64,000 nt of DNA, taken from NCBI GenBank assembly GCA_902599625.1, contig CACKGF010000002.1, positions 1 through 64,000 of the forward strand, written 5' to 3'. Each line of letters begins with the position of its first letter. Within the stretch, counting starts at the first letter, position 1. The translations under genes and the position numbers were made by a program. This DNA comes from an uncultured Pelagibacteraceae bacterium (GTDB lineage: Bacteria > Pseudomonadota > Alphaproteobacteria > Pelagibacterales > Pelagibacteraceae). The notes under the pieces are model-generated. The model was given only the letters and a program-made list of their open reading frames with translations, had not been told where the DNA came from and did no database searches. Positions 1-64,000 of this stretch are shown piece by piece.

Positions 1-19
1 TATTGGCCATTTTATGAAA

Positions 20-832
20 TTAATCTTCAAGTATCCAATTAGAATATTTATCTTGATTATTGATTAAATATTCTGGAAATGTCTTGTCAATTTCAACTTT
101 TTCATAAGTATGCCCTCTTTCAAATAAATCTTTTTTCTGTTCAATTTTTTTTTTAATTATTTCAGGAGATGAAAATTTTTTTGAAGCAAACTCAGAGTGA
201 GCAAAGGTTCTTAATTTTAATGAGATCTGTTCAGGGTTTAAAATATTATTAAAATGCCATCCTCCATTATTAAAAATTTGTATGTTTTTTTCTTTATCGA
301 TCCTAAAGAAACTATAACTAAGATTTTTGGAAACTACTTTTTGTCTCATAAAATCAATAGATTTTAAATTTTTTTTTTTACAAACTCTAGTGCCCTCCCA
401 AGGGCTTTCATAACTATTAAATAAATTAAACTTAAAATTGAAAAACTGCTGCATAAATATTCCGTATTTTTTTTTTAATTCAAAATTAATTAATAATGAT
501 GGATTTGGTATCTCATCAGGATCAGAAAAAAATACATAGTCTTCATCATTTAGAAAATTTATATTATTTAACAAAAATTCTCTTTGAATTGCTTGATTTT
601 CCCAAATACTCGCATTTTTTGGGAATGGTTTTTCTTGAACAAGATATTTGATTTTTTTTGAATCATAATCATTTTTATTTATAAAATTTTTTTTTTTATT
701 ATTGCCTCTATGATCAAAAATTGACTCACAAATCACAAAATAATCAACATGATCTTTTAAAATATTGTATCTCAAATCAAACATAAAATTATTGTCAAAA
801 AAAGTTATACAGTCAACTATTTTTCTTTCCAT
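20..832 (-). CDS. Glycosyltransferase family 17-like protein
   Basis: Predicted sugar transferase of 270 residues resembling the GT17 (beta-1,4-N-acetylglucosaminyltransferase-like) family. The N-terminus has the family pattern DCITFFDNNFMFDLRYNIL followed by VDYFVICES and FDHRGN. A DPDEIP stretch near residue 105 fits an acidic, metal-binding sugar-nucleotide site. GGWHF near residue 192 is also typical. No signal peptide or membrane segment is visible, so it probably acts in the cytoplasm on a surface glycan; the substrate is unknown. It lies 8 bases after the lepA start end on the same strand, as the last complete gene of the thrS operon. Another ATG (minus strand, bases 10-8) follows its stop and may open a further gene outside the window. 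Confidence 0.75.
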   Translation of the reverse strand: MERKIVDCITFFDNNFMFDLRYNILKDHVDYFVICESIFDHRGNNKKKNFINKNDYDSKKIKYLVQEKPFPKNASIWENQAIQREFLLNNINFLNDEDYVFFSDPDEIPNPSLLINFELKKKYGIFMQQFFNFKFNLFNSYESPWEGTRVCKKKNLKSIDFMRQKVVSKNLSYSFFRIDKEKNIQIFNNGGWHFNNILNPEQISLKLRTFAHSEFASKKFSSPEIIKKKIEQKKDLFERGHTYEKVEIDKTFPEYLINNQDKYSNWILED

Positions 833-840
833 TATTTTAC

Positions 841-2646
841 TTAATCCTTATTAATTCTTAAAACACCAATGAACGCTTCTTGTGGTATTTCTACTTTACC
901 GAATTGTTTAGATCTAGCTTTTCCTTTTTTTTGTTTGTCTAATAATTTTCTTTTTCTATCTCTTGCACCACCGCCATGAATTTTTGTAAGAACGTCTTTT
1001 TTAAACCCTTTAATTGTTTCTCTTGCAATAATTTTACCTCCAATTGCTGCTTGAACAGGGATCATAAAATTATGCCGAGGTATCAAGTCTTTAAGTTTTT
1101 CGCATACTTCTCGACCAACAGTTTGTGCAAAATCTTTATGAACCATCATCGCAAGTGCATCTACTGGCTCAGAATTTACTAATATTCCCAATTTTACTAA
1201 ATCACCTTCTTTATGTCCCATAATCTCATAGTCAAAGCTTGCATATCCACTTGTCATAGACTTAAGTCTATCATTAAAATCAAAAACAACTTCGTTTAAA
1301 GGTATTTCATAAATTAATACTGCTCTATTACCTGAATAATTTAAATTTTTTTGAATCCCTCTTTTATTTTGACAAATCTTCATTATCGAACCCAAATATT
1401 GATCAGGTGTAATTATCGTTGCCTTAATCCATGGCTCCTCTATAAATTTTATTAAAGTTGGATCCGGTAAATTTGAGGGATTTTGTAAATCTTGAATATT
1501 ACCATTATTTAAATGGACTTTATAGACAACTCCTGGAGTTGTGGTTAATAAATTAATATCAAATTCTCTTTCGAGCCTCTCAGTTATGATTTCAAGATGT
1601 AATAAACCTAAAAAACCACAACGAAAACCTAATCCGAGTGCCGAAGATGACTCTGCCTCATAAGAAAAGCTTGAGTCATTTAATTGTAGTTTGGCCAAAC
1701 CATCTTTTAGTTTTTGGTACTCAGAACTATCAACTGGAAATAAGCCGCAAAAGACAACTGGTTTACTAGGTTTAAAACCTGGTAAAGCTTTTTTAATAGG
1801 GCTTTGTGCTTCACAAATAGTATCTCCAACTTTTGTATCTGATAAATTTTTAATTCCTGTAATAATAAATCCTATTTCGCCAGATTTTAATTCATCAATG
1901 TCTTTAGCTTTTGGTGTAAAAACACCTACTTTCTCAACTATATATTCCTGGTTAGTGGACATCATTTTTATTTTCACATTTTTTTTTAATGTTCCATCTA
2001 TTACTCTGACCAAAATAATGACTCCTAGATAAGAGTCGTACCAGCTATCTACGAGTAAACATTTTAATAAATCTTTTGTCTCACCTTTTGGAGGTGGTAA
2101 TTTTGAGACTATTTGCTCCAAAATATCTTCTATACCATCGCCTGTTTTTCCTGAACAAGGAACAGCATTAGACGTATCTATACCGATTACATCTTCTATT
2201 TGTTTTTTTGTTCTCTCTAAATCAGATGCAGGTAAATCAATTTTATTTAATACAGGAATTATTTCATGATTGGTATCTAATGCTTGGTAAACATTAGCAA
2301 GTGTTTGTGCTTCAACACCTTGAGTGCTATCTACGATTAATATGGATCCTTCACATGCATATAGTGATCTACTAACCTCATAACTAAAATCTACATGGCC
2401 TGGCGTATCAATGATGTTGAGTATGTAGTCTTTACCATCTTTTGCCTTGTAATTAAGTTTTACTGTTTGTGCTTTAATTGTGATTCCTCGCTCTCTTTCA
2501 ATATCCATTGAGTCTAATACTTGATCCTTCATCTCTCTTTCTGTCAAACCCCCACACTTATGAATTATTCTATCTGCAATTGTTGATTTCCCATGATCAA
2601 TGTGAGCGATTATGGCAAAATTTCTAATGTTATCGAGACTAGACAT
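841..2646 (-). CDS. lepA: Elongation factor 4 (LepA), ribosomal GTPase
   Basis: Translational GTPase that acts on stalled or mistranslocated ribosomes. At 601 residues it has the family's normal length. The N-terminal G domain shows AHIDHGKST (P-loop), DTPGHVDF (G3) and NKIDLP (G4). The LepA-specific C-terminal domain is complete and Lys-rich, with the conserved [13 protein letters not shown] and [11 protein letters not shown] segments near residues 555-585. The ATG directly abuts the pheT stop, so it is probably translated from the same message as pheST. Highly conserved and confidently identified. Confidence 0.97.
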
Positions 2647-5031
2647 TTACGATCTTAATTTTGCACCAGTTTTTTCCTCTACAGTGCTAACTATTTTTTT
2701 TGATATATTTGTCAGATCACTTTCATTTAAAGTCTTATGATCAGACTGAATTGTCACTTTTAATGCAATTGATTTTTTATCAGATGGAATATTTTCCCCT
2801 TCATAAACATCAAAAATTTTTATTTCTTTGATTAAATTTTTATCTATATTCTGGATAACTTCTGTTAAATCTTGAGCTCTAGTATCTTTATTGACTAAAA
2901 AAGCAAAATCCCTATCTGACTTCTGGTAATCTGAAAAAGTTAGACTTTCTTTAGTCTTTTTATTTTTTGCTTTATATTCAACTAAGTTTTCTAAAAAGAT
3001 TTCAAATCCAAAAGTATTTGAAATTATTTTTGGATGTAAGGCACCAAAATATCCAAGAACAAGATTTCCATCTTTTGAGACTATAGATCCTGAAATACCT
3101 GGGTGATAATAAGAAGGTGTATTTTCCTCAATCTTGAAATCTTCTTTTCTTATCTCAAGTTCAAATAATGATTGAACTAAATCTTTTTTAATATGAAAAA
3201 CATCTACTAAATCATTTTTCTTTAAATTATTATCTTCATCTATAAATTGTTTTTTAATCCCACAAACAACTGTGATTTGTTGGCCAGGTTTTCTTCCTAT
3301 AAAAGTTGGACCAATTTCGAAAAGAGCTTGATCACCAAATCCTCTCTTTAAGTTTTTTTCCAAATAGAAAATGAGATTTGGATACAAAGAATTTCTTAAT
3401 ACATTTAAATCTGAACTTATTGGATTTACAATCTTTACACTTTCTAACTTTTCTTTAAATTTGTTATTAATTTCTTCGTCGGTAAACGACCAAGTTATTG
3501 TTTCAAGATATCCTTTTGAGGCTACCGATCTTTGAGCTAAATGAAAATGTTTCTGAAAGTAATTAAGTGTTGGTTTAGTTCGTTTTTTATCAGGTTCAAT
3601 GGACTTTATTTTTTCAAATCCAATAATTCTAATAACTTCCTCTACTAGATCAATCTCTCCAAAAATATCCGGTCTCCAACTTGGAACCTTAACATTGAGA
3701 AATTTACCTTTGGTTTTAACAGTGAAGCCTAAGTTTGATAAGATCTTTTTAATCTCATTAATGTTTATGTTGGTTCCAACTGTCTTTGATACCATTTTGG
3801 GGTCAAATTTTATCTCAAGATCTTTAAATTTTTTTGTCTGCTGTACATCTAATTTAGAAACTTCCCCTCCGCAAATTTCTAAAATTAGTTCGACAGCTGA
3901 GTCCAGCCCAGCAGTTACAGATTGAGGATCTACCCCTCTTTCAAAACGAAACTTTGCATCACTATTCAAATCTAATTTTTTAGCAGTTTTTCTAATTAAT
4001 GTGGGATCAAAATATGCTGACTCTAATAGTATATTTTTTGTATGTATTTCTGTGCCCGACCTTTCGCCTCCGATTATTCCACCTAAACCAAGTAAGCCTT
4101 CATCATCCGCTATCACACACATGTCTTTATCAAGTGTATAATTTTTATTATCTAGAGCTTTAAAACTTTCTCCTTTTTTTGAATTTCTAACGGTAATTTT
4201 ATTCTTTATCTTGTCTAAATCGTATGCATGGAGGGGTCGGTTTAAATCAAACATTACATAATTTGTTATGTCAACAACGGCAGAAATAGGCCTTAAGCCA
4301 AGTGCTAAAATTCTATTTTTTAACCATCCTGGACTTTCAGTATTTTTAATATTTTTAATGATACAGCTTCCAAAAATTGAACATGCCTGATTTTTATTTT
4401 TTTCAATCTTTATCTTTAAATTATGTTTAATGTTCTTTTTAACTTTACTTTTTCTTGGTTCTTTTAATTTTCCAAAGTTAGAGGCTGACAAGTCTCTCGC
4501 TATACCTCTCACACCTAGGCAGTCTGGTCTATTTGGGGTAATTGATAATTCAATTACATTTTTTCCTTTTTTTTCACCGAAGAATGATTTTCCAATTTTT
4601 GTTTTATATTTATCATTTAGATCTATTATTCCTTCACTCTCATTAGAAAGTTTCAATTCTGACTCAGAACAGAGCATTCCATAAGAGGTTTCTCCTCTGA
4701 TCTTTGATACCTCTAATTTCATGCCATTTTTTGGAATTACTGAACCCGGCGGTGCATAGATTGTCAAAAGTCCATCCCTTGCATTAGGAGCACCACACAC
4801 AACTTTAAGTGTATCTTTTTTTCCTATATCCACATCACATAACTTAAGCCGGTCAGCATTAGGATGTTTATTTGCTTTTATTATTTTTGCTACAATGAAA
4901 TCGCTTAATTCATTTTTGACTGGCTCTACCTTTTCTACTTCTAGGCCAATACTATTTAATTTCTGGATAATTTGTGACTCACTTTTATTTGTTTTTAAAT
5001 GAACATCAAGCCAGTCTTTTGTAAATTTCAT
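2647..5031 (-). CDS. pheT: Phenylalanyl-tRNA synthetase beta subunit
   Basis: Large subunit of the (alpha-beta)2 phenylalanyl-tRNA synthetase, which charges tRNA-Phe. At 794 residues it has full bacterial length. Residues around 40-150 form the EMAP/OB tRNA-binding domain ([18 protein letters not shown]). The B3/B4 editing region and B5 domain follow ([21 protein letters not shown] near residue 160; FRFERGVDP near 360). The C-terminal ferredoxin-fold anticodon-binding domain begins near [14 protein letters not shown]-like sequence around residue 700. Its ATG overlaps the pheS stop by four bases (ATGA), which indicates translational coupling. Confidence 0.97.
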
Positions 5032-6095
5032 TTACTTAAACCTCTATAGTTTGTTGGAACATCTAAAGGATCAAAACCATAATAATTTAACCATCTATAA
5101 TCACATTCAAAAAAAGATCTTAGATCATTAATTCCGTATTTAAGCATTGCCAATCTATCAATACCAATACCAAATGCGAAACCCTGATAAATTTTTGGGT
5201 CAACCTTACAGTTTTTTAAAACATTTGGATGAACCATTCCACATCCAAGAATCTCAAGCCATTTATCGCCTTCACCAATAATAATTTTGTTATTTTCAAT
5301 CCTATACCCAATATCCACCTCAGCTGAAGGTTCTGTGAATGGAAAGTGACTAGGTCTAAATCTCATCTTAATTTTATCCACTTCAAAAAATTCTTTAATA
5401 AAATAATTTAAACATCCTTTTAAATGTCCCATATTAATATTTTTATCTATGTGAAGACCTTCCAGCTGATGAAACATTGGTGTATGAGTTTGATCACTAT
5501 CGCTACGATAAGTTCTTCCCGGTGCAATTATCTTAAAAGGAGGTTTGCCTTTTAACATTGTGCGAACTTGAACTGGGGAAGTATGGGTCCTAAGCAAGGT
5601 TTTCATGTTCTCATCTAAATAAAACGTGTCATGCATATCTTTTGCTGGATGATCTTCGGGAGTGTTTAAGGCAGTAAAATTATTATAATCATTTTCAACA
5701 TCAGGCCCTTCCTCTACGCTAAATCCTATCTCTGAAAAAATACACGATATTTCATCAATAACTTGAGATACAGGGTGTATCTTTCCTATTTTGAATTCTT
5801 TCTCAGGTAAAGTGACATCAATTTTTTCTTTTTTTATTTTTTCATTTAGATCTTTATCCGAAACTTCTGTTGCTTTTGATCTAAGTATGTCAAGTAATTC
5901 TTGTTTTGCTTTATTAATATTGGATGCAAAAGTTTTTTTCTCATCTTCAGATAAAGAACCAAGTTTTTTAAATTGAGAATTTATAAATCCATTTTTACTG
6001 AAAATATCTGTTCTTATGGCTTCAATTTCTTTTGAATCCTGGGTGCTGTTTAATCTATTTTTAAACTCGAGAATTTTTTTTTCAAAATCAGACAT
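5028..6095 (-). CDS. pheS: Phenylalanyl-tRNA synthetase alpha subunit
   Basis: Catalytic subunit of phenylalanyl-tRNA synthetase, 355 residues. An N-terminal coiled-coil tRNA-binding arm (about residues 1-90) precedes the class II catalytic core. The core contains [26 protein letters not shown] (motif 2 region) and [22 protein letters not shown] (motif 3) near residue 315. It sits between rplT and pheT in the standard thrS-infC-rpmI-rplT-pheST order. No phenylalanine attenuator peptide was seen in the 43 bases separating it from rplT. Confidence 0.97.
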
Positions 6096-6138
6096 TTTTA
6101 GAGATTATTTCTTAAACTAAGAAAAACAATAGGGAAGA

Positions 6139-6495
6139 TTAATTAAGTGCTGCTTGAGCTTTTTTTACAATTGTTTTAAACGCTTCAGGGTTATCATAAG
6201 CAATTTCAGCTAGAATTTTTCTATCTAACTTGATGCCAGATTTACTTAAAGCATGTATAAATTTTGAATATGTAAGTCCTTCACCCCTCACACCTGCATT
6301 AATCCTCTGTATCCATAATGATTTAAATTCTCTTTTTTTATTTCTACGATCTCTATATGCATATTGCATCGACTTTTCCATCGCTTGTCGCGCAACTCTA
6401 ATGGTATTCTTTCTTCTGCCCCATTGACCTTTTACAGCTTTAAGAACCTTTTTGTGTTTAGCTCTACTTGTAACTCCTCTTTTTACTCTTGGCAT
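6139..6495 (-). CDS. rplT: 50S ribosomal protein L20
   Basis: Large-subunit protein bL20, 118 residues, needed early in 50S assembly. The N-terminus [19 protein letters not shown] and the later [20 protein letters not shown] are diagnostic. The start has a good Shine-Dalgarno (GAGAGGA, 4 bases before ATG), unlike the adjacent rpmI. The ATG lies one base after the rpmI stop, so the two are tightly coupled. In other bacteria L20 represses its own operon by binding the message; nothing here proves that, but see the hairpin at the rpmI start. Confidence 0.97.
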
Positions 6496-6496
6496 T

Positions 6497-6703
6497 TTAT
6501 CCTCTCAAACTATATGGCATATATGATTTTACAATTTTGCCATCCTGTTTAGACATTACAGTTGTTCCTCGTTGTTTTCTAATTTGTGAATTCGTTCTCT
6601 TGATCATACCATGTCTTTTTCCAGCTTGAGGCATTATTACCTTTCCTCTTGCAGAAATTTTAAATCTTTTTTTAGCTGAACTTTTTGTTTTTAACTTCGG
6701 CAT
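6497..6703 (-). CDS. rpmI: 50S ribosomal protein L35
   Basis: Large-subunit protein bL35, 68 residues: [22 protein letters not shown], then [20 protein letters not shown]. The length is normal for the family. Its start region is odd. There is no Shine-Dalgarno sequence; instead a run of seven C bases sits just upstream, and a small inverted repeat spans the start codon. It is the third gene of the thrS-infC-rpmI-rplT operon, 45 bases after infC. Confidence 0.95.
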
Positions 6704-6718
6704 AACTGGGGGGGTTAT
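6702..6718 (-). promoter_or_regulatory. Hairpin over the rpmI start codon with a poly-C loop
   Basis: On the coding strand ATAAC and GTTAT form a perfect 5-bp inverted repeat around the 7-base loop CCCCCCA. The second arm runs into the ATG of rpmI (GTTATG). The C tract replaces the expected purine-rich ribosome-binding site. The structure is seen in the sequence; a role in translational control of L35/L20 is inference. Confidence 0.45.
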
Positions 6719-6748
6719 ACAAATATAATGATAATTTTACAAGAATAA

Positions 6749-7294
6749 TTAAATTGGTTGGATAACCATTATCATCTGTTTGCCCTCAAATTTAGGCTGT
6801 AACTCTACTTTTCCGAGTTTTTCTATATCGGTCTTAATCTTATCCATTAATTCATGTCCAAGATTTGAGTGTTGTAACTCTCTTCCCTTAAATTTGATAG
6901 TAAATTTTACTTTATCACCTTTAGTCAAAAATTTTTGAGCATTCTTAATTTTAAATGTGTAGTCATGAATTTCTGTTACTGGTCTGAGTTTAATTTCTTT
7001 AAGTTCTACTTTTTTTTGCTTCTTCTTTGCTTTATTAGCTTTTTTTTGAGCATCATATTTAAACTTACCCATATCCATTATTTTACAAACTGGAGGTTTG
7101 GCATTTTGTGCAATCTCAATTAAATCAAGTCCTTCCTTCTTAGCTAGATTAATTGCATCTTGGGTATTTAGTATCCCTAAATTTTTCCCATCACTGGATA
7201 TTACCTGAACCTCTTGAGACATGATCCTATTATTTGAACGAGGACCTCGATCTTTTGTTCTCCTTTGGAAATAGTTTTGCTTGAAATCTGCCAC
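6749..7294 (-). CDS. infC: Translation initiation factor IF-3
   Basis: IF-3, 181 residues, which keeps ribosomal subunits apart and proofreads the start codon and initiator tRNA. The N domain shows NNRIMSQEVQVIS and NAKPPVCKIMDMGKFKYD; a Lys-rich linker and the C domain (FKGRELQHSNLG, KQMIMVIQPI) follow. The start is set at a GTG whose first base directly follows the thrS stop (TAAGTG). The next in-frame ATG, codon 25, would delete part of the conserved N-terminus. No Shine-Dalgarno precedes the GTG, so coupling to thrS termination is likely. IF-3 genes often use rare start codons; here it is GTG rather than the ATT of enterobacteria. Confidence 0.93.
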   Translation of the reverse strand: MADFKQNYFQRRTKDRGPRSNNRIMSQEVQVISSDGKNLGILNTQDAINLAKKEGLDLIEIAQNAKPPVCKIMDMGKFKYDAQKKANKAKKKQKKVELKEIKLRPVTEIHDYTFKIKNAQKFLTKGDKVKFTIKFKGRELQHSNLGHELMDKIKTDIEKLGKVELQPKFEGKQMIMVIQPI

Positions 7295-9211
7295 TTATAA
7301 TGATGGAGCTTTATTTAAAGCTTGATAGTGGTTAATAAATTTTTTTAATTCCATATTTTCCTGTTTTGTAGAATCCAATTGTCTAATAGTTACACTATTA
7401 CTGTCAACTTCTTTTTTTCCACAAATTAATAGTATTGGAACCTTTGATAACGAATGTTCCCTTATTTTGTAATTTAAATTGTGATTCTTTAAGTCAACTT
7501 CCGAATTTAAACCAGATGCAATAAGCTTTTTATTAACTTCAACAGAATAATCATTAAAGTCTTCAGAAACAGGTATTACCATGATTTGTGATGGGCTAAT
7601 CCAGAATGGAAGTTTTCCTGAGTAATTTTCGATTAATATTCCAATAAATCTTTCTAGAGAGCCAAATAATGCTCGATGTAACATTACTGGAACTTTTTTT
7701 GATCCATCTTTATCTACAAAAGATGCACCTAGTCTTCCTGGTAAATTTAAGTCAACTTGAAGAGTTCCACACTGCCAATCTCTTCCTATTGCATCTCTTA
7801 AAACAAACTCAATTTTTGGACCATAAAATGCACCTTCCCCTTTATTGATACTATATTCTAGTTTTGTAGCTTTGACTGCTTTCAAAAGAGCTTTTTCTGC
7901 TTTATCCCAAACCTCATCCTCTCCAACTCTAAGGTCTGGTCTATCAGAATATTTTAATATCACATTTTCAAATCCAAGATCTTTATAAATATTTAAGATA
8001 AGATTTGTGACTGATAGAGACTCCTCTGTGATCTGATCTTCAGTACAAAAAATATGCGCATCATCTTGAGTAAATGCTCTTACTCTTAACAAGCCATGTA
8101 ATGCTCCTGATGGTTCATACCTATGTACTTTTCCAAATTCAGACATTTTATAAGGTAGGTCTCGATAACTCTTTAAGCCTTGATTAAACACTTGAACACA
8201 TCCTGGACAATTCATGGGTTTGATAGCAAATATTTTTTCATCTGGTGTTTCAGACGTGTACATATGTGCACCAAATTTTTCCCAATGGCCAGATTTTTCC
8301 CACAAAGATCTATCCAAAACTTCTGGGGTGTTAATTTCTTTATAACCTGCTTCATTTTGTTTTTTTCTCATGTAATCAATAAGTTTTTGAAATAATGTCC
8401 ATCCTCTTTGATGCCAAAATACTGCACCTGGACTTTCTTCTCTAAAATGAAATAAGTCCATTTCTTTACCAAGTTTTCTGTGATCTCTTTTTTCAGCCTC
8501 CTCTAATCTTTTAATATAATTATCTAAATCTTTTTTTGATGCCCATGAAGTTCCATAGATCCTCTGCAACATCTCATTTTTTGAGTCACCTCTCCAGTAT
8601 GCTCCTGCAACTTTTGTTAATTTAAAATTTTTACCAATTTTACCTGTTGATGATAAATGCGGTCCCCGACAGAGGTCATGCCATTTACCATGAAAGTATA
8701 TGGAAATTTCCTCAGTTTTAGGAATATCTTGAATAATTTCTGACTTATAATTCTCACCAATTTTTTTGAAATGTGAAATAGCTTTGTCCCTATCCCAAAC
8801 TTCTCTATAAGTTGGCTCATCTCTATCAACAATTTCTGACATCTTTGTCTCAATCTTTTTTAAATCTGCTTCAGTAAAAGGTTCTTTTCTAGAAAAGTCA
8901 TAATAAAAACCGTCTTCAATAGTTGGTCCGATCGTCACTTGAGTTCCAGGAAATAGCTCTTGGACTGCCATTGCTAAAATATGCGCTGTGTCATGTCTGA
9001 TAGTATCAAGCCCATCCTTATCTTTTGACGTTAAAACTTTTACTTCGCAATCCTTTTCAATTTCAAAACTTAAATCTTTTAATTTACCATCAACACTTAT
9101 AACTAAAGCTTCCTTGGCGAGAGATTTACTAATTTTTTCAGCAACTTTAAGTCCTGAAACTTTTTCTTTAAAAGCTAATTTTTTTCCATCAGGTAAAGTT
9201 ATATTAGGCAT
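7295..9211 (-). CDS. thrS: Threonyl-tRNA synthetase
   Basis: Class II synthetase charging tRNA-Thr, 638 residues, the normal length. Domains in order: TGS (1-60); editing domain with HDTAHILAMAVQELFPG; catalytic domain with the zinc-site Cys in MNCPGC near residue 335, motif 2 (KVHRYEPSG) and motif 3 (HRALFGSLERFIGIL); C-terminal anticodon-binding domain. The ATG overlaps the end of the upstream glycosyltransferase by 8 bases, so thrS probably has no private promoter directly upstream. Confidence 0.97.
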   Translation of the reverse strand: MPNITLPDGKKLAFKEKVSGLKVAEKISKSLAKEALVISVDGKLKDLSFEIEKDCEVKVLTSKDKDGLDTIRHDTAHILAMAVQELFPGTQVTIGPTIEDGFYYDFSRKEPFTEADLKKIETKMSEIVDRDEPTYREVWDRDKAISHFKKIGENYKSEIIQDIPKTEEISIYFHGKWHDLCRGPHLSSTGKIGKNFKLTKVAGAYWRGDSKNEMLQRIYGTSWASKKDLDNYIKRLEEAEKRDHRKLGKEMDLFHFREESPGAVFWHQRGWTLFQKLIDYMRKKQNEAGYKEINTPEVLDRSLWEKSGHWEKFGAHMYTSETPDEKIFAIKPMNCPGCVQVFNQGLKSYRDLPYKMSEFGKVHRYEPSGALHGLLRVRAFTQDDAHIFCTEDQITEESLSVTNLILNIYKDLGFENVILKYSDRPDLRVGEDEVWDKAEKALLKAVKATKLEYSINKGEGAFYGPKIEFVLRDAIGRDWQCGTLQVDLNLPGRLGASFVDKDGSKKVPVMLHRALFGSLERFIGILIENYSGKLPFWISPSQIMVIPVSEDFNDYSVEVNKKLIASGLNSEVDLKNHNLNYKIREHSLSKVPILLICGKKEVDSNSVTIRQLDSTKQENMELKKFINHYQALNKAPSL

Positions 9212-10361
9212 TTATTAGTTTTTTATATTCTGAATAAGTTGAAAAACACATTTTTTCAACATTAAATTTTTTTTGTACGTTTTTTCTACCATTATTTCCC
9301 ATCACATTAAGTGAAGTATCATCCAATCTAAAAATAAAATCTAATTTTTCACTCAAAGAATGATGATCACTAGATCTAAATAATAAACCAGTTTTATTAT
9401 CAACTATTGTTTCCCTAGATCCACCAATATCACTTGCGACTATTGGTTTTTTCATTGATTGAGCTTCAACTGATATTCTACCAAAAGCCTCAGGTTCAAT
9501 TGATGCAGAAACAATAACGCTAGAGACGCTATAAGCCACTGGCATTGAAGGTGCATGTTCAAGAAAAATTACTTCATTATTTAATCTAAATCTTTCAATT
9601 AATCTAATTAGTTTTTTTTTGTAGATTTTTCTTCCTTGATCAGACCCAAGAAGTATAGCAATAAAGTTTTTATAGCCAAATTTTGTTTTAAGATCATTAA
9701 GAGCTTCTATAAAAATTTCTTGACCTTTCCATTCGGTAAGTCTTCCTGGCATTAAAACAATCTTTTTATTACCTTCAATATTTAATTTTTTTAAAAATTT
9801 AATTCTGTCAGCTTCTTTGATTTTATCCGGATCATAATATTCTGTGTTTATCCCTCTAAAAATGACTAAAAATTTCTTAATTTTGGATATGTACTCTGGG
9901 TATTTTTCTTTGATATGGGAAAAAATAAAATTTGAGCCTGCAATTACGCAATCTGAATGAAGCATAATTGCATTGTATTTTTTTTTTAATGAATTATTAA
10001 AATTATATGTCCCGTGGAATGTTGTTACTAATTTACATCTAGTTATTTTAGAGACATAGTAACAAGACCATGCTGGTGCTCTGCTTCTTACATGAAGTAT
10101 ATTAATTTTATAAAATAGAACTATAAAAGTAAGTATAAATATATTTATTAAAATCAGTAAAGGATTTTTGCTGTGAACCGGAAGTCTAAATAGTTTTACT
10201 TTTTTTTTGTCTATATATTTCAATAACTCTCCTCCGCTAGTAGCAATAAAGGAACTTGATTTTTGTTCTTTTAAATAATGAGCAAGATCGTAACAACCTA
10301 TTTCGGCTCCACCATAACCAAGTCTTGGTATTACTTGTAAAACTTTTAATTTAGATGACAT
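9204..10361 (-). CDS. Glycosyltransferase family 4 (GT-B fold)
   Basis: A 385-residue retaining glycosyltransferase likely to build lipopolysaccharide or another surface glycan. The N-terminal Rossmann half begins with KVLQVIPRLGYGGAEIGCYDLA, a pattern typical of GT4. The C-terminal half shows VLMPGRLTEWKGQEIFIEAL and the nucleotide-sugar segment SASIEPEAFGRISVEAQSMKKPIVAS, with the E-x7-E motif. One hydrophobic stretch near residue 75 may be a membrane-association helix. It is first in the operon leading into thrS. Only 36 bases separate its start from the divergent hydrolase, so both promoters must lie in or over that gap. The substrate cannot be told. Confidence 0.85.
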   Translation of the reverse strand: MSSKLKVLQVIPRLGYGGAEIGCYDLAHYLKEQKSSSFIATSGGELLKYIDKKKVKLFRLPVHSKNPLLILINIFILTFIVLFYKINILHVRSRAPAWSCYYVSKITRCKLVTTFHGTYNFNNSLKKKYNAIMLHSDCVIAGSNFIFSHIKEKYPEYISKIKKFLVIFRGINTEYYDPDKIKEADRIKFLKKLNIEGNKKIVLMPGRLTEWKGQEIFIEALNDLKTKFGYKNFIAILLGSDQGRKIYKKKLIRLIERFRLNNEVIFLEHAPSMPVAYSVSSVIVSASIEPEAFGRISVEAQSMKKPIVASDIGGSRETIVDNKTGLLFRSSDHHSLSEKLDFIFRLDDTSLNVMGNNGRKNVQKKFNVEKMCFSTYSEYKKLINA

Positions 10362-10397
10362 TTATTTAACTTATAATATCATATTTAAAATTTCAAA

Positions 10398-11144
10398 ATG
10401 ACTAAATTCAATTATATCTATTTTAAAAAGGATAAAAAATTACGAATTTTGAATAGTAAATTAAATTCTAAACTTACTGTTGTGTTTTTGCACGGTTTAA
10501 AATCTGATATGGAAGGAAAAAAACCTCTTTTTTTAAATAGATACTGTAAAAAAAACAAAGTTAACTTTCTGTCTCTTGAATATGCTGGTCATGGCAAGTC
10601 ATATGGAAAATTCGAAAATGGAACTATCTCTCAATGGAGGAACAACGTTAAATTTGTAATTCGCAAAATAATTAAAAAAGAAAAATTTTTAATAGTTGGT
10701 TCAAGTTTAGGTGCTTGGCTAGGGCTTTTGCAATTTCAAGATTTTAGGAAACAAATAATTGGATTTATTGGAATAGGTTCTGCTCCTGAATTTTTGGATA
10801 GATTAATTTGGCAAAAACTGAAAAATAATGAAAAAAAAACGTTTTTAAAAAAGAAATTCTACATGCTTAAAAGTGATGGCTATGAATATAAAATCAAATT
10901 AGCTTTTCTGAAAGATGGTAGAAAAAATAAAGTACTTAATAAAAAGATAAACTTAAAAATCCCTGTTTTTTTAATTCATGGGAAAAAAGATGACGTTGTT
11001 CCTTTAAAACTATCAAAAAAAATCTTTAGTATTTTTCCTAAAGCAAAAAAGAAAATACAGATTATAAAGGGAGGTGATCATAGCTTGTCTCGTAAAGGAG
11101 ATTTAAATAAACTCGCAAATTTAATAGACGAAATTATACATTAA
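10398..11144 (+). CDS. Alpha/beta hydrolase
   Basis: A 248-residue serine hydrolase of the alpha/beta fold. The oxyanion-hole segment VFLHGLKSDMEGKK is near residue 30, the nucleophile elbow GSSLGAW near residue 105, the acid in HGKKDDVVP near 198 and the catalytic His in GGDHSLS near 230. It lacks a signal peptide, so it is cytosolic. The Lys-rich surface is normal for this genome. Its 3' end overlaps the convergent epimerase gene by 11 bases. The substrate (ester, thioester or peptide) cannot be predicted. Confidence 0.85.
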   Translation: MTKFNYIYFKKDKKLRILNSKLNSKLTVVFLHGLKSDMEGKKPLFLNRYCKKNKVNFLSLEYAGHGKSYGKFENGTISQWRNNVKFVIRKIIKKEKFLIVGSSLGAWLGLLQFQDFRKQIIGFIGIGSAPEFLDRLIWQKLKNNEKKTFLKKKFYMLKSDGYEYKIKLAFLKDGRKNKVLNKKINLKIPVFLIHGKKDDVVPLKLSKKIFSIFPKAKKKIQIIKGGDHSLSRKGDLNKLANLIDEIIH

Positions 11145-11991
11145 CCTTCAAACCTTCTTCGTAGGTTGGGTAAATTAATTTTAATTTAAATATATCTTTA
11201 ATCTTTTTATTTGAAACTTTTTTAGAATCTTTATAGAAATCTTTCAGCATACCTTCCTCTAATTCATCAAAACTAATAATTTTTGGTAATTCAAAATTAA
11301 TCAAATTACATGCATATTTAACGACCTCAATATTTGATGCTGGCTTATCATCTGACAAATTGTAAATATCATTATTTAAAGACTTATTCAGTGACAGATA
11401 TAATGTTTGAGCTATATCTTTAACGTGTATCCTTGAAAAAAAGTGATTTTTTTTTTCAACAACAAATTTTTGATCATTTCTAAGTCTGGTAATTGCATTG
11501 TATCTATCAGAATAAATCCCAGAAAGTCTAAAAATTTGAACTGGCAATGAATTTTTTGTTCCAATAGACAACCAATCTTTCTCAACATTTAATCTGTTTT
11601 TTCCTGCAAGTGTTTGTGGATTTGTTGTACTGTCTTCATTTACCCAGGCTCCATCGTGATTACCATAAACACTTGTTGAGGATAAATAAGTTAGCCATTT
11701 TAGGTTTTGTAAATTTAAATTATTTTTTACTAATCTTTCTATAAACATATCCTTCCCATTTATTGGGGGAACAGATATCAAAATATGATCGGACTCTTGT
11801 AATGGATTGATCAAATCTTTATCAAAATCATTTTCATTAAATTCATAATTAAAATATTTTAAATTTTTAAAATTAAGGTCAGAAGTATTTTTTCTTGATG
11901 TGGTTGTTAATTTTAAATCAACATTACAATTTAATAGATGGTCCACAAAAGATTGGGCTACTTGTCCAAAACCAAAACAAAATAATTTCAT
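11134..11991 (-). CDS. NAD(P)-dependent epimerase / atypical SDR (YeeZ-like)
   Basis: A 285-residue extended or atypical short-chain dehydrogenase-like protein. The Rossmann start is KLFCFGFGQVAQSF (GxGxxxxS variant). SSTSVYGNHDGAWVNED near residue 115 is characteristic of sugar-nucleotide epimerase relatives, but the usual YxxxK pair is not clear. That fits the atypical YeeZ-type group of uncertain reaction. It lies 6 bases downstream of gltB on the same strand and is probably cotranscribed with gltDB. A functional link to glutamate synthesis is not established. Confidence 0.75.
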   Translation of the reverse strand: MKLFCFGFGQVAQSFVDHLLNCNVDLKLTTTSRKNTSDLNFKNLKYFNYEFNENDFDKDLINPLQESDHILISVPPINGKDMFIERLVKNNLNLQNLKWLTYLSSTSVYGNHDGAWVNEDSTTNPQTLAGKNRLNVEKDWLSIGTKNSLPVQIFRLSGIYSDRYNAITRLRNDQKFVVEKKNHFFSRIHVKDIAQTLYLSLNKSLNNDIYNLSDDKPASNIEVVKYACNLINFELPKIISFDELEEGMLKDFYKDSKKVSNKKIKDIFKLKLIYPTYEEGLKVNV

Positions 11992-11997
11992 TTTTTA

Positions 11998-14900
11998 TTA
12001 ACTTGCGAAATTAGAGATTTTATTTGTAATAGGATTTTCAAGTTTGTCGATCATTTCTTTCGGACAGACTTGAACAAAATTATTAATCTCTGTATCAAAG
12101 TTTTCTAGTATTTTTTTGGAAACATTTGAATTTGTCTCATTTAAGTGTTCTTCAACTAATTTTTTTAGAAATTCCTGCCAAAATTTTGTTTCAACACCTT
12201 GCCAAATTACACTTTCAGGATTTACTCTTTTTTCGAATTCTTTTTCTTTATCATAAATAAAAGCCATACCACCTGTCATACCGGCAGCAAAATTATCTCC
12301 GGTATTTCCTAAGATTACAATATTGCCCCCAGTCATATATTCACAACCATTTGAGTCACATCCTTCAACTACAGCCGTAGCCCCAGAATTTCTAACAGCA
12401 AATCTTTCACCTGCTTGTCCAGCTGCAAATAATTTTCCTGAAGTTGCTCCATATAAAACTGTGTTACCAATAATTGTGTTGTCTTTTGAAATCAAATTAC
12501 TTTCTTTGCTAAGTTTAATGACTATCTTACCTCCTGATAATCCCTTCCCGACATAATCATTGGCATCTCCACTTAAAACTAATTTTAGTCCTTTAATACC
12601 GAATGCGCCAAAAGATTGGCCCGCAGAGCCTTCAAAATTCAGAGTTAAGTAATCATCGTTTAATTTTGCATTATTATATTTCTTATATAATTCATAAGAA
12701 ATTCGTGTGCCTACAGCTCTATGAGTGTTTTCAATTTGATAGGATTTTTCAATTTTTTCATTGTTATCAATTTTTTTATTTATCTCAGGCCAAATTTTCT
12801 GGTCTAAAGTGTCTGGTACAAAATTTATTATTTGTTTTTCACAATATCTTTTGTTTTTACCAGGATCAGCTCGTACAAAAAGAGGATTCAGATCTAAATC
12901 ATCTAAATTTGGTGATCCTTTGCTCACCTGCCTTAAGAGATCTGTTCTTCCAATTATTTCGTTTAAAGATTTAAATCCAAGCTCAGACAGAATTTCTCTC
13001 ACCTCTTGAGCTATAAAAGTGAACAGGTTAACCACCTTATCGGGAGTTCCGTTAAACTTTTCTCTCAATTTTTCATCTTGCGTACAAACACCTACTGGAC
13101 AAGTGTTTGAATGACATTGCCTTACCATAATACATCCCATAGCGACTAAAGCAGTTGTTGCTACGCCAAATTCTTCTGCCCCCATCATGGCAGCAATAAC
13201 AACGTCCCTACCAGTTTTAATTCCACCATCTGTCCTCAATGTAACTGTATGTCTTAAATTATTTAAAGTTAAAACTTGGTTTGCCTCGGTCAATCCCATC
13301 TCCCAAGGTATACCTACATATTTAACGCTAGTTTGAGGGGTAGCTCCTGTTCCACCATTATGCCCAGATATTAAAATTATATCAGCCTTTGCCTTTGCAA
13401 CTCCTGCTGCAATAGTACCAATACCGGAAGATGCAACAAGTTTTACACCAACACGTGCTTTAGGATTTATCTGTTTTAAATCATAAATTAACTGGGCCAA
13501 ATCCTCAATTGAGTAAATGTCATGATGAGGAGGGGGCGATATTAAAGTCACCCCAGGAGTGGAGTGTCTTAATCTGGCAATTTCTTTTGTGACCTTAAAT
13601 CCGGGTAACTGTCCGCCTTCTCCTGGTTTAGCACCTTGTGCAATTTTAATTTCTATCTCGTTACAGTTATTTAAATAATTAATTGTAACTCCAAATCTAG
13701 CGGATGCTATTTGTTTCACTCTTGAATTAGCGCTATCTCCATTGGATTGAATTTGAAATCTTTTTTCATCTTCACCACCTTCTCCACTACAAGATGCTCC
13801 TTTAATTCTATTCATTCCAATAGCTAGTGTTTCGTGAGCCTCTTTTGATAGTGCTCCATGGGACATACTTCCACTTCCAAAACGTTTTAAGATATTCTCT
13901 ACTGGTTCCACTTCATCGATACTGATTGTATTTTTTTTTTTGAAATCAATTAAGTCCCTTAAATTTATAGGGGGTAACTCATATATTCCTTTAGAGTATT
14001 TTTTATATAATTCATAAGATTTGTTTGTAACAGCCGATTGAAGCAAATGTATCAGTTTACCTTGGTATTGGTGAGTCTCACCATTTTTTCTATATCGATA
14101 AATTCCTCCTATTGGTAATACGTTTGTATCAGATCTAAAAGCCTCCTCATGAATACCTCTTATTTTTTTTTCAATTCCCGTAAGTCCTATACCTGAAATT
14201 TTTGAGGTAACACCGGGAAAAAAATCATTAACAATTGTTCTGCTTAATCCTACAGTTTCAAAATTACATCCTCCTCTGTAAGAACTAATTACAGAAATAC
14301 CCATTTTTGACATTATTTTTAAAAGGCCTAAGTTTACGGATTTTACATATCTTTCTACACAATCATCATAAATAAACTTTCCAAATAATTTTTTTTCAAA
14401 TCTCTGGTAAAGACTGTCTAATGCTAAATAGGGATTAACTGTAGTAGCTCCAACTCCTATAAGAGTTGCAAAAGAGTGGGTATCTAGCGCTTCACCCGTT
14501 TGAGCATTAATTGAAACATAACCTCTTAACTTTAATTTGATAAGATGCGTATGAACAGCACCAATACATAGAAGCATAGGAATTGGGTACTTGTCCTTAG
14601 AAACTTCTTTATCGCTTAAAATTAATTGCGTTACCCCTTGTCTTACTAAAACTTCAGCCTCTTTTTTTAATCTTTCGAGTGAAGATTCTATATTTTCTTC
14701 ATTAGTAAAAGTACAATCTAATACTTGATTATTTTTGTCGAAAAAAGAAACAAATTTTTCAAACTGTTTATTTGATAGAATTGGACTGTTTAGTACGTAA
14801 ATATTTTCTTCAGTAAGGTTATTAAAATCTAAAATATTACCAAGATTTCCAAACCTTGTTTTTAAACTCATAACCTTATTTTCTCTTAATGAGTCAATTG

Positions 14901-16524
14901 GCGGGTTTGTTACCTGGCTAAAATTCTGTCTAAAAAAATGATACAAGGGTCTATATTTGTTAGACAAAACTGCTAGAGGTGTATCATCACCCATTGATCC
15001 AGTCGCCTCTTTTGCATCCTCTGCCATTGGGTGAAGTATCAATTCAAGGTCCTCTAGACTGTATCCAAAACAATGTTGAAGTTTTCTTAATTGATCACCT
15101 TTAAATAAATTTGTCTCATTTTTGATCGGGAATTTTTTGTCTAAATCAATAATCTGGTTATTAAAATGTTTGTATTCTTTTGCTAAGTAGTTTTTTATCT
15201 CTTTATTTTTAAATATCTTCCCTTTTTCTATTCTTACACCTAAAATTTCACCAGGACCTAATCTTCCTTTTGAAACTATCTTTTTTTCATTAAGTTCAAT
15301 CATTCCAGTTTCTGATCCAGCAAAAAGTAAATTATCTTTTGTGATTGTGTATCTCATAGGTCTAAGACCATTTCTGTCTGTAGCAACTATCACCCATTCA
15401 TTATCTGTGGCAGCAATAGCTGCAGGACCATCCCATGGTTCCATTGTGCTATTAAGAAAGTTAAATAATTTTTGATGTTCAGCTGGTAGCACTTTACTTT
15501 TCTTGGACCAAGCGTCAGGTATTAACATTAATTTTGCTAAAGGCGCAGGTTGACCAGAAATATTGAGTAATTCAAAAACATTATCTAATGATGCTGAATC
15601 TGAATTTCCGCTTGGGATCACTGGTTTTAAGTTCTCCATATCCTCAAAAACTGGGCTGAACATTTCCTCTTCATGGACCTTCATCCAATTTACGTTACCT
15701 TTTAGGGTATTTATTTCTCCATTATGTGCTAGAGCTCTGAATGGTTGTGCCAGATCCCAGCTTGGTGCGGTATTGGTCGAAAATCTCTGATGAAAAATTG
15801 CATATCTTGATACAAATCTTGGATCTTTAAGATCTAAATAAAAATCAGACAAGGACTCAGCAAGGAACATTCCCTTGTAAATGATTGATTTAGAGCTAAA
15901 CGAACATATGTAAAATTCATTAAGGTTTTCTTGAAGTATTTTTTTTTCAATCTTTCTTCTAGCTTCATAAAGTTTTATCTCTAGTGACTTACCCTTTTCA
16001 TTTTTATCATTATATTTAAACAAGACTTGTGTAATTTCTGGTCTATTTAAATCTGCCTTTTCTCCTAAAACAGAGGGGTTAACAGGTACCTGTCTCCATC
16101 CATAGATGTTAAAATTACTTTTTGTTAACTCACTTTCAACAATAGTTCTGCAAGCTTCTTGAGCGCCATAATTATTTCTTGGAAGAAACAACATTCCCAC
16201 ACAAACTTCTGAGTTATCATGTTTATGACCTGTAGCTTCAATTTTTTCGATAAAAAAATCTGAAGGAATCTCTATATGGATACCAGCACCATCACCTGTT
16301 TTTCCATCAGCATCAATTGCTCCTCGATGCCAAACAGCTTTTAATGCCTCAATTCCGTATTCAACAACTTGTCTTGATTTTTTTCCATCTGTAGATGATA
16401 CCAAACCAACTCCACAAGCATCATGTTCCATATTTTCGCTGTAAACATGATTTGATTTTAATAATTCTAAGTTTTCTTTTCTTCTTAATTTTTCTAACTT
16501 TAGATTTATCTTTTTCTTACTCAC
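11998..16524 (-). CDS. gltB: Glutamate synthase (NADPH) large subunit
   Basis: GOGAT alpha subunit, 1508 residues. It transfers the amide nitrogen of glutamine to 2-oxoglutarate. The Ntn amidotransferase domain should mature at Cys37 (MEHDACGVGL), giving a 36-residue propeptide. A central domain and the FMN/3Fe-4S synthase domain follow: GEGGEDEKRF near residue 945, HNGGTGATPQTSVKYVG near 1070 and CIMVRQCHSNTCPVGVCTQ near 1155, whose cysteines bind the cluster. The C-terminal beta-helix is Gly-rich. It starts 2 bases after the gltD stop. With gltD it forms the main ammonium-assimilation route; no gdh is in the window. Confidence 0.98.
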   Translation of the reverse strand: MSKKKINLKLEKLRRKENLELLKSNHVYSENMEHDACGVGLVSSTDGKKSRQVVEYGIEALKAVWHRGAIDADGKTGDGAGIHIEIPSDFFIEKIEATGHKHDNSEVCVGMLFLPRNNYGAQEACRTIVESELTKSNFNIYGWRQVPVNPSVLGEKADLNRPEITQVLFKYNDKNEKGKSLEIKLYEARRKIEKKILQENLNEFYICSFSSKSIIYKGMFLAESLSDFYLDLKDPRFVSRYAIFHQRFSTNTAPSWDLAQPFRALAHNGEINTLKGNVNWMKVHEEEMFSPVFEDMENLKPVIPSGNSDSASLDNVFELLNISGQPAPLAKLMLIPDAWSKKSKVLPAEHQKLFNFLNSTMEPWDGPAAIAATDNEWVIVATDRNGLRPMRYTITKDNLLFAGSETGMIELNEKKIVSKGRLGPGEILGVRIEKGKIFKNKEIKNYLAKEYKHFNNQIIDLDKKFPIKNETNLFKGDQLRKLQHCFGYSLEDLELILHPMAEDAKEATGSMGDDTPLAVLSNKYRPLYHFFRQNFSQVTNPPIDSLRENKVMSLKTRFGNLGNILDFNNLTEENIYVLNSPILSNKQFEKFVSFFDKNNQVLDCTFTNEENIESSLERLKKEAEVLVRQGVTQLILSDKEVSKDKYPIPMLLCIGAVHTHLIKLKLRGYVSINAQTGEALDTHSFATLIGVGATTVNPYLALDSLYQRFEKKLFGKFIYDDCVERYVKSVNLGLLKIMSKMGISVISSYRGGCNFETVGLSRTIVNDFFPGVTSKISGIGLTGIEKKIRGIHEEAFRSDTNVLPIGGIYRYRKNGETHQYQGKLIHLLQSAVTNKSYELYKKYSKGIYELPPINLRDLIDFKKKNTISIDEVEPVENILKRFGSGSMSHGALSKEAHETLAIGMNRIKGASCSGEGGEDEKRFQIQSNGDSANSRVKQIASARFGVTINYLNNCNEIEIKIAQGAKPGEGGQLPGFKVTKEIARLRHSTPGVTLISPPPHHDIYSIEDLAQLIYDLKQINPKARVGVKLVASSGIGTIAAGVAKAKADIILISGHNGGTGATPQTSVKYVGIPWEMGLTEANQVLTLNNLRHTVTLRTDGGIKTGRDVVIAAMMGAEEFGVATTALVAMGCIMVRQCHSNTCPVGVCTQDEKLREKFNGTPDKVVNLFTFIAQEVREILSELGFKSLNEIIGRTDLLRQVSKGSPNLDDLDLNPLFVRADPGKNKRYCEKQIINFVPDTLDQKIWPEINKKIDNNEKIEKSYQIENTHRAVGTRISYELYKKYNNAKLNDDYLTLNFEGSAGQSFGAFGIKGLKLVLSGDANDYVGKGLSGGKIVIKLSKESNLISKDNTIIGNTVLYGATSGKLFAAGQAGERFAVRNSGATAVVEGCDSNGCEYMTGGNIVILGNTGDNFAAGMTGGMAFIYDKEKEFEKRVNPESVIWQGVETKFWQEFLKKLVEEHLNETNSNVSKKILENFDTEINNFVQVCPKEMIDKLENPITNKISNFAS

Positions 16525-16526
16525 GG

Positions 16527-17966
16527 TTAGGCTACCTTTCTCTTTGAGTCCTTTAAATCTTTCAAATATTTATGAATACTATCTGCAACATCTCTTCCAT
16601 CTTTTATAGCCCAAACAACCAATGAAGCTCCACGAACTATATCGCCAGCAGCAAATACACCTTTTACACTTGTCTCCATAGTATCAAAATCAATTTTTAT
16701 TGTACCCCATCTTGAAACTTGTAATTTGTTTTCACCAAATAAAACTGGTAAATCTTCCGGGTCGAAGCCTAATGATTTAATAACCATGTCAGCTTTCAAT
16801 TCGAAATCAGAGTTTTCTTGAATAATAGGTTTTCTTCTCCCACTTTCATCAGGATCTCCAAGTTTAATTTTATCTATAGAAACTTTTTCTATTTTGTTTT
16901 TACCTAAAAACTTTTTTGGACTAGATAACCAAACAAATTCAACACCCTCTTCCTCAGCGTTTGCAACTTCTCTTGATGAACCTGGCATGTTTTCTTTATC
17001 TCTTCTATACAAACATTTTACTGATTTAGCTTTTTGTCTCACTGCGGTTCTTACACAGTCCATTGCTGTATCACCACCACCAATTACAATAACATCTTTA
17101 TCTTTTGCATTTAGAGATCCATTATCAAAGTTTTCAACCTTATCTCCAAGACCCTTTTTATTTGATGCGGTCAAAAATTCCATAGCAGGATAAATGTTGT
17201 TCAAATCGCTTCCATCAATTTCAATTTCTCTTGGTTTATAAACCCCAGTAGAAATTAAAACTGCATCGTGCTTCTCTTTCAATTCGTTTAATGATGCATC
17301 TTTTCCAACTTCAAAATTTAAAACAAACTTAATACCACCATCTTGTAAAAGCTTTGTTCTTCTTTCGACAACATGTTTTTCCAATTTAAAATTTGGTATT
17401 CCGTATATTAATAATCCACCAGCTCTATCGTATCTATCGTAAATAGTTATTTGGTAACCCTTTTTTCTGAGCTGCTCGGCACAAGCCATACCTGCGGGTC
17501 CAGATCCAATGATTCCTATACTTTGAGTTAATTCCCTCTCAACTTTGATTGGCTTTACCCAACCCTTATCCCAAGCATTGTCGGTTATAAATTTCTCAAC
17601 AGATCCTATCGTTACCGTGCCATGACCAGACTGTTCGATAACACAATTCCCTTCACACAATCTATCTTGAGGACAAATTCTTCCGCAGACTTCTGGCATA
17701 TTATTTGTACTTTGAGATAGATTGTAAGCCTCTTCTAATCTTCCCTCCGCTGTAAGTTTTAACCAATCTGGAATATTGTTACTTAAAGGACAGTGAACTT
17801 GGCAAAAAGGAACACCGCATTGAGAGCATCTGCTTGATTGTTCTTTCGCACCTTCATGAATGAACTCTTTATATATCTCATTAAAATCTTCTTTTCTGGA
17901 ATCAGTTTTCCTTTTAGGTGGGTTCTGTTGACCTATTTCCACAAATTTGAGCATTTTTTCAGACAT
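16527..17966 (-). CDS. gltD: Glutamate synthase (NADPH) small subunit
   Basis: GOGAT beta subunit, 479 residues, which takes electrons from NADPH to FAD and passes them through 4Fe-4S clusters to GltB. The N-terminal cluster cysteines are in SRCSQCGVPFCQVHCPL (about 40-56) and CGRICPQDRLCEGNC (about 92-106). The FAD dinucleotide fold is at IGIIGSGPAGMACAEQL, the NADPH fold at VIVIGGGDTAMDC, and the C-terminal FAGDIVRGASLVVWAI is conserved. gltD precedes gltB here, opposite to E. coli. The 178-base upstream gap is shared with divergent uppP and holds an operator-like dyad. Confidence 0.97.
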   Translation of the reverse strand: MSEKMLKFVEIGQQNPPKRKTDSRKEDFNEIYKEFIHEGAKEQSSRCSQCGVPFCQVHCPLSNNIPDWLKLTAEGRLEEAYNLSQSTNNMPEVCGRICPQDRLCEGNCVIEQSGHGTVTIGSVEKFITDNAWDKGWVKPIKVERELTQSIGIIGSGPAGMACAEQLRKKGYQITIYDRYDRAGGLLIYGIPNFKLEKHVVERRTKLLQDGGIKFVLNFEVGKDASLNELKEKHDAVLISTGVYKPREIEIDGSDLNNIYPAMEFLTASNKKGLGDKVENFDNGSLNAKDKDVIVIGGGDTAMDCVRTAVRQKAKSVKCLYRRDKENMPGSSREVANAEEEGVEFVWLSSPKKFLGKNKIEKVSIDKIKLGDPDESGRRKPIIQENSDFELKADMVIKSLGFDPEDLPVLFGENKLQVSRWGTIKIDFDTMETSVKGVFAAGDIVRGASLVVWAIKDGRDVADSIHKYLKDLKDSKRKVA

Positions 17967-18075
17967 AGTGTGGTGGCTTATATATTATTAGACTGTTGAA
18001 TTAAACGAAAAATAGGACAGTTATTATTACCTATATTTTAAAAAATTCACTGTTTTTGCTAGTTTTTTTCTTTTT

Positions 18076-18092
18076 TGCATACCTCATATGCA
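18076..18092. promoter_or_regulatory. Operator-like dyad upstream of gltD/uppP
   Basis: TGCATA and TATGCA form a perfect 6-bp inverted repeat separated by 5 bases. It lies in the 178-base divergent gap, about 110 bases from the gltD start and 53 bases from the uppP start. The symmetry fits a dimeric regulator site. No named consensus (sigma-54, NtrC) was recognised. Function is inference. Confidence 0.3.
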
Positions 18093-18144
18093 TTCATGTT
18101 ATTGCTTTAATTTACCCCTAATTAGTTTAGTTAAATAATTAATA

Positions 18145-18909
18145 ATGGCGGAATTCATCGAAATTATAATTTTATCAGCAATACAAGGGATATCTGAATT
18201 TATTCCCGTGAGTTCATCTGCTCACTTATACTTAATGTCTGAAGTACAAAATTTTGAGATAAAGTCTCTTTTGACTGATGTTTCTCTTCATCTAGGATCG
18301 CTATTAGCAATACTATTTTATTTTAGAGATGATTTTTTAAAATTATTCAAAGATCAAAAATTACTTAAATTATTAATTTTTGGATCTCTACCTCTAATTA
18401 TAGTTGGTTTCTTTGTATTCAAAACTGGCTTAATTAATTATTTTAGAAGCATTGAAATAATAGCGTGGACTACAGTAATTTTTGCAATTTTTTTATATAT
18501 TGCTGATAAATTTTCTGTAAGAAAAAAAATTGATACAGATTTAAATTTAAGAGCAATACTTGCTATTGGCATTTTTCAAGTGCTTGCATTAATTCCAGGA
18601 GTAAGTAGAGCTGGAGTTGTTATTACTGCTGGTAGATTACTCAACTTTGATCGATACGATTCAGCCAAAATTTCATTTTTTCTCTCTGTGCCAGCAATTG
18701 CTGGTGCAAGTTTTTTAAACTTAAAAGAATTAACTTTTTCAAATATTGAAGTAAATTTTGTTGTTTTGCTTGCGGTCATCTGTTCTTTTATTTTCTCATA
18801 TATCACAATTAAATATTTTTTAATTTTTGTTAAAAAATTTAGTATGAATTTTTTTGTAATTTATAGGGTTTGCTTAGGATTAGTCTTATTTTGGTTTATC
18901 TATACTTAA
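18145..18909 (+). CDS. uppP: Undecaprenyl-diphosphatase (UppP/BacA)
   Basis: Integral membrane phosphatase, 254 residues, which recycles undecaprenyl diphosphate to the monophosphate carrier used for peptidoglycan and surface glycans. The N-terminal signature is SAIQGISEFIPVSSSAHLYL, with the QxxxE acid and the PVSS loop. The second signature is LALIPGVSRAGVVITAGRLL near residue 150. Seven to eight membrane segments can be read. The 3' end overlaps the convergent EamA gene by 24 bases, so the last codons of both are antisense to one another. Confidence 0.95.
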   Translation: MAEFIEIIILSAIQGISEFIPVSSSAHLYLMSEVQNFEIKSLLTDVSLHLGSLLAILFYFRDDFLKLFKDQKLLKLLIFGSLPLIIVGFFVFKTGLINYFRSIEIIAWTTVIFAIFLYIADKFSVRKKIDTDLNLRAILAIGIFQVLALIPGVSRAGVVITAGRLLNFDRYDSAKISFFLSVPAIAGASFLNLKELTFSNIEVNFVVLLAVICSFIFSYITIKYFLIFVKKFSMNFFVIYRVCLGLVLFWFIYT

Positions 18910-19791
18910 TCGTTTAAATTCTGGCATCAATTGTGACAGCAAAACTCCAGCAAGAATAAATAAACATCCTAAAATATTATCTATGTTTAAAATTTGATTT
19001 AGTATAATCCAAGCTGCTATTGTTGCAAAAACACCCTCTAATGAATAAATTATTGCTGCTGGTGCGGGACTAATGTTTTTTTGTGCATAAATTTGTAAAA
19101 CAAAGGCAAATCCACCAGATAATACGCCTGCATAAAGAATTTCATATGTCTCGGATAAAATATTTGAAATTGTAAAAGTCTCGTAAACTAATCCAATAAA
19201 AATTGATAAAATTGATACAATTAAAGTTTGAATTAGACCAACTGTGACTGGTAAATCAAATTTTTCTACCAGTTGACCGATAAAAATAATGTGTAAACTC
19301 CAAAACAAAGCGCATATCAATACTAATATGTCTCCTTTTCTTACTGATGCGTCGTAAAAATTTGTAAGCAGATATCCTCCTACTACACACAACAAAACAG
19401 ACGGCCAAACACTCCAATGAACTTTTTTTCGATAAAGGATATAAAGAACAAATGGTACCAAAGGTACATAAAAAATTGTAAAGAAAGCTGCATTAGCTAC
19501 ATCAGTATAAAGAAGCGCAACTTGTTGTAATGCAGAGGCTAAGAATAAAAATATACCTATAGAGATTGAGAGATACAGAAAATTTCTTCTATCTTTATTA
19601 AATTCATTAAAAAATTTATTTTTTTCAATTATTAAAAAAAAAGGAACCAGCGCAAGGAAACCAACAAAAAATCTCACCCCATTAAATGTGAAAGGCCCAA
19701 TTTCATCCATCCCAGTGTCTTGTGCAATAAACGTCGTACCCCAGATTAAACAACAAACAAATGCGCTTATAAGTGATAGTCTTTTTGACAT
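18886..19791 (-). CDS. EamA-family (DMT) transporter
   Basis: Drug/metabolite transporter superfamily permease of 301 residues with ten predicted membrane helices in two EamA halves. The first half begins LISAFVCCLIWGTTFIAQDTG and the second contains LVLICALFWSLHIIFIGQL and PAPAAIIYSLEGVFATIAAWIILNQ. These features are typical of metabolite exporters of the RhaT/EamA group. The substrate is unknown. It lies 8 bases after the E2 gene of pyruvate dehydrogenase on the same strand, possibly in that operon. Confidence 0.88.
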   Translation of the reverse strand: MSKRLSLISAFVCCLIWGTTFIAQDTGMDEIGPFTFNGVRFFVGFLALVPFFLIIEKNKFFNEFNKDRRNFLYLSISIGIFLFLASALQQVALLYTDVANAAFFTIFYVPLVPFVLYILYRKKVHWSVWPSVLLCVVGGYLLTNFYDASVRKGDILVLICALFWSLHIIFIGQLVEKFDLPVTVGLIQTLIVSILSIFIGLVYETFTISNILSETYEILYAGVLSGGFAFVLQIYAQKNISPAPAAIIYSLEGVFATIAAWIILNQILNIDNILGCLFILAGVLLSQLMPEFKRLSIDKPK

Positions 19792-19799
19792 CTGGTTAA

Positions 19800-20696
19800 T
19801 TATATTGAGAGGTTGTAGGCAAAATTTTTACCCAAGTTTTCTTTTATCTCGTTACAAAATCTTGCAGCATCTGCTCCGTTAATAATTCTGTGATCATAGG
19901 ATAGTGACAGCGGAAGAATTAGTTTGTCACTTTTATCTTTTTGAAATATTTTTCCAATTCCTAATATGGCTATCTCAGGTGGATTTATTATAGGTGTAAA
20001 AAATGTTCCACCTATCCCACCAAGACTAGTGATAGTTATTGAACCACCTTGAAATTCTTTTTTATCAATTTTTAAATTTCTACATTTGTCACTTACTTCT
20101 TTTAATTTTTGCGATAAGTCAGATATTTTAAGTTTGTCGGCATCTCTTATTTTAGGAACCATAAGACCATGTGGAGTATCTACCGCAATACCAATATGGA
20201 AATATTTTTTTAATATAATTTGATAATTTTCTTCATCTTTTATTGATGAATTAAATATAGGATACTTCATCATACTTTTCACCAATGCCTTAATTATAAA
20301 AGCAAGTGGGGTAATTTTCTTTTGCTCACCTGTGTAACCATCCTTTAAATTTTTACGGAAGTTTTCAAGTTCAGTAACATCAGCTTCATCATGATGTGTA
20401 ACATGTGGAATAGTTCTCCAAGACTCCGATAACAACGGTGCTGCAAGCCTTTTTACTCTTGGCATTTCAACAATTTCTATTTCGCCAAATTCAGAGTGAT
20501 CAACTAAGTTTTTTTTAGGTTCTGGTTTTTGGGTTTCTTTTACTTGTATATTCTTTTTAGAATTTTTTATAAAATTTTTAACATCCTCCTCTGTTATTCT
20601 TCCGTTTCTTTCAGACCCTTTTAAGTTAGATATATCGGCCCCTAATTCCCGTGCAAATTTTCTTACTTTTGGAGTAGCGAGTATTCTATTAATCAT
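19800..20696 (-). CDS. aceF: Dihydrolipoamide acetyltransferase (E2) lacking a lipoyl domain
   Basis: E2 core of the pyruvate dehydrogenase complex, 298 residues. It starts directly with the peripheral subunit-binding domain (ATPKVRKFARELGADISNLKGS, then GRITEEDVKNFI, to about residue 45). A short Lys/Pro linker and the trimer-forming acyltransferase domain follow, ending in LSLSYDHRIINGADAARF with catalytic His and Asp. Normal E2 proteins have one to three N-terminal lipoyl domains; none is present, and no lipoyl sequence lies upstream in another frame because the E1 gene ends 2 bases before the ATG. The missing domain is found at the N-terminus of that E1. Confidence 0.92.
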   Translation of the reverse strand: MINRILATPKVRKFARELGADISNLKGSERNGRITEEDVKNFIKNSKKNIQVKETQKPEPKKNLVDHSEFGEIEIVEMPRVKRLAAPLLSESWRTIPHVTHHDEADVTELENFRKNLKDGYTGEQKKITPLAFIIKALVKSMMKYPIFNSSIKDEENYQIILKKYFHIGIAVDTPHGLMVPKIRDADKLKISDLSQKLKEVSDKCRNLKIDKKEFQGGSITITSLGGIGGTFFTPIINPPEIAILGIGKIFQKDKSDKLILPLSLSYDHRIINGADAARFCNEIKENLGKNFAYNLSI

Positions 20697-20698
20697 AA

Positions 20699-23600
20699 TT
20701 ATAATTTTGTAGGTATTGGTTTATTTTTATCAATGTTATATTTCTTAATAGCTTGTTCTGCATATTTTGAGGGGATTAATTGTTCTTTTGCTAAGACACT
20801 TAAAGCATAAGTAACAATATATTTTTTATCAACCTCAAAGAAATTTCTTAGTTTTTCTCTACTGTCACTTCTTCCATATCCATCTGTTCCTAGAGAATAA
20901 AAACTTTTGTTAGTAAAGGGTCTTATTTGATCTGATGTAATTCTCATATAGTCTGATGCAGCCAATATAGGGCCTTCGGCATCTTTTAAACAATTTTCAA
21001 CATATGTTTTTTTTGGTTTTTCATTTGGATTTAAAAGATTAAATCTCTCCACTTCCATGCCATCTTTTCTTAATTCATTAAAACTTGTCACACTCCACAC
21101 ATCACAATCAATTTTAAAATCTTTATCTAATATGTCTGCCGCTTGCATCATTTCTCTTAAAATAGTTCCAGATCCTAATAGTTGAATTTTTGTTTTTTTG
21201 TTTTTTGAAATTTGTTTTATTTTATACATTCCTTTTAAAATTGCTTCTTCAATATTTTTATCTTTTGGTATTGCTGGATGAGGATAATTTTCATTCATTG
21301 TTGTAATATAATAAAAAACATTTTCCTTTTTTTCATACATTCTTCTTAAACCATCTCTAAATATTACAGCCAACTCATAAGCAAAGGTTGGGTCATAGGA
21401 AACACAATTTGGTATTGTGGAAGCAAGTAGATGGCTATGTCCATCTTGATGTTGTAATCCTTCTCCAGCCAAAGTTGTTCTCCCAGATGTAGCGCCTATA
21501 AGAAATCCTCTTGCCTGACTATCACCTGCAGCCCATGCAAAATCACCGACTCTTTGAAAACCAAACATTGAATAGAACAAATATATTGGAATCATTTCTA
21601 TATCATGATTAGTGTATGATGTTCCTGCTGCTATCCAAGATGACATGGAACCAGCCTCCGTTATTCCCTCCTCTAACACCTGTCCTGATTTATCTTCTCT
21701 GTAAGATGAAAGTAGTTTCGAGTCCACAGGCTCATACTTTTGACCCTCATGCGCGTAAATACCAATTTTTTGAAAAAAACCCTCCATACCAAATGTTCTA
21801 GCCTCATCAGGAATTATAGGAACTAATTTAGGTGAAACATTTTTATCTCTTAAGAGGTTTGTTAACATTCTTACCAGTGCCATAGTCGTGGACATTTCTT
21901 TAGTGCCTGTTGATTGTTTCATCACATCGAAGATATCTTTTGGAGGAACTTTAATTGATTTTGCAAAAGATGATCTTTCAGGAATGAAACCTCCAAGCTG
22001 AAGTCTTCTCTCTTTTAAATATTTTATTTCTTGTGAGTCTTCTTTTGGTCTGTAGTACTCAATATTTTTTACCTGCTCGTCAGTTAAAGGAACATCAAAT
22101 CGATCTCTGTAATAAAGTAAATCCTCTACATCCAATTTTTTTTGTTGATGGGTGGTATTAATACTTTCTCCAGATTTACCCATTCCATAACCTTTGATAG
22201 TTTTGGCAATGATCACTGTTGGACTACCTTTATTTTCTACTGCTCTATGATAAGCTGAATACACTTTATGTGGATCATGGCCTCCTCGATTAAGTTTCCA
22301 TATATCTCTATCGGTCAAGCTTGAGACCATTTCTTTTAATTCTTTGTATTTTCCAAAAAATTTGTCTCTTACATATGCGCCACCCTTCGCCTTAAATGCT
22401 TGATACTCACCATCAACAGCTTCATTCATTCTTTTTACTAATAAACCTGTTTTATCTTTTGCTAATAATTGATCCCAATAAGATCCCCATATCACCTTTA
22501 ACACGTTCCAACCGGCTCCTCTAAAAATTCCCTCAAGTTCCTGAATTATCTTTCCATTACCTCTAACGGGTCCATCTAATCTTTGAAGATTGCAGTTAAC
22601 CACAAATATTAGGTTGTCTAATTTTTCTCTGGATGCTAATCCAATTGCACCTAAAGACTCTGGTTCATCCATTTCTCCATCTCCCAAAAAGGCCCACACT
22701 TTTCTATTCTCATCTTTAATTAAACCTCTATTTATTAAATATTTCATAAACCTTGCCTGATAGATCGCTAACATTGGGCCAAGACCCATTGATACAGTTG
22801 GAAACTGCCAGTAGTTTGGCATAAGCCAAGGGTGAGGATAAGAGGATAAACCACCTGGTAGGACCTCCTGTCTAAACGAATCTAATTGTTTCTCAGTCAA
22901 TCTACCCTCTAAAAAAGATCTTGCATAAATTCCAGGAGCACTATGACCTTGGAAATATATTAAATCTCCACCAAACTTATTATTTTTTGCTCTCCAAAAA
23001 TGATTCATACCAACGTCATATAATGTTGCAGCTGAAGCAAAGGTTCCTATGTGACCACCAAGATCAGGGTTTTTTTTATTAGCTCGTACAACCATAGCAG
23101 CTGCATTCCATCTAATTAAAGATCTTATTTTTCTTTCAATGTTTTGATCCCCTGGAGATTTTTTATCCTCTTCAGGAGGAATAGTATTTATGTAAGGTGT
23201 ATTTCGAGATAAGACTAAATCTGAGCCTTCTTTATAAGAATGTTCAATTAATTGTTTTATTAAATATTGAGCTCTTTCTTTACCGTCATTTTGAAGGACT
23301 GCAGATAAAGACTCTAGCCACTCTTTAGTTTCAGTTGGATCTAAATCATTGCTATCAGATATTATTTCAATATTTCTGGTTGGTTTCTTTTTCTCTTGGC
23401 TTATAGTTTGTGTTTCAACAGTTTTTTCTTGTTCTACTTTTTGAGATTTTTCTGCGTCTACAATTATTTTTTCAGTATCTTTAGGAATATCTAAATTTTT
23501 GACTTCTTTTTTTTCAGGTTCAGGTTTTTTTTCAGAAGCAGATTGAATTTCTACCAGTTTATCTCCCTTTGAAACTTTATCACCAACTTTTACTAAAATT

Positions 23601-23770
23601 TTTAATACTTCGCCCTCTTCTGTGCTTGGCACTTCTACGCTTGATTTATCACTTTCAAGTGTAACAATAGAATCATTTTTTTGAATTTTTTGACCCTCTT
23701 TTACAAGAACTTCTATGATTTCTACGTTATCAAAATCTCCTATATCAGGTACTAGAATGTCTTTTTTCAT
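20699..23770 (-). CDS. aceE: Pyruvate dehydrogenase E1, homodimeric AceE type, with N-terminal lipoyl domain
   Basis: Thiamine-diphosphate E1 that decarboxylates pyruvate, 1023 residues against about 887 in E. coli. Residues 1-78 are a complete lipoyl domain with the lipoylation site in LESDKSSVEVPS (Lys42). A charged linker runs to about 143. The rest is collinear with AceE: YFQGHSAPGIYAR, the ThDP/Mg motif GDGEMDEPES...NCNLQRLDGP, DEARTFGMEGFF and GTDGYGRSDSREKLR. This is unlike the PdhA/PdhB E1 of most alphaproteobacteria, so AceE was probably acquired or retained separately (inference). The paired E2 has no lipoyl domain, so the swinging arm appears to have moved to E1. Confidence 0.97.
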   Translation of the reverse strand: MKKDILVPDIGDFDNVEIIEVLVKEGQKIQKNDSIVTLESDKSSVEVPSTEEGEVLKILVKVGDKVSKGDKLVEIQSASEKKPEPEKKEVKNLDIPKDTEKIIVDAEKSQKVEQEKTVETQTISQEKKKPTRNIEIISDSNDLDPTETKEWLESLSAVLQNDGKERAQYLIKQLIEHSYKEGSDLVLSRNTPYINTIPPEEDKKSPGDQNIERKIRSLIRWNAAAMVVRANKKNPDLGGHIGTFASAATLYDVGMNHFWRAKNNKFGGDLIYFQGHSAPGIYARSFLEGRLTEKQLDSFRQEVLPGGLSSYPHPWLMPNYWQFPTVSMGLGPMLAIYQARFMKYLINRGLIKDENRKVWAFLGDGEMDEPESLGAIGLASREKLDNLIFVVNCNLQRLDGPVRGNGKIIQELEGIFRGAGWNVLKVIWGSYWDQLLAKDKTGLLVKRMNEAVDGEYQAFKAKGGAYVRDKFFGKYKELKEMVSSLTDRDIWKLNRGGHDPHKVYSAYHRAVENKGSPTVIIAKTIKGYGMGKSGESINTTHQQKKLDVEDLLYYRDRFDVPLTDEQVKNIEYYRPKEDSQEIKYLKERRLQLGGFIPERSSFAKSIKVPPKDIFDVMKQSTGTKEMSTTMALVRMLTNLLRDKNVSPKLVPIIPDEARTFGMEGFFQKIGIYAHEGQKYEPVDSKLLSSYREDKSGQVLEEGITEAGSMSSWIAAGTSYTNHDIEMIPIYLFYSMFGFQRVGDFAWAAGDSQARGFLIGATSGRTTLAGEGLQHQDGHSHLLASTIPNCVSYDPTFAYELAVIFRDGLRRMYEKKENVFYYITTMNENYPHPAIPKDKNIEEAILKGMYKIKQISKNKKTKIQLLGSGTILREMMQAADILDKDFKIDCDVWSVTSFNELRKDGMEVERFNLLNPNEKPKKTYVENCLKDAEGPILAASDYMRITSDQIRPFTNKSFYSLGTDGYGRSDSREKLRNFFEVDKKYIVTYALSVLAKEQLIPSKYAEQAIKKYNIDKNKPIPTKL

Positions 23771-23845
23771 CTATATTTTTTAAAGATCAATATTTTAACA
23801 TATTTATATCTTTTTTTCGTCATCCTAAAATGAGTTAATTAGCGT

Positions 23846-23962
23846 ATGTTAAAAATATTTATTAATTTTATTAAGAAAAAGCCTAATTATAAAAATTTAG
23901 ACGCAAAAATTTGGATACAAAATATCATTCTGAATAAATATTATAAATCACTCAAATATTAA
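23846..23962 (+). CDS. Possible 38-residue basic protein
   Basis: A short ORF of 38 codons between divergent-facing aceE and the end of the thiolase gene. The product begins MLKIFINFIKKKPNYKNL and has a Trp and several Tyr; it is basic. Its stop overlaps the convergent thiolase stop by 4 bases. No clear Shine-Dalgarno is present. It fills a gap that would otherwise be unusually long for this genome, which is the main reason to list it. It may be spurious. Confidence 0.3.
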   Translation: MLKIFINFIKKKPNYKNLDAKIWIQNIILNKYYKSLKY

Positions 23963-25065
23963 TCTTTTTCTATACACATCGAAATTCCCATCCCTCCTCC
24001 GATGCATAATGTTGCTAAACCTTTTTTCCCACTTATTTTTTTTAACTCATTTAAAAGTGTAACAACAATTCTTGCTCCAGAGGCACCTATCGGATGACCG
24101 AGAGCTATTGCTCCACCATTCACATTTACTTTTTCTTGTGGAATTTTTAATTCTTTTATTACAGCAATGCTTTGAGCGGCAAAGGCTTCGTTAATTTCAA
24201 TTAAGTCTAAATCTTTTACATTCCATTTTGCTATTTCAAGAGCTTTGTTTGAAGAGGGAATTGGCCCTAAACCCATCATGGATGGATCAACACCACATGT
24301 TGCCCAAGATATAATCTTTCCTAATATTTCTAAATTATGTTTTTCAGCTAATTCTCTTTTAGTTAAAACTACTGCAGCTGCTCCATCATTAATGCCAGAT
24401 GAATTTCCAGGAGTGACAGTTCCCTTTTCTTTAAAAACAGAATTTAACTTTGAAAGATCATTTATTGTAATCCCATTTCTTGGATGTTCATCGATATCGT
24501 CATTAATAATTTCATCATCAAATTTTTTTTTGTTTATTGCTAAATTTGCTTTATGTTGAGACTGAAGTGCAAATTTATCTTGTTCTTGTCTTGATATATC
24601 ATATTTCGCAGCAACATTTTCAGCTGTAACACCCATATGATAATTATAAAAAGCATCCGTCAAACCATCTTTCATCATTTGATCATGAATTGAATTAGTC
24701 ATACTTTCTTGACCACCTGCAATTATAAAATTTGCAGAACTTGTTAGTATTGATTGATATCCATTTACAATTGATCGTAGTCCAGATCCACACACCTGGT
24801 TTATAATTATTGCAGTCTTTTCTTTTGGAATTCCAGAATTTATAGCTGCTTGCCTCGCTGGGTTTTGTCCACATGATCCTGTCAAAACTTGTCCTAATAT
24901 TACCTCGTCAATTTCATCTACCTTTAACTTGGTCTTTTCAATTAAACTTTTTATTACTAACGAGCCTAAGTTATGAGCCTGCAGATCTTTATAAATACCT
25001 TTATATCTTCCTATGGCTGATCTTTGAGCTGCAACGAAAACAATGTCTTTAGAATTTTTTGACAT
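23959..25065 (-). CDS. Acetyl-CoA C-acetyltransferase (thiolase)
   Basis: Thiolase of 368 residues joining or splitting acetyl-CoA/acetoacetyl-CoA. The nucleophile Cys is in INQVCGSGLRSI near residue 88. The C-terminal motifs NGGAIALGHPIGASGARI and TLCIGGGMGISM carry the catalytic His and second Cys. It is about 25 residues shorter than typical biosynthetic thiolases (about 390), mostly in the middle loop region. It is the AtoB/PhaA/FadA-type fold; the exact chain-length preference cannot be assigned. It starts 63 bases upstream (antisense side) of tRNA-Arg. Confidence 0.93.
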   Translation of the reverse strand: MSKNSKDIVFVAAQRSAIGRYKGIYKDLQAHNLGSLVIKSLIEKTKLKVDEIDEVILGQVLTGSCGQNPARQAAINSGIPKEKTAIIINQVCGSGLRSIVNGYQSILTSSANFIIAGGQESMTNSIHDQMMKDGLTDAFYNYHMGVTAENVAAKYDISRQEQDKFALQSQHKANLAINKKKFDDEIINDDIDEHPRNGITINDLSKLNSVFKEKGTVTPGNSSGINDGAAAVVLTKRELAEKHNLEILGKIISWATCGVDPSMMGLGPIPSSNKALEIAKWNVKDLDLIEINEAFAAQSIAVIKELKIPQEKVNVNGGAIALGHPIGASGARIVVTLLNELKKISGKKGLATLCIGGGMGISMCIEKD

Positions 25066-25128
25066 TAATATAGAATAATTGTTTATTTAAAAATTACATT
25101 ATTAAATATGATTTTTTTTTATAATTCA

Positions 25129-25205
25129 GCGCCTGTAGCTCAACTGGATAGAGCGCTTGGCTACGGACCAGGAGGTTCTGGGTTCGACTCCTAGCAGGCG
25201 CACCA
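25129..25205 (+). tRNA. tRNA-Arg (ACG anticodon)
   Basis: A 77-base cloverleaf. The acceptor arms GCGCCTG/CAGGCGC pair fully. The D-arm is GCTC...GAGC. The anticodon stem CTTGG/CCAGG encloses loop CTACGGA, giving anticodon ACG (A34 would be converted to inosine). The T-arm is CTGGG-TTCGACT-CCTAG. The 3' CCA is encoded. Four bases after the CCA an ATG begins a short ORF. Confidence 0.97.
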
Positions 25206-25209
25206 AATT

Positions 25210-25293
25210 ATGAAAATCTCTTTACAATCAAGTGTTGTATATTTTTTTACTATAGTGTTAATAGTTTTAATTTTATTAACAATATTTTTATAA
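25210..25293 (+). CDS. Possible 27-residue single-span membrane peptide
   Basis: An ATG exactly four bases after the CCA of tRNA-Arg opens a 27-codon ORF. The peptide starts MKISLQSS and is followed by an unbroken hydrophobic stretch of about 18 residues (Val, Ile, Leu, Phe), enough for one membrane helix. The stop lies 3 bases before the thioesterase ATG. If the tRNA is cut out by normal 3' processing, the message would be almost leaderless. No Shine-Dalgarno exists. The same tRNA-4 bases-ATG arrangement occurs at tRNA-Leu, where the gene is certainly real. Confidence 0.35.
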   Translation: MKISLQSSVVYFFTIVLIVLILLTIFL

Positions 25294-25296
25294 AAA

Positions 25297-25698
25297 ATGG
25301 AAAACAATTTTGAACAAATCAGCAAAGTTTCTGGTTTTATGAAACACAATGGTGGTCTTCTTTTTAGAAATTTATCCGAGACTGCGTATGAATTTAAAAG
25401 CACAATACAAAAAATTCATTTAAATAGAAGAGACATTACCCATGGAGGTTTTATTTGTTCTTTAATTGATGCAGGTGCTGGAACTGCTGTATACAGAGCC
25501 AGTAATAATCAATCATGCGTAACAGTTTCATTAGATGTAAAATTTATGGCACCATCCAAACTAGGGGATGAAATAGTTGGAAAAGTAAATATCTTAAAAA
25601 AAACAAAGTCGATGTTATTTGTTGGTTGTAATTTGTATATAAATAAAAACGTCATTGCATCAGCAACTGGGGTTTGGAAGGTAATTAAAAAGATATGA
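25297..25698 (+). CDS. Hotdog-fold thioesterase (PaaI-like)
   Basis: Acyl-CoA thioesterase of the PaaI/YbgC-like hotdog family, 133 residues, the usual single-domain size. The family core is NRRDITHGGFICSLIDAGAGTAVYR (His-Gly-Gly then Asp in the helix), followed by TVSLDVKFMAPSKLGDEIVG. It is expected to hydrolyse a short- or aryl-acyl-CoA; the substrate is unknown. Its stop overlaps the racemase start by 4 bases, so the two are coupled. Confidence 0.88.
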   Translation: MENNFEQISKVSGFMKHNGGLLFRNLSETAYEFKSTIQKIHLNRRDITHGGFICSLIDAGAGTAVYRASNNQSCVTVSLDVKFMAPSKLGDEIVGKVNILKKTKSMLFVGCNLYINKNVIASATGVWKVIKKI

Positions 25699-26393
25699 TT
25701 GGAATTTTAGGGGGAATGGGAACACAAGCTGGTTTAGATATTTGTAATAAAATAGCTATTCTGCATAGAGGAAAACAAGATCAACAATACCCAAAATTTA
25801 TATTATATAACAAGTCTGACACACCTAAGAGACCAGAAAACTTAAAAAAATATTACAATGTTTTAAAAGAATTAGTGAAAGGTTGTAAATTACTAGAAAA
25901 AAATAAATGTAAATTTATAGTAATGCCGTGTAATACAGCTCATTTTTGGTACGATGACTTAAAAAAAAAAGTTAAGATACCTATTTTAAGTATGCCAGAA
26001 GAAGTTTATAATCATGCAAAAAAAAAGTGTAAAATTCACTCTCAAATTGGAATACTTGCTACAGAGGCAACCTTAAATACAAAAATTTATCATAAATATT
26101 TCAACAAAAGGTTTAAACTTCTATCACCACCTATAAAAATACAAAAAAAAAATGTAAACAAAGCAATCAAGTTTGTTAAAATGGGAAATGTGAGAAAGGC
26201 CGAAAAAATAATAAAGCCTGCAATTGATTATTTAATCAAAGTAAATTGTAAAAAAATAATCTTAGGATGCACAGAATTACCTATAGCAATTTTTGCATTC
26301 AAATCTTTTAAAAAAGCAAAAAAATCAAAAATATTTATAGATCCGAATTTGATACTAGCAAATACTTGTGTAAACAAATATAAAGCTGCATAA
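25695..26393 (+). CDS. Aspartate/glutamate racemase family protein
   Basis: A 232-residue PLP-independent racemase. It opens with GILGGMGTQAGLDICNKI. The two catalytic cysteines are in MPCNTAHFWY near residue 80 and ILGCTELPIAIF near residue 195. This best fits aspartate racemase (RacD/YgeA) rather than MurI, because of the GGMG start and short length. It would make D-aspartate or a related D-amino acid. It is coupled to the thioesterase upstream; a 141-base gap with no recognised element follows. Confidence 0.88.
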   Translation: MIGILGGMGTQAGLDICNKIAILHRGKQDQQYPKFILYNKSDTPKRPENLKKYYNVLKELVKGCKLLEKNKCKFIVMPCNTAHFWYDDLKKKVKIPILSMPEEVYNHAKKKCKIHSQIGILATEATLNTKIYHKYFNKRFKLLSPPIKIQKKNVNKAIKFVKMGNVRKAEKIIKPAIDYLIKVNCKKIILGCTELPIAIFAFKSFKKAKKSKIFIDPNLILANTCVNKYKAA

Positions 26394-26534
26394 TAAGATC
26401 AAATATGTTAATATCGAAAAAAAAATAAAAATGAGAACTTTTACCTGAATGATTCGGACTTGTTTTAGACTATTTTTGTTCTTAAGCGATAACAATATAT
26501 AGTAGTAAAAAAATTTAATACACCAAAAGTAGAA

Positions 26535-29015
26535 ATGACGAAAAATAAAATAACTGCTGTTCTCGGACCTACTAATACAGGAAAAACCTTCCTAGCCATT
26601 GAAACAATGTTGTCTTTTAGCTCTGGAATGATGGGGTTTCCTTTGAGACTTTTAGCAAGAGAGGTTTATGACAAAGTTATTAAAAAAACTGATCCAAATA
26701 AAGTTGCACTAATTACAGGTGAGGAAAAAATTATACCTTCTAACGCGAAGTATTATTTTTGCACTGTAGAGTCCATGCCTATAGAAAAAAATTTAGAATT
26801 CGTTGGAATAGATGAAATTCAAATGTGTTCTGATCATGAAAGGGGTCATATTTTCACTGATAGATTACTCAACTTAAGAGGTGAAAAATTAACAATGTTC
26901 ATGGGATCAAACTCAATGAAAAATATTATTGATAAATTAGATGGCGATATTGAATATATCGATAGAAAAAGACTATCTAAATTGACTTACTCTGGTCACA
27001 AAAAAATCTCTCGAATAGAGAGAAAAAGTGTAATAATTGCATTTTCAGCCGAAGAAGTTTATGCAATTGCAGAATTAATTAGACGTCAAAAGGGTGGGGC
27101 CGCAATTGTAATGGGATCTTTAAGTCCAAAGACAAGAAATTCACAAGTACATTTATATCAATCAGGAGATGTAGACTATCTTGTTGCAACAGACGCTATT
27201 GGCATGGGAATAAACATGGATTTAAATAATGTTTTTTTCTCAAGTATAAAAAAATTTGATGGAAAAAAAATTAGAAGACTGAGACTTTCTGAAATTGCGC
27301 AGATTGCTGGAAGAGCAGGCAGATATCTCAATGATGGTTCTTTTGGGATTACAGGTGAATGTGGTGAGATAAGTGCAGAGGAAATTGAATTACTTGAGAA
27401 ACATAAAATTGACGACATCAATACAATTTTTTGGAGGAATCCAAATTTAAATTTTAAAAACGGTCAATCGCTAATCAAGTCACTAGAAGAGAAACCAAAT
27501 AAACCTTGGTTAAAAAGAATTTCAGAATGTGAAGACGAAAAAGTTCTAAAATATATTTTAAAAGATACTGAAAAACTTCAAATTTATAACAACGAAAATG
27601 AATTAAAATTGTTATGGGAATGTTGCCAGATACCTGATTTTGTAAAAAAAACTTACGGGAATCATTTGGAAGTAATTGGAAAGGTATTTAATTTTTTAAG
27701 AGAAAAAACTGGAAAAATTTCAAACAAATATATGAAAGAACAACTTTCAATTTTAGATAAGACTGATGGTAATGTAGATTCTATATCTAATCGAATTGCA
27801 AATGTAAGAACATGGTCTTATGTTTCAAACAAAAATGGATGGGTAGAAAATCAAGACTATTGGATAAAAAGAACAAAATCCTTGGAAGATAAATTATCTG
27901 ATAGATTACACGAGGAGCTTACAAAAAGTTTTATTGATAAACGTGCAAGCGTTCTTGCTAGAGGTTTAAAGCAAGATATTTCTTTTAAAACAAAAATTGA
28001 AAATGATGAAAAAGTTTTAATCAATAATCAATTCATTGGAGATTTAAAAGGTCTTAAGCTTGAATTAGACTTCAAGGTTGGTGATTTAGAAACTGATATA
28101 AAATCCTTAAAGAAAGCTGCAAGACAAAATTTAAGCCCAGAGTTTTCAAAAAGAATTAATCAGATAATAGAGGGAAAACAAATAGAATTAAAAGAAGACA
28201 GAAAAATTTATTGGAATAAATTTCCCATAGCAATACTTGCTAAAGGTGCGGATTATTTATCTCCAGAATTAAATTTAATTATAGATGACATTGTAGAAAA
28301 TGATGAAAAATTAAAACTTCACTCCTTTTTAAAGAAATGGTTAGACACAAAAATTATAGAAGAGTTAGATGGTTTATTAAAACTTAAAAGTATAAATTCA
28401 GCAAATACACAAATAAGAGCTTTATCTTATCAACTATATGAAAATAATGGTGTAGTAAAAAGGGAGGAAGTTTCAGATATCGTCAAGAATTTAAACCAGG
28501 AAGAGAGAAAAGCACTTAGAAATTTAGGGGTAAAATTTGGCAGGTATCATATTTTTTTGTTCAAACTTTTTAAACCAAGTGTTGTATCTTTAAGGATTCT
28601 ACTTTGGAAAAATTTCAATGGAGAGGACTTGAATTTATTTCCGCCTACTTTTGGATTAAATTTTGTGAATGACACTAAGTATAAAAATAAAAAGTTTATG
28701 CTTTTATGTGGATTTGAAAAATTTGATAACCTTTTTGTTAGAATTGATATTTTGGAAAGATTATTTATTGAAATAATAAATTCTAATGAAATCAAATCAG
28801 ACAAAATTAAATTATTACCTAAAATGTTAAACTTGTTAGGTTGTAACAAAGACAATTTTGTAAAAATTATTAAATTAATGGGATATAAAGTGTTTGAAGA
28901 AAAAAATGAAACGTTTTTTAAATATAAACCTTTTAAAAAGATTAAAAAGAGTTTAAATTTAAAAATCAAAAAAGATAATCCCTTTGAAGCATTAAAACAA
29001 TTAGATTTAAAATGA
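26535..29015 (+). CDS. Suv3-like superfamily II RNA helicase
   Basis: ATP-dependent helicase of 826 residues, related to mitochondrial SUV3 and the alphaproteobacterial MgpS group. Motifs: Walker A LGPTNTGKTF (residues 10-19), DEIQMCSDHERGH (DExx box), MGSLSPKTRN, ATDAIGMGINMD and motif VI EIAQIAGRAGRY. A Suv3 C-terminal domain follows, and the tail (last 40 residues) is Lys-rich and ends GLKQLDLK-like. It probably remodels RNA for degradation; partners are not seen here, though pnp is in the window. It overlaps terB by 4 bases. In many alphaproteobacteria this gene precedes fdxA and carD, as here. Confidence 0.92.
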   Translation: MTKNKITAVLGPTNTGKTFLAIETMLSFSSGMMGFPLRLLAREVYDKVIKKTDPNKVALITGEEKIIPSNAKYYFCTVESMPIEKNLEFVGIDEIQMCSDHERGHIFTDRLLNLRGEKLTMFMGSNSMKNIIDKLDGDIEYIDRKRLSKLTYSGHKKISRIERKSVIIAFSAEEVYAIAELIRRQKGGAAIVMGSLSPKTRNSQVHLYQSGDVDYLVATDAIGMGINMDLNNVFFSSIKKFDGKKIRRLRLSEIAQIAGRAGRYLNDGSFGITGECGEISAEEIELLEKHKIDDINTIFWRNPNLNFKNGQSLIKSLEEKPNKPWLKRISECEDEKVLKYILKDTEKLQIYNNENELKLLWECCQIPDFVKKTYGNHLEVIGKVFNFLREKTGKISNKYMKEQLSILDKTDGNVDSISNRIANVRTWSYVSNKNGWVENQDYWIKRTKSLEDKLSDRLHEELTKSFIDKRASVLARGLKQDISFKTKIENDEKVLINNQFIGDLKGLKLELDFKVGDLETDIKSLKKAARQNLSPEFSKRINQIIEGKQIELKEDRKIYWNKFPIAILAKGADYLSPELNLIIDDIVENDEKLKLHSFLKKWLDTKIIEELDGLLKLKSINSANTQIRALSYQLYENNGVVKREEVSDIVKNLNQEERKALRNLGVKFGRYHIFLFKLFKPSVVSLRILLWKNFNGEDLNLFPPTFGLNFVNDTKYKNKKFMLLCGFEKFDNLFVRIDILERLFIEIINSNEIKSDKIKLLPKMLNLLGCNKDNFVKIIKLMGYKVFEEKNETFFKYKPFKKIKKSLNLKIKKDNPFEALKQLDLK

Positions 29016-29434
29016 TATTTAAGTTTTTAAATAAAAATGAAGGAAAACCAGACGCGAATATAGAGTCTGTTAACGTTGCTTGTCTTTTAATACATGCGGC
29101 TAAAATAGATGAAAACTACACATCAGAAGAAAGAGAGATAATTAAAAAAACAGTAAAGAAATTATATCCTGATTTGAGTAACTTAGACAAAGTTGTTACA
29201 CAAGCAGAGCAAAAAGAAAATGATTCTAATCATATTCAAGAATTTACTAAGGACGTAAAGTCTATGAGTACAGAAAATAAGATTATAATTGTTGAGACTT
29301 TATGGAGAATAATATTGTCAGATGGAAAATCAGACATTTATGAAAATAACCTTATGAGACGTTTAGCTGGGTTGCTTTATTTAGACGATAAGATAGTTGG
29401 TGAAACTAAAGTTAAGGTGCTTAATAACAAATAA
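29012..29434 (+). CDS. TerB-family protein
   Basis: A 140-residue all-alpha protein of the tellurite-resistance TerB fold. The family pattern [27 protein letters not shown] appears near residue 20, with acidic residues that can bind metal. The second half repeats it ([33 protein letters not shown]). Function in non-Ter contexts is unknown. It is fused by overlap to the helicase (ATGA) and abuts fdxA (TAATG), occupying the position where an S4-domain RNA-binding gene is often found in relatives. Confidence 0.85.
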
Positions 29435-29760
29435 TGACTTACATAGTAAACGACAAGTGTATTAAATGTAAACTAATGGATTGTGTGGAAGTATGTCCTG
29501 TTGATTGTTTTTACGAGGGAAAAAATATGCTTGTAATTAAACCAGATGAGTGTATAGATTGTGGCGTTTGTGAACCTGAGTGCCCAGTTGATGCGATTAA
29601 ACCAGATACAGAAGATGGAAGTGAAAAATGGTTAGAGTTAAACAAAAAATATTCAGAGATTTGGCCAAACATTTCAGAAAAAAAAGATCCACCAATAGAT
29701 AACGAGAAATATAAAAATGAAGAAAATAAATTTGAAAAGTATTTTAAAGAAAACCTTTAA
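29434..29760 (+). CDS. fdxA: 7Fe ferredoxin (FdxA)
   Basis: Cytosolic electron carrier of 108 residues with one 3Fe-4S and one 4Fe-4S cluster. Cysteine motifs: [17 protein letters not shown] and [14 protein letters not shown], the FdxA pattern. The C-terminal extension after about residue 60 is normal for this family. Its last 44 bases are shared in another frame with the start of the CarD-like gene. Confidence 0.96.
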
Positions 29761-30586
29761 AAAAAAGAAAAAAGAATTACCTAAAAAAAAATCTAAACTT
29801 ATAACTAAAAAGGCAAAAATAATAAAAGCAAAAAATAAAATTGGTAGACCAAAATTAAAACAATCAAAGAAAAGTTCTACAAAAGATAAAAATAAAGCAA
29901 ATCAAGTCAAACCTAAAAATACTGAAAATTTAAGACTTACAAAAAACCAAGATCAAAAACCTGAAATAGTAAAAATCAAAAAACAAGAAACAGAAAAGAA
30001 ACAATTTAAACCAAAAGATTATGTAGTTTATCCGAAACATGGTGTTGGACAAATTTTATCAGTAAGCGCAAAAACAATTGGTGGAATTGATGTGCAGTGT
30101 TACGATATAAAATTTGAAAAAGATAAAGCTGTAGGTTTGTTGCCAATAAATAAACAATCACACTTAAGACCACTATCTACAATTAACCAAGTAAATAAAT
30201 CTATCTCAATTTTGAAAGGTAAACCAAAAATCAAAAGGTCAATGTGGAGTAGAAGGGCCCAGGAATATGAGCAAAAAATTACATCCGGAAAAATCTATGA
30301 ATTAGCAGAGGTAGTTAGAGATTTAAATAAAGGGGATGATATTATGATTGATCAATCATATAGCGAAAGACAGCTATTTGAAAAAGCTTATGAAAGAATA
30401 TTATCTGAATTCCAAATAATATTAAACTTGTCTCTTGAAGACACTCAGAAAAAACTAGATAAAGCTTTGAAGAGGAATTTAGAAAAAAGTCAACAAAATT
30501 TAGAAAAAAAAGCACCTACTAATCCACAACCAAGCCAAGATACAGAGGAACCAGAAAATTTAGAAAACGTTTCAGAAGAAGAGTAA
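29717..30586 (+). CDS. carD: CarD/CdnL-family transcription regulator with long basic N-terminus
   Basis: RNA polymerase-binding regulator of 289 residues. The CarD domain starts near residue 97 ([19 protein letters not shown]) and runs to about 250 ([27 protein letters not shown]). It binds the beta subunit and stabilises open complexes in related bacteria. The preceding 95 residues are about half Lys and contain KIGRPKLK (41-48), which resembles an AT-hook (basic-GRP-basic). The start inside fdxA is kept because no other ATG precedes the domain. The C-terminus is Asn/Gln/Glu-rich. A strong terminator follows 4 bases after the stop. Confidence 0.9.
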
Positions 30587-30590
30587 AAAA

Positions 30591-30625
30591 AAACGCTTCT
30601 CACACAAACGTTATGAGAAGCGTTT
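30591..30625. terminator. Bidirectional intrinsic terminator between carD and the Lys/Arg microprotein gene
   Basis: A 12-bp perfect stem, AAACGCTTCTCA with TGAGAAGCGTTT, and an 11-base loop. On the plus strand it is followed by T residues and ends carD. On the minus strand it is followed by nine T and ends the 23-residue gene at 30640-30711. It serves two convergent genes. Confidence 0.9.
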
Positions 30626-30639
30626 TTAAAAAAGAAAAC

Positions 30640-30711
30640 TTATCTTCTTCTTCTTCTTTTTTTTGCTTTTTTCTTAGCTTTTTTCTTAGCTTTTTTTCTT
30701 CGTTTAGCCAT
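30640..30711 (-). CDS. 23-residue protein of only Met, Ala, Lys and Arg
   Basis: A tiny ORF with the marks of a real gene. It begins MAKRRKKAKKK, continues with two more AKKK-type units and ends in five Arg. Composition is 11 Lys, 7 Arg, 4 Ala and the initiator Met, so 18 of 23 residues are basic. A strong Shine-Dalgarno (AGGGAG) lies 6 bases before the ATG. A promoter with perfect TTGACA, a leader hairpin and a strong terminator frame it as a one-gene transcript. A nucleic-acid or ribosome-binding role is inferred from charge; the size and charge recall eukaryotic/archaeal ribosomal protein eL41 and bacterial bTHX, but no homology is claimed. Confidence 0.75.
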   Translation of the reverse strand: MAKRRKKAKKKAKKKAKKRRRRR

Positions 30712-30729
30712 CTTTAGCTCCCTGTTGTT

Positions 30730-30748
30730 ACGAATCTTTTTGATTCGT
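30730..30748 (-). promoter_or_regulatory. Leader hairpin of the Lys/Arg microprotein gene
   Basis: ACGAATC and GATTCGT form a perfect 7-bp inverted repeat around an AAAAA loop (coding strand). It ends 8 bases before the AGGGAG ribosome-binding site and lies within the predicted 5' leader. It could be an RNA stability or translation-control stem. Function is inference. Confidence 0.5.
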
Positions 30749-30758
30749 TATAAGTTAA

Positions 30759-30787
30759 TTTTTAAATATTTTCTTTTGTTATGTCAA
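30759..30787 (-). promoter_or_regulatory. Sigma-70-type promoter of the Lys/Arg microprotein gene
   Basis: The -35 TTGACA (30787-30782) matches the consensus perfectly. After a 17-base spacer the -10 is TAAAAA (30764-30759). The transcript would begin near 30752 and carry a leader of about 40 bases holding the hairpin and ribosome-binding site. The remaining sequence up to 30910 shows nothing else recognisable. Confidence 0.55.
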
Positions 30788-30910
30788 ACATTTAATTAAT
30801 TATAAATTGATTCATCAACGTAACAAAAAATTAAATTTAATTTTAAAATTGTTTAAAGTTAAAAAAGAATAGTGTTTATGCGCATTATAATCAAAATTAT
30901 TTGTTTATAT

Positions 30911-32599
30911 TTAATAAAGTTTTTCTAAATCTTCTTTATATTTTTCTAAAATTTTTTTTCTTTTTAGTTTCAAAGTTGGTGTTAACATTCCATTTTCAAT
31001 TGTAAATTCCTCTTTAATAAGTTTAATTTTTTTAACTTTTTCAATTGTTGACAAGTTTTTATTTAAATTTTCGATGTATAAATTTATTTCTGATCTATTT
31101 TCTTCGTTATCACTTACAATTAATGCAACTAAATATGTCTTTTTATCTCCATAAACTAAACTTTGTTTAATTTTTTCATTTAAACAAAGTAAATTTTCAA
31201 TTTTTGATGGAGAAATGTTATCACCGCCTAAATTTACAATAATTTCTTTCTTTCTATCAGTTATTTTCAAATTTCCTTCTTTGGTAAACTCTCCAATATC
31301 ACCTGTGTGTAACCATCCTTTCTTAATAACTTCATTTGTTTCATCTTTTTTATTCCAATATCCAAGCATAACATTTTCTCCTTTAACTAATATTTCACCA
31401 TCGTTTGAAATTTTAACTTCATTAGTTTTAAAAGGGGGTCCAACTGTCTCAATTTGAATATTTTCAGGAATATTGCAGCTTACAACTGGGGAGGCTTCTG
31501 TAAGCCCATAACCTTGTAATGTTGGTAATCCAATAGAATTCAAAAATTCTCCAATTTTTTTATCAAGAGCACCACCACCTGAAACAAATGCTTGTAGCTC
31601 TCCACCAAATTGTTTTTTAATCTTTTTTCTGACTAAAATTTCACAAAAAAAATTTAATATGTTTTCACCAAAATTTAGGTTTTCCTTTTTAAGTTTTTTT
31701 GTACCCAAATTTAAAGTGTTCATTATCAATTTCTTTTTAAATCCACTAAGTTTGGAAAAATTTAAAGAAATCTTATTATACAAATTTTGATAAAATCTAG
31801 GAACAGCGGTCATGATAGTTGGTTTTGCTAATATCATGTTGGGAATAAGTTTATCCAAACTTTCTGCATAATAAACTTTTGCTCCTAGAGAAATTTGAAC
31901 AAATTGAACTGTATGTTCGTATGAATGTGAAAGAGGCAACCAAGTCAAAAAAACTGGTTTTTTCTTCTCAACAATTGAAGACAATATTTCTAGAGCCCCC
32001 TCACAGTTAGAAAGAATTCCACCATGACTTAACATTACTCCTTTTGGTTTGCCCGTTGTACCAGAAGTATAGATTATACAAGCTAAGTCGTTTCTTCTAA
32101 TTTTTTGATTATAACTTTCATTAATTAGATTTGTTTTCTTAAATATTTCAGAAAAGTTTTCAATTTTAGCAGTTATTTTATCAATTGAGATTATCTTAAT
32201 ATTGTTATTTAAAAATTTTTCTATTTTTTCATACTGCAATTTATTTGAAACTATACAAACCTTTGGTCCACAATCATTAATGATATATTCATAGTCTGAA
32301 TTTGAATAAGTGGTAAACAACGGTACTGTTACACCTCCTGAATTCATTATAGCAATATCAGCAATTAACCATTCAGTTCTATTTTCAGATAGTAAAACGC
32401 ATCTGTCCCCAGAAGAAATATAATCTTGTAGAAAAGCTGTCAAACATCTGATCTTTGATGTTACTTCATTCCAACTTAAGGAGAAGTTTTTATCTTTTGA
32501 ACTTAATCCAAATAAAAAAGGTAGATCTTTTTTATCTTTTATTTCGTCATATTTTTTAAAATAAAGTTCTACTAAACTATTTAAGTTATTTATTTTCAT
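30911..32599 (-). CDS. AMP-dependent long-chain fatty acyl-CoA ligase
   Basis: Acyl-CoA synthetase of 562 residues, FadD/AMP-forming family. The AMP/P-loop motif is IIYTSGTTGKPKGVMLSH near residue 175. LPLSHSYEHTVQF, LQGYGLTEASPVVSCN near 365, GWLHTGDIGEF and TDRKKEIIVNLGGDNISP (A8 hinge) follow in the usual order. It activates fatty acids for degradation or lipid synthesis. The ATG is four bases after the CCA of tRNA-Leu on the same strand and has no Shine-Dalgarno, so it is probably read through from the tRNA and may be translated almost leaderless. Confidence 0.93.
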   Translation of the reverse strand: MKINNLNSLVELYFKKYDEIKDKKDLPFLFGLSSKDKNFSLSWNEVTSKIRCLTAFLQDYISSGDRCVLLSENRTEWLIADIAIMNSGGVTVPLFTTYSNSDYEYIINDCGPKVCIVSNKLQYEKIEKFLNNNIKIISIDKITAKIENFSEIFKKTNLINESYNQKIRRNDLACIIYTSGTTGKPKGVMLSHGGILSNCEGALEILSSIVEKKKPVFLTWLPLSHSYEHTVQFVQISLGAKVYYAESLDKLIPNMILAKPTIMTAVPRFYQNLYNKISLNFSKLSGFKKKLIMNTLNLGTKKLKKENLNFGENILNFFCEILVRKKIKKQFGGELQAFVSGGGALDKKIGEFLNSIGLPTLQGYGLTEASPVVSCNIPENIQIETVGPPFKTNEVKISNDGEILVKGENVMLGYWNKKDETNEVIKKGWLHTGDIGEFTKEGNLKITDRKKEIIVNLGGDNISPSKIENLLCLNEKIKQSLVYGDKKTYLVALIVSDNEENRSEINLYIENLNKNLSTIEKVKKIKLIKEEFTIENGMLTPTLKLKRKKILEKYKEDLEKLY

Positions 32600-32603
32600 A
32601 AAA

Positions 32604-32690
32604 TGGTGGGCAAAGAGAGAATCGAACTCTCACAGTATTGCTACTATTGGATTTTGAGTCCAACGCGTCTACCAGTTCCGCCATTCGCCC
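32604..32690 (-). tRNA. tRNA-Leu (CAA anticodon)
   Basis: An 87-base class II tRNA with a long variable arm. The acceptor GGGCGAA pairs with TTTGCCC (one G-T). The anticodon stem TTGGA/TCCAA encloses CTCAAAA, giving anticodon CAA. The T-arm carries GTTCGATTC. The 3' CCA is encoded. It lies directly upstream of the acyl-CoA ligase. Confidence 0.96.
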
Positions 32691-32739
32691 AATTTTAATA
32701 ATTTCATTTTTATAATTATAGTATAAAAACAATTTTAGT

Positions 32740-33348
32740 ATGTTTAAAGAAATATATAGAAAATCAATCGATTTGGCAGGTCATAAGAAATCAAAATCTT
32801 TTCTAGGTTTTATCTCATTCATAGAAAGTTTTATATTTCCAATACCACCTGATGTTTTTATTATACCAATGACCATTGCTAAAAGAACCGAATGGCTTAA
32901 AATTGCACTAATTGCTACCATTGGATCTGTTTTGGGAGCAAGCCTTGGATATTTTATTGGTTACGTTTTTTTTAACGAGATTGGTGTAAAAATATTTGAA
33001 TTATACGGTGTTGATAATGCTAATTTTTTAAAAGAGAAAATGTCATCAGAAGGCGGTGTAATAGCTTGGGTAACTTTGTTGGCTATTGCTGGTTTCACGC
33101 CTGTACCATTTAAATTACTCACTATTACAAGTGGATTTGTACACTTCAATTTTTTCTATTTTGTTATTGTATCTTTATTAACAAGAGGATCTAGATTTTT
33201 TTTAATAGCATTTTTAATTGGAAATTTTGGACCTACTATGAAGAAAATAATTGAAAAAAAACTAGTTACAGTTTCAATAATAATATCTGTTATTTTAGTA
33301 ATAATTGCTTACTTTGTATATAATTTCTTAATTAAATTTACATCCTAG
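32740..33348 (+). CDS. YqaA/DedA-family (SNARE-associated) membrane protein
   Basis: A 202-residue inner-membrane protein with four to five helices. The pattern SFIESFIFPIPPDVFIIPMTIAKR near residue 27 and the GSVLGASLGYFIGY segment are typical of the YqaA branch of the DedA/VTT superfamily. The later GFTPVPFKLLTITSGF and SRFFLIAFLIG match the family. DedA proteins move or scramble lipid carriers and affect proton balance; the role of the YqaA group is not defined. The stop is directly followed by the dsbB ATG. Confidence 0.88.
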   Translation: MFKEIYRKSIDLAGHKKSKSFLGFISFIESFIFPIPPDVFIIPMTIAKRTEWLKIALIATIGSVLGASLGYFIGYVFFNEIGVKIFELYGVDNANFLKEKMSSEGGVIAWVTLLAIAGFTPVPFKLLTITSGFVHFNFFYFVIVSLLTRGSRFFLIAFLIGNFGPTMKKIIEKKLVTVSIIISVILVIIAYFVYNFLIKFTS

Positions 33349-33825
33349 ATGGTCTTAGAAAAAAAATTTAAGATATTTTATTTGTTTATTATATTGCTGT
33401 GTGTGACTTCGATATTTTACGCATTTTTTGTAGAATTTTTTTTGGGATATAAACCATGTATTTTATGCAAGTATCAAAGAGTGCCTTATGCTCTTGGTTT
33501 GATAATTGGATTTTTTGGTTTTTTTAAACCTTCAAATACAAAAATATGCATCTATATATTTTTAACCTTTTTAATAAGCATGATATTATCTGGATATCAT
33601 GTTGGTATTGAACAAGAATTATACCAGTCAATTTTTAATTGTTCAGATGATAATTTAAGTATTTTGGAAGAGGGTAAATTGCTTGAAAGTTTAAGTGTTA
33701 TAAATCCTGACTGTAGAAATGTAAATTTTGCTGTATTTGGAGTATCACTTGCGACTATAAATTTTGTATTATCATTTGTAATTTCCTCATTTTCTTATTA
33801 TTTGTATTCTCATGCAAAAGACTAA
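33349..33825 (+). CDS. dsbB: Disulfide bond formation protein B
   Basis: Four-helix inner-membrane quinone oxidoreductase, 158 residues, that reoxidises a periplasmic DsbA. The first cysteine pair is in KPCILCKYQRVPY near residue 40 (CxxC plus the quinone-site Arg). The second periplasmic pair is Cys in FNCSDD and in NPDCRN, about 25 residues apart. It starts on the base after the YqaA gene and overlaps coq7 by 14 bases. Placement next to coq7 fits its use of ubiquinone. No dsbA is in the window. Confidence 0.92.
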   Translation: MVLEKKFKIFYLFIILLCVTSIFYAFFVEFFLGYKPCILCKYQRVPYALGLIIGFFGFFKPSNTKICIYIFLTFLISMILSGYHVGIEQELYQSIFNCSDDNLSILEEGKLLESLSVINPDCRNVNFAVFGVSLATINFVLSFVISSFSYYLYSHAKD

Positions 33826-34345
33826 TAAACAAAAATTAGAAGAATTCATTAGAGTTGATCACGCTGGGGAAAGAGGAGCGATCAAAATTTACGAAGGTCA
33901 GCTATTAGCATTGAATACGATAATTAAAGATGAGACCTTAAAAAAAAAGATTGAAGACATGAAAAAACACGAAGATGAACACTGTTCATTTTTTGAAAAT
34001 GAGATTAAAAAAAGGAATATAAGTCCAACTAAATTTTTACCTTTATGGGACCTTTTAGGATTGGGTCTTGGGTTTGGAAGTACAATATTAGGAAAAAAGG
34101 CTGCCATGCTTTGCACTGCGTCTGTAGAGGAAGTAATTGATGAACATTACCTAAACCAAATTAATCAGATAAAAGATGATGAAAAGAAATTAAGAGAAAA
34201 AATTAAAAAATTCAGACAGGATGAAATTGATCATAAAGATATCGCATACGAAGAAGGAGCAACGAAAAAAGGTTTATACTCTGTTATGGACAAAGTAATA
34301 AAAACTGGATCAAGAATAGCGATCAATATTTCTGAAAAAATCTGA
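33812..34345 (+). CDS. coq7: Demethoxyubiquinone hydroxylase Coq7
   Basis: Di-iron ferritin-like hydroxylase of 177 residues for the C6 (UbiF-equivalent) step of ubiquinone synthesis. Iron ligands: Glu in VDHAGERGAIKIYEGQ, the ExxH of KKHEDEHCSFF, Glu in SVEEVIDEHY and the terminal ExxH of DEIDHKD. The start is inside dsbB. It ends 1 base from the convergent HNH gene. Other ubiquinone genes (ubiE, ubiB) occur 10 kb away. Confidence 0.96.
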   Translation: MQKTNKQKLEEFIRVDHAGERGAIKIYEGQLLALNTIIKDETLKKKIEDMKKHEDEHCSFFENEIKKRNISPTKFLPLWDLLGLGLGFGSTILGKKAAMLCTASVEEVIDEHYLNQINQIKDDEKKLREKIKKFRQDEIDHKDIAYEEGATKKGLYSVMDKVIKTGSRIAINISEKI

Positions 34346-34346
34346 T

Positions 34347-34913
34347 TTAAGGTTCTAATTCAACATCCCAATATAGATAATCCATCCAACTTTTATGAAG
34401 GAAATTCGGAGGAAAATTTTTTCCGTTTCTGTGTAGATCTTCAGTTGATGGTTGATAAGGCATTTTGTTCAAAGTCATACCTGATTTTGAAAGCAGTCTT
34501 CCACCTTTTTTAACATTACAAGATGAACATGCAGTTACTACGTTATCCCAATTAGTTTTTCCACCTTTTGATCTAGGTAATAAATGGTCAAAAGTTAATT
34601 CTTTGCTGCTTCCACAATACTGACAAGAAAATTTATCTCTTAGAAAAACATTAAATCTTGTAAAATTTGGATTTGACATTGGTTTAATATAACTTTTCAA
34701 TGCAATCACACTTGGAAGTTTCATACTAAACGAAGGGCTTCTAATTACTCTATCGTAATAACTAACAATAGAAACCCTATTTAAAAAAACTGATTTAATA
34801 GAATCTTGCCAGCTCCATAATGACAATGGGTAATAACTTAATGGTCTGTAGTCTGCATTTAAAACAAGTGCAGGACACTTTTCTAAAGACATATTATCAC
34901 TATTTAACATCAT
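34347..34913 (-). CDS. HNH endonuclease family protein
   Basis: A 188-residue protein of the conserved alphaproteobacterial HNH group. The N-terminal half (PALVLNADYRPLSYYPLSLWSWQDSI) is family-specific. The nuclease motif is CQYCGSSKELTFDHLLPRSKGG...NVVTACSSCN, with two CxxC zinc pairs and the DH catalytic core near residue 110. A second start at Met8 (MSLEKCPALVL) fits relatives better. It is a vertically inherited housekeeping-like gene in this group, not obviously mobile. Substrate unknown. Confidence 0.9.
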   Translation of the reverse strand: MMLNSDNMSLEKCPALVLNADYRPLSYYPLSLWSWQDSIKSVFLNRVSIVSYYDRVIRSPSFSMKLPSVIALKSYIKPMSNPNFTRFNVFLRDKFSCQYCGSSKELTFDHLLPRSKGGKTNWDNVVTACSSCNVKKGGRLLSKSGMTLNKMPYQPSTEDLHRNGKNFPPNFLHKSWMDYLYWDVELEP

Positions 34914-34970
34914 AAATTTTTAATAAGTTAACCTAAAAAATATTTTAATTCAATGGGTCAATTAATTAAA

Positions 34971-35630
34971 CTAAGAATTTATATTAAATATCTTTTTTAA
35001 AAAAGTCAGGCCCAAACTAGAAGCTTCAACAGGTATGTTGTGACCACATCCCTTTAACATTTTCGTTGTTATATCAATTTTATTTCTCTCAAAAAAATCT
35101 TTCGCCTCTAATAAATTCACAGGTGGCACAATTTCATCTTGATCTCCGTGAATTAATAATGTAGAAGGTTTCGATAAAATTCTTGTACCCAATTCGTTTC
35201 TGTTAATTATTTTTCCTGAAAATCCTATAATCCCTGCAAATTTTTCTTTCTCAGATAATCCAACGTTAATTGACATCATACATCCTTGGCTAAAACCTGA
35301 TAAACAAATGTTTGAATTGTGCAAATTATATTTGGTCTTAATTTCTTCAATGAATTTTTTTAATATTTTCTCACTTTCTAAAGCTTTTTCGGTAATATAT
35401 TTTTCATCTTCGGTGTTTAAATCAAACCATTCATAACCCATAGGGTTAATAGAACATTTTTCAGGTCCATTTGGACAAATAAAAAGAGTGTTTGGTAGAA
35501 ATCTCTTCCAGTTAATTGTGAGTGCAGCTATGTCATTGCCATCCCCACCATAACCATGTAATAAGATTACTACATTATTGATCTTTTCGCCCACTGGCTT
35601 AATCATTTTAGCATCTAGACAAAATGTCAT
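34971..35630 (-). CDS. Phospholipase/carboxylesterase family hydrolase
   Basis: A 219-residue alpha/beta hydrolase like YpfH/acyl-protein thioesterase. VVILLHGYGGDGNDI starts the fold, CLSGFSQGCMMSI (near residue 112) holds the nucleophile, IHGDQDEIVPP the Asp and KGCGHNIPVEA the His. No signal peptide. It is probably a cytosolic carboxylesterase. Its start faces the small twin-helix membrane protein across 51 bases. Confidence 0.9.
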   Translation of the reverse strand: MTFCLDAKMIKPVGEKINNVVILLHGYGGDGNDIAALTINWKRFLPNTLFICPNGPEKCSINPMGYEWFDLNTEDEKYITEKALESEKILKKFIEEIKTKYNLHNSNICLSGFSQGCMMSINVGLSEKEKFAGIIGFSGKIINRNELGTRILSKPSTLLIHGDQDEIVPPVNLLEAKDFFERNKIDITTKMLKGCGHNIPVEASSLGLTFLKKIFNINS

Positions 35631-35681
35631 TTTATAAAAAATTTTAATTTTTTTTCTTTAAATATGTAATACATATAATTT

Positions 35682-35885
35682 ATGATTTCAGAAATATTTG
35701 TCAAAGTAAGTGCAGTAATACTTTTGGTCTCTGTAGCGGTTGTATTAATATTAGGTATTGGTACCCTGTTTAAAGGTGGGGACACTAGCAAGAAATACTC
35801 CAATAAACTTATGCAGCTTAGGGTTCTGTTGCAGTTTGTAGCCATAATAGTCCTGGTTTGTTTAGCGTATTTTTTTAAAGATTAA
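35682..35885 (+). CDS. Twin transmembrane protein (HIG1-like)
   Basis: A 67-residue protein with two membrane helices (about 5-28 and 45-64) joined by a short basic loop containing GGDTSKKYSNKLMQLRVLLQF. This RxxxQ-containing loop and layout match the twin transmembrane/HIG1-domain proteins of alphaproteobacteria, which are linked to respiratory complexes in mitochondria. It overlaps the 3' end of convergent tlpA by 4 bases. Confidence 0.8.
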   Translation: MISEIFVKVSAVILLVSVAVVLILGIGTLFKGGDTSKKYSNKLMQLRVLLQFVAIIVLVCLAYFFKD

Positions 35886-36412
35886 TCATAATTTAAAAGC
35901 CAGTTAACGAATTTAGGATCTTCAAAATCTATCGAACCTATAACTTTTGCAAATTCATAACCATCTTTATTGATCAAAATTGATGTTGGAATACCTCTTA
36001 AAGAAAATTTCTTGGCTAGTTTTACATCAGAGTCATAAAATATTTCAAAAGCATCAATATTTACATCTGAAAAAAACTTTCTGATCGAATTTTTGTCCTC
36101 CTGACCAATATTAATTGGTAAAATTTTAAGATTTTTAAATTTTGAATTGTTTTGAAGATTTTGTAGAGATGGCATTTCTTCTTTGCATGGTTCGCACCAA
36201 GTAGCCCAAAAATTCAGAATTAGTAATTTGTTTTCATATTCATATAATGAAACATTCTTATCTTTTTCATTTTTAAATGATATTTCGCTAATTTTTTTTT
36301 TATCCTTATAAATAACTAAATTTTTTAAACTATTTAATTCTTTTGAATCAACTATATTTGGGATAAATAATACCACTAATAAGATAAAGAACTTTAAAGT
36401 TAATAATTTCAT
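35882..36412 (-). CDS. tlpA: TlpA-like thiol:disulfide interchange protein
   Basis: Periplasmic thioredoxin-fold protein of 176 residues. A hydrophobic N-terminal signal (KLLTLKFFILLVVLFIPNIVDS) is followed by a soluble domain. The active site is NFWATWCEPCKEEMPSLQNL near residue 72, and the cis-Pro is in RGIPTSILI. It probably reduces periplasmic disulfides, for example in cytochrome c or copper-site assembly. It is divergent from argH with only 23 bases between start codons, an arrangement common in alphaproteobacteria, so the promoters overlap. Confidence 0.92.
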   Translation of the reverse strand: MKLLTLKFFILLVVLFIPNIVDSKELNSLKNLVIYKDKKKISEISFKNEKDKNVSLYEYENKLLILNFWATWCEPCKEEMPSLQNLQNNSKFKNLKILPINIGQEDKNSIRKFFSDVNIDAFEIFYDSDVKLAKKFSLRGIPTSILINKDGYEFAKVIGSIDFEDPKFVNWLLNYD

Positions 36413-36435
36413 ATAAAGTAGTATAGTTACATATC

Positions 36436-37830
36436 ATGAGTCAAAATAAAAACAATAATACAGTTTGGAACACTAGAATTAAAAAAAAGACTTCAAACAT
36501 TTTTAAAAAGGTAGGATCATCTATTGAGGTAGATAAAAGGTTGTACAAAGAAGATATATTAGCATCCGTTTCACATGCTGAAATGTTATACAAGCAAAAG
36601 ATTATAACTATCAAGATTAAGGATAAAATATTATGGGGATTGAAAAGAATCCAAAATGAAATTGAGAAAAAAAACTTCAAATTTGACGAAAATTTAGAAG
36701 ACATTCATATGAACATAGAGAACAGACTTTTTGAACTTATTGGTAATGATGCTGGTTATTTACATTCGGCACGATCTAGAAACGATCAAGTAGTTACAGA
36801 TTTAAAACTATGGTTAAAAAAATCCACAATAGAAATTGATAGTTTATTATTAAAGCTAATAAAATCTTTGATCAAAATTTCAGAGAAAAATATATTTTCC
36901 ATAATGCCAGGTTTTACTCATCTTAAAAATGCTCAACCAATTTCTTTAGCACATTATTTTTTATCAAACGTTGAAATGTTCAAAAGAGATAGATTTAGAT
37001 TTTCTTCTAATATGAAAAGTTTGAACCAAAATCCTTTGGGAGCTGGTGCTTTTTCTGGAACATCTTTTAATATTGATAGATGGTATACCACTAAGAAACT
37101 AAAATTTGAGGAACCAACAAATAACTCTTTAGATACAGTTTCTGACAGAGATTTTGTTTTAGATTTTTTGTACAGTTCATCTATATGCTCAATGCATATA
37201 TCAAGAATTGCAGAGGAGTTAATAATTTGGAATTCAGACCAATTTAAATTCATTAGCTTAAAAGATAATATTGTAACAGGTTCATCGATAATGCCTCAAA
37301 AGAAGAATCCTGATACTTTGGAGTTTTTAAGAGGAAAAACTGGACCAATTTTTGGAAATCTTTTTTCAATGTTAACAATTGTTAAAGGTTTACCAATATC
37401 TTATTACAAAGACTTACAAGATGATAAAGATCTGATTTTCAGATCTTTTGATAATTTGAAAAATTGTTTAATAATTTTTGATGAAGTAATAAATGGAGTA
37501 ATTGTTAACAAGAAAGTGATGTTAGATGCTGCTAAAATAGGATTTACAACAGCAACTGATTTTGCTGATGCATTGGTTAAAAACATGAATTTTTCTTTTA
37601 GGGAAGCTTATTTGTTAACGGCAAAAGTTGTGAATTTTGCTGAAAAGAAAAATATAGCTTTAAATGAAATTAGACATGAAGATTTAAAGAGGATTGTTCC
37701 AAAAATAAGTCCCGAAGTGATGAAAAATCTAGATTTAAGAAACTCTGTAAATTCAAAAAAATCATATGGTGGAACTTCTTTTGAAAACATAAAGAAAATG
37801 ATAAGAAAACATAAAAAGGAGATAAAATGA
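36436..37830 (+). CDS. argH: Argininosuccinate lyase
   Basis: Last enzyme of arginine synthesis, 464 residues, which splits argininosuccinate to arginine and fumarate. The fumarase/aspartase signature is GSSIMPQKKNPDTLEFLRGK near residue 283. The N-terminal HSARSRNDQVVTDLKLW (about 105) and GFTHLKNAQPISLAH (about 156) are also conserved. The end of argH overlaps the small lipoprotein gene by 4 bases (ATGA). Confidence 0.97.
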   Translation: MSQNKNNNTVWNTRIKKKTSNIFKKVGSSIEVDKRLYKEDILASVSHAEMLYKQKIITIKIKDKILWGLKRIQNEIEKKNFKFDENLEDIHMNIENRLFELIGNDAGYLHSARSRNDQVVTDLKLWLKKSTIEIDSLLLKLIKSLIKISEKNIFSIMPGFTHLKNAQPISLAHYFLSNVEMFKRDRFRFSSNMKSLNQNPLGAGAFSGTSFNIDRWYTTKKLKFEEPTNNSLDTVSDRDFVLDFLYSSSICSMHISRIAEELIIWNSDQFKFISLKDNIVTGSSIMPQKKNPDTLEFLRGKTGPIFGNLFSMLTIVKGLPISYYKDLQDDKDLIFRSFDNLKNCLIIFDEVINGVIVNKKVMLDAAKIGFTTATDFADALVKNMNFSFREAYLLTAKVVNFAEKKNIALNEIRHEDLKRIVPKISPEVMKNLDLRNSVNSKKSYGGTSFENIKKMIRKHKKEIK

Positions 37831-37943
37831 AAAATATTTTTATTATTGTCGTTTTAAGTTTTTTATTAATTTCCTGTGGAAAAAAAGCGGATCCTGAATA
37901 CAAAGGTTCAATTGGAACAAATAGTTTAATTCAAACATCGTAA
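37827..37943 (+). CDS. lptM: Small lipoprotein, LptM-like
   Basis: A 38-residue lipoprotein too short for ordinary ORF cut-offs. The signal MKNIFIIVVLSFLLIS is followed by lipobox Cys17 (LISC) and then CGKKADPEYKG, resembling the CGxKGPL start of mature LptM/YifL. It has a good Shine-Dalgarno (AAGGAGA). It overlaps argH (ATGA) and lysA (TAATG), so it is translated within this operon. In many proteobacteria lptM sits next to lysA/dapF. LptM in E. coli helps disulfide maturation of the LPS translocon LptD; the same role here is inference. Confidence 0.85.
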   Translation: MKNIFIIVVLSFLLISCGKKADPEYKGSIGTNSLIQTS

Positions 37944-39157
37944 TGAATTATAAAAATAGTAAATTTTATGTTGAGAATATTTCTATAGGGAAATTAACTC
38001 GATCATTTCAAACCCCTTTTTACTGTTATTCAAAATCAAGGCTAAATCAAAATATAAAAACTTTTAATAAAAACTTTGAAAAAACAAAACCATTAATATG
38101 TTTTTCTGTAAAATCTAATTCGAATTCAAAATTATTAAAGATAATAAAAGACAACGGATTGGGCGCTGATGTTGTCTCAATAGGCGAGCTCCAAAAAGTT
38201 TTAAAAGTAGGTTTTAAATCAAATAAAATTGTGTTTTCAGGAGTTGGAAAAACTACAAGTGAACTAGATTTTGCGATTAAAAATAAAATTTTATTGATAA
38301 ACGTTGAATCTGAGAGTGAACTAAAAAATATTATCAATTTATCTAAAAATAAAAAAACTGTAGTCAATGTAGGAATAAGATTAAACCCAAATGTTAACGC
38401 TCAAACTATAGGAAAAATTTCAACTGGCAGAATGCAAGATAAATTTGGATTAAATTTTAAAGATGCAATCAAAATTGTCGATAAATATAAAAATTCAGAC
38501 TCAATTAGATTTAAATGTTTAAGTGTTCACATTGGTAGCCAAATTTTAAGTAATGTGCCTTATCAAAAAATGATACGCGTTGTAAATAATTTTCTAGAAA
38601 AAGTTTCAGTAAATTTTGAATACATAGATTTTGGTGGGGGGATGGGTATTGACTATAGTTCAAACAAAAAAACTTTTGATTTTAAAAAGCTTGCTTTGGA
38701 AATTTATAAATTTTCAAAAAGGAATGAATGTAAAATTATTCTTGAACCAGGAAGATCTATAATAGGGGATACTGCTGTACTTATTTCTAAGGTTATCTAT
38801 ATTAAAGAAAGTCCAACCAAAGATTTTATTATTTTAGATGCTGGCATGAACGATCTAATTAGACCAGCTTTATATAATGCAAAACATATGATTATTCCTG
38901 CAATTAAATCGAGTAAAAAAAGTAAAAAAGAATATGATTTTGTTGGTCCAATTTGTGAAACTTCGGATAGGTTTTTGAAAATGAAAAAATTTCAAAAGTT
39001 AAATGAGGGGGAGATTGTTATTCTAAAAGATGTAGGAGCATATGGTTATGTATTGTCATCAAATTACAATGTACGACCAATGCCAAAAGAAGTGTTGGTT
39101 GATAAATCAAAAACTCAAATCATTAGTAAAAGGCAGTCCATTAAAGATCTTATTTAA
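37943..39157 (+). CDS. lysA: Diaminopimelate decarboxylase
   Basis: PLP enzyme of 404 residues making lysine from meso-diaminopimelate. The PLP lysine is in CFSVKSNSNSKLLKI near residue 56. HIGSQI near 195, FGGGMGIDY near 230, ILEPGRSIIG near 268 and the active-site Cys in VGPICETSDRF near 338 complete the set. It overlaps the lptM-like gene and is followed directly by plsC. Confidence 0.97.
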   Translation: MNYKNSKFYVENISIGKLTRSFQTPFYCYSKSRLNQNIKTFNKNFEKTKPLICFSVKSNSNSKLLKIIKDNGLGADVVSIGELQKVLKVGFKSNKIVFSGVGKTTSELDFAIKNKILLINVESESELKNIINLSKNKKTVVNVGIRLNPNVNAQTIGKISTGRMQDKFGLNFKDAIKIVDKYKNSDSIRFKCLSVHIGSQILSNVPYQKMIRVVNNFLEKVSVNFEYIDFGGGMGIDYSSNKKTFDFKKLALEIYKFSKRNECKIILEPGRSIIGDTAVLISKVIYIKESPTKDFIILDAGMNDLIRPALYNAKHMIIPAIKSSKKSKKEYDFVGPICETSDRFLKMKKFQKLNEGEIVILKDVGAYGYVLSSNYNVRPMPKEVLVDKSKTQIISKRQSIKDLI

Positions 39158-39859
39158 ATGATAAGAAATATAATATTTTTCCTTTTTTTTTATCTAGGGA
39201 TTATCTCAATTTCAATTTTATTTATTCCGACACTTTTATTTCCAAAAAAAGGGGTTCAGTTTGGAGGTCGTTTAATGGGTATTTGGACTGGCATTTGTCT
39301 TAAACTTTTTTTAGGTGTTAATATCTCAGTTAAAGGTTTAGAAAACATCCCTAGAGAAAAAAAGTACTTTGTTGTTTGTTCACATCAGTCGATGTTTGAA
39401 ACATTCTATTTGCAAACAATTTTTGAATCATCGGTTTTTATTCTTAAAAAAGAATTGATGGGAATTCCTCTATTTGGATCATATCTTAAAAAGATGGGGT
39501 GTGTATCAATTGATAGGGATAAAATTTCTAAGGAAAATTTAGGTTTCAAAGGATTGGTTGAAAAAGTTTTAAATGACAAACAAAACACGCTTATAATTTT
39601 TCCCCAAGGTACAAGGAAAGATTATAAAGATAGGTCAAAGTTTAAAAAGGGATTTGCAAGAATTTACAATGACTTTCAAATAAATTGCCTTCCAATTGCG
39701 ATTAATTCAGGGAAAACATGGCCAAAGTCATCTTTATTAAAAAGTAAACAAAATATAACAGTCTCTATATTAAAATCCTTCGAGCCCGGTAAAGATTTGG
39801 AACAGTTCTCTAAAGAAGTTGAAAATTTAATTTATAAAGAATTAGATTTATTAAACTAA
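39158..39859 (+). CDS. plsC: 1-acyl-sn-glycerol-3-phosphate acyltransferase
   Basis: Membrane-bound lysophosphatidate acyltransferase, 233 residues. An N-terminal membrane segment (about 3-26) is followed by motif I CSHQSMFETFYL, where the usual HX4D is HX4E, a variant seen in part of the family. FPQGTRKD near residue 147 is the substrate motif. It makes phosphatidic acid for membrane lipids. The ATG follows the lysA stop without a gap, and it ends 2 bases from the convergent dnaN. Confidence 0.92.
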   Translation: MIRNIIFFLFFYLGIISISILFIPTLLFPKKGVQFGGRLMGIWTGICLKLFLGVNISVKGLENIPREKKYFVVCSHQSMFETFYLQTIFESSVFILKKELMGIPLFGSYLKKMGCVSIDRDKISKENLGFKGLVEKVLNDKQNTLIIFPQGTRKDYKDRSKFKKGFARIYNDFQINCLPIAINSGKTWPKSSLLKSKQNITVSILKSFEPGKDLEQFSKEVENLIYKELDLLN

Positions 39860-39861
39860 TT

Positions 39862-40974
39862 TTAACCTTTCATCGGCATTATCACAAAAATGCTGTCAAA
39901 ATCACTTGGATCTTTTATTAATGCTGGTGATGCAGTATCATTAAAAAAAATTTCTATTTTTTCACCTTCTAACTCACTAGCAACATCTATTAAATATTTT
40001 GAATTGAAAGTTATATCTAAATCATGCTCAAATTTCACAGAAACACTCTCATTTCCATCACCACTATGAGTATTATTGACTGATAGATCAAGTTTATCTT
40101 TTGATAATTTAATTTTTACTCCATCTTTTTTGTCTGTAGAAACAGACGCAACTCTATCAACACTGCTTTTGAATAATTCTAAATCTGCTTCCATCTTTTT
40201 CTTATTATTTTTTGGAACAACTTGAGCATAATTTGGAAATTTTCCATCTATAACTTTTGAAATTAAAACACTGTTGTCCATAGAAATTTTAATTTTTGTT
40301 TTTGAATTTGAGACTTTGATTTTTCCTTGATTGTTTTCAAGTATTGAACAAAGTTGAAAAATTGTTTTTTTTGGTAATATTATTGGTTCAAAGTTGATGG
40401 GTTTCTCAAGTCTCATTTTCGATATGGACATTCTGTGAGAATCTGTTGAAACAGCAGTCAAAAAGTTTTTATCATCTCCACTAGTAAAATGTAAAAAAAT
40501 ACCACTTAAATAATGTCGAGTTTCATCATTTGAAATTGAAAACTTACATTTATTTAATAGCTTTAAAAAACTTTGCGAGTCTAAACTAATTTCTTCAGCC
40601 TCAAAACCTTCTTCCATTAATGGAAATTCCTGAGGATCAATGCAATTTAACTTGAATTTAGATTTTTCAGACTCTAGTTGCATCTTATTCTCTGATAGAC
40701 TTTCTACATTTATTTTTTTTCCTGAACTGAATTTTCTTACTATATCGTACATTATAAGAGAATTTGTGGTTGTTTTGCCTTCCTTTTCAATTTCAACACT
40801 TTGTATTCGATGAACAAAAATCATATCTAGATCTGTTGCGGTTATAATTAGTTCTTTTCCACTTGCCTCTAAAAGGACATTGGATAAAATTGGTAGTGTA
40901 CTTCTTCTTTCAATTACATTCTGACAAAAACTTAATGACTCTTGGAGGTCTTTTTGATTTACACTAAACTTCAT
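39862..40974 (-). CDS. dnaN: DNA polymerase III beta sliding clamp
   Basis: Ring-shaped processivity clamp, 370 residues in three clamp domains. It starts MKFSVNQKDLQESLSFCQNVIERRSTLPILSNVLLEA and ends with the typical PSDFDSIFVIMPMKG (clamp C-terminus MPMR-like). It overlaps the end of dnaA by 11 bases, so dnaA-dnaN form a coupled operon. Confidence 0.96.
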   Translation of the reverse strand: MKFSVNQKDLQESLSFCQNVIERRSTLPILSNVLLEASGKELIITATDLDMIFVHRIQSVEIEKEGKTTTNSLIMYDIVRKFSSGKKINVESLSENKMQLESEKSKFKLNCIDPQEFPLMEEGFEAEEISLDSQSFLKLLNKCKFSISNDETRHYLSGIFLHFTSGDDKNFLTAVSTDSHRMSISKMRLEKPINFEPIILPKKTIFQLCSILENNQGKIKVSNSKTKIKISMDNSVLISKVIDGKFPNYAQVVPKNNKKKMEADLELFKSSVDRVASVSTDKKDGVKIKLSKDKLDLSVNNTHSGDGNESVSVKFEHDLDITFNSKYLIDVASELEGEKIEIFFNDTASPALIKDPSDFDSIFVIMPMKG

Positions 40975-42367
40975 TTTCTGATTTATACATTATCTGGTTT
41001 TTGAGATAATTTATTCCATTATTTATTTCGCTATTTTCTACCTTTAATTTCTCTATAGTTTTTACAGAGTGAATTATTGTTGTGTGATCTCTATTTGAAA
41101 ATTCTCTACCTATTTCTGGTAAAGATTTTGAGGTAAGTATTTTTGACAGGTAAATTGCTACCTGCCTAGGTCTTACTAAATATCTTGACCTTCTTGAAGA
41201 AAGCATTTCATTTTTACTAATTTTGAAATATTTACAAACTAACGTTTGGATATTATCTATAGAGACTTTGGCTTCATTTATGTTTAGGAGGTCTTTAAGT
41301 ATTATTTTAGTTTCTGAAATATTCGGAACTCTTTCATATATCCTTGCAAATGATGCGATTCTATTTAAGGCACCAACCAACTCCCTGATACTGCTTCTAA
41401 TTTCATAACTAATAAATTTAAGTATTTCCTCCGATATATTAATCTTTTCATTATAGTATAAATTAAGTTCATTAGTTTTTTCTTTGAGAATCTTATATCT
41501 CAATTCATATTCAGGATTTTGAATATCAACCACCAATCCACCTGAAAATCTGGATTTAATCCTTTCTTGTATCCTTTTTAACTTATTCGGAGGTCTATCA
41601 GCTGAAACAACTATTTGTGACCCTTTTTCAAGTAGTGCATTAAAGGTGTGAAAAAATTCTTCCTGCATAGCCTCTTTTCCATCCATAAATTGAATATCAT
41701 CTATTATTAAAACATTAGTATTTCTAAAGTTGTCTTTAAATCTGACCATTTCATTACTTTTTATTGATTTAACAAATTGGTACATAAATCTTTCTGCTGA
41801 GATAAATGTGACCTTATTTTCAGTTTTAAGCTTTAAACCAATAGCATTTAATAGATGGGTTTTTCCCATTCCTACACCTCCGTACAAATACAAAGGATTA
41901 TAATGAGATATATTTTCTGAGACTTTTTTTGATGCTTCAAAAGCTAGTTTATTACTTGTTCCGATGATGAAGTTATCAAATGATTTGTTTTGATCAATTC
42001 TGTTGTACTGTAGAAAACTATCTTTTAAAAATGAAATATTGTCATCTTTTTTAATGATATTATTTACTGCTTTATCTTTTTCATGTTCTTTATCTTCAAT
42101 TCTAAATTCTATTCTAGAAATTTCTCTTATCTGTTTTTTAACAATTTTCAAAATTTCATCTAAATATCTTGATACAATCCAGTCTCTAAGAAATCTTGTT
42201 GAAACTGAAACAACTAAATAATTGCTATGTTGCTCTTCGAAATATATTTTTTTTAGCCAGCTCTCATAAATTTCTGAACCAAATTTTGATTTCATTTCTT
42301 TTTGAATTTCTGTCCAAATTAGGTTTGTATCTTTTTTTTGATTGAAATCTTTATTTAAATTTTTCAT
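40964..42367 (-). CDS. dnaA: Chromosomal replication initiator DnaA
   Basis: Initiator ATPase of 467 residues. Domain I (about 15-85, IWTEIQKEMKSKFGSEIYESWLKKI) is followed by a short linker. Domain III has Walker A LYGGVGMGKTHLLNAIG near 165 and Walker B VLIIDDIQFM near 225. The DNA-binding domain IV ends RPRQVAIYLSKILTSKSLPEIGREFSNRDHTTIIHSVKTI (signature with RDHTT), here described by its key residues. Upstream lies a 290-base AT-rich gap with palindromes but no clear DnaA-box cluster. Confidence 0.97.
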   Translation of the reverse strand: MKNLNKDFNQKKDTNLIWTEIQKEMKSKFGSEIYESWLKKIYFEEQHSNYLVVSVSTRFLRDWIVSRYLDEILKIVKKQIREISRIEFRIEDKEHEKDKAVNNIIKKDDNISFLKDSFLQYNRIDQNKSFDNFIIGTSNKLAFEASKKVSENISHYNPLYLYGGVGMGKTHLLNAIGLKLKTENKVTFISAERFMYQFVKSIKSNEMVRFKDNFRNTNVLIIDDIQFMDGKEAMQEEFFHTFNALLEKGSQIVVSADRPPNKLKRIQERIKSRFSGGLVVDIQNPEYELRYKILKEKTNELNLYYNEKINISEEILKFISYEIRSSIRELVGALNRIASFARIYERVPNISETKIILKDLLNINEAKVSIDNIQTLVCKYFKISKNEMLSSRRSRYLVRPRQVAIYLSKILTSKSLPEIGREFSNRDHTTIIHSVKTIEKLKVENSEINNGINYLKNQIMYKSENEV

Positions 42368-42657
42368 GTGAAGTTATTTCTAGCTAATCTTTAAAAAATT
42401 TTTATTCAATAAAATATTTCTTTGATCAAAAGAAATTTAAAATCCTTAATTGAATGAAATTTGAAATTGTATAAATTTAAAATTGAAAAGTGATTAGCTT
42501 TAAAATTGAATTCAATTTTTAATATTAAAGTAAATAAAAATTTACTTTTTTAATTTACAAAAACTCCAACATGTTGTGTTTAAGCTTTAAAACTTAATTA
42601 CATTTTGTGGCAAGACTTTTTTCTATATGCGGTAAAAAAGATTTAACTGCAGGTTGT
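42368..42657. other. AT-rich gap between rpsT and dnaA
   Basis: The longest gene-free stretch in the window. It holds an 18-bp perfect palindrome (AAAATTGAATTCAATTTT, 42502-42519) and a 9-bp stem (AAAGTAAAT/ATTTACTTT) with an AAAA loop at 42527-42548. One near-match to a DnaA box (TGTGTTTAA) is present, too little to call an origin. The dnaA promoter must lie here. No ORF with a ribosome-binding site was seen. Confidence 0.5.
42527..42548. terminator. Possible terminator or stem-loop between rpsT and dnaA
   Basis: A perfect 9-bp inverted repeat, AAAGTAAAT with ATTTACTTT, and a 4-base loop. T residues follow on the plus strand. On the minus strand (the direction of rpsT and dnaA) the T tract is short, so termination there would be weak. 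It could instead be a regulatory stem in the dnaA leader. Confidence 0.3.
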
Positions 42658-42918
42658 TTATAGGGAATTTATTTTTCTCGTAATCTTAGAAACGTTTCGA
42701 GTTGCGTTTCCTTTTTTAATTACGCCGGTCTTAACAATTTTCATTAATTCCGAGTTCAATTTGGGTAAGTAAGAAAGGGCTTCCTTCTTTTTCTTACTAT
42801 CGATCAATTTTTTCATTTTTTTTAAGGCAATTTTGTAACGGCTTTTACGGGTCTTATTAACCTCTGTTTGCCTTTTTATTCGTCTGATTCTTTTAATTGC
42901 TGATTTTGTATTCGCCAT
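42658..42918 (-). CDS. rpsT: 30S ribosomal protein S20
   Basis: Small-subunit protein bS20, 86 residues: MANTKSAIKRIRRIKRQTEVNKTRKSRYK-type start, shown by its first residues MANTKSAIKRIRRIKRQ, and KGVIKKGNATRNVSKITRKIN-like end. GAGAGGA lies about 15 bases upstream. The start codon sits inside a hairpin (see 42912-42926). In E. coli S20 is translationally autoregulated. It precedes dnaA in the standard alphaproteobacterial order. Confidence 0.95.
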   Translation of the reverse strand: MANTKSAIKRIRRIKRQTEVNKTRKSRYKIALKKMKKLIDSKKKKEALSYLPKLNSELMKIVKTGVIKKGNATRNVSKITRKINSL

Positions 42919-42926
42919 TTTGGCGA
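42912..42926 (-). promoter_or_regulatory. Hairpin enclosing the rpsT start codon
   Basis: On the coding strand TCGCCA and TGGCGA form a 6-bp GC-rich inverted repeat with loop AAA. The A of the ATG is in the loop and TG is in the stem. In such an AT-rich genome this stem is conspicuous. It could limit S20 initiation; that is inference. Confidence 0.4.
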
Positions 42927-42965
42927 TGGTATATCCTCTCTACGTTGGACGGTCAATAGGTATTT

Positions 42966-43823
42966 TTACTTTTGACAAACAGAGCATATAAAAGTGGATC
43001 TGTTTGAAATTATTTTTCTTCTAATTTGCCCAGAGCATTTACTCCGACTACATCTCTTTTTTGCTCGATCATACACTTTAAATTCAGATTGGAAATTTCC
43101 ACTTTTACCTGAAATGCCCTTAAAATCTCTTATAGAGGAACCCCCAAATCGAATAGCTTTATTTAAAATTATTTTTGAATACTTAATTATTCTTTTATTT
43201 TCGTCTAAATTAATCAGGTAAGATTTTTTAAACGGATTAATCTTCGCCTGAAATAATATTTCATTTACGTAAATATTACCTAGTCCAGAGACCAATTTTT
43301 GATCTAACAATAAGTTCTTTATATTTTTTGTTCTATTTTTTAAAATTTTACTTAGATATTTTTTGTTAAAATCTTTACTTATCGCCTCAGGCCCTATTCG
43401 AGTAAAAAAACTTAGATATTCACTCTTATTATTTAAAATCTTAAAAAAACCAAATCTTCTAGGATCGTTGTAAATTAGTTTAAAATTTTTAAACCTGAAA
43501 ATTATATGATTGTGTTTCTTTGGTAGACTTTGAGACCCATAAAAACTCAGATTAGTGGTCTTTTTTTTTAAACCCATAAAATGAAGTGTGCCTGACATGC
43601 CCAAGTGTATCACGCAATAAAGATTATTATTAAATACCAAAATAAGATATTTTGATTTTCTTTGAATCTTTTCTATGACGGCATTTTTGAACATTTGTTC
43701 AAAATCCTTTGGTACTTTAAGTCTCAGGTTTCGGTTATTGACTTGAATATTTATTATTTTGCGGTTCTTTACCTGTCTATTTAGGGACTGTCTTACTATT
43801 TCTACTTCTGGTAATTCTGGCAT
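42966..43823 (-). CDS. mutM: Formamidopyrimidine-DNA glycosylase
   Basis: Fpg/MutM base-excision glycosylase and AP lyase of 285 residues, which removes 8-oxoguanine. The catalytic N-terminus is MPELPEVEIVRQSL (Pro2, Glu3). The helix-two-turn-helix includes LLDQKLVSGLGNIYVNEIL near residue 170. The C-terminal zinc finger has CSRSKCSG and FICSVCQK. Genes mutM and ubiE diverge with 34 bases between them. Confidence 0.96.
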   Translation of the reverse strand: MPELPEVEIVRQSLNRQVKNRKIINIQVNNRNLRLKVPKDFEQMFKNAVIEKIQRKSKYLILVFNNNLYCVIHLGMSGTLHFMGLKKKTTNLSFYGSQSLPKKHNHIIFRFKNFKLIYNDPRRFGFFKILNNKSEYLSFFTRIGPEAISKDFNKKYLSKILKNRTKNIKNLLLDQKLVSGLGNIYVNEILFQAKINPFKKSYLINLDENKRIIKYSKIILNKAIRFGGSSIRDFKGISGKSGNFQSEFKVYDRAKKRCSRSKCSGQIRRKIISNRSTFICSVCQK

Positions 43824-43857
43824 TAAATATTATATTATATTTTTATAACATTTAACT

Positions 43858-44562
43858 ATGCAACAAAATCTACAAAAAAAAAGAGGCCTTGTAAAAAAAG
43901 TTTTTGATAACGTTTATAATAAGTATGACCTCATGAATGATTTCATGTCTTTAGGTGTCCACAGACAGTGGAAAAGAGAACTCATCAGACAAATGAATCC
44001 TTATCCAGAGAGTAGCTTAATCGATGTTGCATGCGGTACTGGGGATATTGCTAAATTATTTGCAGATAATACATCCGATAAATCAAAAATATTATGTGTT
44101 GATTTTAATAAAAAAATGCTGGACGAGGGAAAAAAAAGGTTATCGAGTTACAAAAATATAAATTGGAAAGTTTCAAGAGCTGAAAAAATTGATGCACCTA
44201 GTGAAACCTTTGATTATTATACAATTAGCTTTGGTCTTAGAAATACGAAAGATTTAAACTCAACTATTTCAGAAGCTTATAGAGTTTTGAAAAAAGGAGG
44301 TAGATTTTTCTGCCTTGAGTTTTCAAAGATTCAAAATCAAAATTTAGATTTCATTTATAAACAGTATTCGAAACTAATACCGTTGATTGGAAAATTAGTA
44401 GTTGGAAAAAGTGCACCTTATGAATACTTAGTTCAAAGTATTGATGAATTCGTAAACCAAGAAGAGTTGCTCGATATAATCAAAAGTAAAAATTTCTACA
44501 ATCCCAGTTATAAAAATTTGTCTGGTGGTATTGTATCTTTACATACAGGTTGGAAAATATGA
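43858..44562 (+). CDS. ubiE: Ubiquinone biosynthesis C-methyltransferase UbiE
   Basis: SAM-dependent C-methyltransferase of 234 residues for ubiquinone (and menaquinone where present). The N-terminal VKKVFDNVYNKYDLMNDFMSLGVHRQWK is the UbiE signature, followed by the SAM motif LIDVACGTGDIAKLF and YTISFGLRNTKDL. It starts the operon ubiE-ubiB-coaBC-dut. Its stop overlaps the ubiB ATG (ATGA). Confidence 0.96.
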   Translation: MQQNLQKKRGLVKKVFDNVYNKYDLMNDFMSLGVHRQWKRELIRQMNPYPESSLIDVACGTGDIAKLFADNTSDKSKILCVDFNKKMLDEGKKRLSSYKNINWKVSRAEKIDAPSETFDYYTISFGLRNTKDLNSTISEAYRVLKKGGRFFCLEFSKIQNQNLDFIYKQYSKLIPLIGKLVVGKSAPYEYLVQSIDEFVNQEELLDIIKSKNFYNPSYKNLSGGIVSLHTGWKI

Positions 44563-46124
44563 TTTTTAATAAATTCTTTATACTTTTTAAAATTGGAAGA
44601 AAAATTGGAAAGTCTAATATAATAAATATAGTTTCGGAAACTCATAAAATACCCGTATTCATTAAAATATTTTTTAATTTGCTAGCTTTTTCATTTTCAA
44701 GTTCAAATGATACGAAAAGTAAGAGTAAAGAAAACTTAAGTGCCTCAATTCAAGAAATGGGAACTACTTTTATTAAACTTGGTCAATTCTTGGCCACGCG
44801 CCCAGATATAATCGGTGAAAAATTGTCTAAAGAACTTGAGTCTCTTCAAGATAAATTACCTCCTTTTTCAAAAAAAGAGGCAGAAAAAATTATTATAGAA
44901 AATTTAGGTCAGTCTAATTTTGATGACATAATTGACTTATCGGATCCTATAGCAGCTGCTTCAATAGCCCAAGTCCATAAAGCCAAAATTAAAGAAGATA
45001 ATATAATCAAAAATGTTGCAATAAAAGTTTTAAGACCAAACATAAAGAAAATTTTTAATGATGAGATAGATGCCATTATGTTATTGGCATATATAGTTGA
45101 AAGCCTAATCACTAAAACTAAAAGACTAAAACTCATTGAAGTTGTTTTTCTTTTCAAAGAGATAACAAATCATGAGATGGACCTAAGATTTGAAGCTGCA
45201 GCTGCAAATGAGTATGCCGAAAACACCAAAAATGATTTGGGATTTTTTGTCCCTAAAATATATTGGAATTTTACAAGCGAAAGTGTTCTAACTTTAGACT
45301 GGGTAGATGGAGTATCGATAAGGGAAAAAGACTTGCTTAAAGAAAGAAATATTGAAACTTCTAAAATTGCTACAAATTTAATTCAACATTTTTTAAGACA
45401 TGCAGTCCGTGATGGATTTTTTCACGCTGACATGCACCAAGGAAATATTTTTATTAATGAGTCTTCCCAAATAGTTCCAATAGATTTTGGTATAATGGGA
45501 AGAATAGATAAATTGAGTAGAAGATACTTAGCAGAAATCTTATACGGATTTGTACGTAGAGATTACAAAAAAGTAGCTGAGGTACATTTGTTAGCTGGAT
45601 TAGTACCAAAAGGCACATCTGTAGAGGAATTAGCTCAAGCCTTAAGATCTATTGGAGAGCCAATATTTGGTCAGAGTGTTAAAGACATATCAGGTGGAAA
45701 ATTATTAAAACAGTTATTTGATATTACAGAAAAATTTAATATGCAAACTCAACCACAATTATTACTTTTGCAAAAAACAATGGTTGTAGTAGAGGGTGTT
45801 GCAAGGAATTTAGATCCAAATAATAATATATGGGAGACCTCTAGACCTGTATTAGAGAACTGGCTAAAAGAGACTAAAGATCCTGTAAAGAATATGATGG
45901 ATACTTTAAAAGACTCTTCTGAAGTAATTAAAAGAATTCCTGAATTACCTAAGATAATGGATAACGCAAATCAGGCTTTAGCATTTTTAGCAAGTGGTCA
46001 GATACCTCAAAATACAAATTCTTTTTCCTCTTTTAATGATAAAAAAAACGAGATGAAATCAATTAGAAATCAAAGTATTATTGGTTTATTAGTGCTTGTC
46101 TTTTTAGGTGTCATAGTATTTTAA
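44559..46124 (+). CDS. ubiB: Ubiquinone biosynthesis kinase-like protein UbiB
   Basis: Atypical ABC1/UbiB kinase-like ATPase of about 521 residues that supports coenzyme Q synthesis. Motifs: MGTTFIKLGQFLATRPDI (the KxGQ motif, near 70), PIAAASIAQVHKAKI (Ala-rich nucleotide loop), VAIKVLRP and FHADMHQGNIFI (catalytic loop). C-terminal hydrophobic helix SIIGLLVLVFLGVIVF anchors it to the membrane. I chose the ATG at 44559, which overlaps the ubiE stop; a TTG nine bases upstream also gives an open frame but has less support. Confidence 0.95.
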   Translation: MIFNKFFILFKIGRKIGKSNIINIVSETHKIPVFIKIFFNLLAFSFSSSNDTKSKSKENLSASIQEMGTTFIKLGQFLATRPDIIGEKLSKELESLQDKLPPFSKKEAEKIIIENLGQSNFDDIIDLSDPIAAASIAQVHKAKIKEDNIIKNVAIKVLRPNIKKIFNDEIDAIMLLAYIVESLITKTKRLKLIEVVFLFKEITNHEMDLRFEAAAANEYAENTKNDLGFFVPKIYWNFTSESVLTLDWVDGVSIREKDLLKERNIETSKIATNLIQHFLRHAVRDGFFHADMHQGNIFINESSQIVPIDFGIMGRIDKLSRRYLAEILYGFVRRDYKKVAEVHLLAGLVPKGTSVEELAQALRSIGEPIFGQSVKDISGGKLLKQLFDITEKFNMQTQPQLLLLQKTMVVVEGVARNLDPNNNIWETSRPVLENWLKETKDPVKNMMDTLKDSSEVIKRIPELPKIMDNANQALAFLASGQIPQNTNSFSSFNDKKNEMKSIRNQSIIGLLVLVFLGVIVF

Positions 46125-46130
46125 TTCTGT

Positions 46131-47345
46131 ATGAAATTTTTAGAAAATAAAAAAATATTAATAATAATAACAGGCGGTATTGCCGCTTATAAAACACTAG
46201 ATCTAATAAGAAAATTATCAAAGCTCAATTGTGAAATTAAAACAATTTTAACTAAAAGTGGTAAAGAATTTGTAACCCCTTTATCAATTATCTCATTATC
46301 AAAAAATAAAGTTTATACAGATTTATTTTCGGTGGAAAATGAAAGTGAAATGGATCATATATCTCTTTCAAGATGGTCTGATTTGATACTTGTCGCTCCG
46401 GCTTCTTCAAATTTTCTTACAAAAATTTCAAATGGTTTTTCAGATGATTTAGCAAGCACTGTAATTAAAGCATCAGACAAAAAAGTTTTCTTGTGCCCTG
46501 CAATGAACGTTAGAATGTGGGAACATGCATCAAATAAACAGAGCATGAGTGTCTTAAAGAGTTATGGTTATAGAATTTTAGGACCAGAAATTGGTGAGAT
46601 GGCGTGTGGTGAATTTGGGGAAGGCAAGATGTTAGAAGTTGATGAAATTATTAATCAACTTGAAATTTATTTTAAACAAATAAGTAAAAACAAAAAATTA
46701 AAAGCGATAGTTACTGCTGGACCTACTCAAGAATTGATTGATCCCGTTAGGTTTATCACCAATAGATCTAGTGGTAAACAAGGATATGAGATCGCAAATT
46801 CTTTAGTAGAAAATGGATTTGATACAACATTAATCTCTGGACCTACTAACTTAAAGCCGAATGATAACTTAAAATTAATAAAGGTCAAAACTGGTGAAGA
46901 AATGTACGAAAAAACAATGGAGTTACTTCCATGTGATCTTGCAATTTTTACAGCTGCGGTATCAGATTTTAAGGTGAAAAAATTTAACAAAGAGAAAATT
47001 AAAAAAAATAAAGATCAAAGTTTTGATTTAGACTTAAATCCAGATATTTTAGAATTGGTTTCTAAGAGTAATACAAAACCAAAAATTGTCGTTGGTTTTG
47101 CCGCCGAGTCTGAAAATTTATTCGATAATGCAAGATCAAAACTGGAAAAAAAAGGTTGTGATTTGATTGTTGCAAATGATGTAAGTAATAATGAAATTGG
47201 GTTTGAGTCTGATTTTAATGAAGTTCATTTGTTTTATAAGGACAAAAACATTGATGATGAAAAAATCCCGAAAAATTTTAAATCTGTAATTGCAGATGAA
47301 CTAATTAAAAAAATTACGAATAAATTTAATTTTTTTAATGATTAA
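46131..47345 (+). CDS. coaBC: Phosphopantothenoylcysteine synthetase/decarboxylase
   Basis: Bifunctional CoA enzyme of 404 residues. The N-terminal CoaC flavoprotein has ITGGIAAYKTLDLIRKL, APASSNFLTKISNGFSDDL and CPAMNVRMW with the active-site Cys in MACGEFGEGKM. The C-terminal CoaB domain begins near residue 187 with VTAGPTQELIDPVRFITNRSSGKQG. It joins Cys to phosphopantothenate and decarboxylates the product. It overlaps dut by 8 bases. Confidence 0.96.
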   Translation: MKFLENKKILIIITGGIAAYKTLDLIRKLSKLNCEIKTILTKSGKEFVTPLSIISLSKNKVYTDLFSVENESEMDHISLSRWSDLILVAPASSNFLTKISNGFSDDLASTVIKASDKKVFLCPAMNVRMWEHASNKQSMSVLKSYGYRILGPEIGEMACGEFGEGKMLEVDEIINQLEIYFKQISKNKKLKAIVTAGPTQELIDPVRFITNRSSGKQGYEIANSLVENGFDTTLISGPTNLKPNDNLKLIKVKTGEEMYEKTMELLPCDLAIFTAAVSDFKVKKFNKEKIKKNKDQSFDLDLNPDILELVSKSNTKPKIVVGFAAESENLFDNARSKLEKKGCDLIVANDVSNNEIGFESDFNEVHLFYKDKNIDDEKIPKNFKSVIADELIKKITNKFNFFND

Positions 47346-47778
47346 GGTCTTAATAAAAAGATTAAATCAAAAAGTAAAAATTCCCTCTTACAAAACGATA
47401 GGGTCTTCTGGAGTTGATCTGGAGGCATTTTTGGAAAATCCAATTGAAATAGGATCAAATAAATCTGCTTTGATTCCAACCGGACTTGCTATTGCTATAC
47501 CTGAAGACACCGAAGTTCAAATACGTCCAAGATCTGGCCTTGCAGCTAAGTCTAGTATTGGAGTGCTTAACTCACCGGGTACAATTGATAGTGATTATCG
47601 TGGAGAGATAAAAATTATTCTTTTTAATCATGGTAATGAAAAATTTTTAGTAAATAATGGAGACAGAATAGCTCAAATGGTATTGATGCCTGTTTTAAAA
47701 TTTGAATTTGAAGAAACGAAAGAATTACCAGACACCTTAAGAGGTTCTGGCGGATTTGGATCTACTGGAAAAAAATGA
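47338..47778 (+). CDS. dut: dUTP diphosphatase
   Basis: Trimeric dUTPase of 146 residues that keeps uracil out of DNA. The five motifs are visible: GSSGVDLEAFLE (1), PRSGLAAKSSIGVLN (2), GTIDSDYRGEIKIIL (3), GDRIAQMVLMP (4) and RGSGGFGSTGKK (5). It overlaps both coaBC and the ThiF-like gene. Confidence 0.97.
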   Translation: MIKVLIKRLNQKVKIPSYKTIGSSGVDLEAFLENPIEIGSNKSALIPTGLAIAIPEDTEVQIRPRSGLAAKSSIGVLNSPGTIDSDYRGEIKIILFNHGNEKFLVNNGDRIAQMVLMPVLKFEFEETKELPDTLRGSGGFGSTGKK

Positions 47779-48506
47779 ACTTAAAAACAAAAGAACTTGA
47801 AAGATATTCTCGACAAATAATTATTAAAGATATTGGTATCTCAGGACAAAAAAAAATTAAAAACTCAAAAGTTCTTATTGTTGGATTAGGTGGATTAGGG
47901 TGTCCTGTTGCAGAATATTTGTGTAGATCTGGGGTAGGTACGATTGGTTTAATCGATCATGATAAGATAGATCTTTCAAATATACATAGGCAATCTATGT
48001 TTACCACAAAAGATATTGGTAAATTTAAAGTAAAAGTAGTTAGTGATAGAGTTAAGAAAATTAATCCAAACATTAAAATAGAAAGTTATAAAAAAAAATT
48101 AAATCAATCAAATGTTGAAAACCTAATAAGGAATTTTGATATTGTGGTAGATGGAACAGATAATTTCATAAGTAAGTTTCTTGTAAATGAATTTTCTAGG
48201 AAATTAAAAAAAATTTTCGTATGTGGTGCAATTAGTAAATTTGATGGTCATATATTTAGTTTTAACTTTTCAAAAGATAAAAGATTGTGTCTAAAATCTT
48301 TTTATCAAACTATACCAAACGATGAAGTTTTAAATTGTGAGGCAGACGGTGTTGTTGGCACAATAGCAAGTGTTGTTGGTGGTATTCAGGCAAATGAAGT
48401 AATTAAAAATATTGTAGGAATTGGAAAAAGTTTAAATGGTAAAGTTTTGATAATAAACCTTTTAAATCTAGACTTTAGAGTAAGTAACCTTAAAAAGATA
48501 AGATGA
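47775..48506 (+). CDS. ThiF/MoeB-family adenylyltransferase lacking zinc cysteines
   Basis: E1-like enzyme of 243 residues that adenylates the C-terminus of a ubiquitin-like sulfur carrier (MoaD or ThiS type). The ATP site is VLIVGLGGLGCPVAEYLCRSGVG, with DHDKIDLSNIHRQSMF and VVDGTDNFISKFLVNEF following. Canonical MoeB has two CxxC zinc pairs. Here the first is reduced to CLKS, and the protein ends KKIR without the second pair. NCEADGVVGTIASVVGG is retained. It could be ThiF-, MoeB- or HesA-like; the partner is not in the window. Confidence 0.85.
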   Translation: MNLKTKELERYSRQIIIKDIGISGQKKIKNSKVLIVGLGGLGCPVAEYLCRSGVGTIGLIDHDKIDLSNIHRQSMFTTKDIGKFKVKVVSDRVKKINPNIKIESYKKKLNQSNVENLIRNFDIVVDGTDNFISKFLVNEFSRKLKKIFVCGAISKFDGHIFSFNFSKDKRLCLKSFYQTIPNDEVLNCEADGVVGTIASVVGGIQANEVIKNIVGIGKSLNGKVLIINLLNLDFRVSNLKKIR

Positions 48507-48952
48507 TTAAAAAATTTATAATTATAAATTTATTTTTATTTAGTTTTTTTTTGACTAATTCTTATTCAGATAACAATACGTACATGTCACTTAAGAATAA
48601 AAAAGTAAATGTAAGGTATGGCCCTGGATTAGATTACCCGATAAAATTTGTATTTAATAAAAAAAATTATCCTGTTGAAATTATAGATGAAAAAGAAAAT
48701 TTTAGAAAAATTTTAGATTTTAAAAAAAATAGTGGATGGATTCATAGATCTCAATTAAAAAAAGGTAGTTCATTTATAACGCTAGATAGTGTAATTCTTT
48801 TTTCTGATAGTACAAAATTTTCAAGACCTATTGCAAAAATTGAATCGGGTAGACTTTTAAATAAGAAAAAGTGTAATTTAAATTGGTGTAGAGTTGAAAC
48901 TGAAGAATATAAAGGATGGGTTTTAAAAGAGAATCTTTGGGGATTAAATTAA
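48503..48952 (+). CDS. Secreted bacterial SH3-domain protein
   Basis: A 149-residue exported protein with signal peptide KKFIIINLFLFSFFLTNSYS and two SH3b-like repeats. The first contains KKVNVRYGPGLDYPIKFVF and GWIHRSQLKKG; the second contains WCRVETEEYKGWVLKENLWG. This pair is a common alphaproteobacterial periplasmic protein of unknown function (DUF1058-like), perhaps binding the cell wall. It overlaps the ThiF-like gene by 4 bases. Confidence 0.85.
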   Translation: MIKKFIIINLFLFSFFLTNSYSDNNTYMSLKNKKVNVRYGPGLDYPIKFVFNKKNYPVEIIDEKENFRKILDFKKNSGWIHRSQLKKGSSFITLDSVILFSDSTKFSRPIAKIESGRLLNKKKCNLNWCRVETEEYKGWVLKENLWGLN

Positions 48953-48953
48953 A

Positions 48954-49439
48954 ATGAAATATAAAATTAATGATCAAATTCCAGATTGTGAAGTTTTCCA
49001 ATTAATTGATGGAAATCCAAAAAAATTTAAAATAAACGACTTTTTTAAAGATAATAAATCTATTCTATTGGGAATGCCTGGTGCGTTTACATCTGTATGC
49101 TCAAATAAACACTTACCAAGTTATAAAGACAACATTGATAAGATCAGATCCAAAGGTGTTGATAAAGTTTTTTGTATCAGTGTAAATGACCCATATGTAA
49201 TGGATGCTTGGGCCAAAATTTCGAAAGTTGAGAATGAGATAATAATGTTAGCAGATCCTTTTGGAGATTTTGCCAACAAATTAGGAGTATTAGTAAACAA
49301 AGATGTAAAAGGTTTGGGTATGAGATCAAGTCGTTATACGATGATTATTGAAAATAAAGTTATAAAATACGTAGCTGTAGAAAAGGAAACAGGAATCTGT
49401 GAGCTATCAGCTGCAGATAATGTTTTATCTAAGCTTTAG
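48954..49439 (+). CDS. Peroxiredoxin, Prx5/redoxin type
   Basis: Thiol peroxidase of 161 residues. The peroxidatic Cys is in LGMPGAFTSVCSNKHLPSY near residue 46 (PxxxTxxC). VFCISVNDPYVMDAWAK and LADPFGDFANKLG are typical of the Prx5 group, as is RSSRYTMIIE. It reduces hydrogen peroxide and alkyl peroxides, probably with glutathione or glutaredoxin. It ends the ubiE operon; katG lies nearby on the other strand. Confidence 0.92.
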   Translation: MKYKINDQIPDCEVFQLIDGNPKKFKINDFFKDNKSILLGMPGAFTSVCSNKHLPSYKDNIDKIRSKGVDKVFCISVNDPYVMDAWAKISKVENEIIMLADPFGDFANKLGVLVNKDVKGLGMRSSRYTMIIENKVIKYVAVEKETGICELSAADNVLSKL

Positions 49440-49449
49440 AGGTCTTTAT

Positions 49450-49629
49450 TTATTTTTGTTGTGAACAAACGTCCTTGATAACTGGTACATTAGCACAATC
49501 ACCACATTTAGTTAATTGAACTATGCATCCATCATCTAGAACTTTTACATCAACTTTTCTATCACACTTAGAGCATGTAGAAGAAATTGTTAGTCCACAC
49601 TTTTTACAGTTGTAGTTTTGTAATTCCAT
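49450..49629 (-). CDS. 59-residue zinc-ribbon protein
   Basis: A short gene just under common ORF cut-offs. It starts MELQNYNCKKCGLTISSTCS and contains four CxxC or CxxC-like pairs: CKKC, CSKC, CGDC and further single Cys, eight Cys in all. The N-terminal CxxC-x8-CxxC could form one zinc ribbon. The pattern suggests a rubredoxin-like or zinc-ribbon fold. Function unknown. Upstream lie a 20-bp palindrome and Fur-like boxes, and the neighbours are peroxiredoxin and katG, so a metal or redox role is plausible but inferred. Confidence 0.75.
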   Translation of the reverse strand: MELQNYNCKKCGLTISSTCSKCDRKVDVKVLDDGCIVQLTKCGDCANVPVIKDVCSQQK

Positions 49630-49652
49630 AATACAAAAATAATTGGTGTAAA

Positions 49653-49688
49653 AATATTTTCAAGAAAATATTGTGATAATGATAATTG
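49653..49688 (-). promoter_or_regulatory. Palindrome and GATAAT repeat upstream of the zinc-ribbon gene
   Basis: AATATTTTC and GAAAATATT form a perfect 9-bp inverted repeat with a 2-base spacer (49653-49672). It is followed at 49675 by two tandem GATAAT hexamers, the unit of classical Fur boxes. It lies 24-59 bases upstream of the zinc-ribbon ATG. Binding by Fur/Mur is inference. Confidence 0.4.
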
Positions 49689-49729
49689 TTTGCAAAAAAA
49701 ATTTTTTTTATGGGATTATTTGATTTGAA

Positions 49730-49753
49730 TAATAATCATTCTCAATGATTATT
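49730..49753. promoter_or_regulatory. Fur-like 7-1-7 box / dyad at the end of the katG operon
   Basis: AATAATCATT and AATGATTATT form a perfect 10-bp dyad around CTC, overlapping the stop codon of the DUF2061 gene. The minus-strand reading TGAGAATGATTATTA matches the 7-1-7 Fur consensus TGAnAATnATTnTCA at all but one specified base. It is about 100 bases upstream of the zinc-ribbon gene. It could alternatively be a weak transcript-end hairpin of the katG operon. Confidence 0.4.
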
Positions 49754-49991
49754 TTTTTGATTTACTAGCCCACCATTTATCTAAAATAAAATACCAAACA
49801 GAGTTTGCGATAGGTTCAACTATAGCGTCAGTGAGAGCAATCATAAAAGAAACATCTGCAACTAACATTAAAACTGTAATTGCTATTGCAAAATGACCAA
49901 CGGTATAAACGATTGTTCTTAATATTGAGCCTCTGTTATTGCTGTATATTTCTTTACTCGCTTCAAATATACCTTTTGTAACTTCGACCAT
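49749..49991 (-). CDS. DUF2061-like small membrane protein
   Basis: An 80-residue protein with two hydrophobic segments (about 24-46 and 48-68) and the C-terminal pattern EPIANSVWYFILDKWW, typical of DUF2061 proteins. Function unknown. It begins one base after the oxygenase stop, third gene of the katG operon. Cotranscription with katG suggests a stress-linked role, which is inference. Confidence 0.75.
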   Translation of the reverse strand: MVEVTKGIFEASKEIYSNNRGSILRTIVYTVGHFAIAITVLMLVADVSFMIALTDAIVEPIANSVWYFILDKWWASKSKK

Positions 49992-50603
49992 TTATTTAAA
50001 AGGACTTTCTAAAACACAAGCTACTAAATGTATTCTAGACTGTTCTCCTCCATTAAAAAAATTATGATATTTTGTGTTATTTGTTATCCAAACTTTTCCA
50101 TCTGCTGGCAAATGTTTTGCAACATTCTCGATTACCATTGAACACCCTTGGTTTGTAATAATTGGTACGTGTAATCTGCACTCAGGATCTTTATGCCAGC
50201 TAAGAGTTGATCTTGGCTCCTTTAATAAAAGTCTTACTCTTCCAAGCTTAAACTTTTTACTTAAAGTTTCATAGACCTCTTTAAAATAAGTTTTTTCAAA
50301 CTCAGGTAGAAGTTGCGTATATTTTGACTCGTCTATATCAACGTCTCTTGAAACCTCTTTTCCACTCTCATCTGCAATAGTCCAATATTTGCCTCTTATT
50401 TTATTTCCATTTATTGAGTCAATATCATTCGGTATTTGATTAAGTGGGATAGCACCAAAATGTGTAACACCAGGTGTATTAAATTTTTTTTCTTTTAAAA
50501 TTAATTCTAAATCTTTTCTTAATCTATCTATATCAAATTTTAGATCAGGAACTTCATAAAAGTCCTCAAACGATACCTTGGGGGTGTTAAGCGCAGTTTC
50601 CAT
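49992..50603 (-). CDS. Aspartyl/asparaginyl beta-hydroxylase-like 2-oxoglutarate oxygenase
   Basis: A 203-residue Fe(II)/2-oxoglutarate-dependent oxygenase of the aspartyl/asparaginyl beta-hydroxylase (cupin) family. The iron and cosubstrate residues are in STLSWHKDPECRLHVPI (His-x-Asp near residue 135) and the distal KYHNFFNGGEQSRIHLV (His, Arg near 185). The substrate, protein or small molecule, is unknown. It follows katG by 4 bases and is probably coexpressed, an uncommon pairing of an iron-dependent oxygenase with catalase-peroxidase. Confidence 0.85.
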   Translation of the reverse strand: METALNTPKVSFEDFYEVPDLKFDIDRLRKDLELILKEKKFNTPGVTHFGAIPLNQIPNDIDSINGNKIRGKYWTIADESGKEVSRDVDIDESKYTQLLPEFEKTYFKEVYETLSKKFKLGRVRLLLKEPRSTLSWHKDPECRLHVPIITNQGCSMVIENVAKHLPADGKVWITNNTKYHNFFNGGEQSRIHLVACVLESPFK

Positions 50604-50607
50604 TTTG

Positions 50608-52888
<2,281 letters not shown>

Positions 52889-52920
52889 CAGTTTAGAACT
52901 ATTATAATGTAGAATTTTAA

Positions 52921-53337
52921 TTATTCTGCGTCTTCGACTTTTACTAAAACTTCAACAGACTTAATTTTTTTGCCAGGAATTCTTGTATTAATTTTAACTG
53001 GCTCCACATCTGCATCATCTATGTCTATTAAGTCTTTTTGATTTTCGTCATAAAAGTGATGGTGATGCGACGTATTGGTATCAAAATAACTTTGGTCAGA
53101 ATTTATCGGTATCTCTTTTAAGTAACCTTTCTTTTTGAAAGCATGGACCGTGTTATAAACTGTTGCTAAAGAAATTTTATCGTTTGTTGCTTTACTAATT
53201 TTTTTTACCAAATCATTTATTGTAAAATGAAAAGTCTTTTCAGTATTAAATAAGATTTCACAAATTTTAATTCTTTGTTTGGTAGGTCTTAAGCCAGAAC
53301 TTCTTAATTTATCAATATAATGGCTATTATTAAGCAT
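52921..53337 (-). CDS. irr: Irr-type Fur-family iron/heme response regulator
   Basis: Fur-superfamily repressor of 138 residues. The winged helix shows GLRPTKQRIKICEILF and ISLATVYNTVHAFKKKGYLKE. SYFDTNTSHHHHFYDEN near residue 88 carries the His cluster typical of Irr. The CxxC zinc pairs of Fur and PerR are absent; the only Cys is in KICEIL. Context supports irr: fabA-fabB-fabI lies next door as in Rhizobiales. In those bacteria Irr senses heme and iron status. The gene sits between its own operator-bearing promoter and katG. Confidence 0.85.
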   Translation of the reverse strand: MLNNSHYIDKLRSSGLRPTKQRIKICEILFNTEKTFHFTINDLVKKISKATNDKISLATVYNTVHAFKKKGYLKEIPINSDQSYFDTNTSHHHHFYDENQKDLIDIDDADVEPVKINTRIPGKKIKSVEVLVKVEDAE

Positions 53338-53343
53338 TGTTAT

Positions 53344-53360
53344 TTATAATAATTCTAAAC
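53344..53360 (-). promoter_or_regulatory. Irr-type operator at the irr start
   Basis: On the irr coding strand TTTAGAATTATTATAAA (53359-53343 region) matches the ICE consensus at 13 of 14 positions and differs from the katG operator only in the central bases. It ends 5 bases before the irr ATG, so binding would block irr transcription (autoregulation, inferred). It lies in the gap shared with fabA. Confidence 0.6.
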
Positions 53361-53384
53361 TAAACCTATATTATATTTAGTTTA
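53356..53384. promoter_or_regulatory. Dyad between irr and fabA
   Basis: TAAACTAAA and TTTAGTTTA form a perfect 9-bp inverted repeat with an 11-base spacer (CCTATATTATA) that includes a TATATT-like -10. It overlaps the edge of the Irr operator. It may be a second regulator site or a structured fabA leader. Function unknown. Confidence 0.35.
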
Positions 53385-53409
53385 AATCAAGTATTAAGGT
53401 TATCAAAAA

Positions 53410-53910
53410 ATGAAAAAAAACTCATACACATATGAGGATTTAATTAGTTGCGGAAATGGAGATCTTTTTGGACCAGGTAACGCGAAACTTCCCTTACCAC
53501 CTATGCTAATGTTTGACAGGATCACTGAAATTAGCGAGAATAAGGGCACGTTTAGTAAAGGATTAATAATTGCTGAACTGGACATTAAAGATAATCTTTG
53601 GTTTTTTGATTGTCATTTTAAAAAAGATCCAGTGATGCCAGGATGCTTGGGTTTAGATGCAATGTGGCAATTAGTTGGATTTTATTTAGGTTGGCTTGGA
53701 AATCCAGGAAGAGGAAGAGCTTTAGGTGTAAACACTGTAAAGTTTACTGGTGAAGTTCTAAAAAATGTCAAAAAAGCAATTTATGAAATAAATATGAAAA
53801 AAATTCTTAAAAAAGAGGGAGCGACTGTTGGCCTGGCTAATGGAATACTATTAGCAGATGGAAAACAAATTTACACAACAGAAAATTTAAAAGTAGGTTT
53901 ATTCAAATAA
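53410..53910 (+). CDS. fabA: 3-hydroxydecanoyl-ACP dehydratase/isomerase FabA
   Basis: Dehydratase-isomerase of 166 residues that introduces the cis double bond of unsaturated fatty acids at the C10 stage. The hotdog active site has [26 protein letters not shown] with the catalytic His and Asp. [21 protein letters not shown] is the FabA-specific loop. It is first of fabA-fabB-fabI; its stop overlaps the fabB start. Confidence 0.96.
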
Positions 53911-55121
53911 TGAAAAGAGTTGTTGTAACAGGGATTGGGGTAGTTTCTTGTTTAGGAAACAATCAAGATGAAGTCTATCAGTCTCTATTAAATTCTAAAT
54001 CAGGAATTTCTTTTTCTGATGAATACAAAGAGTACAATCTAAAAAGTAACATACATGGAAAACCAAAAATTAATCTTGAAGACCATGTTGATAGAAAATT
54101 TATTAGGTTTATGGGACCTGGCTCAGCTTACAATTATATATCAATGGCAGAGGCAGTTAAAGACTCTGGTTTAGACGATAAAGATGTAAGTAATATATCA
54201 ACTGGGATGATTATGGGTTCAGGAGGACCATCCATTGAAAATGTAATTTTAGCAGCTGATAAAACTAGAGCCAAAAGTCCGAAGAGAATGGGCCCATTTG
54301 TAGTACCAAGAACTATGTCTAGTACTGCTTCTGCAACGCTAGCAGTTCCATTCAAAATCAAAGGAGTTAATTATACAATAAGTTCTGCATGTGCAACAAG
54401 CGGACACTGTATCGGTAATGCGATGGAATTAATTCAATTAGGAAAACAAAAAATTATTTTTGCCGGGGGAAGTGATGAAGTTCATTTTGCCATGACCGCT
54501 ATGTTTGATGCAATGACTGCATTATCTTCAAAATATAATGACACTCCAGAAAAAGCTTCGAGACCTTATGACAAAACAAGGGATGGATTTGTGATAGCCG
54601 GTGGTGGTGGAGTTTTGGTTTTAGAGGAATATGAGCATGCAAAAGCACGAGGTGCAAAAATATATGCAGAATTGACTGGTTATGGAGCTACCTCTGATGG
54701 TTACGATATGGTTGCACCATCTGGTGAAGGAGCTGTTAGGTGCATGAAAATGGCTTTAAGCACTGCAAAAAATAAAATTGATTACATAAACACGCATGGA
54801 ACATCAACACCTGTTGGTGATATTACCGAATTAAAAGCAGTTGGAGAAACTTTTACAGATTATAAACCAAAAATAAGTTCAACAAAATCATTAGCTGGTC
54901 ACTCCTTAGGAGCTACTTCAGTTCATGAAGCAATTTATAGTTTAATAATGATGAAAAATAGTTTTATAGCAGCATCCGCAAATATTACTGACATGGATGA
55001 CGAGGCTAAAAAATATCCGATAGTTACCAAAGTTGAAAAAGATGTTAAATTAAACTCCGTAATGTCTAATAGTTTTGGTTTTGGTGGAACTAACGCAACG
55101 CTAGTTTTTGAAAAGGTTTAA
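53910..55121 (+). CDS. fabB: 3-oxoacyl-ACP synthase I FabB
   Basis: Beta-ketoacyl-ACP synthase of 403 residues that elongates unsaturated acyl-ACP. It begins [15 protein letters not shown]. The nucleophile is in [18 protein letters not shown] near residue 162; the two His are in [13 protein letters not shown] and [12 protein letters not shown]. The C-terminal [15 protein letters not shown] is conserved. Coupled to fabA (shared base) and 3 bases from fabI. Confidence 0.96.
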
Positions 55122-55124
55122 TTT

Positions 55125-55910
55125 ATGGATCTAATGAAAGGAAAAAAAGGACTGATCATGGGTGTTGCAAATGAAAGGTCTATTGCGTGGGGAATATCTC
55201 AAAAATTAGCTGAAGCAGGTGCAGAATTAGCATTCACTTACCTAGGGGATGCTCTAAAAAAGAGAGTTATACCTTTAGCGGAAAAATTAAATTCAAAAGT
55301 TACATTTAGTTGCGATGTTGAGAAAAAAGAAGAAGTAGTAAAATTATTCGAAGATATTAAAAAACAATGGGGTCAAATTGACTTTGTGGTTCATGCAGTT
55401 GCATTTTCAGATAAATCAGAACTGTCTGGTGAGTATCTCAATACAACTAGAGAAAATTTTTTAAGAAGTATGTTAATTTCATGTTTTTCATTTACAGAGG
55501 TTGCAAAAGAAGCATCTAAGATAATGAAAGATGGGGGAAGTATGCTAACATTAACCTACGAATCTTCAAAAGCGATTCCAAATTATAACGTTATGGGTGT
55601 TTGTAAATCTGCATTAGAAGCTAGTGTAAAATATTTAGCAAGGGATTTAGGTTCTAAGAAAATTAGAGTAAATGCAATTAGTGCTGGTCCAATTAAAACG
55701 CTTGCTGCATCTGCAATTGGTGATGCTAAGTTCTTGTATAAATGGAATGAAGATCATTCCTTTTTAAAAAGAAATGTTGATATTCATGATGTTGGAAATT
55801 CAGCCCTATATTTATTAAGTGATCTAGGAGGGGGTGTGACTGGTGAAATTCATTATGTTGATGCTGGTTATAATAAAGTAGGGATGCCTGATCCAAAAAA
55901 TATGTCCTAA
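55125..55910 (+). CDS. fabI: Enoyl-ACP reductase FabI
   Basis: NADH-dependent enoyl-ACP reductase of 261 residues completing each fatty-acid elongation cycle. The Rossmann start is GLIMGVANERSIAWGISQKL. The catalytic Tyr and Lys are in TYESSKAIPNYNVMGVCKSALEA (YxxxxxxK). The product site RVNAISAGPIKTLAAS is typical. This FabI type is the triclosan-binding group; sensitivity cannot be judged. It closes the irr-linked fab operon. Confidence 0.95.
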   Translation: MDLMKGKKGLIMGVANERSIAWGISQKLAEAGAELAFTYLGDALKKRVIPLAEKLNSKVTFSCDVEKKEEVVKLFEDIKKQWGQIDFVVHAVAFSDKSELSGEYLNTTRENFLRSMLISCFSFTEVAKEASKIMKDGGSMLTLTYESSKAIPNYNVMGVCKSALEASVKYLARDLGSKKIRVNAISAGPIKTLAASAIGDAKFLYKWNEDHSFLKRNVDIHDVGNSALYLLSDLGGGVTGEIHYVDAGYNKVGMPDPKNMS

Positions 55911-55913
55911 GTT

Positions 55914-56036
55914 ATGGTAGAAATTCTTCTATCAGTCTTTGTGTTGCTGGTTGTTTTAATGTACTTATTTAGACCAACTTCCAAAAATGAAAAAGATCAT
56001 TTCAATGATAAAAATAATTGGAGAGGTGGGTTTTGA
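55914..56036 (+). CDS. Small single-helix membrane protein
   Basis: A 40-residue ORF starting 3 bases after fabI on the same strand. It has one N-terminal helix (MVEILLSVFVLLVVLMYLF) followed by a charged tail, KNEKDHFNDKNNWRGGF, rich in Asn, Asp and Lys. It was missed by length. The tight spacing to fabI and the clean membrane-plus-soluble layout support a real gene; the function is unknown. Confidence 0.55.
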   Translation: MVEILLSVFVLLVVLMYLFRPTSKNEKDHFNDKNNWRGGF

Positions 56037-56050
56037 TATTTTGAAAAATA

Positions 56051-56671
56051 TTAATTAATAGGTCTTCTTTTATAAATTTTTCTTAGCAAATTTTTTATTC
56101 CAAATTCTCTCGACTTTATTTTTTTCGATTTATTCAAATAATTTTCTTCACTTTTTGTAATAATTGCATAGCCAGAGTCTCTGAAATAGAACTCTAAATC
56201 AAAATTTTTTTTATTTTGATTAAATATTTCAAGGATCTTTTTAAATGTTGATCTATTAATGTACTCACTAAATTCTTTATCTCTCTCCTGATTTTTAGAG
56301 TAAGGAAGCCAACTTATGTCGTCTATTATACAAATACCTCCTTTTTTTAAAAAACTATAATAATGATAAAAAACTTTTTCTACATGATTTGGCTCATGTA
56401 AAGAATCTATAAAAATGAAGTCTAATTTATTTTTAATATATTTATCAACTTCTTGAAAATTATCGTCACTGGAATGGATAAACTTCCATCTATCACTTTT
56501 AACTACATCTGAACAATCTTTAATATCAACTGAAGTTAAAAAACCATTGTTTGACTCACATAAATCAATAAATTTTTTTGTGGAATTTCCCCTTTGAACT
56601 CCTAATTCTAATATTTGGATTCTCTCTATGTGCTGAATTTTATTTATTATATAATCCAACTTACTTTTCAT
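56051..56671 (-). CDS. Class I SAM-dependent methyltransferase
   Basis: A 206-residue methyltransferase of the cephalosporin-hydroxylase/Methyltransf_24-like group. The SAM loop is IQILELGVQRGNSTKKFIDL near residue 20. DFIFIDSLHEPNHVEKVFYHYYSFLKKGGICIIDDI follows, summarised here by its IDSLHEP and GGxxxIDD motifs. The basic C-terminal tail is KSREFGIKNLLRKIYKRR. It may modify a surface glycan; no direct evidence. It starts 33 bases after pnp on the same strand. Confidence 0.78.
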   Translation of the reverse strand: MKSKLDYIINKIQHIERIQILELGVQRGNSTKKFIDLCESNNGFLTSVDIKDCSDVVKSDRWKFIHSSDDNFQEVDKYIKNKLDFIFIDSLHEPNHVEKVFYHYYSFLKKGGICIIDDISWLPYSKNQERDKEFSEYINRSTFKKILEIFNQNKKNFDLEFYFRDSGYAIITKSEENYLNKSKKIKSREFGIKNLLRKIYKRRPIN

Positions 56672-56704
56672 ATTCAGACAAGTAGATCTCTTTTCAAAAA
56701 ATAC

Positions 56705-58777
56705 TTAAATTGCAGCTTGTTTAATGGACAATTTTACTTTTCCTCTATCAAAGCCGATAACTTTTACTTTAACCTCATCCCCCTCTTTAACTACGTCAGT
56801 AACTTTAGCTACTCTCTTATCCGCAAGCTCTGAAATATGTACAAGACCATCTTGTTTTCCAAGGAAATTTACAAATGCTCCAAATTCCATAATTTTCATA
56901 ACTTTACCATTATAAATTTTATTTAGTTCTGCTTTAGCTGTTAAATCTTTAATCATTTGCAAGGCTTTGTTTCTAGACTCCTCATCTGGCGCAGAAACAG
57001 TCACCTCACCTACATCATTTACATCAACCTTTGCTCCTGATTTTTCAACTATTTCTCTTATAGTAGCCCCGCCTTTGCCTATAACAGTTGCTATATCTTT
57101 TTTATCAACTGTGATTTTTTCCATTTTTGGAGTGTGTTTACCAACGTTGTCTCTTGATTTAGCCAGAGCTTTATTCATCTCCCCTAAAATGTGGACTCTG
57201 CCATCTTTGGCTTGTTTTAGTGCTTGCTCCATAATCTCAAAAGTAATGCCTGTAATCTTTATGTCCATTTGAAGAGAGGTAATTCCATCCTTAGTTCCTG
57301 CAACTTTAAAATCCATATCTCCAAGATGATCTTCATCACCAAGAATATCTGAAAGTACGCTAAAATCTTTTCCTTCTTTAATCAATCCCATTGCTATTCC
57401 TGCTACAGGTTCTTTAATTGGAACTCCCGCATCCATTAAGGCAAGAGATGAGCCACATACTGTTGCCATTGAAGAAGAACCGTTTGACTCGGTTATTTCA
57501 GAGACTATTCTAAAAGTATAAGGAAAACTTTCTTTAGACGGCAATGAAGATTTAATAGCTCGCCAAGCCAATTTACCATGACCTATTTCTCTTCTTCCGG
57601 TTCCAATTCTACCAGTCTCACCAACAGAAAATGGGGGAAAATTATAATGAAGCATAAATCTCTCTCTTTGAAGGCCCTCTAAACTTTCAATTCTTTGTTC
57701 ATCATCTGAAGTTCCTAAAGTTGTTGTTACAATTGCTTGAGTTTCTCCTCTGGTAAATAATGCAGATCCATGAACTCTTGGAAGTATTCCAACTTCACAC
57801 ATTATTGGTCTTATATCAGCAAGTCCTCTACCATCAATTCTATTCTTATTTTTTAAGATATCTGTTCTTACAATACCTTTTTCAATATCTTTAAGTTCAT
57901 GCATAACATCTAACTCCGTGAAGTTTTCGTCTTCTTCATAAAGTTTTTTTGCTTTTTCTGTTACCTCAGATATAAGGCTTGATCTCTCCTGTTTGTCTTT
58001 GATTGAGAATGCTTTTTTCAAGTCTTTAGTAAACTCGCCCTCTAATTTTTTCTTAACAGATGATAAATCCTTTTTCTCAACAACCCAGTCAGGTTTTTTA
58101 CAGTCCTTAGCTAAGTCTTCAATCATTTTTATAACAGGAACGAACCCCTCATGACCAAATTTTACAGCATCTAACATTTGCTGTTCAGTCAAACCACTTG
58201 CTTCTGATTCTACCATTAAAACAGCGTCTTTTGTCCCTGCTACAACTAAGTCTAGTTTTGAATTTTCTAATTCTTTTTTAGATGGATTTAATACATATTT
58301 TCCATCAATAAAACCGACTCTTGATGCTCCAACAGGTCCCAAAAAAGGCATTCCAGAAATAGCTAAAGCAGCTGAAGACGCGATTATTGATAAAATATCT
58401 GCTTCATTTTCTTTATCATATGAAATTACCGTAGGTAACACTTGTACTTCATTTTTAAATTCGTCTGGAAACAAAGGTCTTATAGGTCTATCAATTAATC
58501 GTGAGATAAGAGTTTCGCTCTCTGTAGGTCTTGCTTCTCTTTTGAAATATCCTCCTGGTATTTTACCTGCAGCATAATATTTCTCCTGATAATTTACTGA
58601 CAATGGAAAATAATCCACATCTGGATTTACTTTTTTTGCACCCACAGCAGTTGCCAAAACTACAGTCTCACCACATGTTGCTATTATTGCTCCGTCTGCT
58701 TGACGAGCAACTTTTCCTGTTTCAAGGGTAATTTTTTTTCCCCCAAAATCAATTTCTTTTTTAAACATTTTAAACAT
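56705..58777 (-). CDS. pnp: Polyribonucleotide nucleotidyltransferase (PNPase)
   Basis: Phosphorolytic 3'-5' exoribonuclease of 690 residues, trimeric. Two RNase PH domains (about 1-215 and 310-545) flank an alpha-helical linker. The active-site segments include EGLQREREMLHYNF-like sequence and [16 protein letters not shown] domain: [19 protein letters not shown]1 domain: [20 protein letters not shown]. It degrades RNA, often with RNase E and the Suv3-like helicase. It is coupled to rpsO in the usual order; a start at either Met1 or Met4 is possible. Confidence 0.97.
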
Positions 58778-59026
58778 TTATTTCCTTAAGTTTAATTTGG
58801 TTAATATATTTTTATAAGCATCAGATTTATTTTTTTTTAGATAATCTAATAATTTTTTTCTTCTATTAACTGCTTTCAATAATCCCACTGATGAGTGCTT
58901 ATCTTTCTTGAATTTCTTCATGTGAGCTGACAAGTTCTCTATTTTATCAGTCAGTAGAGCAATTTGTGCTTCTGATGATCCAGTGTCTTTTTCATGTAAA
59001 GCAACTTCTTTTAATTTTTTGTTCAT
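58778..59026 (-). CDS. rpsO: 30S ribosomal protein S15
   Basis: Small-subunit protein uS15, 82 residues. KDTGSSEAQIALLTDKIENLSAHMKKFKKD-type sequence (family HxxD/GSSE motif) and LLKAVNRRKKLLDYLKK are diagnostic. The rpsO-pnp arrangement is conserved. The start has GAAAG about 6 bases upstream. Confidence 0.96.
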   Translation of the reverse strand: MNKKLKEVALHEKDTGSSEAQIALLTDKIENLSAHMKKFKKDKHSSVGLLKAVNRRKKLLDYLKKNKSDAYKNILTKLNLRK

Positions 59027-59033
59027 TTCTTTC

Positions 59034-59399
59034 CTATTTATTTGTTTGTTTAATTAAATTCTCAATCTTTTCAGCATAATCGAAAGACTCGTCTTTAACA
59101 AATAGAAGTTTAGGTAAAAACTTCATATTAATTTTTTTTGATAAAGTTTTTCTTATTACGAACGAAAATTCTTTGAGGCTTTCTACAGTTTCATCAGAAT
59201 TTATTCCGCCAAGAGGTAGAACAAAAGTTTTTGCAGTTTTAAGATCTGGGCTCATTCTTACTTCAGTAACTGTTATTCCTTTAGTTTGCACATTTGGAAG
59301 TTTTGCCTCGTCCTTTAAAAAAATCATGCTTAAAGCTTGCTTAATCATTTCACCAACTCGTAACTGTCTTTGAGTAACTGGTTTTCCTAATTTTCCCAT
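59034..59399 (-). CDS. rbfA: Ribosome-binding factor A
   Basis: 30S maturation factor of 121 residues, KH-like fold. RQLRVGEMIKQALSMIF at the start and TVTEVRMSPDLKTAKTFVLPLGG are characteristic. It overlaps infB by one base (TAATG). The truB gene, usually next, is absent: rpsO follows 7 bases after the rbfA stop. Confidence 0.93.
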   Translation of the reverse strand: MGKLGKPVTQRQLRVGEMIKQALSMIFLKDEAKLPNVQTKGITVTEVRMSPDLKTAKTFVLPLGGINSDETVESLKEFSFVIRKTLSKKINMKFLPKLLFVKDESFDYAEKIENLIKQTNK

Positions 59400-61585
59400 T
59401 ATACTGATCTTTCTGTAGTTTTGGAGTTATACGCCTCGATAATATCTTTTTTTTGAAAATCATTAAAATTTTTCAAGGTTATCCCACATTCTAGGCCCTC
59501 TGTAACTTGTTTTGTTTGATTTTTTTCCCTAAAAATAGATCCAATTTTTCCTGTAAAAACAACTGTTCCATCTCTAATAACTCTTGCCAGAGAGTCTTGA
59601 TTTATTTCACCTGTAGTTACTTTAGAACCAGCAACTTTACCAACTTTTGAGACTTTAAAAATCTCCAAAATCTCAGCTGAACCTGTTACGCTTTCCTCTA
59701 CATCTGGGGATAGAAGACCTGACATCTTGCTTTTTACAAAGTCAATTAATTCATAGATAATATTAAATGATGAAATTTTCACTGCACTTTGTTCTGCAAT
59801 CTTTTTTGCTTCTTTGCTAGGCTTTACGTTAAAAGCAATTAAAACAGCATTTGAAGCTTTTGCTAAATTAACATCTGTTTCAGTCACCATCCCTACATCT
59901 GATAAAATTATCTTTGGTTTGACCTCATCATGTTTAATCAAATCTACAGCATTTTTTATTGCTTCGGACGATCCATGTACGTCTGATTTAATTATTATAT
60001 TTAATTCTTCACTTGTTTGGTCTTTAAAAGCAGAGTCTTGAGTTATAAGAGACACCTGCCCTTTTTTTGATTGAGCTTCATTTATTCTTGCTTCACTTAA
60101 AACTTTAGCTTCTTTGTCTGTATCTAGCACTAGAAAATCATCTCCAGATTTTGAGGCTCCACTTATACCTAATATTTCAACAGGGGTTGATGGTAAAGCT
60201 TCTTCGACAGATTTACCATTATCATCAATAATCGCTCTTACCTTTCCCCATTGAGGTCCGCATACAAAGTGATCTCCTTTTTTTAATTTTCCAGATGTCA
60301 CAATTATATTTGCAATTGGGCCTCTCCCAATATCAATTTTTGACTCTAACACAATACCAGTTGCTTTATTGTTATAATCTGCTTTTAAATTCAAAAGCTC
60401 AGCTTGCAAAGTTATGGACTCCAAAAGTTTATCAATATTTTTTTTTGTTTTAGCTGAAATTTCTACCATGAGTGTATCTCCTGACAAGTCTTCAGAAATT
60501 AATTCATGTTCAAGAAGTTGGTTTTTGACTTTTTGAGGATCTGCATCTGGTAAATCACATTTGTTTATTGCCACAACGATAGGCACCTTTGCAGCTTTAG
60601 CATGTTTGATTGACTCAACTGTTTGAGGTTTGACCCCATCATTTGCAGCAACAACCAACACAACAATGTCAGTTAATTTTGATCCTCTTGCCCTCATTTC
60701 TGTAAATGCTGCATGACCAGGTGTATCTATAAAAGTTATTTTTTCATTGTTATGAATTATTTGGTATGCGCCCACATGTTGAGTAATTCCACCATATTCA
60801 CCTGAAACAACGTTTGTACTTCTTAGCACATCTAATACAGAAGTTTTCCCATGATCTACATGACCCATAACTGTTATTATTGGAGGTCTGTTTTGGAGAT
60901 TTTCAGATTTTATCTCTTTGATTTTACTTACTATTTCTTCTGCTTTTTTTTCTTTTAAAGGAATATGACCAAATTCTTTAACTAAGTACTCAGCAGTATC
61001 GGAATCAATAGTATGATTTATTGTAACTGTAACACCCATTCCCATTAAATGTTTAATAATACTAGATGATTGTTCTGCCATTCGATTTGCAAGTTCTCTT
61101 ATTGTTATAAGCTCAGGTATACTAACTTCCCTTTTTACGTTTTTTGAATTTTCCTCATCTCTTGTGTTTTTAGTTTCTCTAAGTTCTTTTTCTCTGGCTC
61201 TTTTAATCGATGCTAAACTTCTTGACCTAAACTCTATATCTTCACTTAAAGCTCTTGAAACAGTTAGTTTAAGCTCTCTTTTTTTTGTTGAAAATTTATT
61301 TTTATTATCTTTATCTTTTGCGTCACCTTTTATTTTTTTAGTTGCTCTTTGCTCAGCTAGTTTCCTTCTTTCGTAATCACTTATTTTTGAAGGAAAAGAT
61401 GATTTACCTGCAAAGGGTTTTTTTGGAAATTTCGAATATCCAGGATTGTTTTTGTTAAATGGTTTAGAGAATTTTTTCTCAGTAACAAACTTTTGTTTAT
61501 TTTTATTGTTTGTTAATCCCTGCTTGTCATATAAATTTTTTCTGGGCTTTCCTGATATTGTTAATTTTGTTTTTTTTGTTTCCAT
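59399..61585 (-). CDS. infB: Translation initiation factor IF-2
   Basis: GTPase of 728 residues that brings initiator tRNA to the 30S subunit. A short, Lys-rich N-terminal region (about 1-160) replaces the long domains of E. coli IF-2. The IF2-N-like segment ELITIRELANRMAEQSSSIIKHLMGMG precedes the G domain: PPIITVMGHVDHGKTSVLDVLR (near 238), DTPGHAAFTEMRARG and VVAINKCDLPDAD. C-terminal domains are complete. The N-terminal shortening fits genome streamlining (inference). Confidence 0.97.
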   Translation of the reverse strand: METKKTKLTISGKPRKNLYDKQGLTNNKNKQKFVTEKKFSKPFNKNNPGYSKFPKKPFAGKSSFPSKISDYERRKLAEQRATKKIKGDAKDKDNKNKFSTKKRELKLTVSRALSEDIEFRSRSLASIKRAREKELRETKNTRDEENSKNVKREVSIPELITIRELANRMAEQSSSIIKHLMGMGVTVTINHTIDSDTAEYLVKEFGHIPLKEKKAEEIVSKIKEIKSENLQNRPPIITVMGHVDHGKTSVLDVLRSTNVVSGEYGGITQHVGAYQIIHNNEKITFIDTPGHAAFTEMRARGSKLTDIVVLVVAANDGVKPQTVESIKHAKAAKVPIVVAINKCDLPDADPQKVKNQLLEHELISEDLSGDTLMVEISAKTKKNIDKLLESITLQAELLNLKADYNNKATGIVLESKIDIGRGPIANIIVTSGKLKKGDHFVCGPQWGKVRAIIDDNGKSVEEALPSTPVEILGISGASKSGDDFLVLDTDKEAKVLSEARINEAQSKKGQVSLITQDSAFKDQTSEELNIIIKSDVHGSSEAIKNAVDLIKHDEVKPKIILSDVGMVTETDVNLAKASNAVLIAFNVKPSKEAKKIAEQSAVKISSFNIIYELIDFVKSKMSGLLSPDVEESVTGSAEILEIFKVSKVGKVAGSKVTTGEINQDSLARVIRDGTVVFTGKIGSIFREKNQTKQVTEGLECGITLKNFNDFQKKDIIEAYNSKTTERSV

Positions 61586-61597
61586 TTTTTCTCATTT

Positions 61598-63139
61598 CTA
61601 ATTTTTATAAATTTTATCTCTGGCTGTCATAATTAAATCATCCGCTTCTTTTCTTGAAAGGGCAAAATCCTCTAGATAGCCTTTAATTTTTATTCTTTCA
61701 CCTTTGATGATATCATAACCACCTATCAACTCATCTGAAGCTAAGTCGGCAAAGTCATTCAAAGATAAAATTTTTTGCTCACCAAGAGTTAAAAGCATAC
61801 CTGGTGTTAGACCTTTGTGCTCAGTTAATTCAGTTTGAATTCCCAAATCTTTAATCTTTTGTTGAATTTCTTCTTGATCTTTTTGATAAAACTCTTTTGC
61901 TCTTTGAACTAATTCTTTAGCTGTTTCTTCCTCAATACCCTCTATTTTAGATAGGTTGTCAGTTTCACTGTCTTTAATTTCCTCAATAGTTGAAAAACCT
62001 TCTGCTACAAGTAATTGCCCCAATGTTTCATCTACTTCTAGATTTTTCATTAATGTATCTGTTTTATCTTTAAATTCCAACTGTCTTCTCTCCGACTCTT
62101 CTTTGTCTGTCATTATATTGATTTCGTAGTTCATAAGTTTTGTTGCAAGTCTTACATTTTGCCCTCTTCTACCGATGGCTTTACTCAAGTTTTCCTCAGT
62201 TAAAATTACATCCATTTTTTTTTGATCCGAGTCTACGATTACCTTCTGAACCTCGGCAGGTGACAAAGCATTTGATACAACTAAAGCAGGGTCTTCAGAC
62301 CAATTAACAATGTCAATTTTTTCTCCCTGTAACTCATTAACTACTGCTTGAACTCTACTACCTCTCATACCAACACAAGCACCAACTGGGTCGAGTGATG
62401 TATCTACAGCTTGAACACAAATTTTTGCTCTACTGCCTGGATCTCTAGCAGATGATTTTATTTCTATAAGACCGTCATAGATCTCTGGTACTTCTTGAAT
62501 AAATAGTTTTTCCATAAATTTTGGATGTGCTCTTGATAGGAAAATTTGTTGACCTCTTTGTTCTCTTCTTACATCATAACAATAAGCTTTAACTCTATCT
62601 CCAGCTTTGATATTTTCTCTTGGTATCATTTCATTTTTTTGAATTATCGCTTCAGTTCTCCCTAAGTCGACAATCACATTTCCAAATTCTAATCTTTTAA
62701 CAATTCCACTAAGTATTGTGTCTTTTTTGTCTATAAAATCGTTAAATTGTCTTTCTCTTTCTGCTTCCCTAACGTTGAAACTTATTACTTGTTTTGCTGT
62801 TTGAGCTGCTATTCTTCCAAAATCAAAAGATGGTAGAGGCTGTAAAACTTCATCTCCGATTTTTTTCTCACCAAATTTTTCTGCATCTTTGAGGCTTATT
62901 TCTGTGTTAGTGTTCTCAGGAACTTCTACAACTACTAATTTTCTAAAAAGTTCAATATCTCCACTGTCTCTATTAATTGAGACTTTTATTTCATTTTCAT
63001 TTCCAAACTTAGATTTGGCTGCTTTAGCAATACCTGTTTCCATTGAATTGATAATTAATTCTTTATCAATAGACTTTTCAAGTGCCACAGCCTCAGCTAT
63101 TCTAAGTAACTCTAATTTATCTGCTCTTTTATTTAACAT
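61598..63139 (-). CDS. nusA: Transcription elongation/termination factor NusA
   Basis: RNA polymerase-associated factor of 513 residues. N-terminal RNAP-binding domain (MLNKRADKLELLRIAEAVALEKSIDKELI start), S1 domain (ILSGIVKRLEFGNVIVDLGRTEAII near 135), KH1 and KH2 (VGACVGMRGSRVQAVVNEL; IGRRGQNVRLATKLM) and two C-terminal acidic repeats near 360-500. It modulates pausing, termination and antitermination. The Shine-Dalgarno GGAGAAG is directly preceded by the T tract of an intrinsic terminator. RimP and YlxR, its usual neighbours, are absent. Confidence 0.97.
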   Translation of the reverse strand: MLNKRADKLELLRIAEAVALEKSIDKELIINSMETGIAKAAKSKFGNENEIKVSINRDSGDIELFRKLVVVEVPENTNTEISLKDAEKFGEKKIGDEVLQPLPSFDFGRIAAQTAKQVISFNVREAERERQFNDFIDKKDTILSGIVKRLEFGNVIVDLGRTEAIIQKNEMIPRENIKAGDRVKAYCYDVRREQRGQQIFLSRAHPKFMEKLFIQEVPEIYDGLIEIKSSARDPGSRAKICVQAVDTSLDPVGACVGMRGSRVQAVVNELQGEKIDIVNWSEDPALVVSNALSPAEVQKVIVDSDQKKMDVILTEENLSKAIGRRGQNVRLATKLMNYEINIMTDKEESERRQLEFKDKTDTLMKNLEVDETLGQLLVAEGFSTIEEIKDSETDNLSKIEGIEEETAKELVQRAKEFYQKDQEEIQQKIKDLGIQTELTEHKGLTPGMLLTLGEQKILSLNDFADLASDELIGGYDIIKGERIKIKGYLEDFALSRKEADDLIMTARDKIYKN

Positions 63140-63151
63140 TCTTCTCCAAAA

Positions 63152-63175
63152 AAAAATGGGCCGAGGCCCATTTTT
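63152..63175 (-). terminator. Intrinsic terminator between metK and nusA, possible attenuator
   Basis: On the minus strand AAAAATGGGC and GCCCATTTTT form a 10-bp stem around CTCG, followed by four more T (nine T in all). The first base of the nusA Shine-Dalgarno (GGAGAAG) comes next. It can end metK transcripts. Any nusA transcript starting at the promoter at 63197-63225 must pass it. Confidence 0.85.
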
Positions 63176-63196
63176 AAAATTTGATGATTTAAGAAA

Positions 63197-63225
63197 TATA
63201 TAGTTATTTTTAACTATTTTTTCAA
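63197..63225 (-). promoter_or_regulatory. Promoter upstream of nusA
   Basis: -35 TTGAAA (63225-63220), 17-base spacer, -10 TATATA (63202-63197), reading toward nusA and starting 5 bases after the metK stop. The spacer contains a 7-bp dyad ATAGTTA/TAACTAT (63200-63217), which could be an operator. The predicted leader of about 50 bases includes the terminator. Confidence 0.5.
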
Positions 63226-63229
63226 CTTT

Positions 63230-64000
63230 TTACTTTGTAAATACTGATTTTTTATCTGTTTTTTCCCAAGAAAAAGAACCATCACCCTCAGGTTCTCTTC
63301 CAAAATGACCATAGGCAGCTGATTTTTCATAAATTGGTTTATTTAAACCCAGCATTTCTCTTATACCTCTAGGGCTTAAATCGAAATTTTCACTTATCAA
63401 TTTTTCTACATGTTTATTTTTTTCCTCATCGTTATCAAATAAATCAACATAGATGGATAATGGTTTTGATACTCCAATAGCATAAGCAAGTTGTATTAAA
63501 CACTTATTGGCAATTTTTGAAGCAACAACATTTTTTGCTAAGTATCTTGATGCATAAGCAGCTGATCGATCAACTTTAGTTGGATCTTTACCAGAAAAAG
63601 CTCCACCACCATGTGGTGCGGCACCTCCATATGTATCAACAATAATTTTTCTACCAGTAAGACCACTATCTCCGTCAGGTCCACCAATAACAAAATTTCC
63701 TGTTGGATTAATATAGATTTCTTTTTCATCTAAATTATTTAGAAGATTTTTCGGTATAGATTTTTCAATATATGGCATTACTAATTTTCGCACCTGAGAT
63801 TGATCAACATCTGCGGAGTGCTGAGTAGAGATAACTACAGATTTAACATTTGCTGGTTTACCATCTTTATATTCAATTGTAATTTGACTTTTGGAGTCTG
63901 GCTCAATGTTTTTTAATTTTCCAGATTTTCTATCCGCAGCCATCAATCTTAAAATCTTATGTGAATAATGTATAGGTGCAGGCATTAAAACATCAGTTTC
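63230..64000 (-). CDS. metK: S-adenosylmethionine synthetase (N-terminus beyond window)
   Basis: C-terminal two thirds (about 256 residues) of MetK, which makes SAM from methionine and ATP. The reading frame continues to the window edge ([14 protein letters not shown]), so the true start and about 120 residues lie outside; the ATG at 63985 is internal. Motifs [21 protein letters not shown] and [19 protein letters not shown] (P-loop-like) are present, and it ends [14 protein letters not shown]. Its promoter and any SAM riboswitch cannot be examined. Confidence 0.95.

Follow-up and report, generated by a model that had tools for sequence, protein, structure and literature searches.

Genes and domains at the locus

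The window analysed here is a stretch of 64,000 nucleotides from an uncultured Pelagibacteraceae bacterium, which bears adjacent genes for the E1 and E2 components of pyruvate dehydrogenase (PDH; Table 1). The lipoyl arm of this complex is normally carried by E2. In the window, residues 4-75 of the E1 matched the Pfam Biotin_lipoyl domain (66 bits, cut-off 22.1) and residues 140-1021 matched 3-883 of the 885 positions of the aceE profile TIGR00759 (1442 bits, cut-off 859.9). By this full-length match above the curated cut-off, the E1 body is a homodimeric pyruvate dehydrogenase E1 (AceE), and the protein departs from the usual AceE form, which is free of a lipoyl domain (LD), by its PF00364 match. 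Lys42 was placed in the turn between predicted strands 34-39 and 44-48 by structure prediction (mean pLDDT 70). With the LD-bearing PdhB model NF008854 the E1 matched over residues 4-127 only (24.9 bits, cut-off 454), and no E1-beta body was found behind the LD with this profile.

Table 1. Features of the E1 and E2 genes in the window (LD, lipoyl domain).
Feature	Position	Strand	Evidence
LD-aceE: LD plus homodimeric pyruvate dehydrogenase E1, 1023 aa	20699..23770	-	Pfam/TIGR profile matches
Lipoyl domain of E1, residues 4-75	23546..23761	-	PF00364
Lys42 codon, predicted lipoylation site within ESDKSS	23645..23647	-	Sequence; Lys in 131/131 E1 first LDs
Lys/Glu-rich linker of E1, residues 79-139, predicted disordered	23354..23536	-	pLDDT <50 at 79-103 and 105-134
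E1 N-terminal region, residues 140-182, expected dock onto E2 subunit-binding domain	23225..23353	-	Matches E1 peptide chain of PDB 9h1n; role: excerpt of PMC6270654
E1 body, residues 140-1021	20708..23353	-	TIGR00759
aceF-like E2 of 298 aa, free of a lipoyl domain	19800..20696	-	Profile matches
Peripheral subunit-binding domain of E2, residues 5-40	20577..20684	-	PF02817; matches 9h1n chain A, 4qoy chain E
Acetyltransferase domain of E2, residues 72-288, containing DHRIING	19833..20483	-	PF00198

The E2 consisted of the Pfam domains E3_binding (5-40) and 2-oxoacid_dh (72-288), and a Pfam search of its ORF gave no lipoyl match. It therefore has the subunit-binding and acetyltransferase domains (PF02817, PF00198) of AceF (TIGR01348) and none of the one to three N-terminal LDs with which PDH E2, or AceF, is defined (excerpt of PMC8421416). 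Its scores were below the cut-offs of both TIGR01348 (320.9 bits, cut-off 552.1) and the short LD-free E2 model NF008815 of 308 positions (186 bits, cut-off 378). Only two bases lie between the stop codon of E1 and the ATG of E2, and the E2 ORF opens just 8 codons upstream of this ATG, so that no LD is hidden upstream. The first-pass annotation had described an aceE in which an LD with Lys42 is followed by a charged linker and an entire homodimeric E1, next to an E2 that starts at the subunit-binding domain and has no LD; PF00364 and TIGR00759 on the one gene, and the Pfam domains and short upstream ORF of the other, bore out this description.

Both halves of the E1-E2 dock matched one solved entry, 9h1n. 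The window's E1 was 54-56% identical to E. coli E1 structures, and the solved AceE sequences covered only residues 141-1020 of it. Fold searches were informative for the E1 body and E2 core only; among the matches listed there was no LD structure, an absence that carries no information on the LD fold.

Lipoyl domains of E1 and E2 across SAR11

The comparison of AceE domain order across Pelagibacterales, proposed in the first-pass annotation, was carried out on 136 SAR11 (Pelagibacteraceae) genomes, a sample that favours LD-free E2 cases. An E1-borne LD was found in 131 of them. In the other five, the E1 was either cut at the edge of the stretch examined (four genomes) or frameshifted after the LD (G184), where the LD is present in another frame; one of the four cut E1s, re-examined on more sequence, also had the LD. 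The E2 carried two, one or no LDs, and an LD on E2 was kept in 85 of the 136 genomes, a number to be read with the sampling in favour of LD-free cases. The LD lysine was present in all E1 first LDs (131/131), E1 second LDs (5/5) and E2 first LDs (85/85), but the second LD of E2 had it in 0/5 basal SAR11 sequences versus 8/8 outgroup sequences. Outside SAR11, no LD was detected on AceE at 50 loci, one of these cut at its start, nor on 12 long AceE frames at E <1.

The relatives are mostly single-cell or metagenome assemblies, for which an artefact of assembly or gene calling has to be considered. The pair of LD-bearing E1 and LD-free E2 recurs, however, in dozens of separately assembled genomes, named assemblies (L036-L049, L051) included, and the E1 fusion also occurs in single-contig genomes; because of this recurrence we regard the artefact explanation as refuted and its probability as negligible.

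Evolution of the lipoyl domains

The complete loss of LDs on E2 was mapped to eight clades, and a tree in which the 16 LD-free rows sampled from the window's genus were forced into one clade was rejected (p-AU 3.5e-07). In the LD tree, which has 80 columns and many open forks, SAR11 E1 LDs and E2 first LDs formed a cluster distinct from the LDs of outgroups (SH-aLRT 94). The SAR11 E2 first LDs formed nearly one group (2 changes). The E1 first LDs took four changes, two of them forced by starred branches, in part owing to a stray long-branched SucB row inside a starred E1 group; given these forks and changes, that the E1 LD arose only once is no more than a proposal.

Parsimony tallies changes without direction, and in a subset tree the two earliest branches within the window's genus had an LD-free E2, as might be seen if the LD-free E2 were ancestral and LDs had been gained on E2 several times. 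This direction is improbable, since the E2 of the basal genera g2-g4 and of every countable outgroup bears an LD and the SAR11 E2 first LDs form nearly a single group. The best reading of the sequences is that the E1 LD is a copy of an E2 LD, and that the LDs of E2, no longer needed after this copying, disappeared repeatedly. The proposal that the LD had moved from E2 to E1 thus stands as a net shift within the family, supported by the sequences and with intermediates surviving; the course itself would have been copying and then loss, 85 of the 136 E2s still having an LD.

Within the LD-free-E2 clades the E1 LD is, judged from the dN/dS of seven pairs (0.036-0.129; dS >1 in some), under purifying selection. 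In genomes with both LDs, no clearly faster evolution of the E2 LD was seen (mean identity 69% for the E2 LD versus 71% for the E1 LD); faster decay of the E2 LD in these genomes was discarded as an expectation, and redundancy before loss is therefore not visible in them. Gene conversion between the LDs of the two components was also rejected, their identity within a genome (60%) not being above that between genomes (61%). A longer E1 linker as compensation where the E1 LD is the sole arm was a trend only (longer in 6 clades, shorter in 1 and equal in 1; p 0.125).

Other lipoyl domains in the same genomes

In a profile search of the window's own genome (G000), three places matched PF00364 and two E2 catalytic domains were found. 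The LD-type domains outside E1 belonged to SucB (TIGR01347, 519 bits, cut-off 379) and to an AccB-like protein (TIGR00531, 110 bits, just below the cut-off of 115), and no further PDH-type LD was found in this genome. The same three kinds of ORF matched PF00364 in 11 genomes with an LD-free E2, two of which each had one extra partial match (28 positions, about 22 bits). All 10 genomes searched for them had LipB, and in each a single Lpd was above cut-off.

The own genome is 93% complete and, taken alone, may lack a gene, which leaves some room for an unrecognised lipoyl carrier in catalysis, the E1 LD being an unmodified structural or regulatory appendage. Against this, the lipoylation motif is invariant and no other PDH-type LD was found in G017 (99% complete) or in nine further relatives with an LD-free E2, making the appendage very improbable. 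A second PDH E2 with LDs in the same genome, the finding that the first-pass annotation had named as contrary to its reading, was looked for in the own genome and in the LD-free-E2 relatives and was not found.

The LD of SucB, the E2 of 2-oxoglutarate dehydrogenase, could also serve PDH in a mixed complex, leaving the E1 LD accessory. With one Lpd above cut-off per genome both complexes probably share Lpd, and mixed PDH-ODH complexes in which the LDs of a single E2 serve both E1s are described for Corynebacterium glutamicum in an excerpt of PMC7568260. This arrangement is nevertheless unlikely: loss of the E1 LD was not seen, its lysine and purifying selection are maintained, it scored closer to the PDH-type E2 model TIGR01348 (82 bits) than to the sucB model (35 bits), and a separate PDH E2 is retained, docking domain included.

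Comparison with known systems

The E2 of Mycoplasma hyopneumoniae is not known to carry an LD, and the E2s of Neisseria meningitidis, Alcaligenes eutrophus and Zymomonas mobilis keep theirs. In M. hyopneumoniae a peripheral enzyme bears the LD as in SAR11, but the carrier is E3 (PdhD), the subunit reported as lipoylated, at Lys42 by LC-MS/MS (excerpt of PMC7873978). The same excerpt lists E3-linked LDs in N. meningitidis and A. eutrophus, where the LD is likewise fused to a component other than E2, although again to E3; an E3 chain with an LD (PDB 5u25) was among our structure-sequence matches. Escherichia coli AceE/AceF shares the E1 family, the E1-E2 dock and the E2 catalytic domain with the SAR11 pair, and its AceF has three LDs per E2 (excerpt of PMC8421416). 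The actinobacterial E2-E1o fusion resembles SAR11 in that E1 uses LDs on another chain and in having an unusual domain fusion, but there the E2 catalytic domain and not an LD is joined to E1o; no PF00198 was found in a Pfam search of the window's E1 chain.

The NCBI PdhB model NF008854 starts with an LD, and at least three other alphaproteobacteria had an LD-bearing PdhB paired with an LD-free PdhC. Of the short E2s of other alphaproteobacteria, four at a contig end (G750, G768, G774, G775) and one with a match from profile position 250 only (G716) were left out of the count; G335, a candidate judged by match range, has an LD and was rejected. An LD in the E1-beta of Zymomonas mobilis was published in 1999 (FEMS Microbiol. 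Lett.; listed by title among the references of PMC7873978). In these proteins, as in SAR11 AceE, the LD forms the N-terminal part of an E1 chain, but the E1 is heterotetrameric and of a different protein family. The earlier list of LD locations (E2, some E3, with E1-E2 fusions) was thus incomplete, LDs on E1 being known in alphaproteobacteria. LDs on E1-beta and E3 are already published; no mention of an LD-bearing AceE with an LD-free E2 was found in the open-licence PubMed Central literature.

Proposed mechanism and meaning

We consider it highly probable, from the sequences compared, that in this SAR11 bacterium the sole PDH LD found, that on E1, delivers the swinging arm, and that it descends from an ancestral copy of an E2 LD, followed by repeated loss on E2. 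A copy of the first LD of E2 would have joined the start of aceE in the SAR11 ancestor, as the trees suggest; the E2 LDs would then no longer have been essential, with the lysine lost from the inner one and complete loss in about eight lineages. Lipoyl attachment at Lys42, presumably by LipB/LipA, is predicted from the conserved motif and the presence of the LipB gene, and E1-delivered PDH activity is proposed. The E1 LD would be loaded with acetyl in the active site of an E1, swing on its linker of about 60 residues to an E2 active site in the core, where acetyl would be handed to CoA, and return after reoxidation by Lpd docked on other subunit-binding domains.

The N-terminal region of E1 is expected to bind the subunit-binding domain of E2 (excerpt of PMC6270654), so that the arm would stay tethered near the E2 core though not covalently part of E2. 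As this dock region directly follows the linker, the arm would be anchored near the position of an E2-borne one, and the different geometry suggested before is probably overstated. The expected change in stoichiometry agrees with our reading, in which the number of arms would depend on how many E1 are bound and would not be set by E2. The invariant E1 copy and the repeatedly lost E2 copies suggest that tethering the arm to E1 is enough.

The chances are slightly in favour of a wider pattern, in which an arm on E1 is a recurrent and largely one-way route in alphaproteobacteria (AceE in SAR11, PdhB elsewhere), the E1 copy becoming indispensable while the E2 LDs die and are then deleted. If true, arm number would be set by E1 occupancy, breaking the rule of the E2-borne lipoyl arm that underlies substrate-channelling models for 2-oxo acid dehydrogenases. 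SAR11 are among the most abundant marine cells, and their natural series, with LDs on both components and a dead LD, one or none on E2, may show at what point the arm has to be attached and what number of arms the complex requires.

Domain organisation of E1 and E2

The first-pass annotation had proposed a shift of the lipoyl domain (LD) from the acetyltransferase E2 (AceF-like) to the homodimeric E1 (AceE), with Lys42 as the lipoyl lysine. Domain searches bore out that E1 carries an LD, a linker and a complete E1, and that E2 has no LD (see table). The E1 gene comes first and a gap of 2 bases separates its stop from the E2 start, both genes lying on the minus strand. The predicted E1 model (mean pLDDT 70, 38 sequences) had an LD-like strand layout with Lys42 in a turn; the linker that follows was modelled as disordered, and the E1 body beyond it matched E. 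coli AceE structures (Z ~43, rmsd 5-7 over 778-825 residues); the predicted E2 model aligned with the E2 cores of E. coli and others. In named Pelagibacteraceae (SAR11) assemblies E1 was 98-99% identical to that of the window, and the label SAR11 is applied on that ground.

Features of the E1 and E2 genes in the window and of comparison loci (L-handles, taken from other genomes)
Feature	Location	Strand	Remarks
LD-aceE E1	20699-23770	minus	1023 residues; LD, linker and full AceE
E1 lipoyl domain	residues 4-75 of E1	minus	Pfam
E1 linker	residues 79-139 of E1	minus	Lys/Glu-rich
AceE body	residues 140-1021 of E1	minus	full
E2 without LD	19800-20696	minus	298 residues
E2 subunit-binding domain	residues 5-40 of E2	minus	
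E2 acetyltransferase domain	residues 72-288 of E2	minus	
LD-bearing PdhB, then LD-free PdhC	L273:4836-8318		alphaproteobacterium
LD-bearing PdhB, then LD-free PdhC	L276:1916-5314		alphaproteobacterium
LD-bearing PdhB, then LD-free PdhC	L277:2913-6169		alphaproteobacterium
Second aceE-like gene without LD	L189:5011-7680		SAR11 genome
Second aceE-like gene without LD	L190:4396-7056		SAR11 genome
Second aceE-like gene without LD	L191:4925-7612		SAR11 genome

Lipoyl domains elsewhere in the genome

PF00364 matched three places in the window's genome (1.08 Mb, 93% complete): the window's E1, SucB (444 aa) and an AccB-like protein of 139 aa. There were two E2 catalytic domains, those of the window's E2 and SucB. 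No further PDH lipoyl domain was found in this 93% complete genome by the PF00364 and E2 catalytic-domain searches; the second PDH E2 or free lipoyl protein that the first-pass annotation had suggested seeking did not turn up, the only other carriers being SucB and the AccB-like protein. LipB was present, and the one Lpd (E3) over the cut-off adjoined sucB. In all 11 inventoried genomes that have an LD-free E2, including the window's and one 99% complete (G017), the lipoyl ORFs were E1, a SucB-sized and an AccB-sized one, with one additional partial match near the cut-off in each of two; one of the 11, G121, was called LD-free on E2 ORF length alone.

Distribution in the family

The order sample comprised 297 genomes, 244 of them in the window's family, and E1 and E2 loci were taken from 136 family genomes. 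E2 was LD-free in 51 of the 136 and kept an LD in 85, in a choice skewed to LD-free cases, so that these proportions are no estimates. Comparison of AceE domain order, as the first-pass annotation had advised, showed that the LD on E1 recurs across genera. In the window's genus E1 had one LD with none on E2 in 43 genomes and one on each in 46; a further three with LD-free E2 had a cut E1 and one was frameshifted. The E1/E2 counts in the other genera were two/one (n=2) in g2; one/two (n=2, plus one genome with E1 cut) in g3; one/two (n=1), two/one (n=2) and two/two (n=1) in g4; one/one (n=25) and one/none (n=1) in g5; one/one (n=5) and one/none (n=2) in g6; and one/none (n=1) in g7. The LD of G184 lay one frame off its E1, the shift following an A-run in the linker, and in G252, one of the four cut-E1 cases, the LD was present on a longer stretch.

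By ORF length, E2 was LD-free in at least 52 of the 244 family genomes, lengths being tabulated for part of the family. An E2 match of PDH strength was absent in 20 family genomes and fragmentary in two more, all 22 outside the 136. Several genomes of the window's genus (G040, G076 and G105 among them), of which some are 95-97% complete, had neither AceE nor E2 of PDH strength, which may reflect either incompleteness or real loss. We take G011, G013, G026, G157, G007 and G009 to be HTCC1062, HTCC7211, HIMB5, IMCC9063, HIMB114 and LSUCC0530; if this is right, these cultured strains carry LDs on both E1 and E2, and the LD-free E2 comes, to our knowledge, so far from uncultured cells only.

Tandem, degenerate and lost domains

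In basal SAR11 the second LD of E2 had the lipoyl lysine replaced by E or N in five of five loci (L180, L181, L182, L183, L188); the lysine was kept in the second LDs of outgroup E2s (8/8) and in every E1 LD and every first E2 LD counted. Tandem LDs on E1 in g2 and g4 (L182, L184, L185, L186, L187) had it in both copies. LD-free E2s formed eight clades on the tree of E1 and E2 bodies (FastTree, 144 rows), and an IQ-TREE subset of 42 rows likewise gave eight changes, with the window's clade split into two successive branches. Monophyly of the LD-free rows from the window's genus, 16 in number, was rejected on that subset (p-AU 3.5e-07). All 29 LD-free E2 frames inspected began at or shortly upstream of the subunit-binding domain, and an LD match was absent in every one.

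AceE outside SAR11

Among the best 80 of 120 matches to the window's E1 in named loci, 30 (L036-L065) were SAR11 or close kin, three of them titled only alphaproteobacterium; 28 of these 30 had the LD and the other two were cut at the contig start. The LD was found on none of the 50 non-SAR11 loci (one cut at its start) among those 80, nor on any of 12 long-frame non-SAR11 AceEs read. In a scan of 398 genomes of the phylum, AceE matches reaching the LD occurred only in the window's genome and one family member, among some 150 matches listed.

A study of SAR11 IIIa reports aceEF and multiple aceE copies, and "lipoyl" is absent from its main text (PMC10030771). Second aceE-like genes occurred in three SAR11 genomes; for the one in L191 the score against TIGR03186, an exception model, slightly exceeded that against the aceE model and stayed under the TIGR03186 cut-off. 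In the sister family f2 the best matches had only lipoyl-domain strength (E ~1e-8 to 1e-4), with no match to the AceE body, and AceE may therefore have entered the SAR11 line after its split from f2.

E1-borne arms in other systems

E2 is described with one to three LDs (PMC8421416). Published exceptions have the LD on E3 (Alcaligenes eutrophus, Neisseria meningitidis and Mycoplasma hyopneumoniae) or, in Zymomonas, on E1, where the text gives E1-alpha but the cited title E1-beta (PMC7873978). Among the matches listed in a class-wide scan for PDH-type E2, covering 123 genomes, were at least three alphaproteobacteria (G795, G746, G739) in which pdhA and a pdhB with an LD accompany a contig-internal pdhC of 288-302 aa that lacks one; pdhA was assigned by family search in G795 only. 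Judged by ORF length, the other PF00364 ORFs of G795 and G746 are probably SucB and AccB, plus a carboxylase in G795; G746 had an additional match under the cut-off, and G739 had more PF00364 places than the other two. The E1-only lipoyl arm is therefore not unique to SAR11: these heterotetrameric complexes (L273, L276, L277) probably carry the arm on E1 only as well, there on PdhB.

Proposed working of the arm

In E. coli the E2 subunit-binding domain is bound by the N-terminal region of E1 (PMC6270654). Both docking partners are conserved in the window: residues 140-182 of its E1 matched the E1 peptide of PDB 9h1n and residues 5-51 of its E2 the E2 domain of that entry. The LD is thus tethered to the expected E1-E2 docking point by the linker of ~60 residues, and the arm would probably serve E1, the E2 core and E3 much like an E2-borne arm. 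For the E1 copy to be the one kept, tethering at the reductive-acetylation step would suffice, as would, alternatively, a bias towards deletion of the redundant copy. The number of arms would be set by E1.
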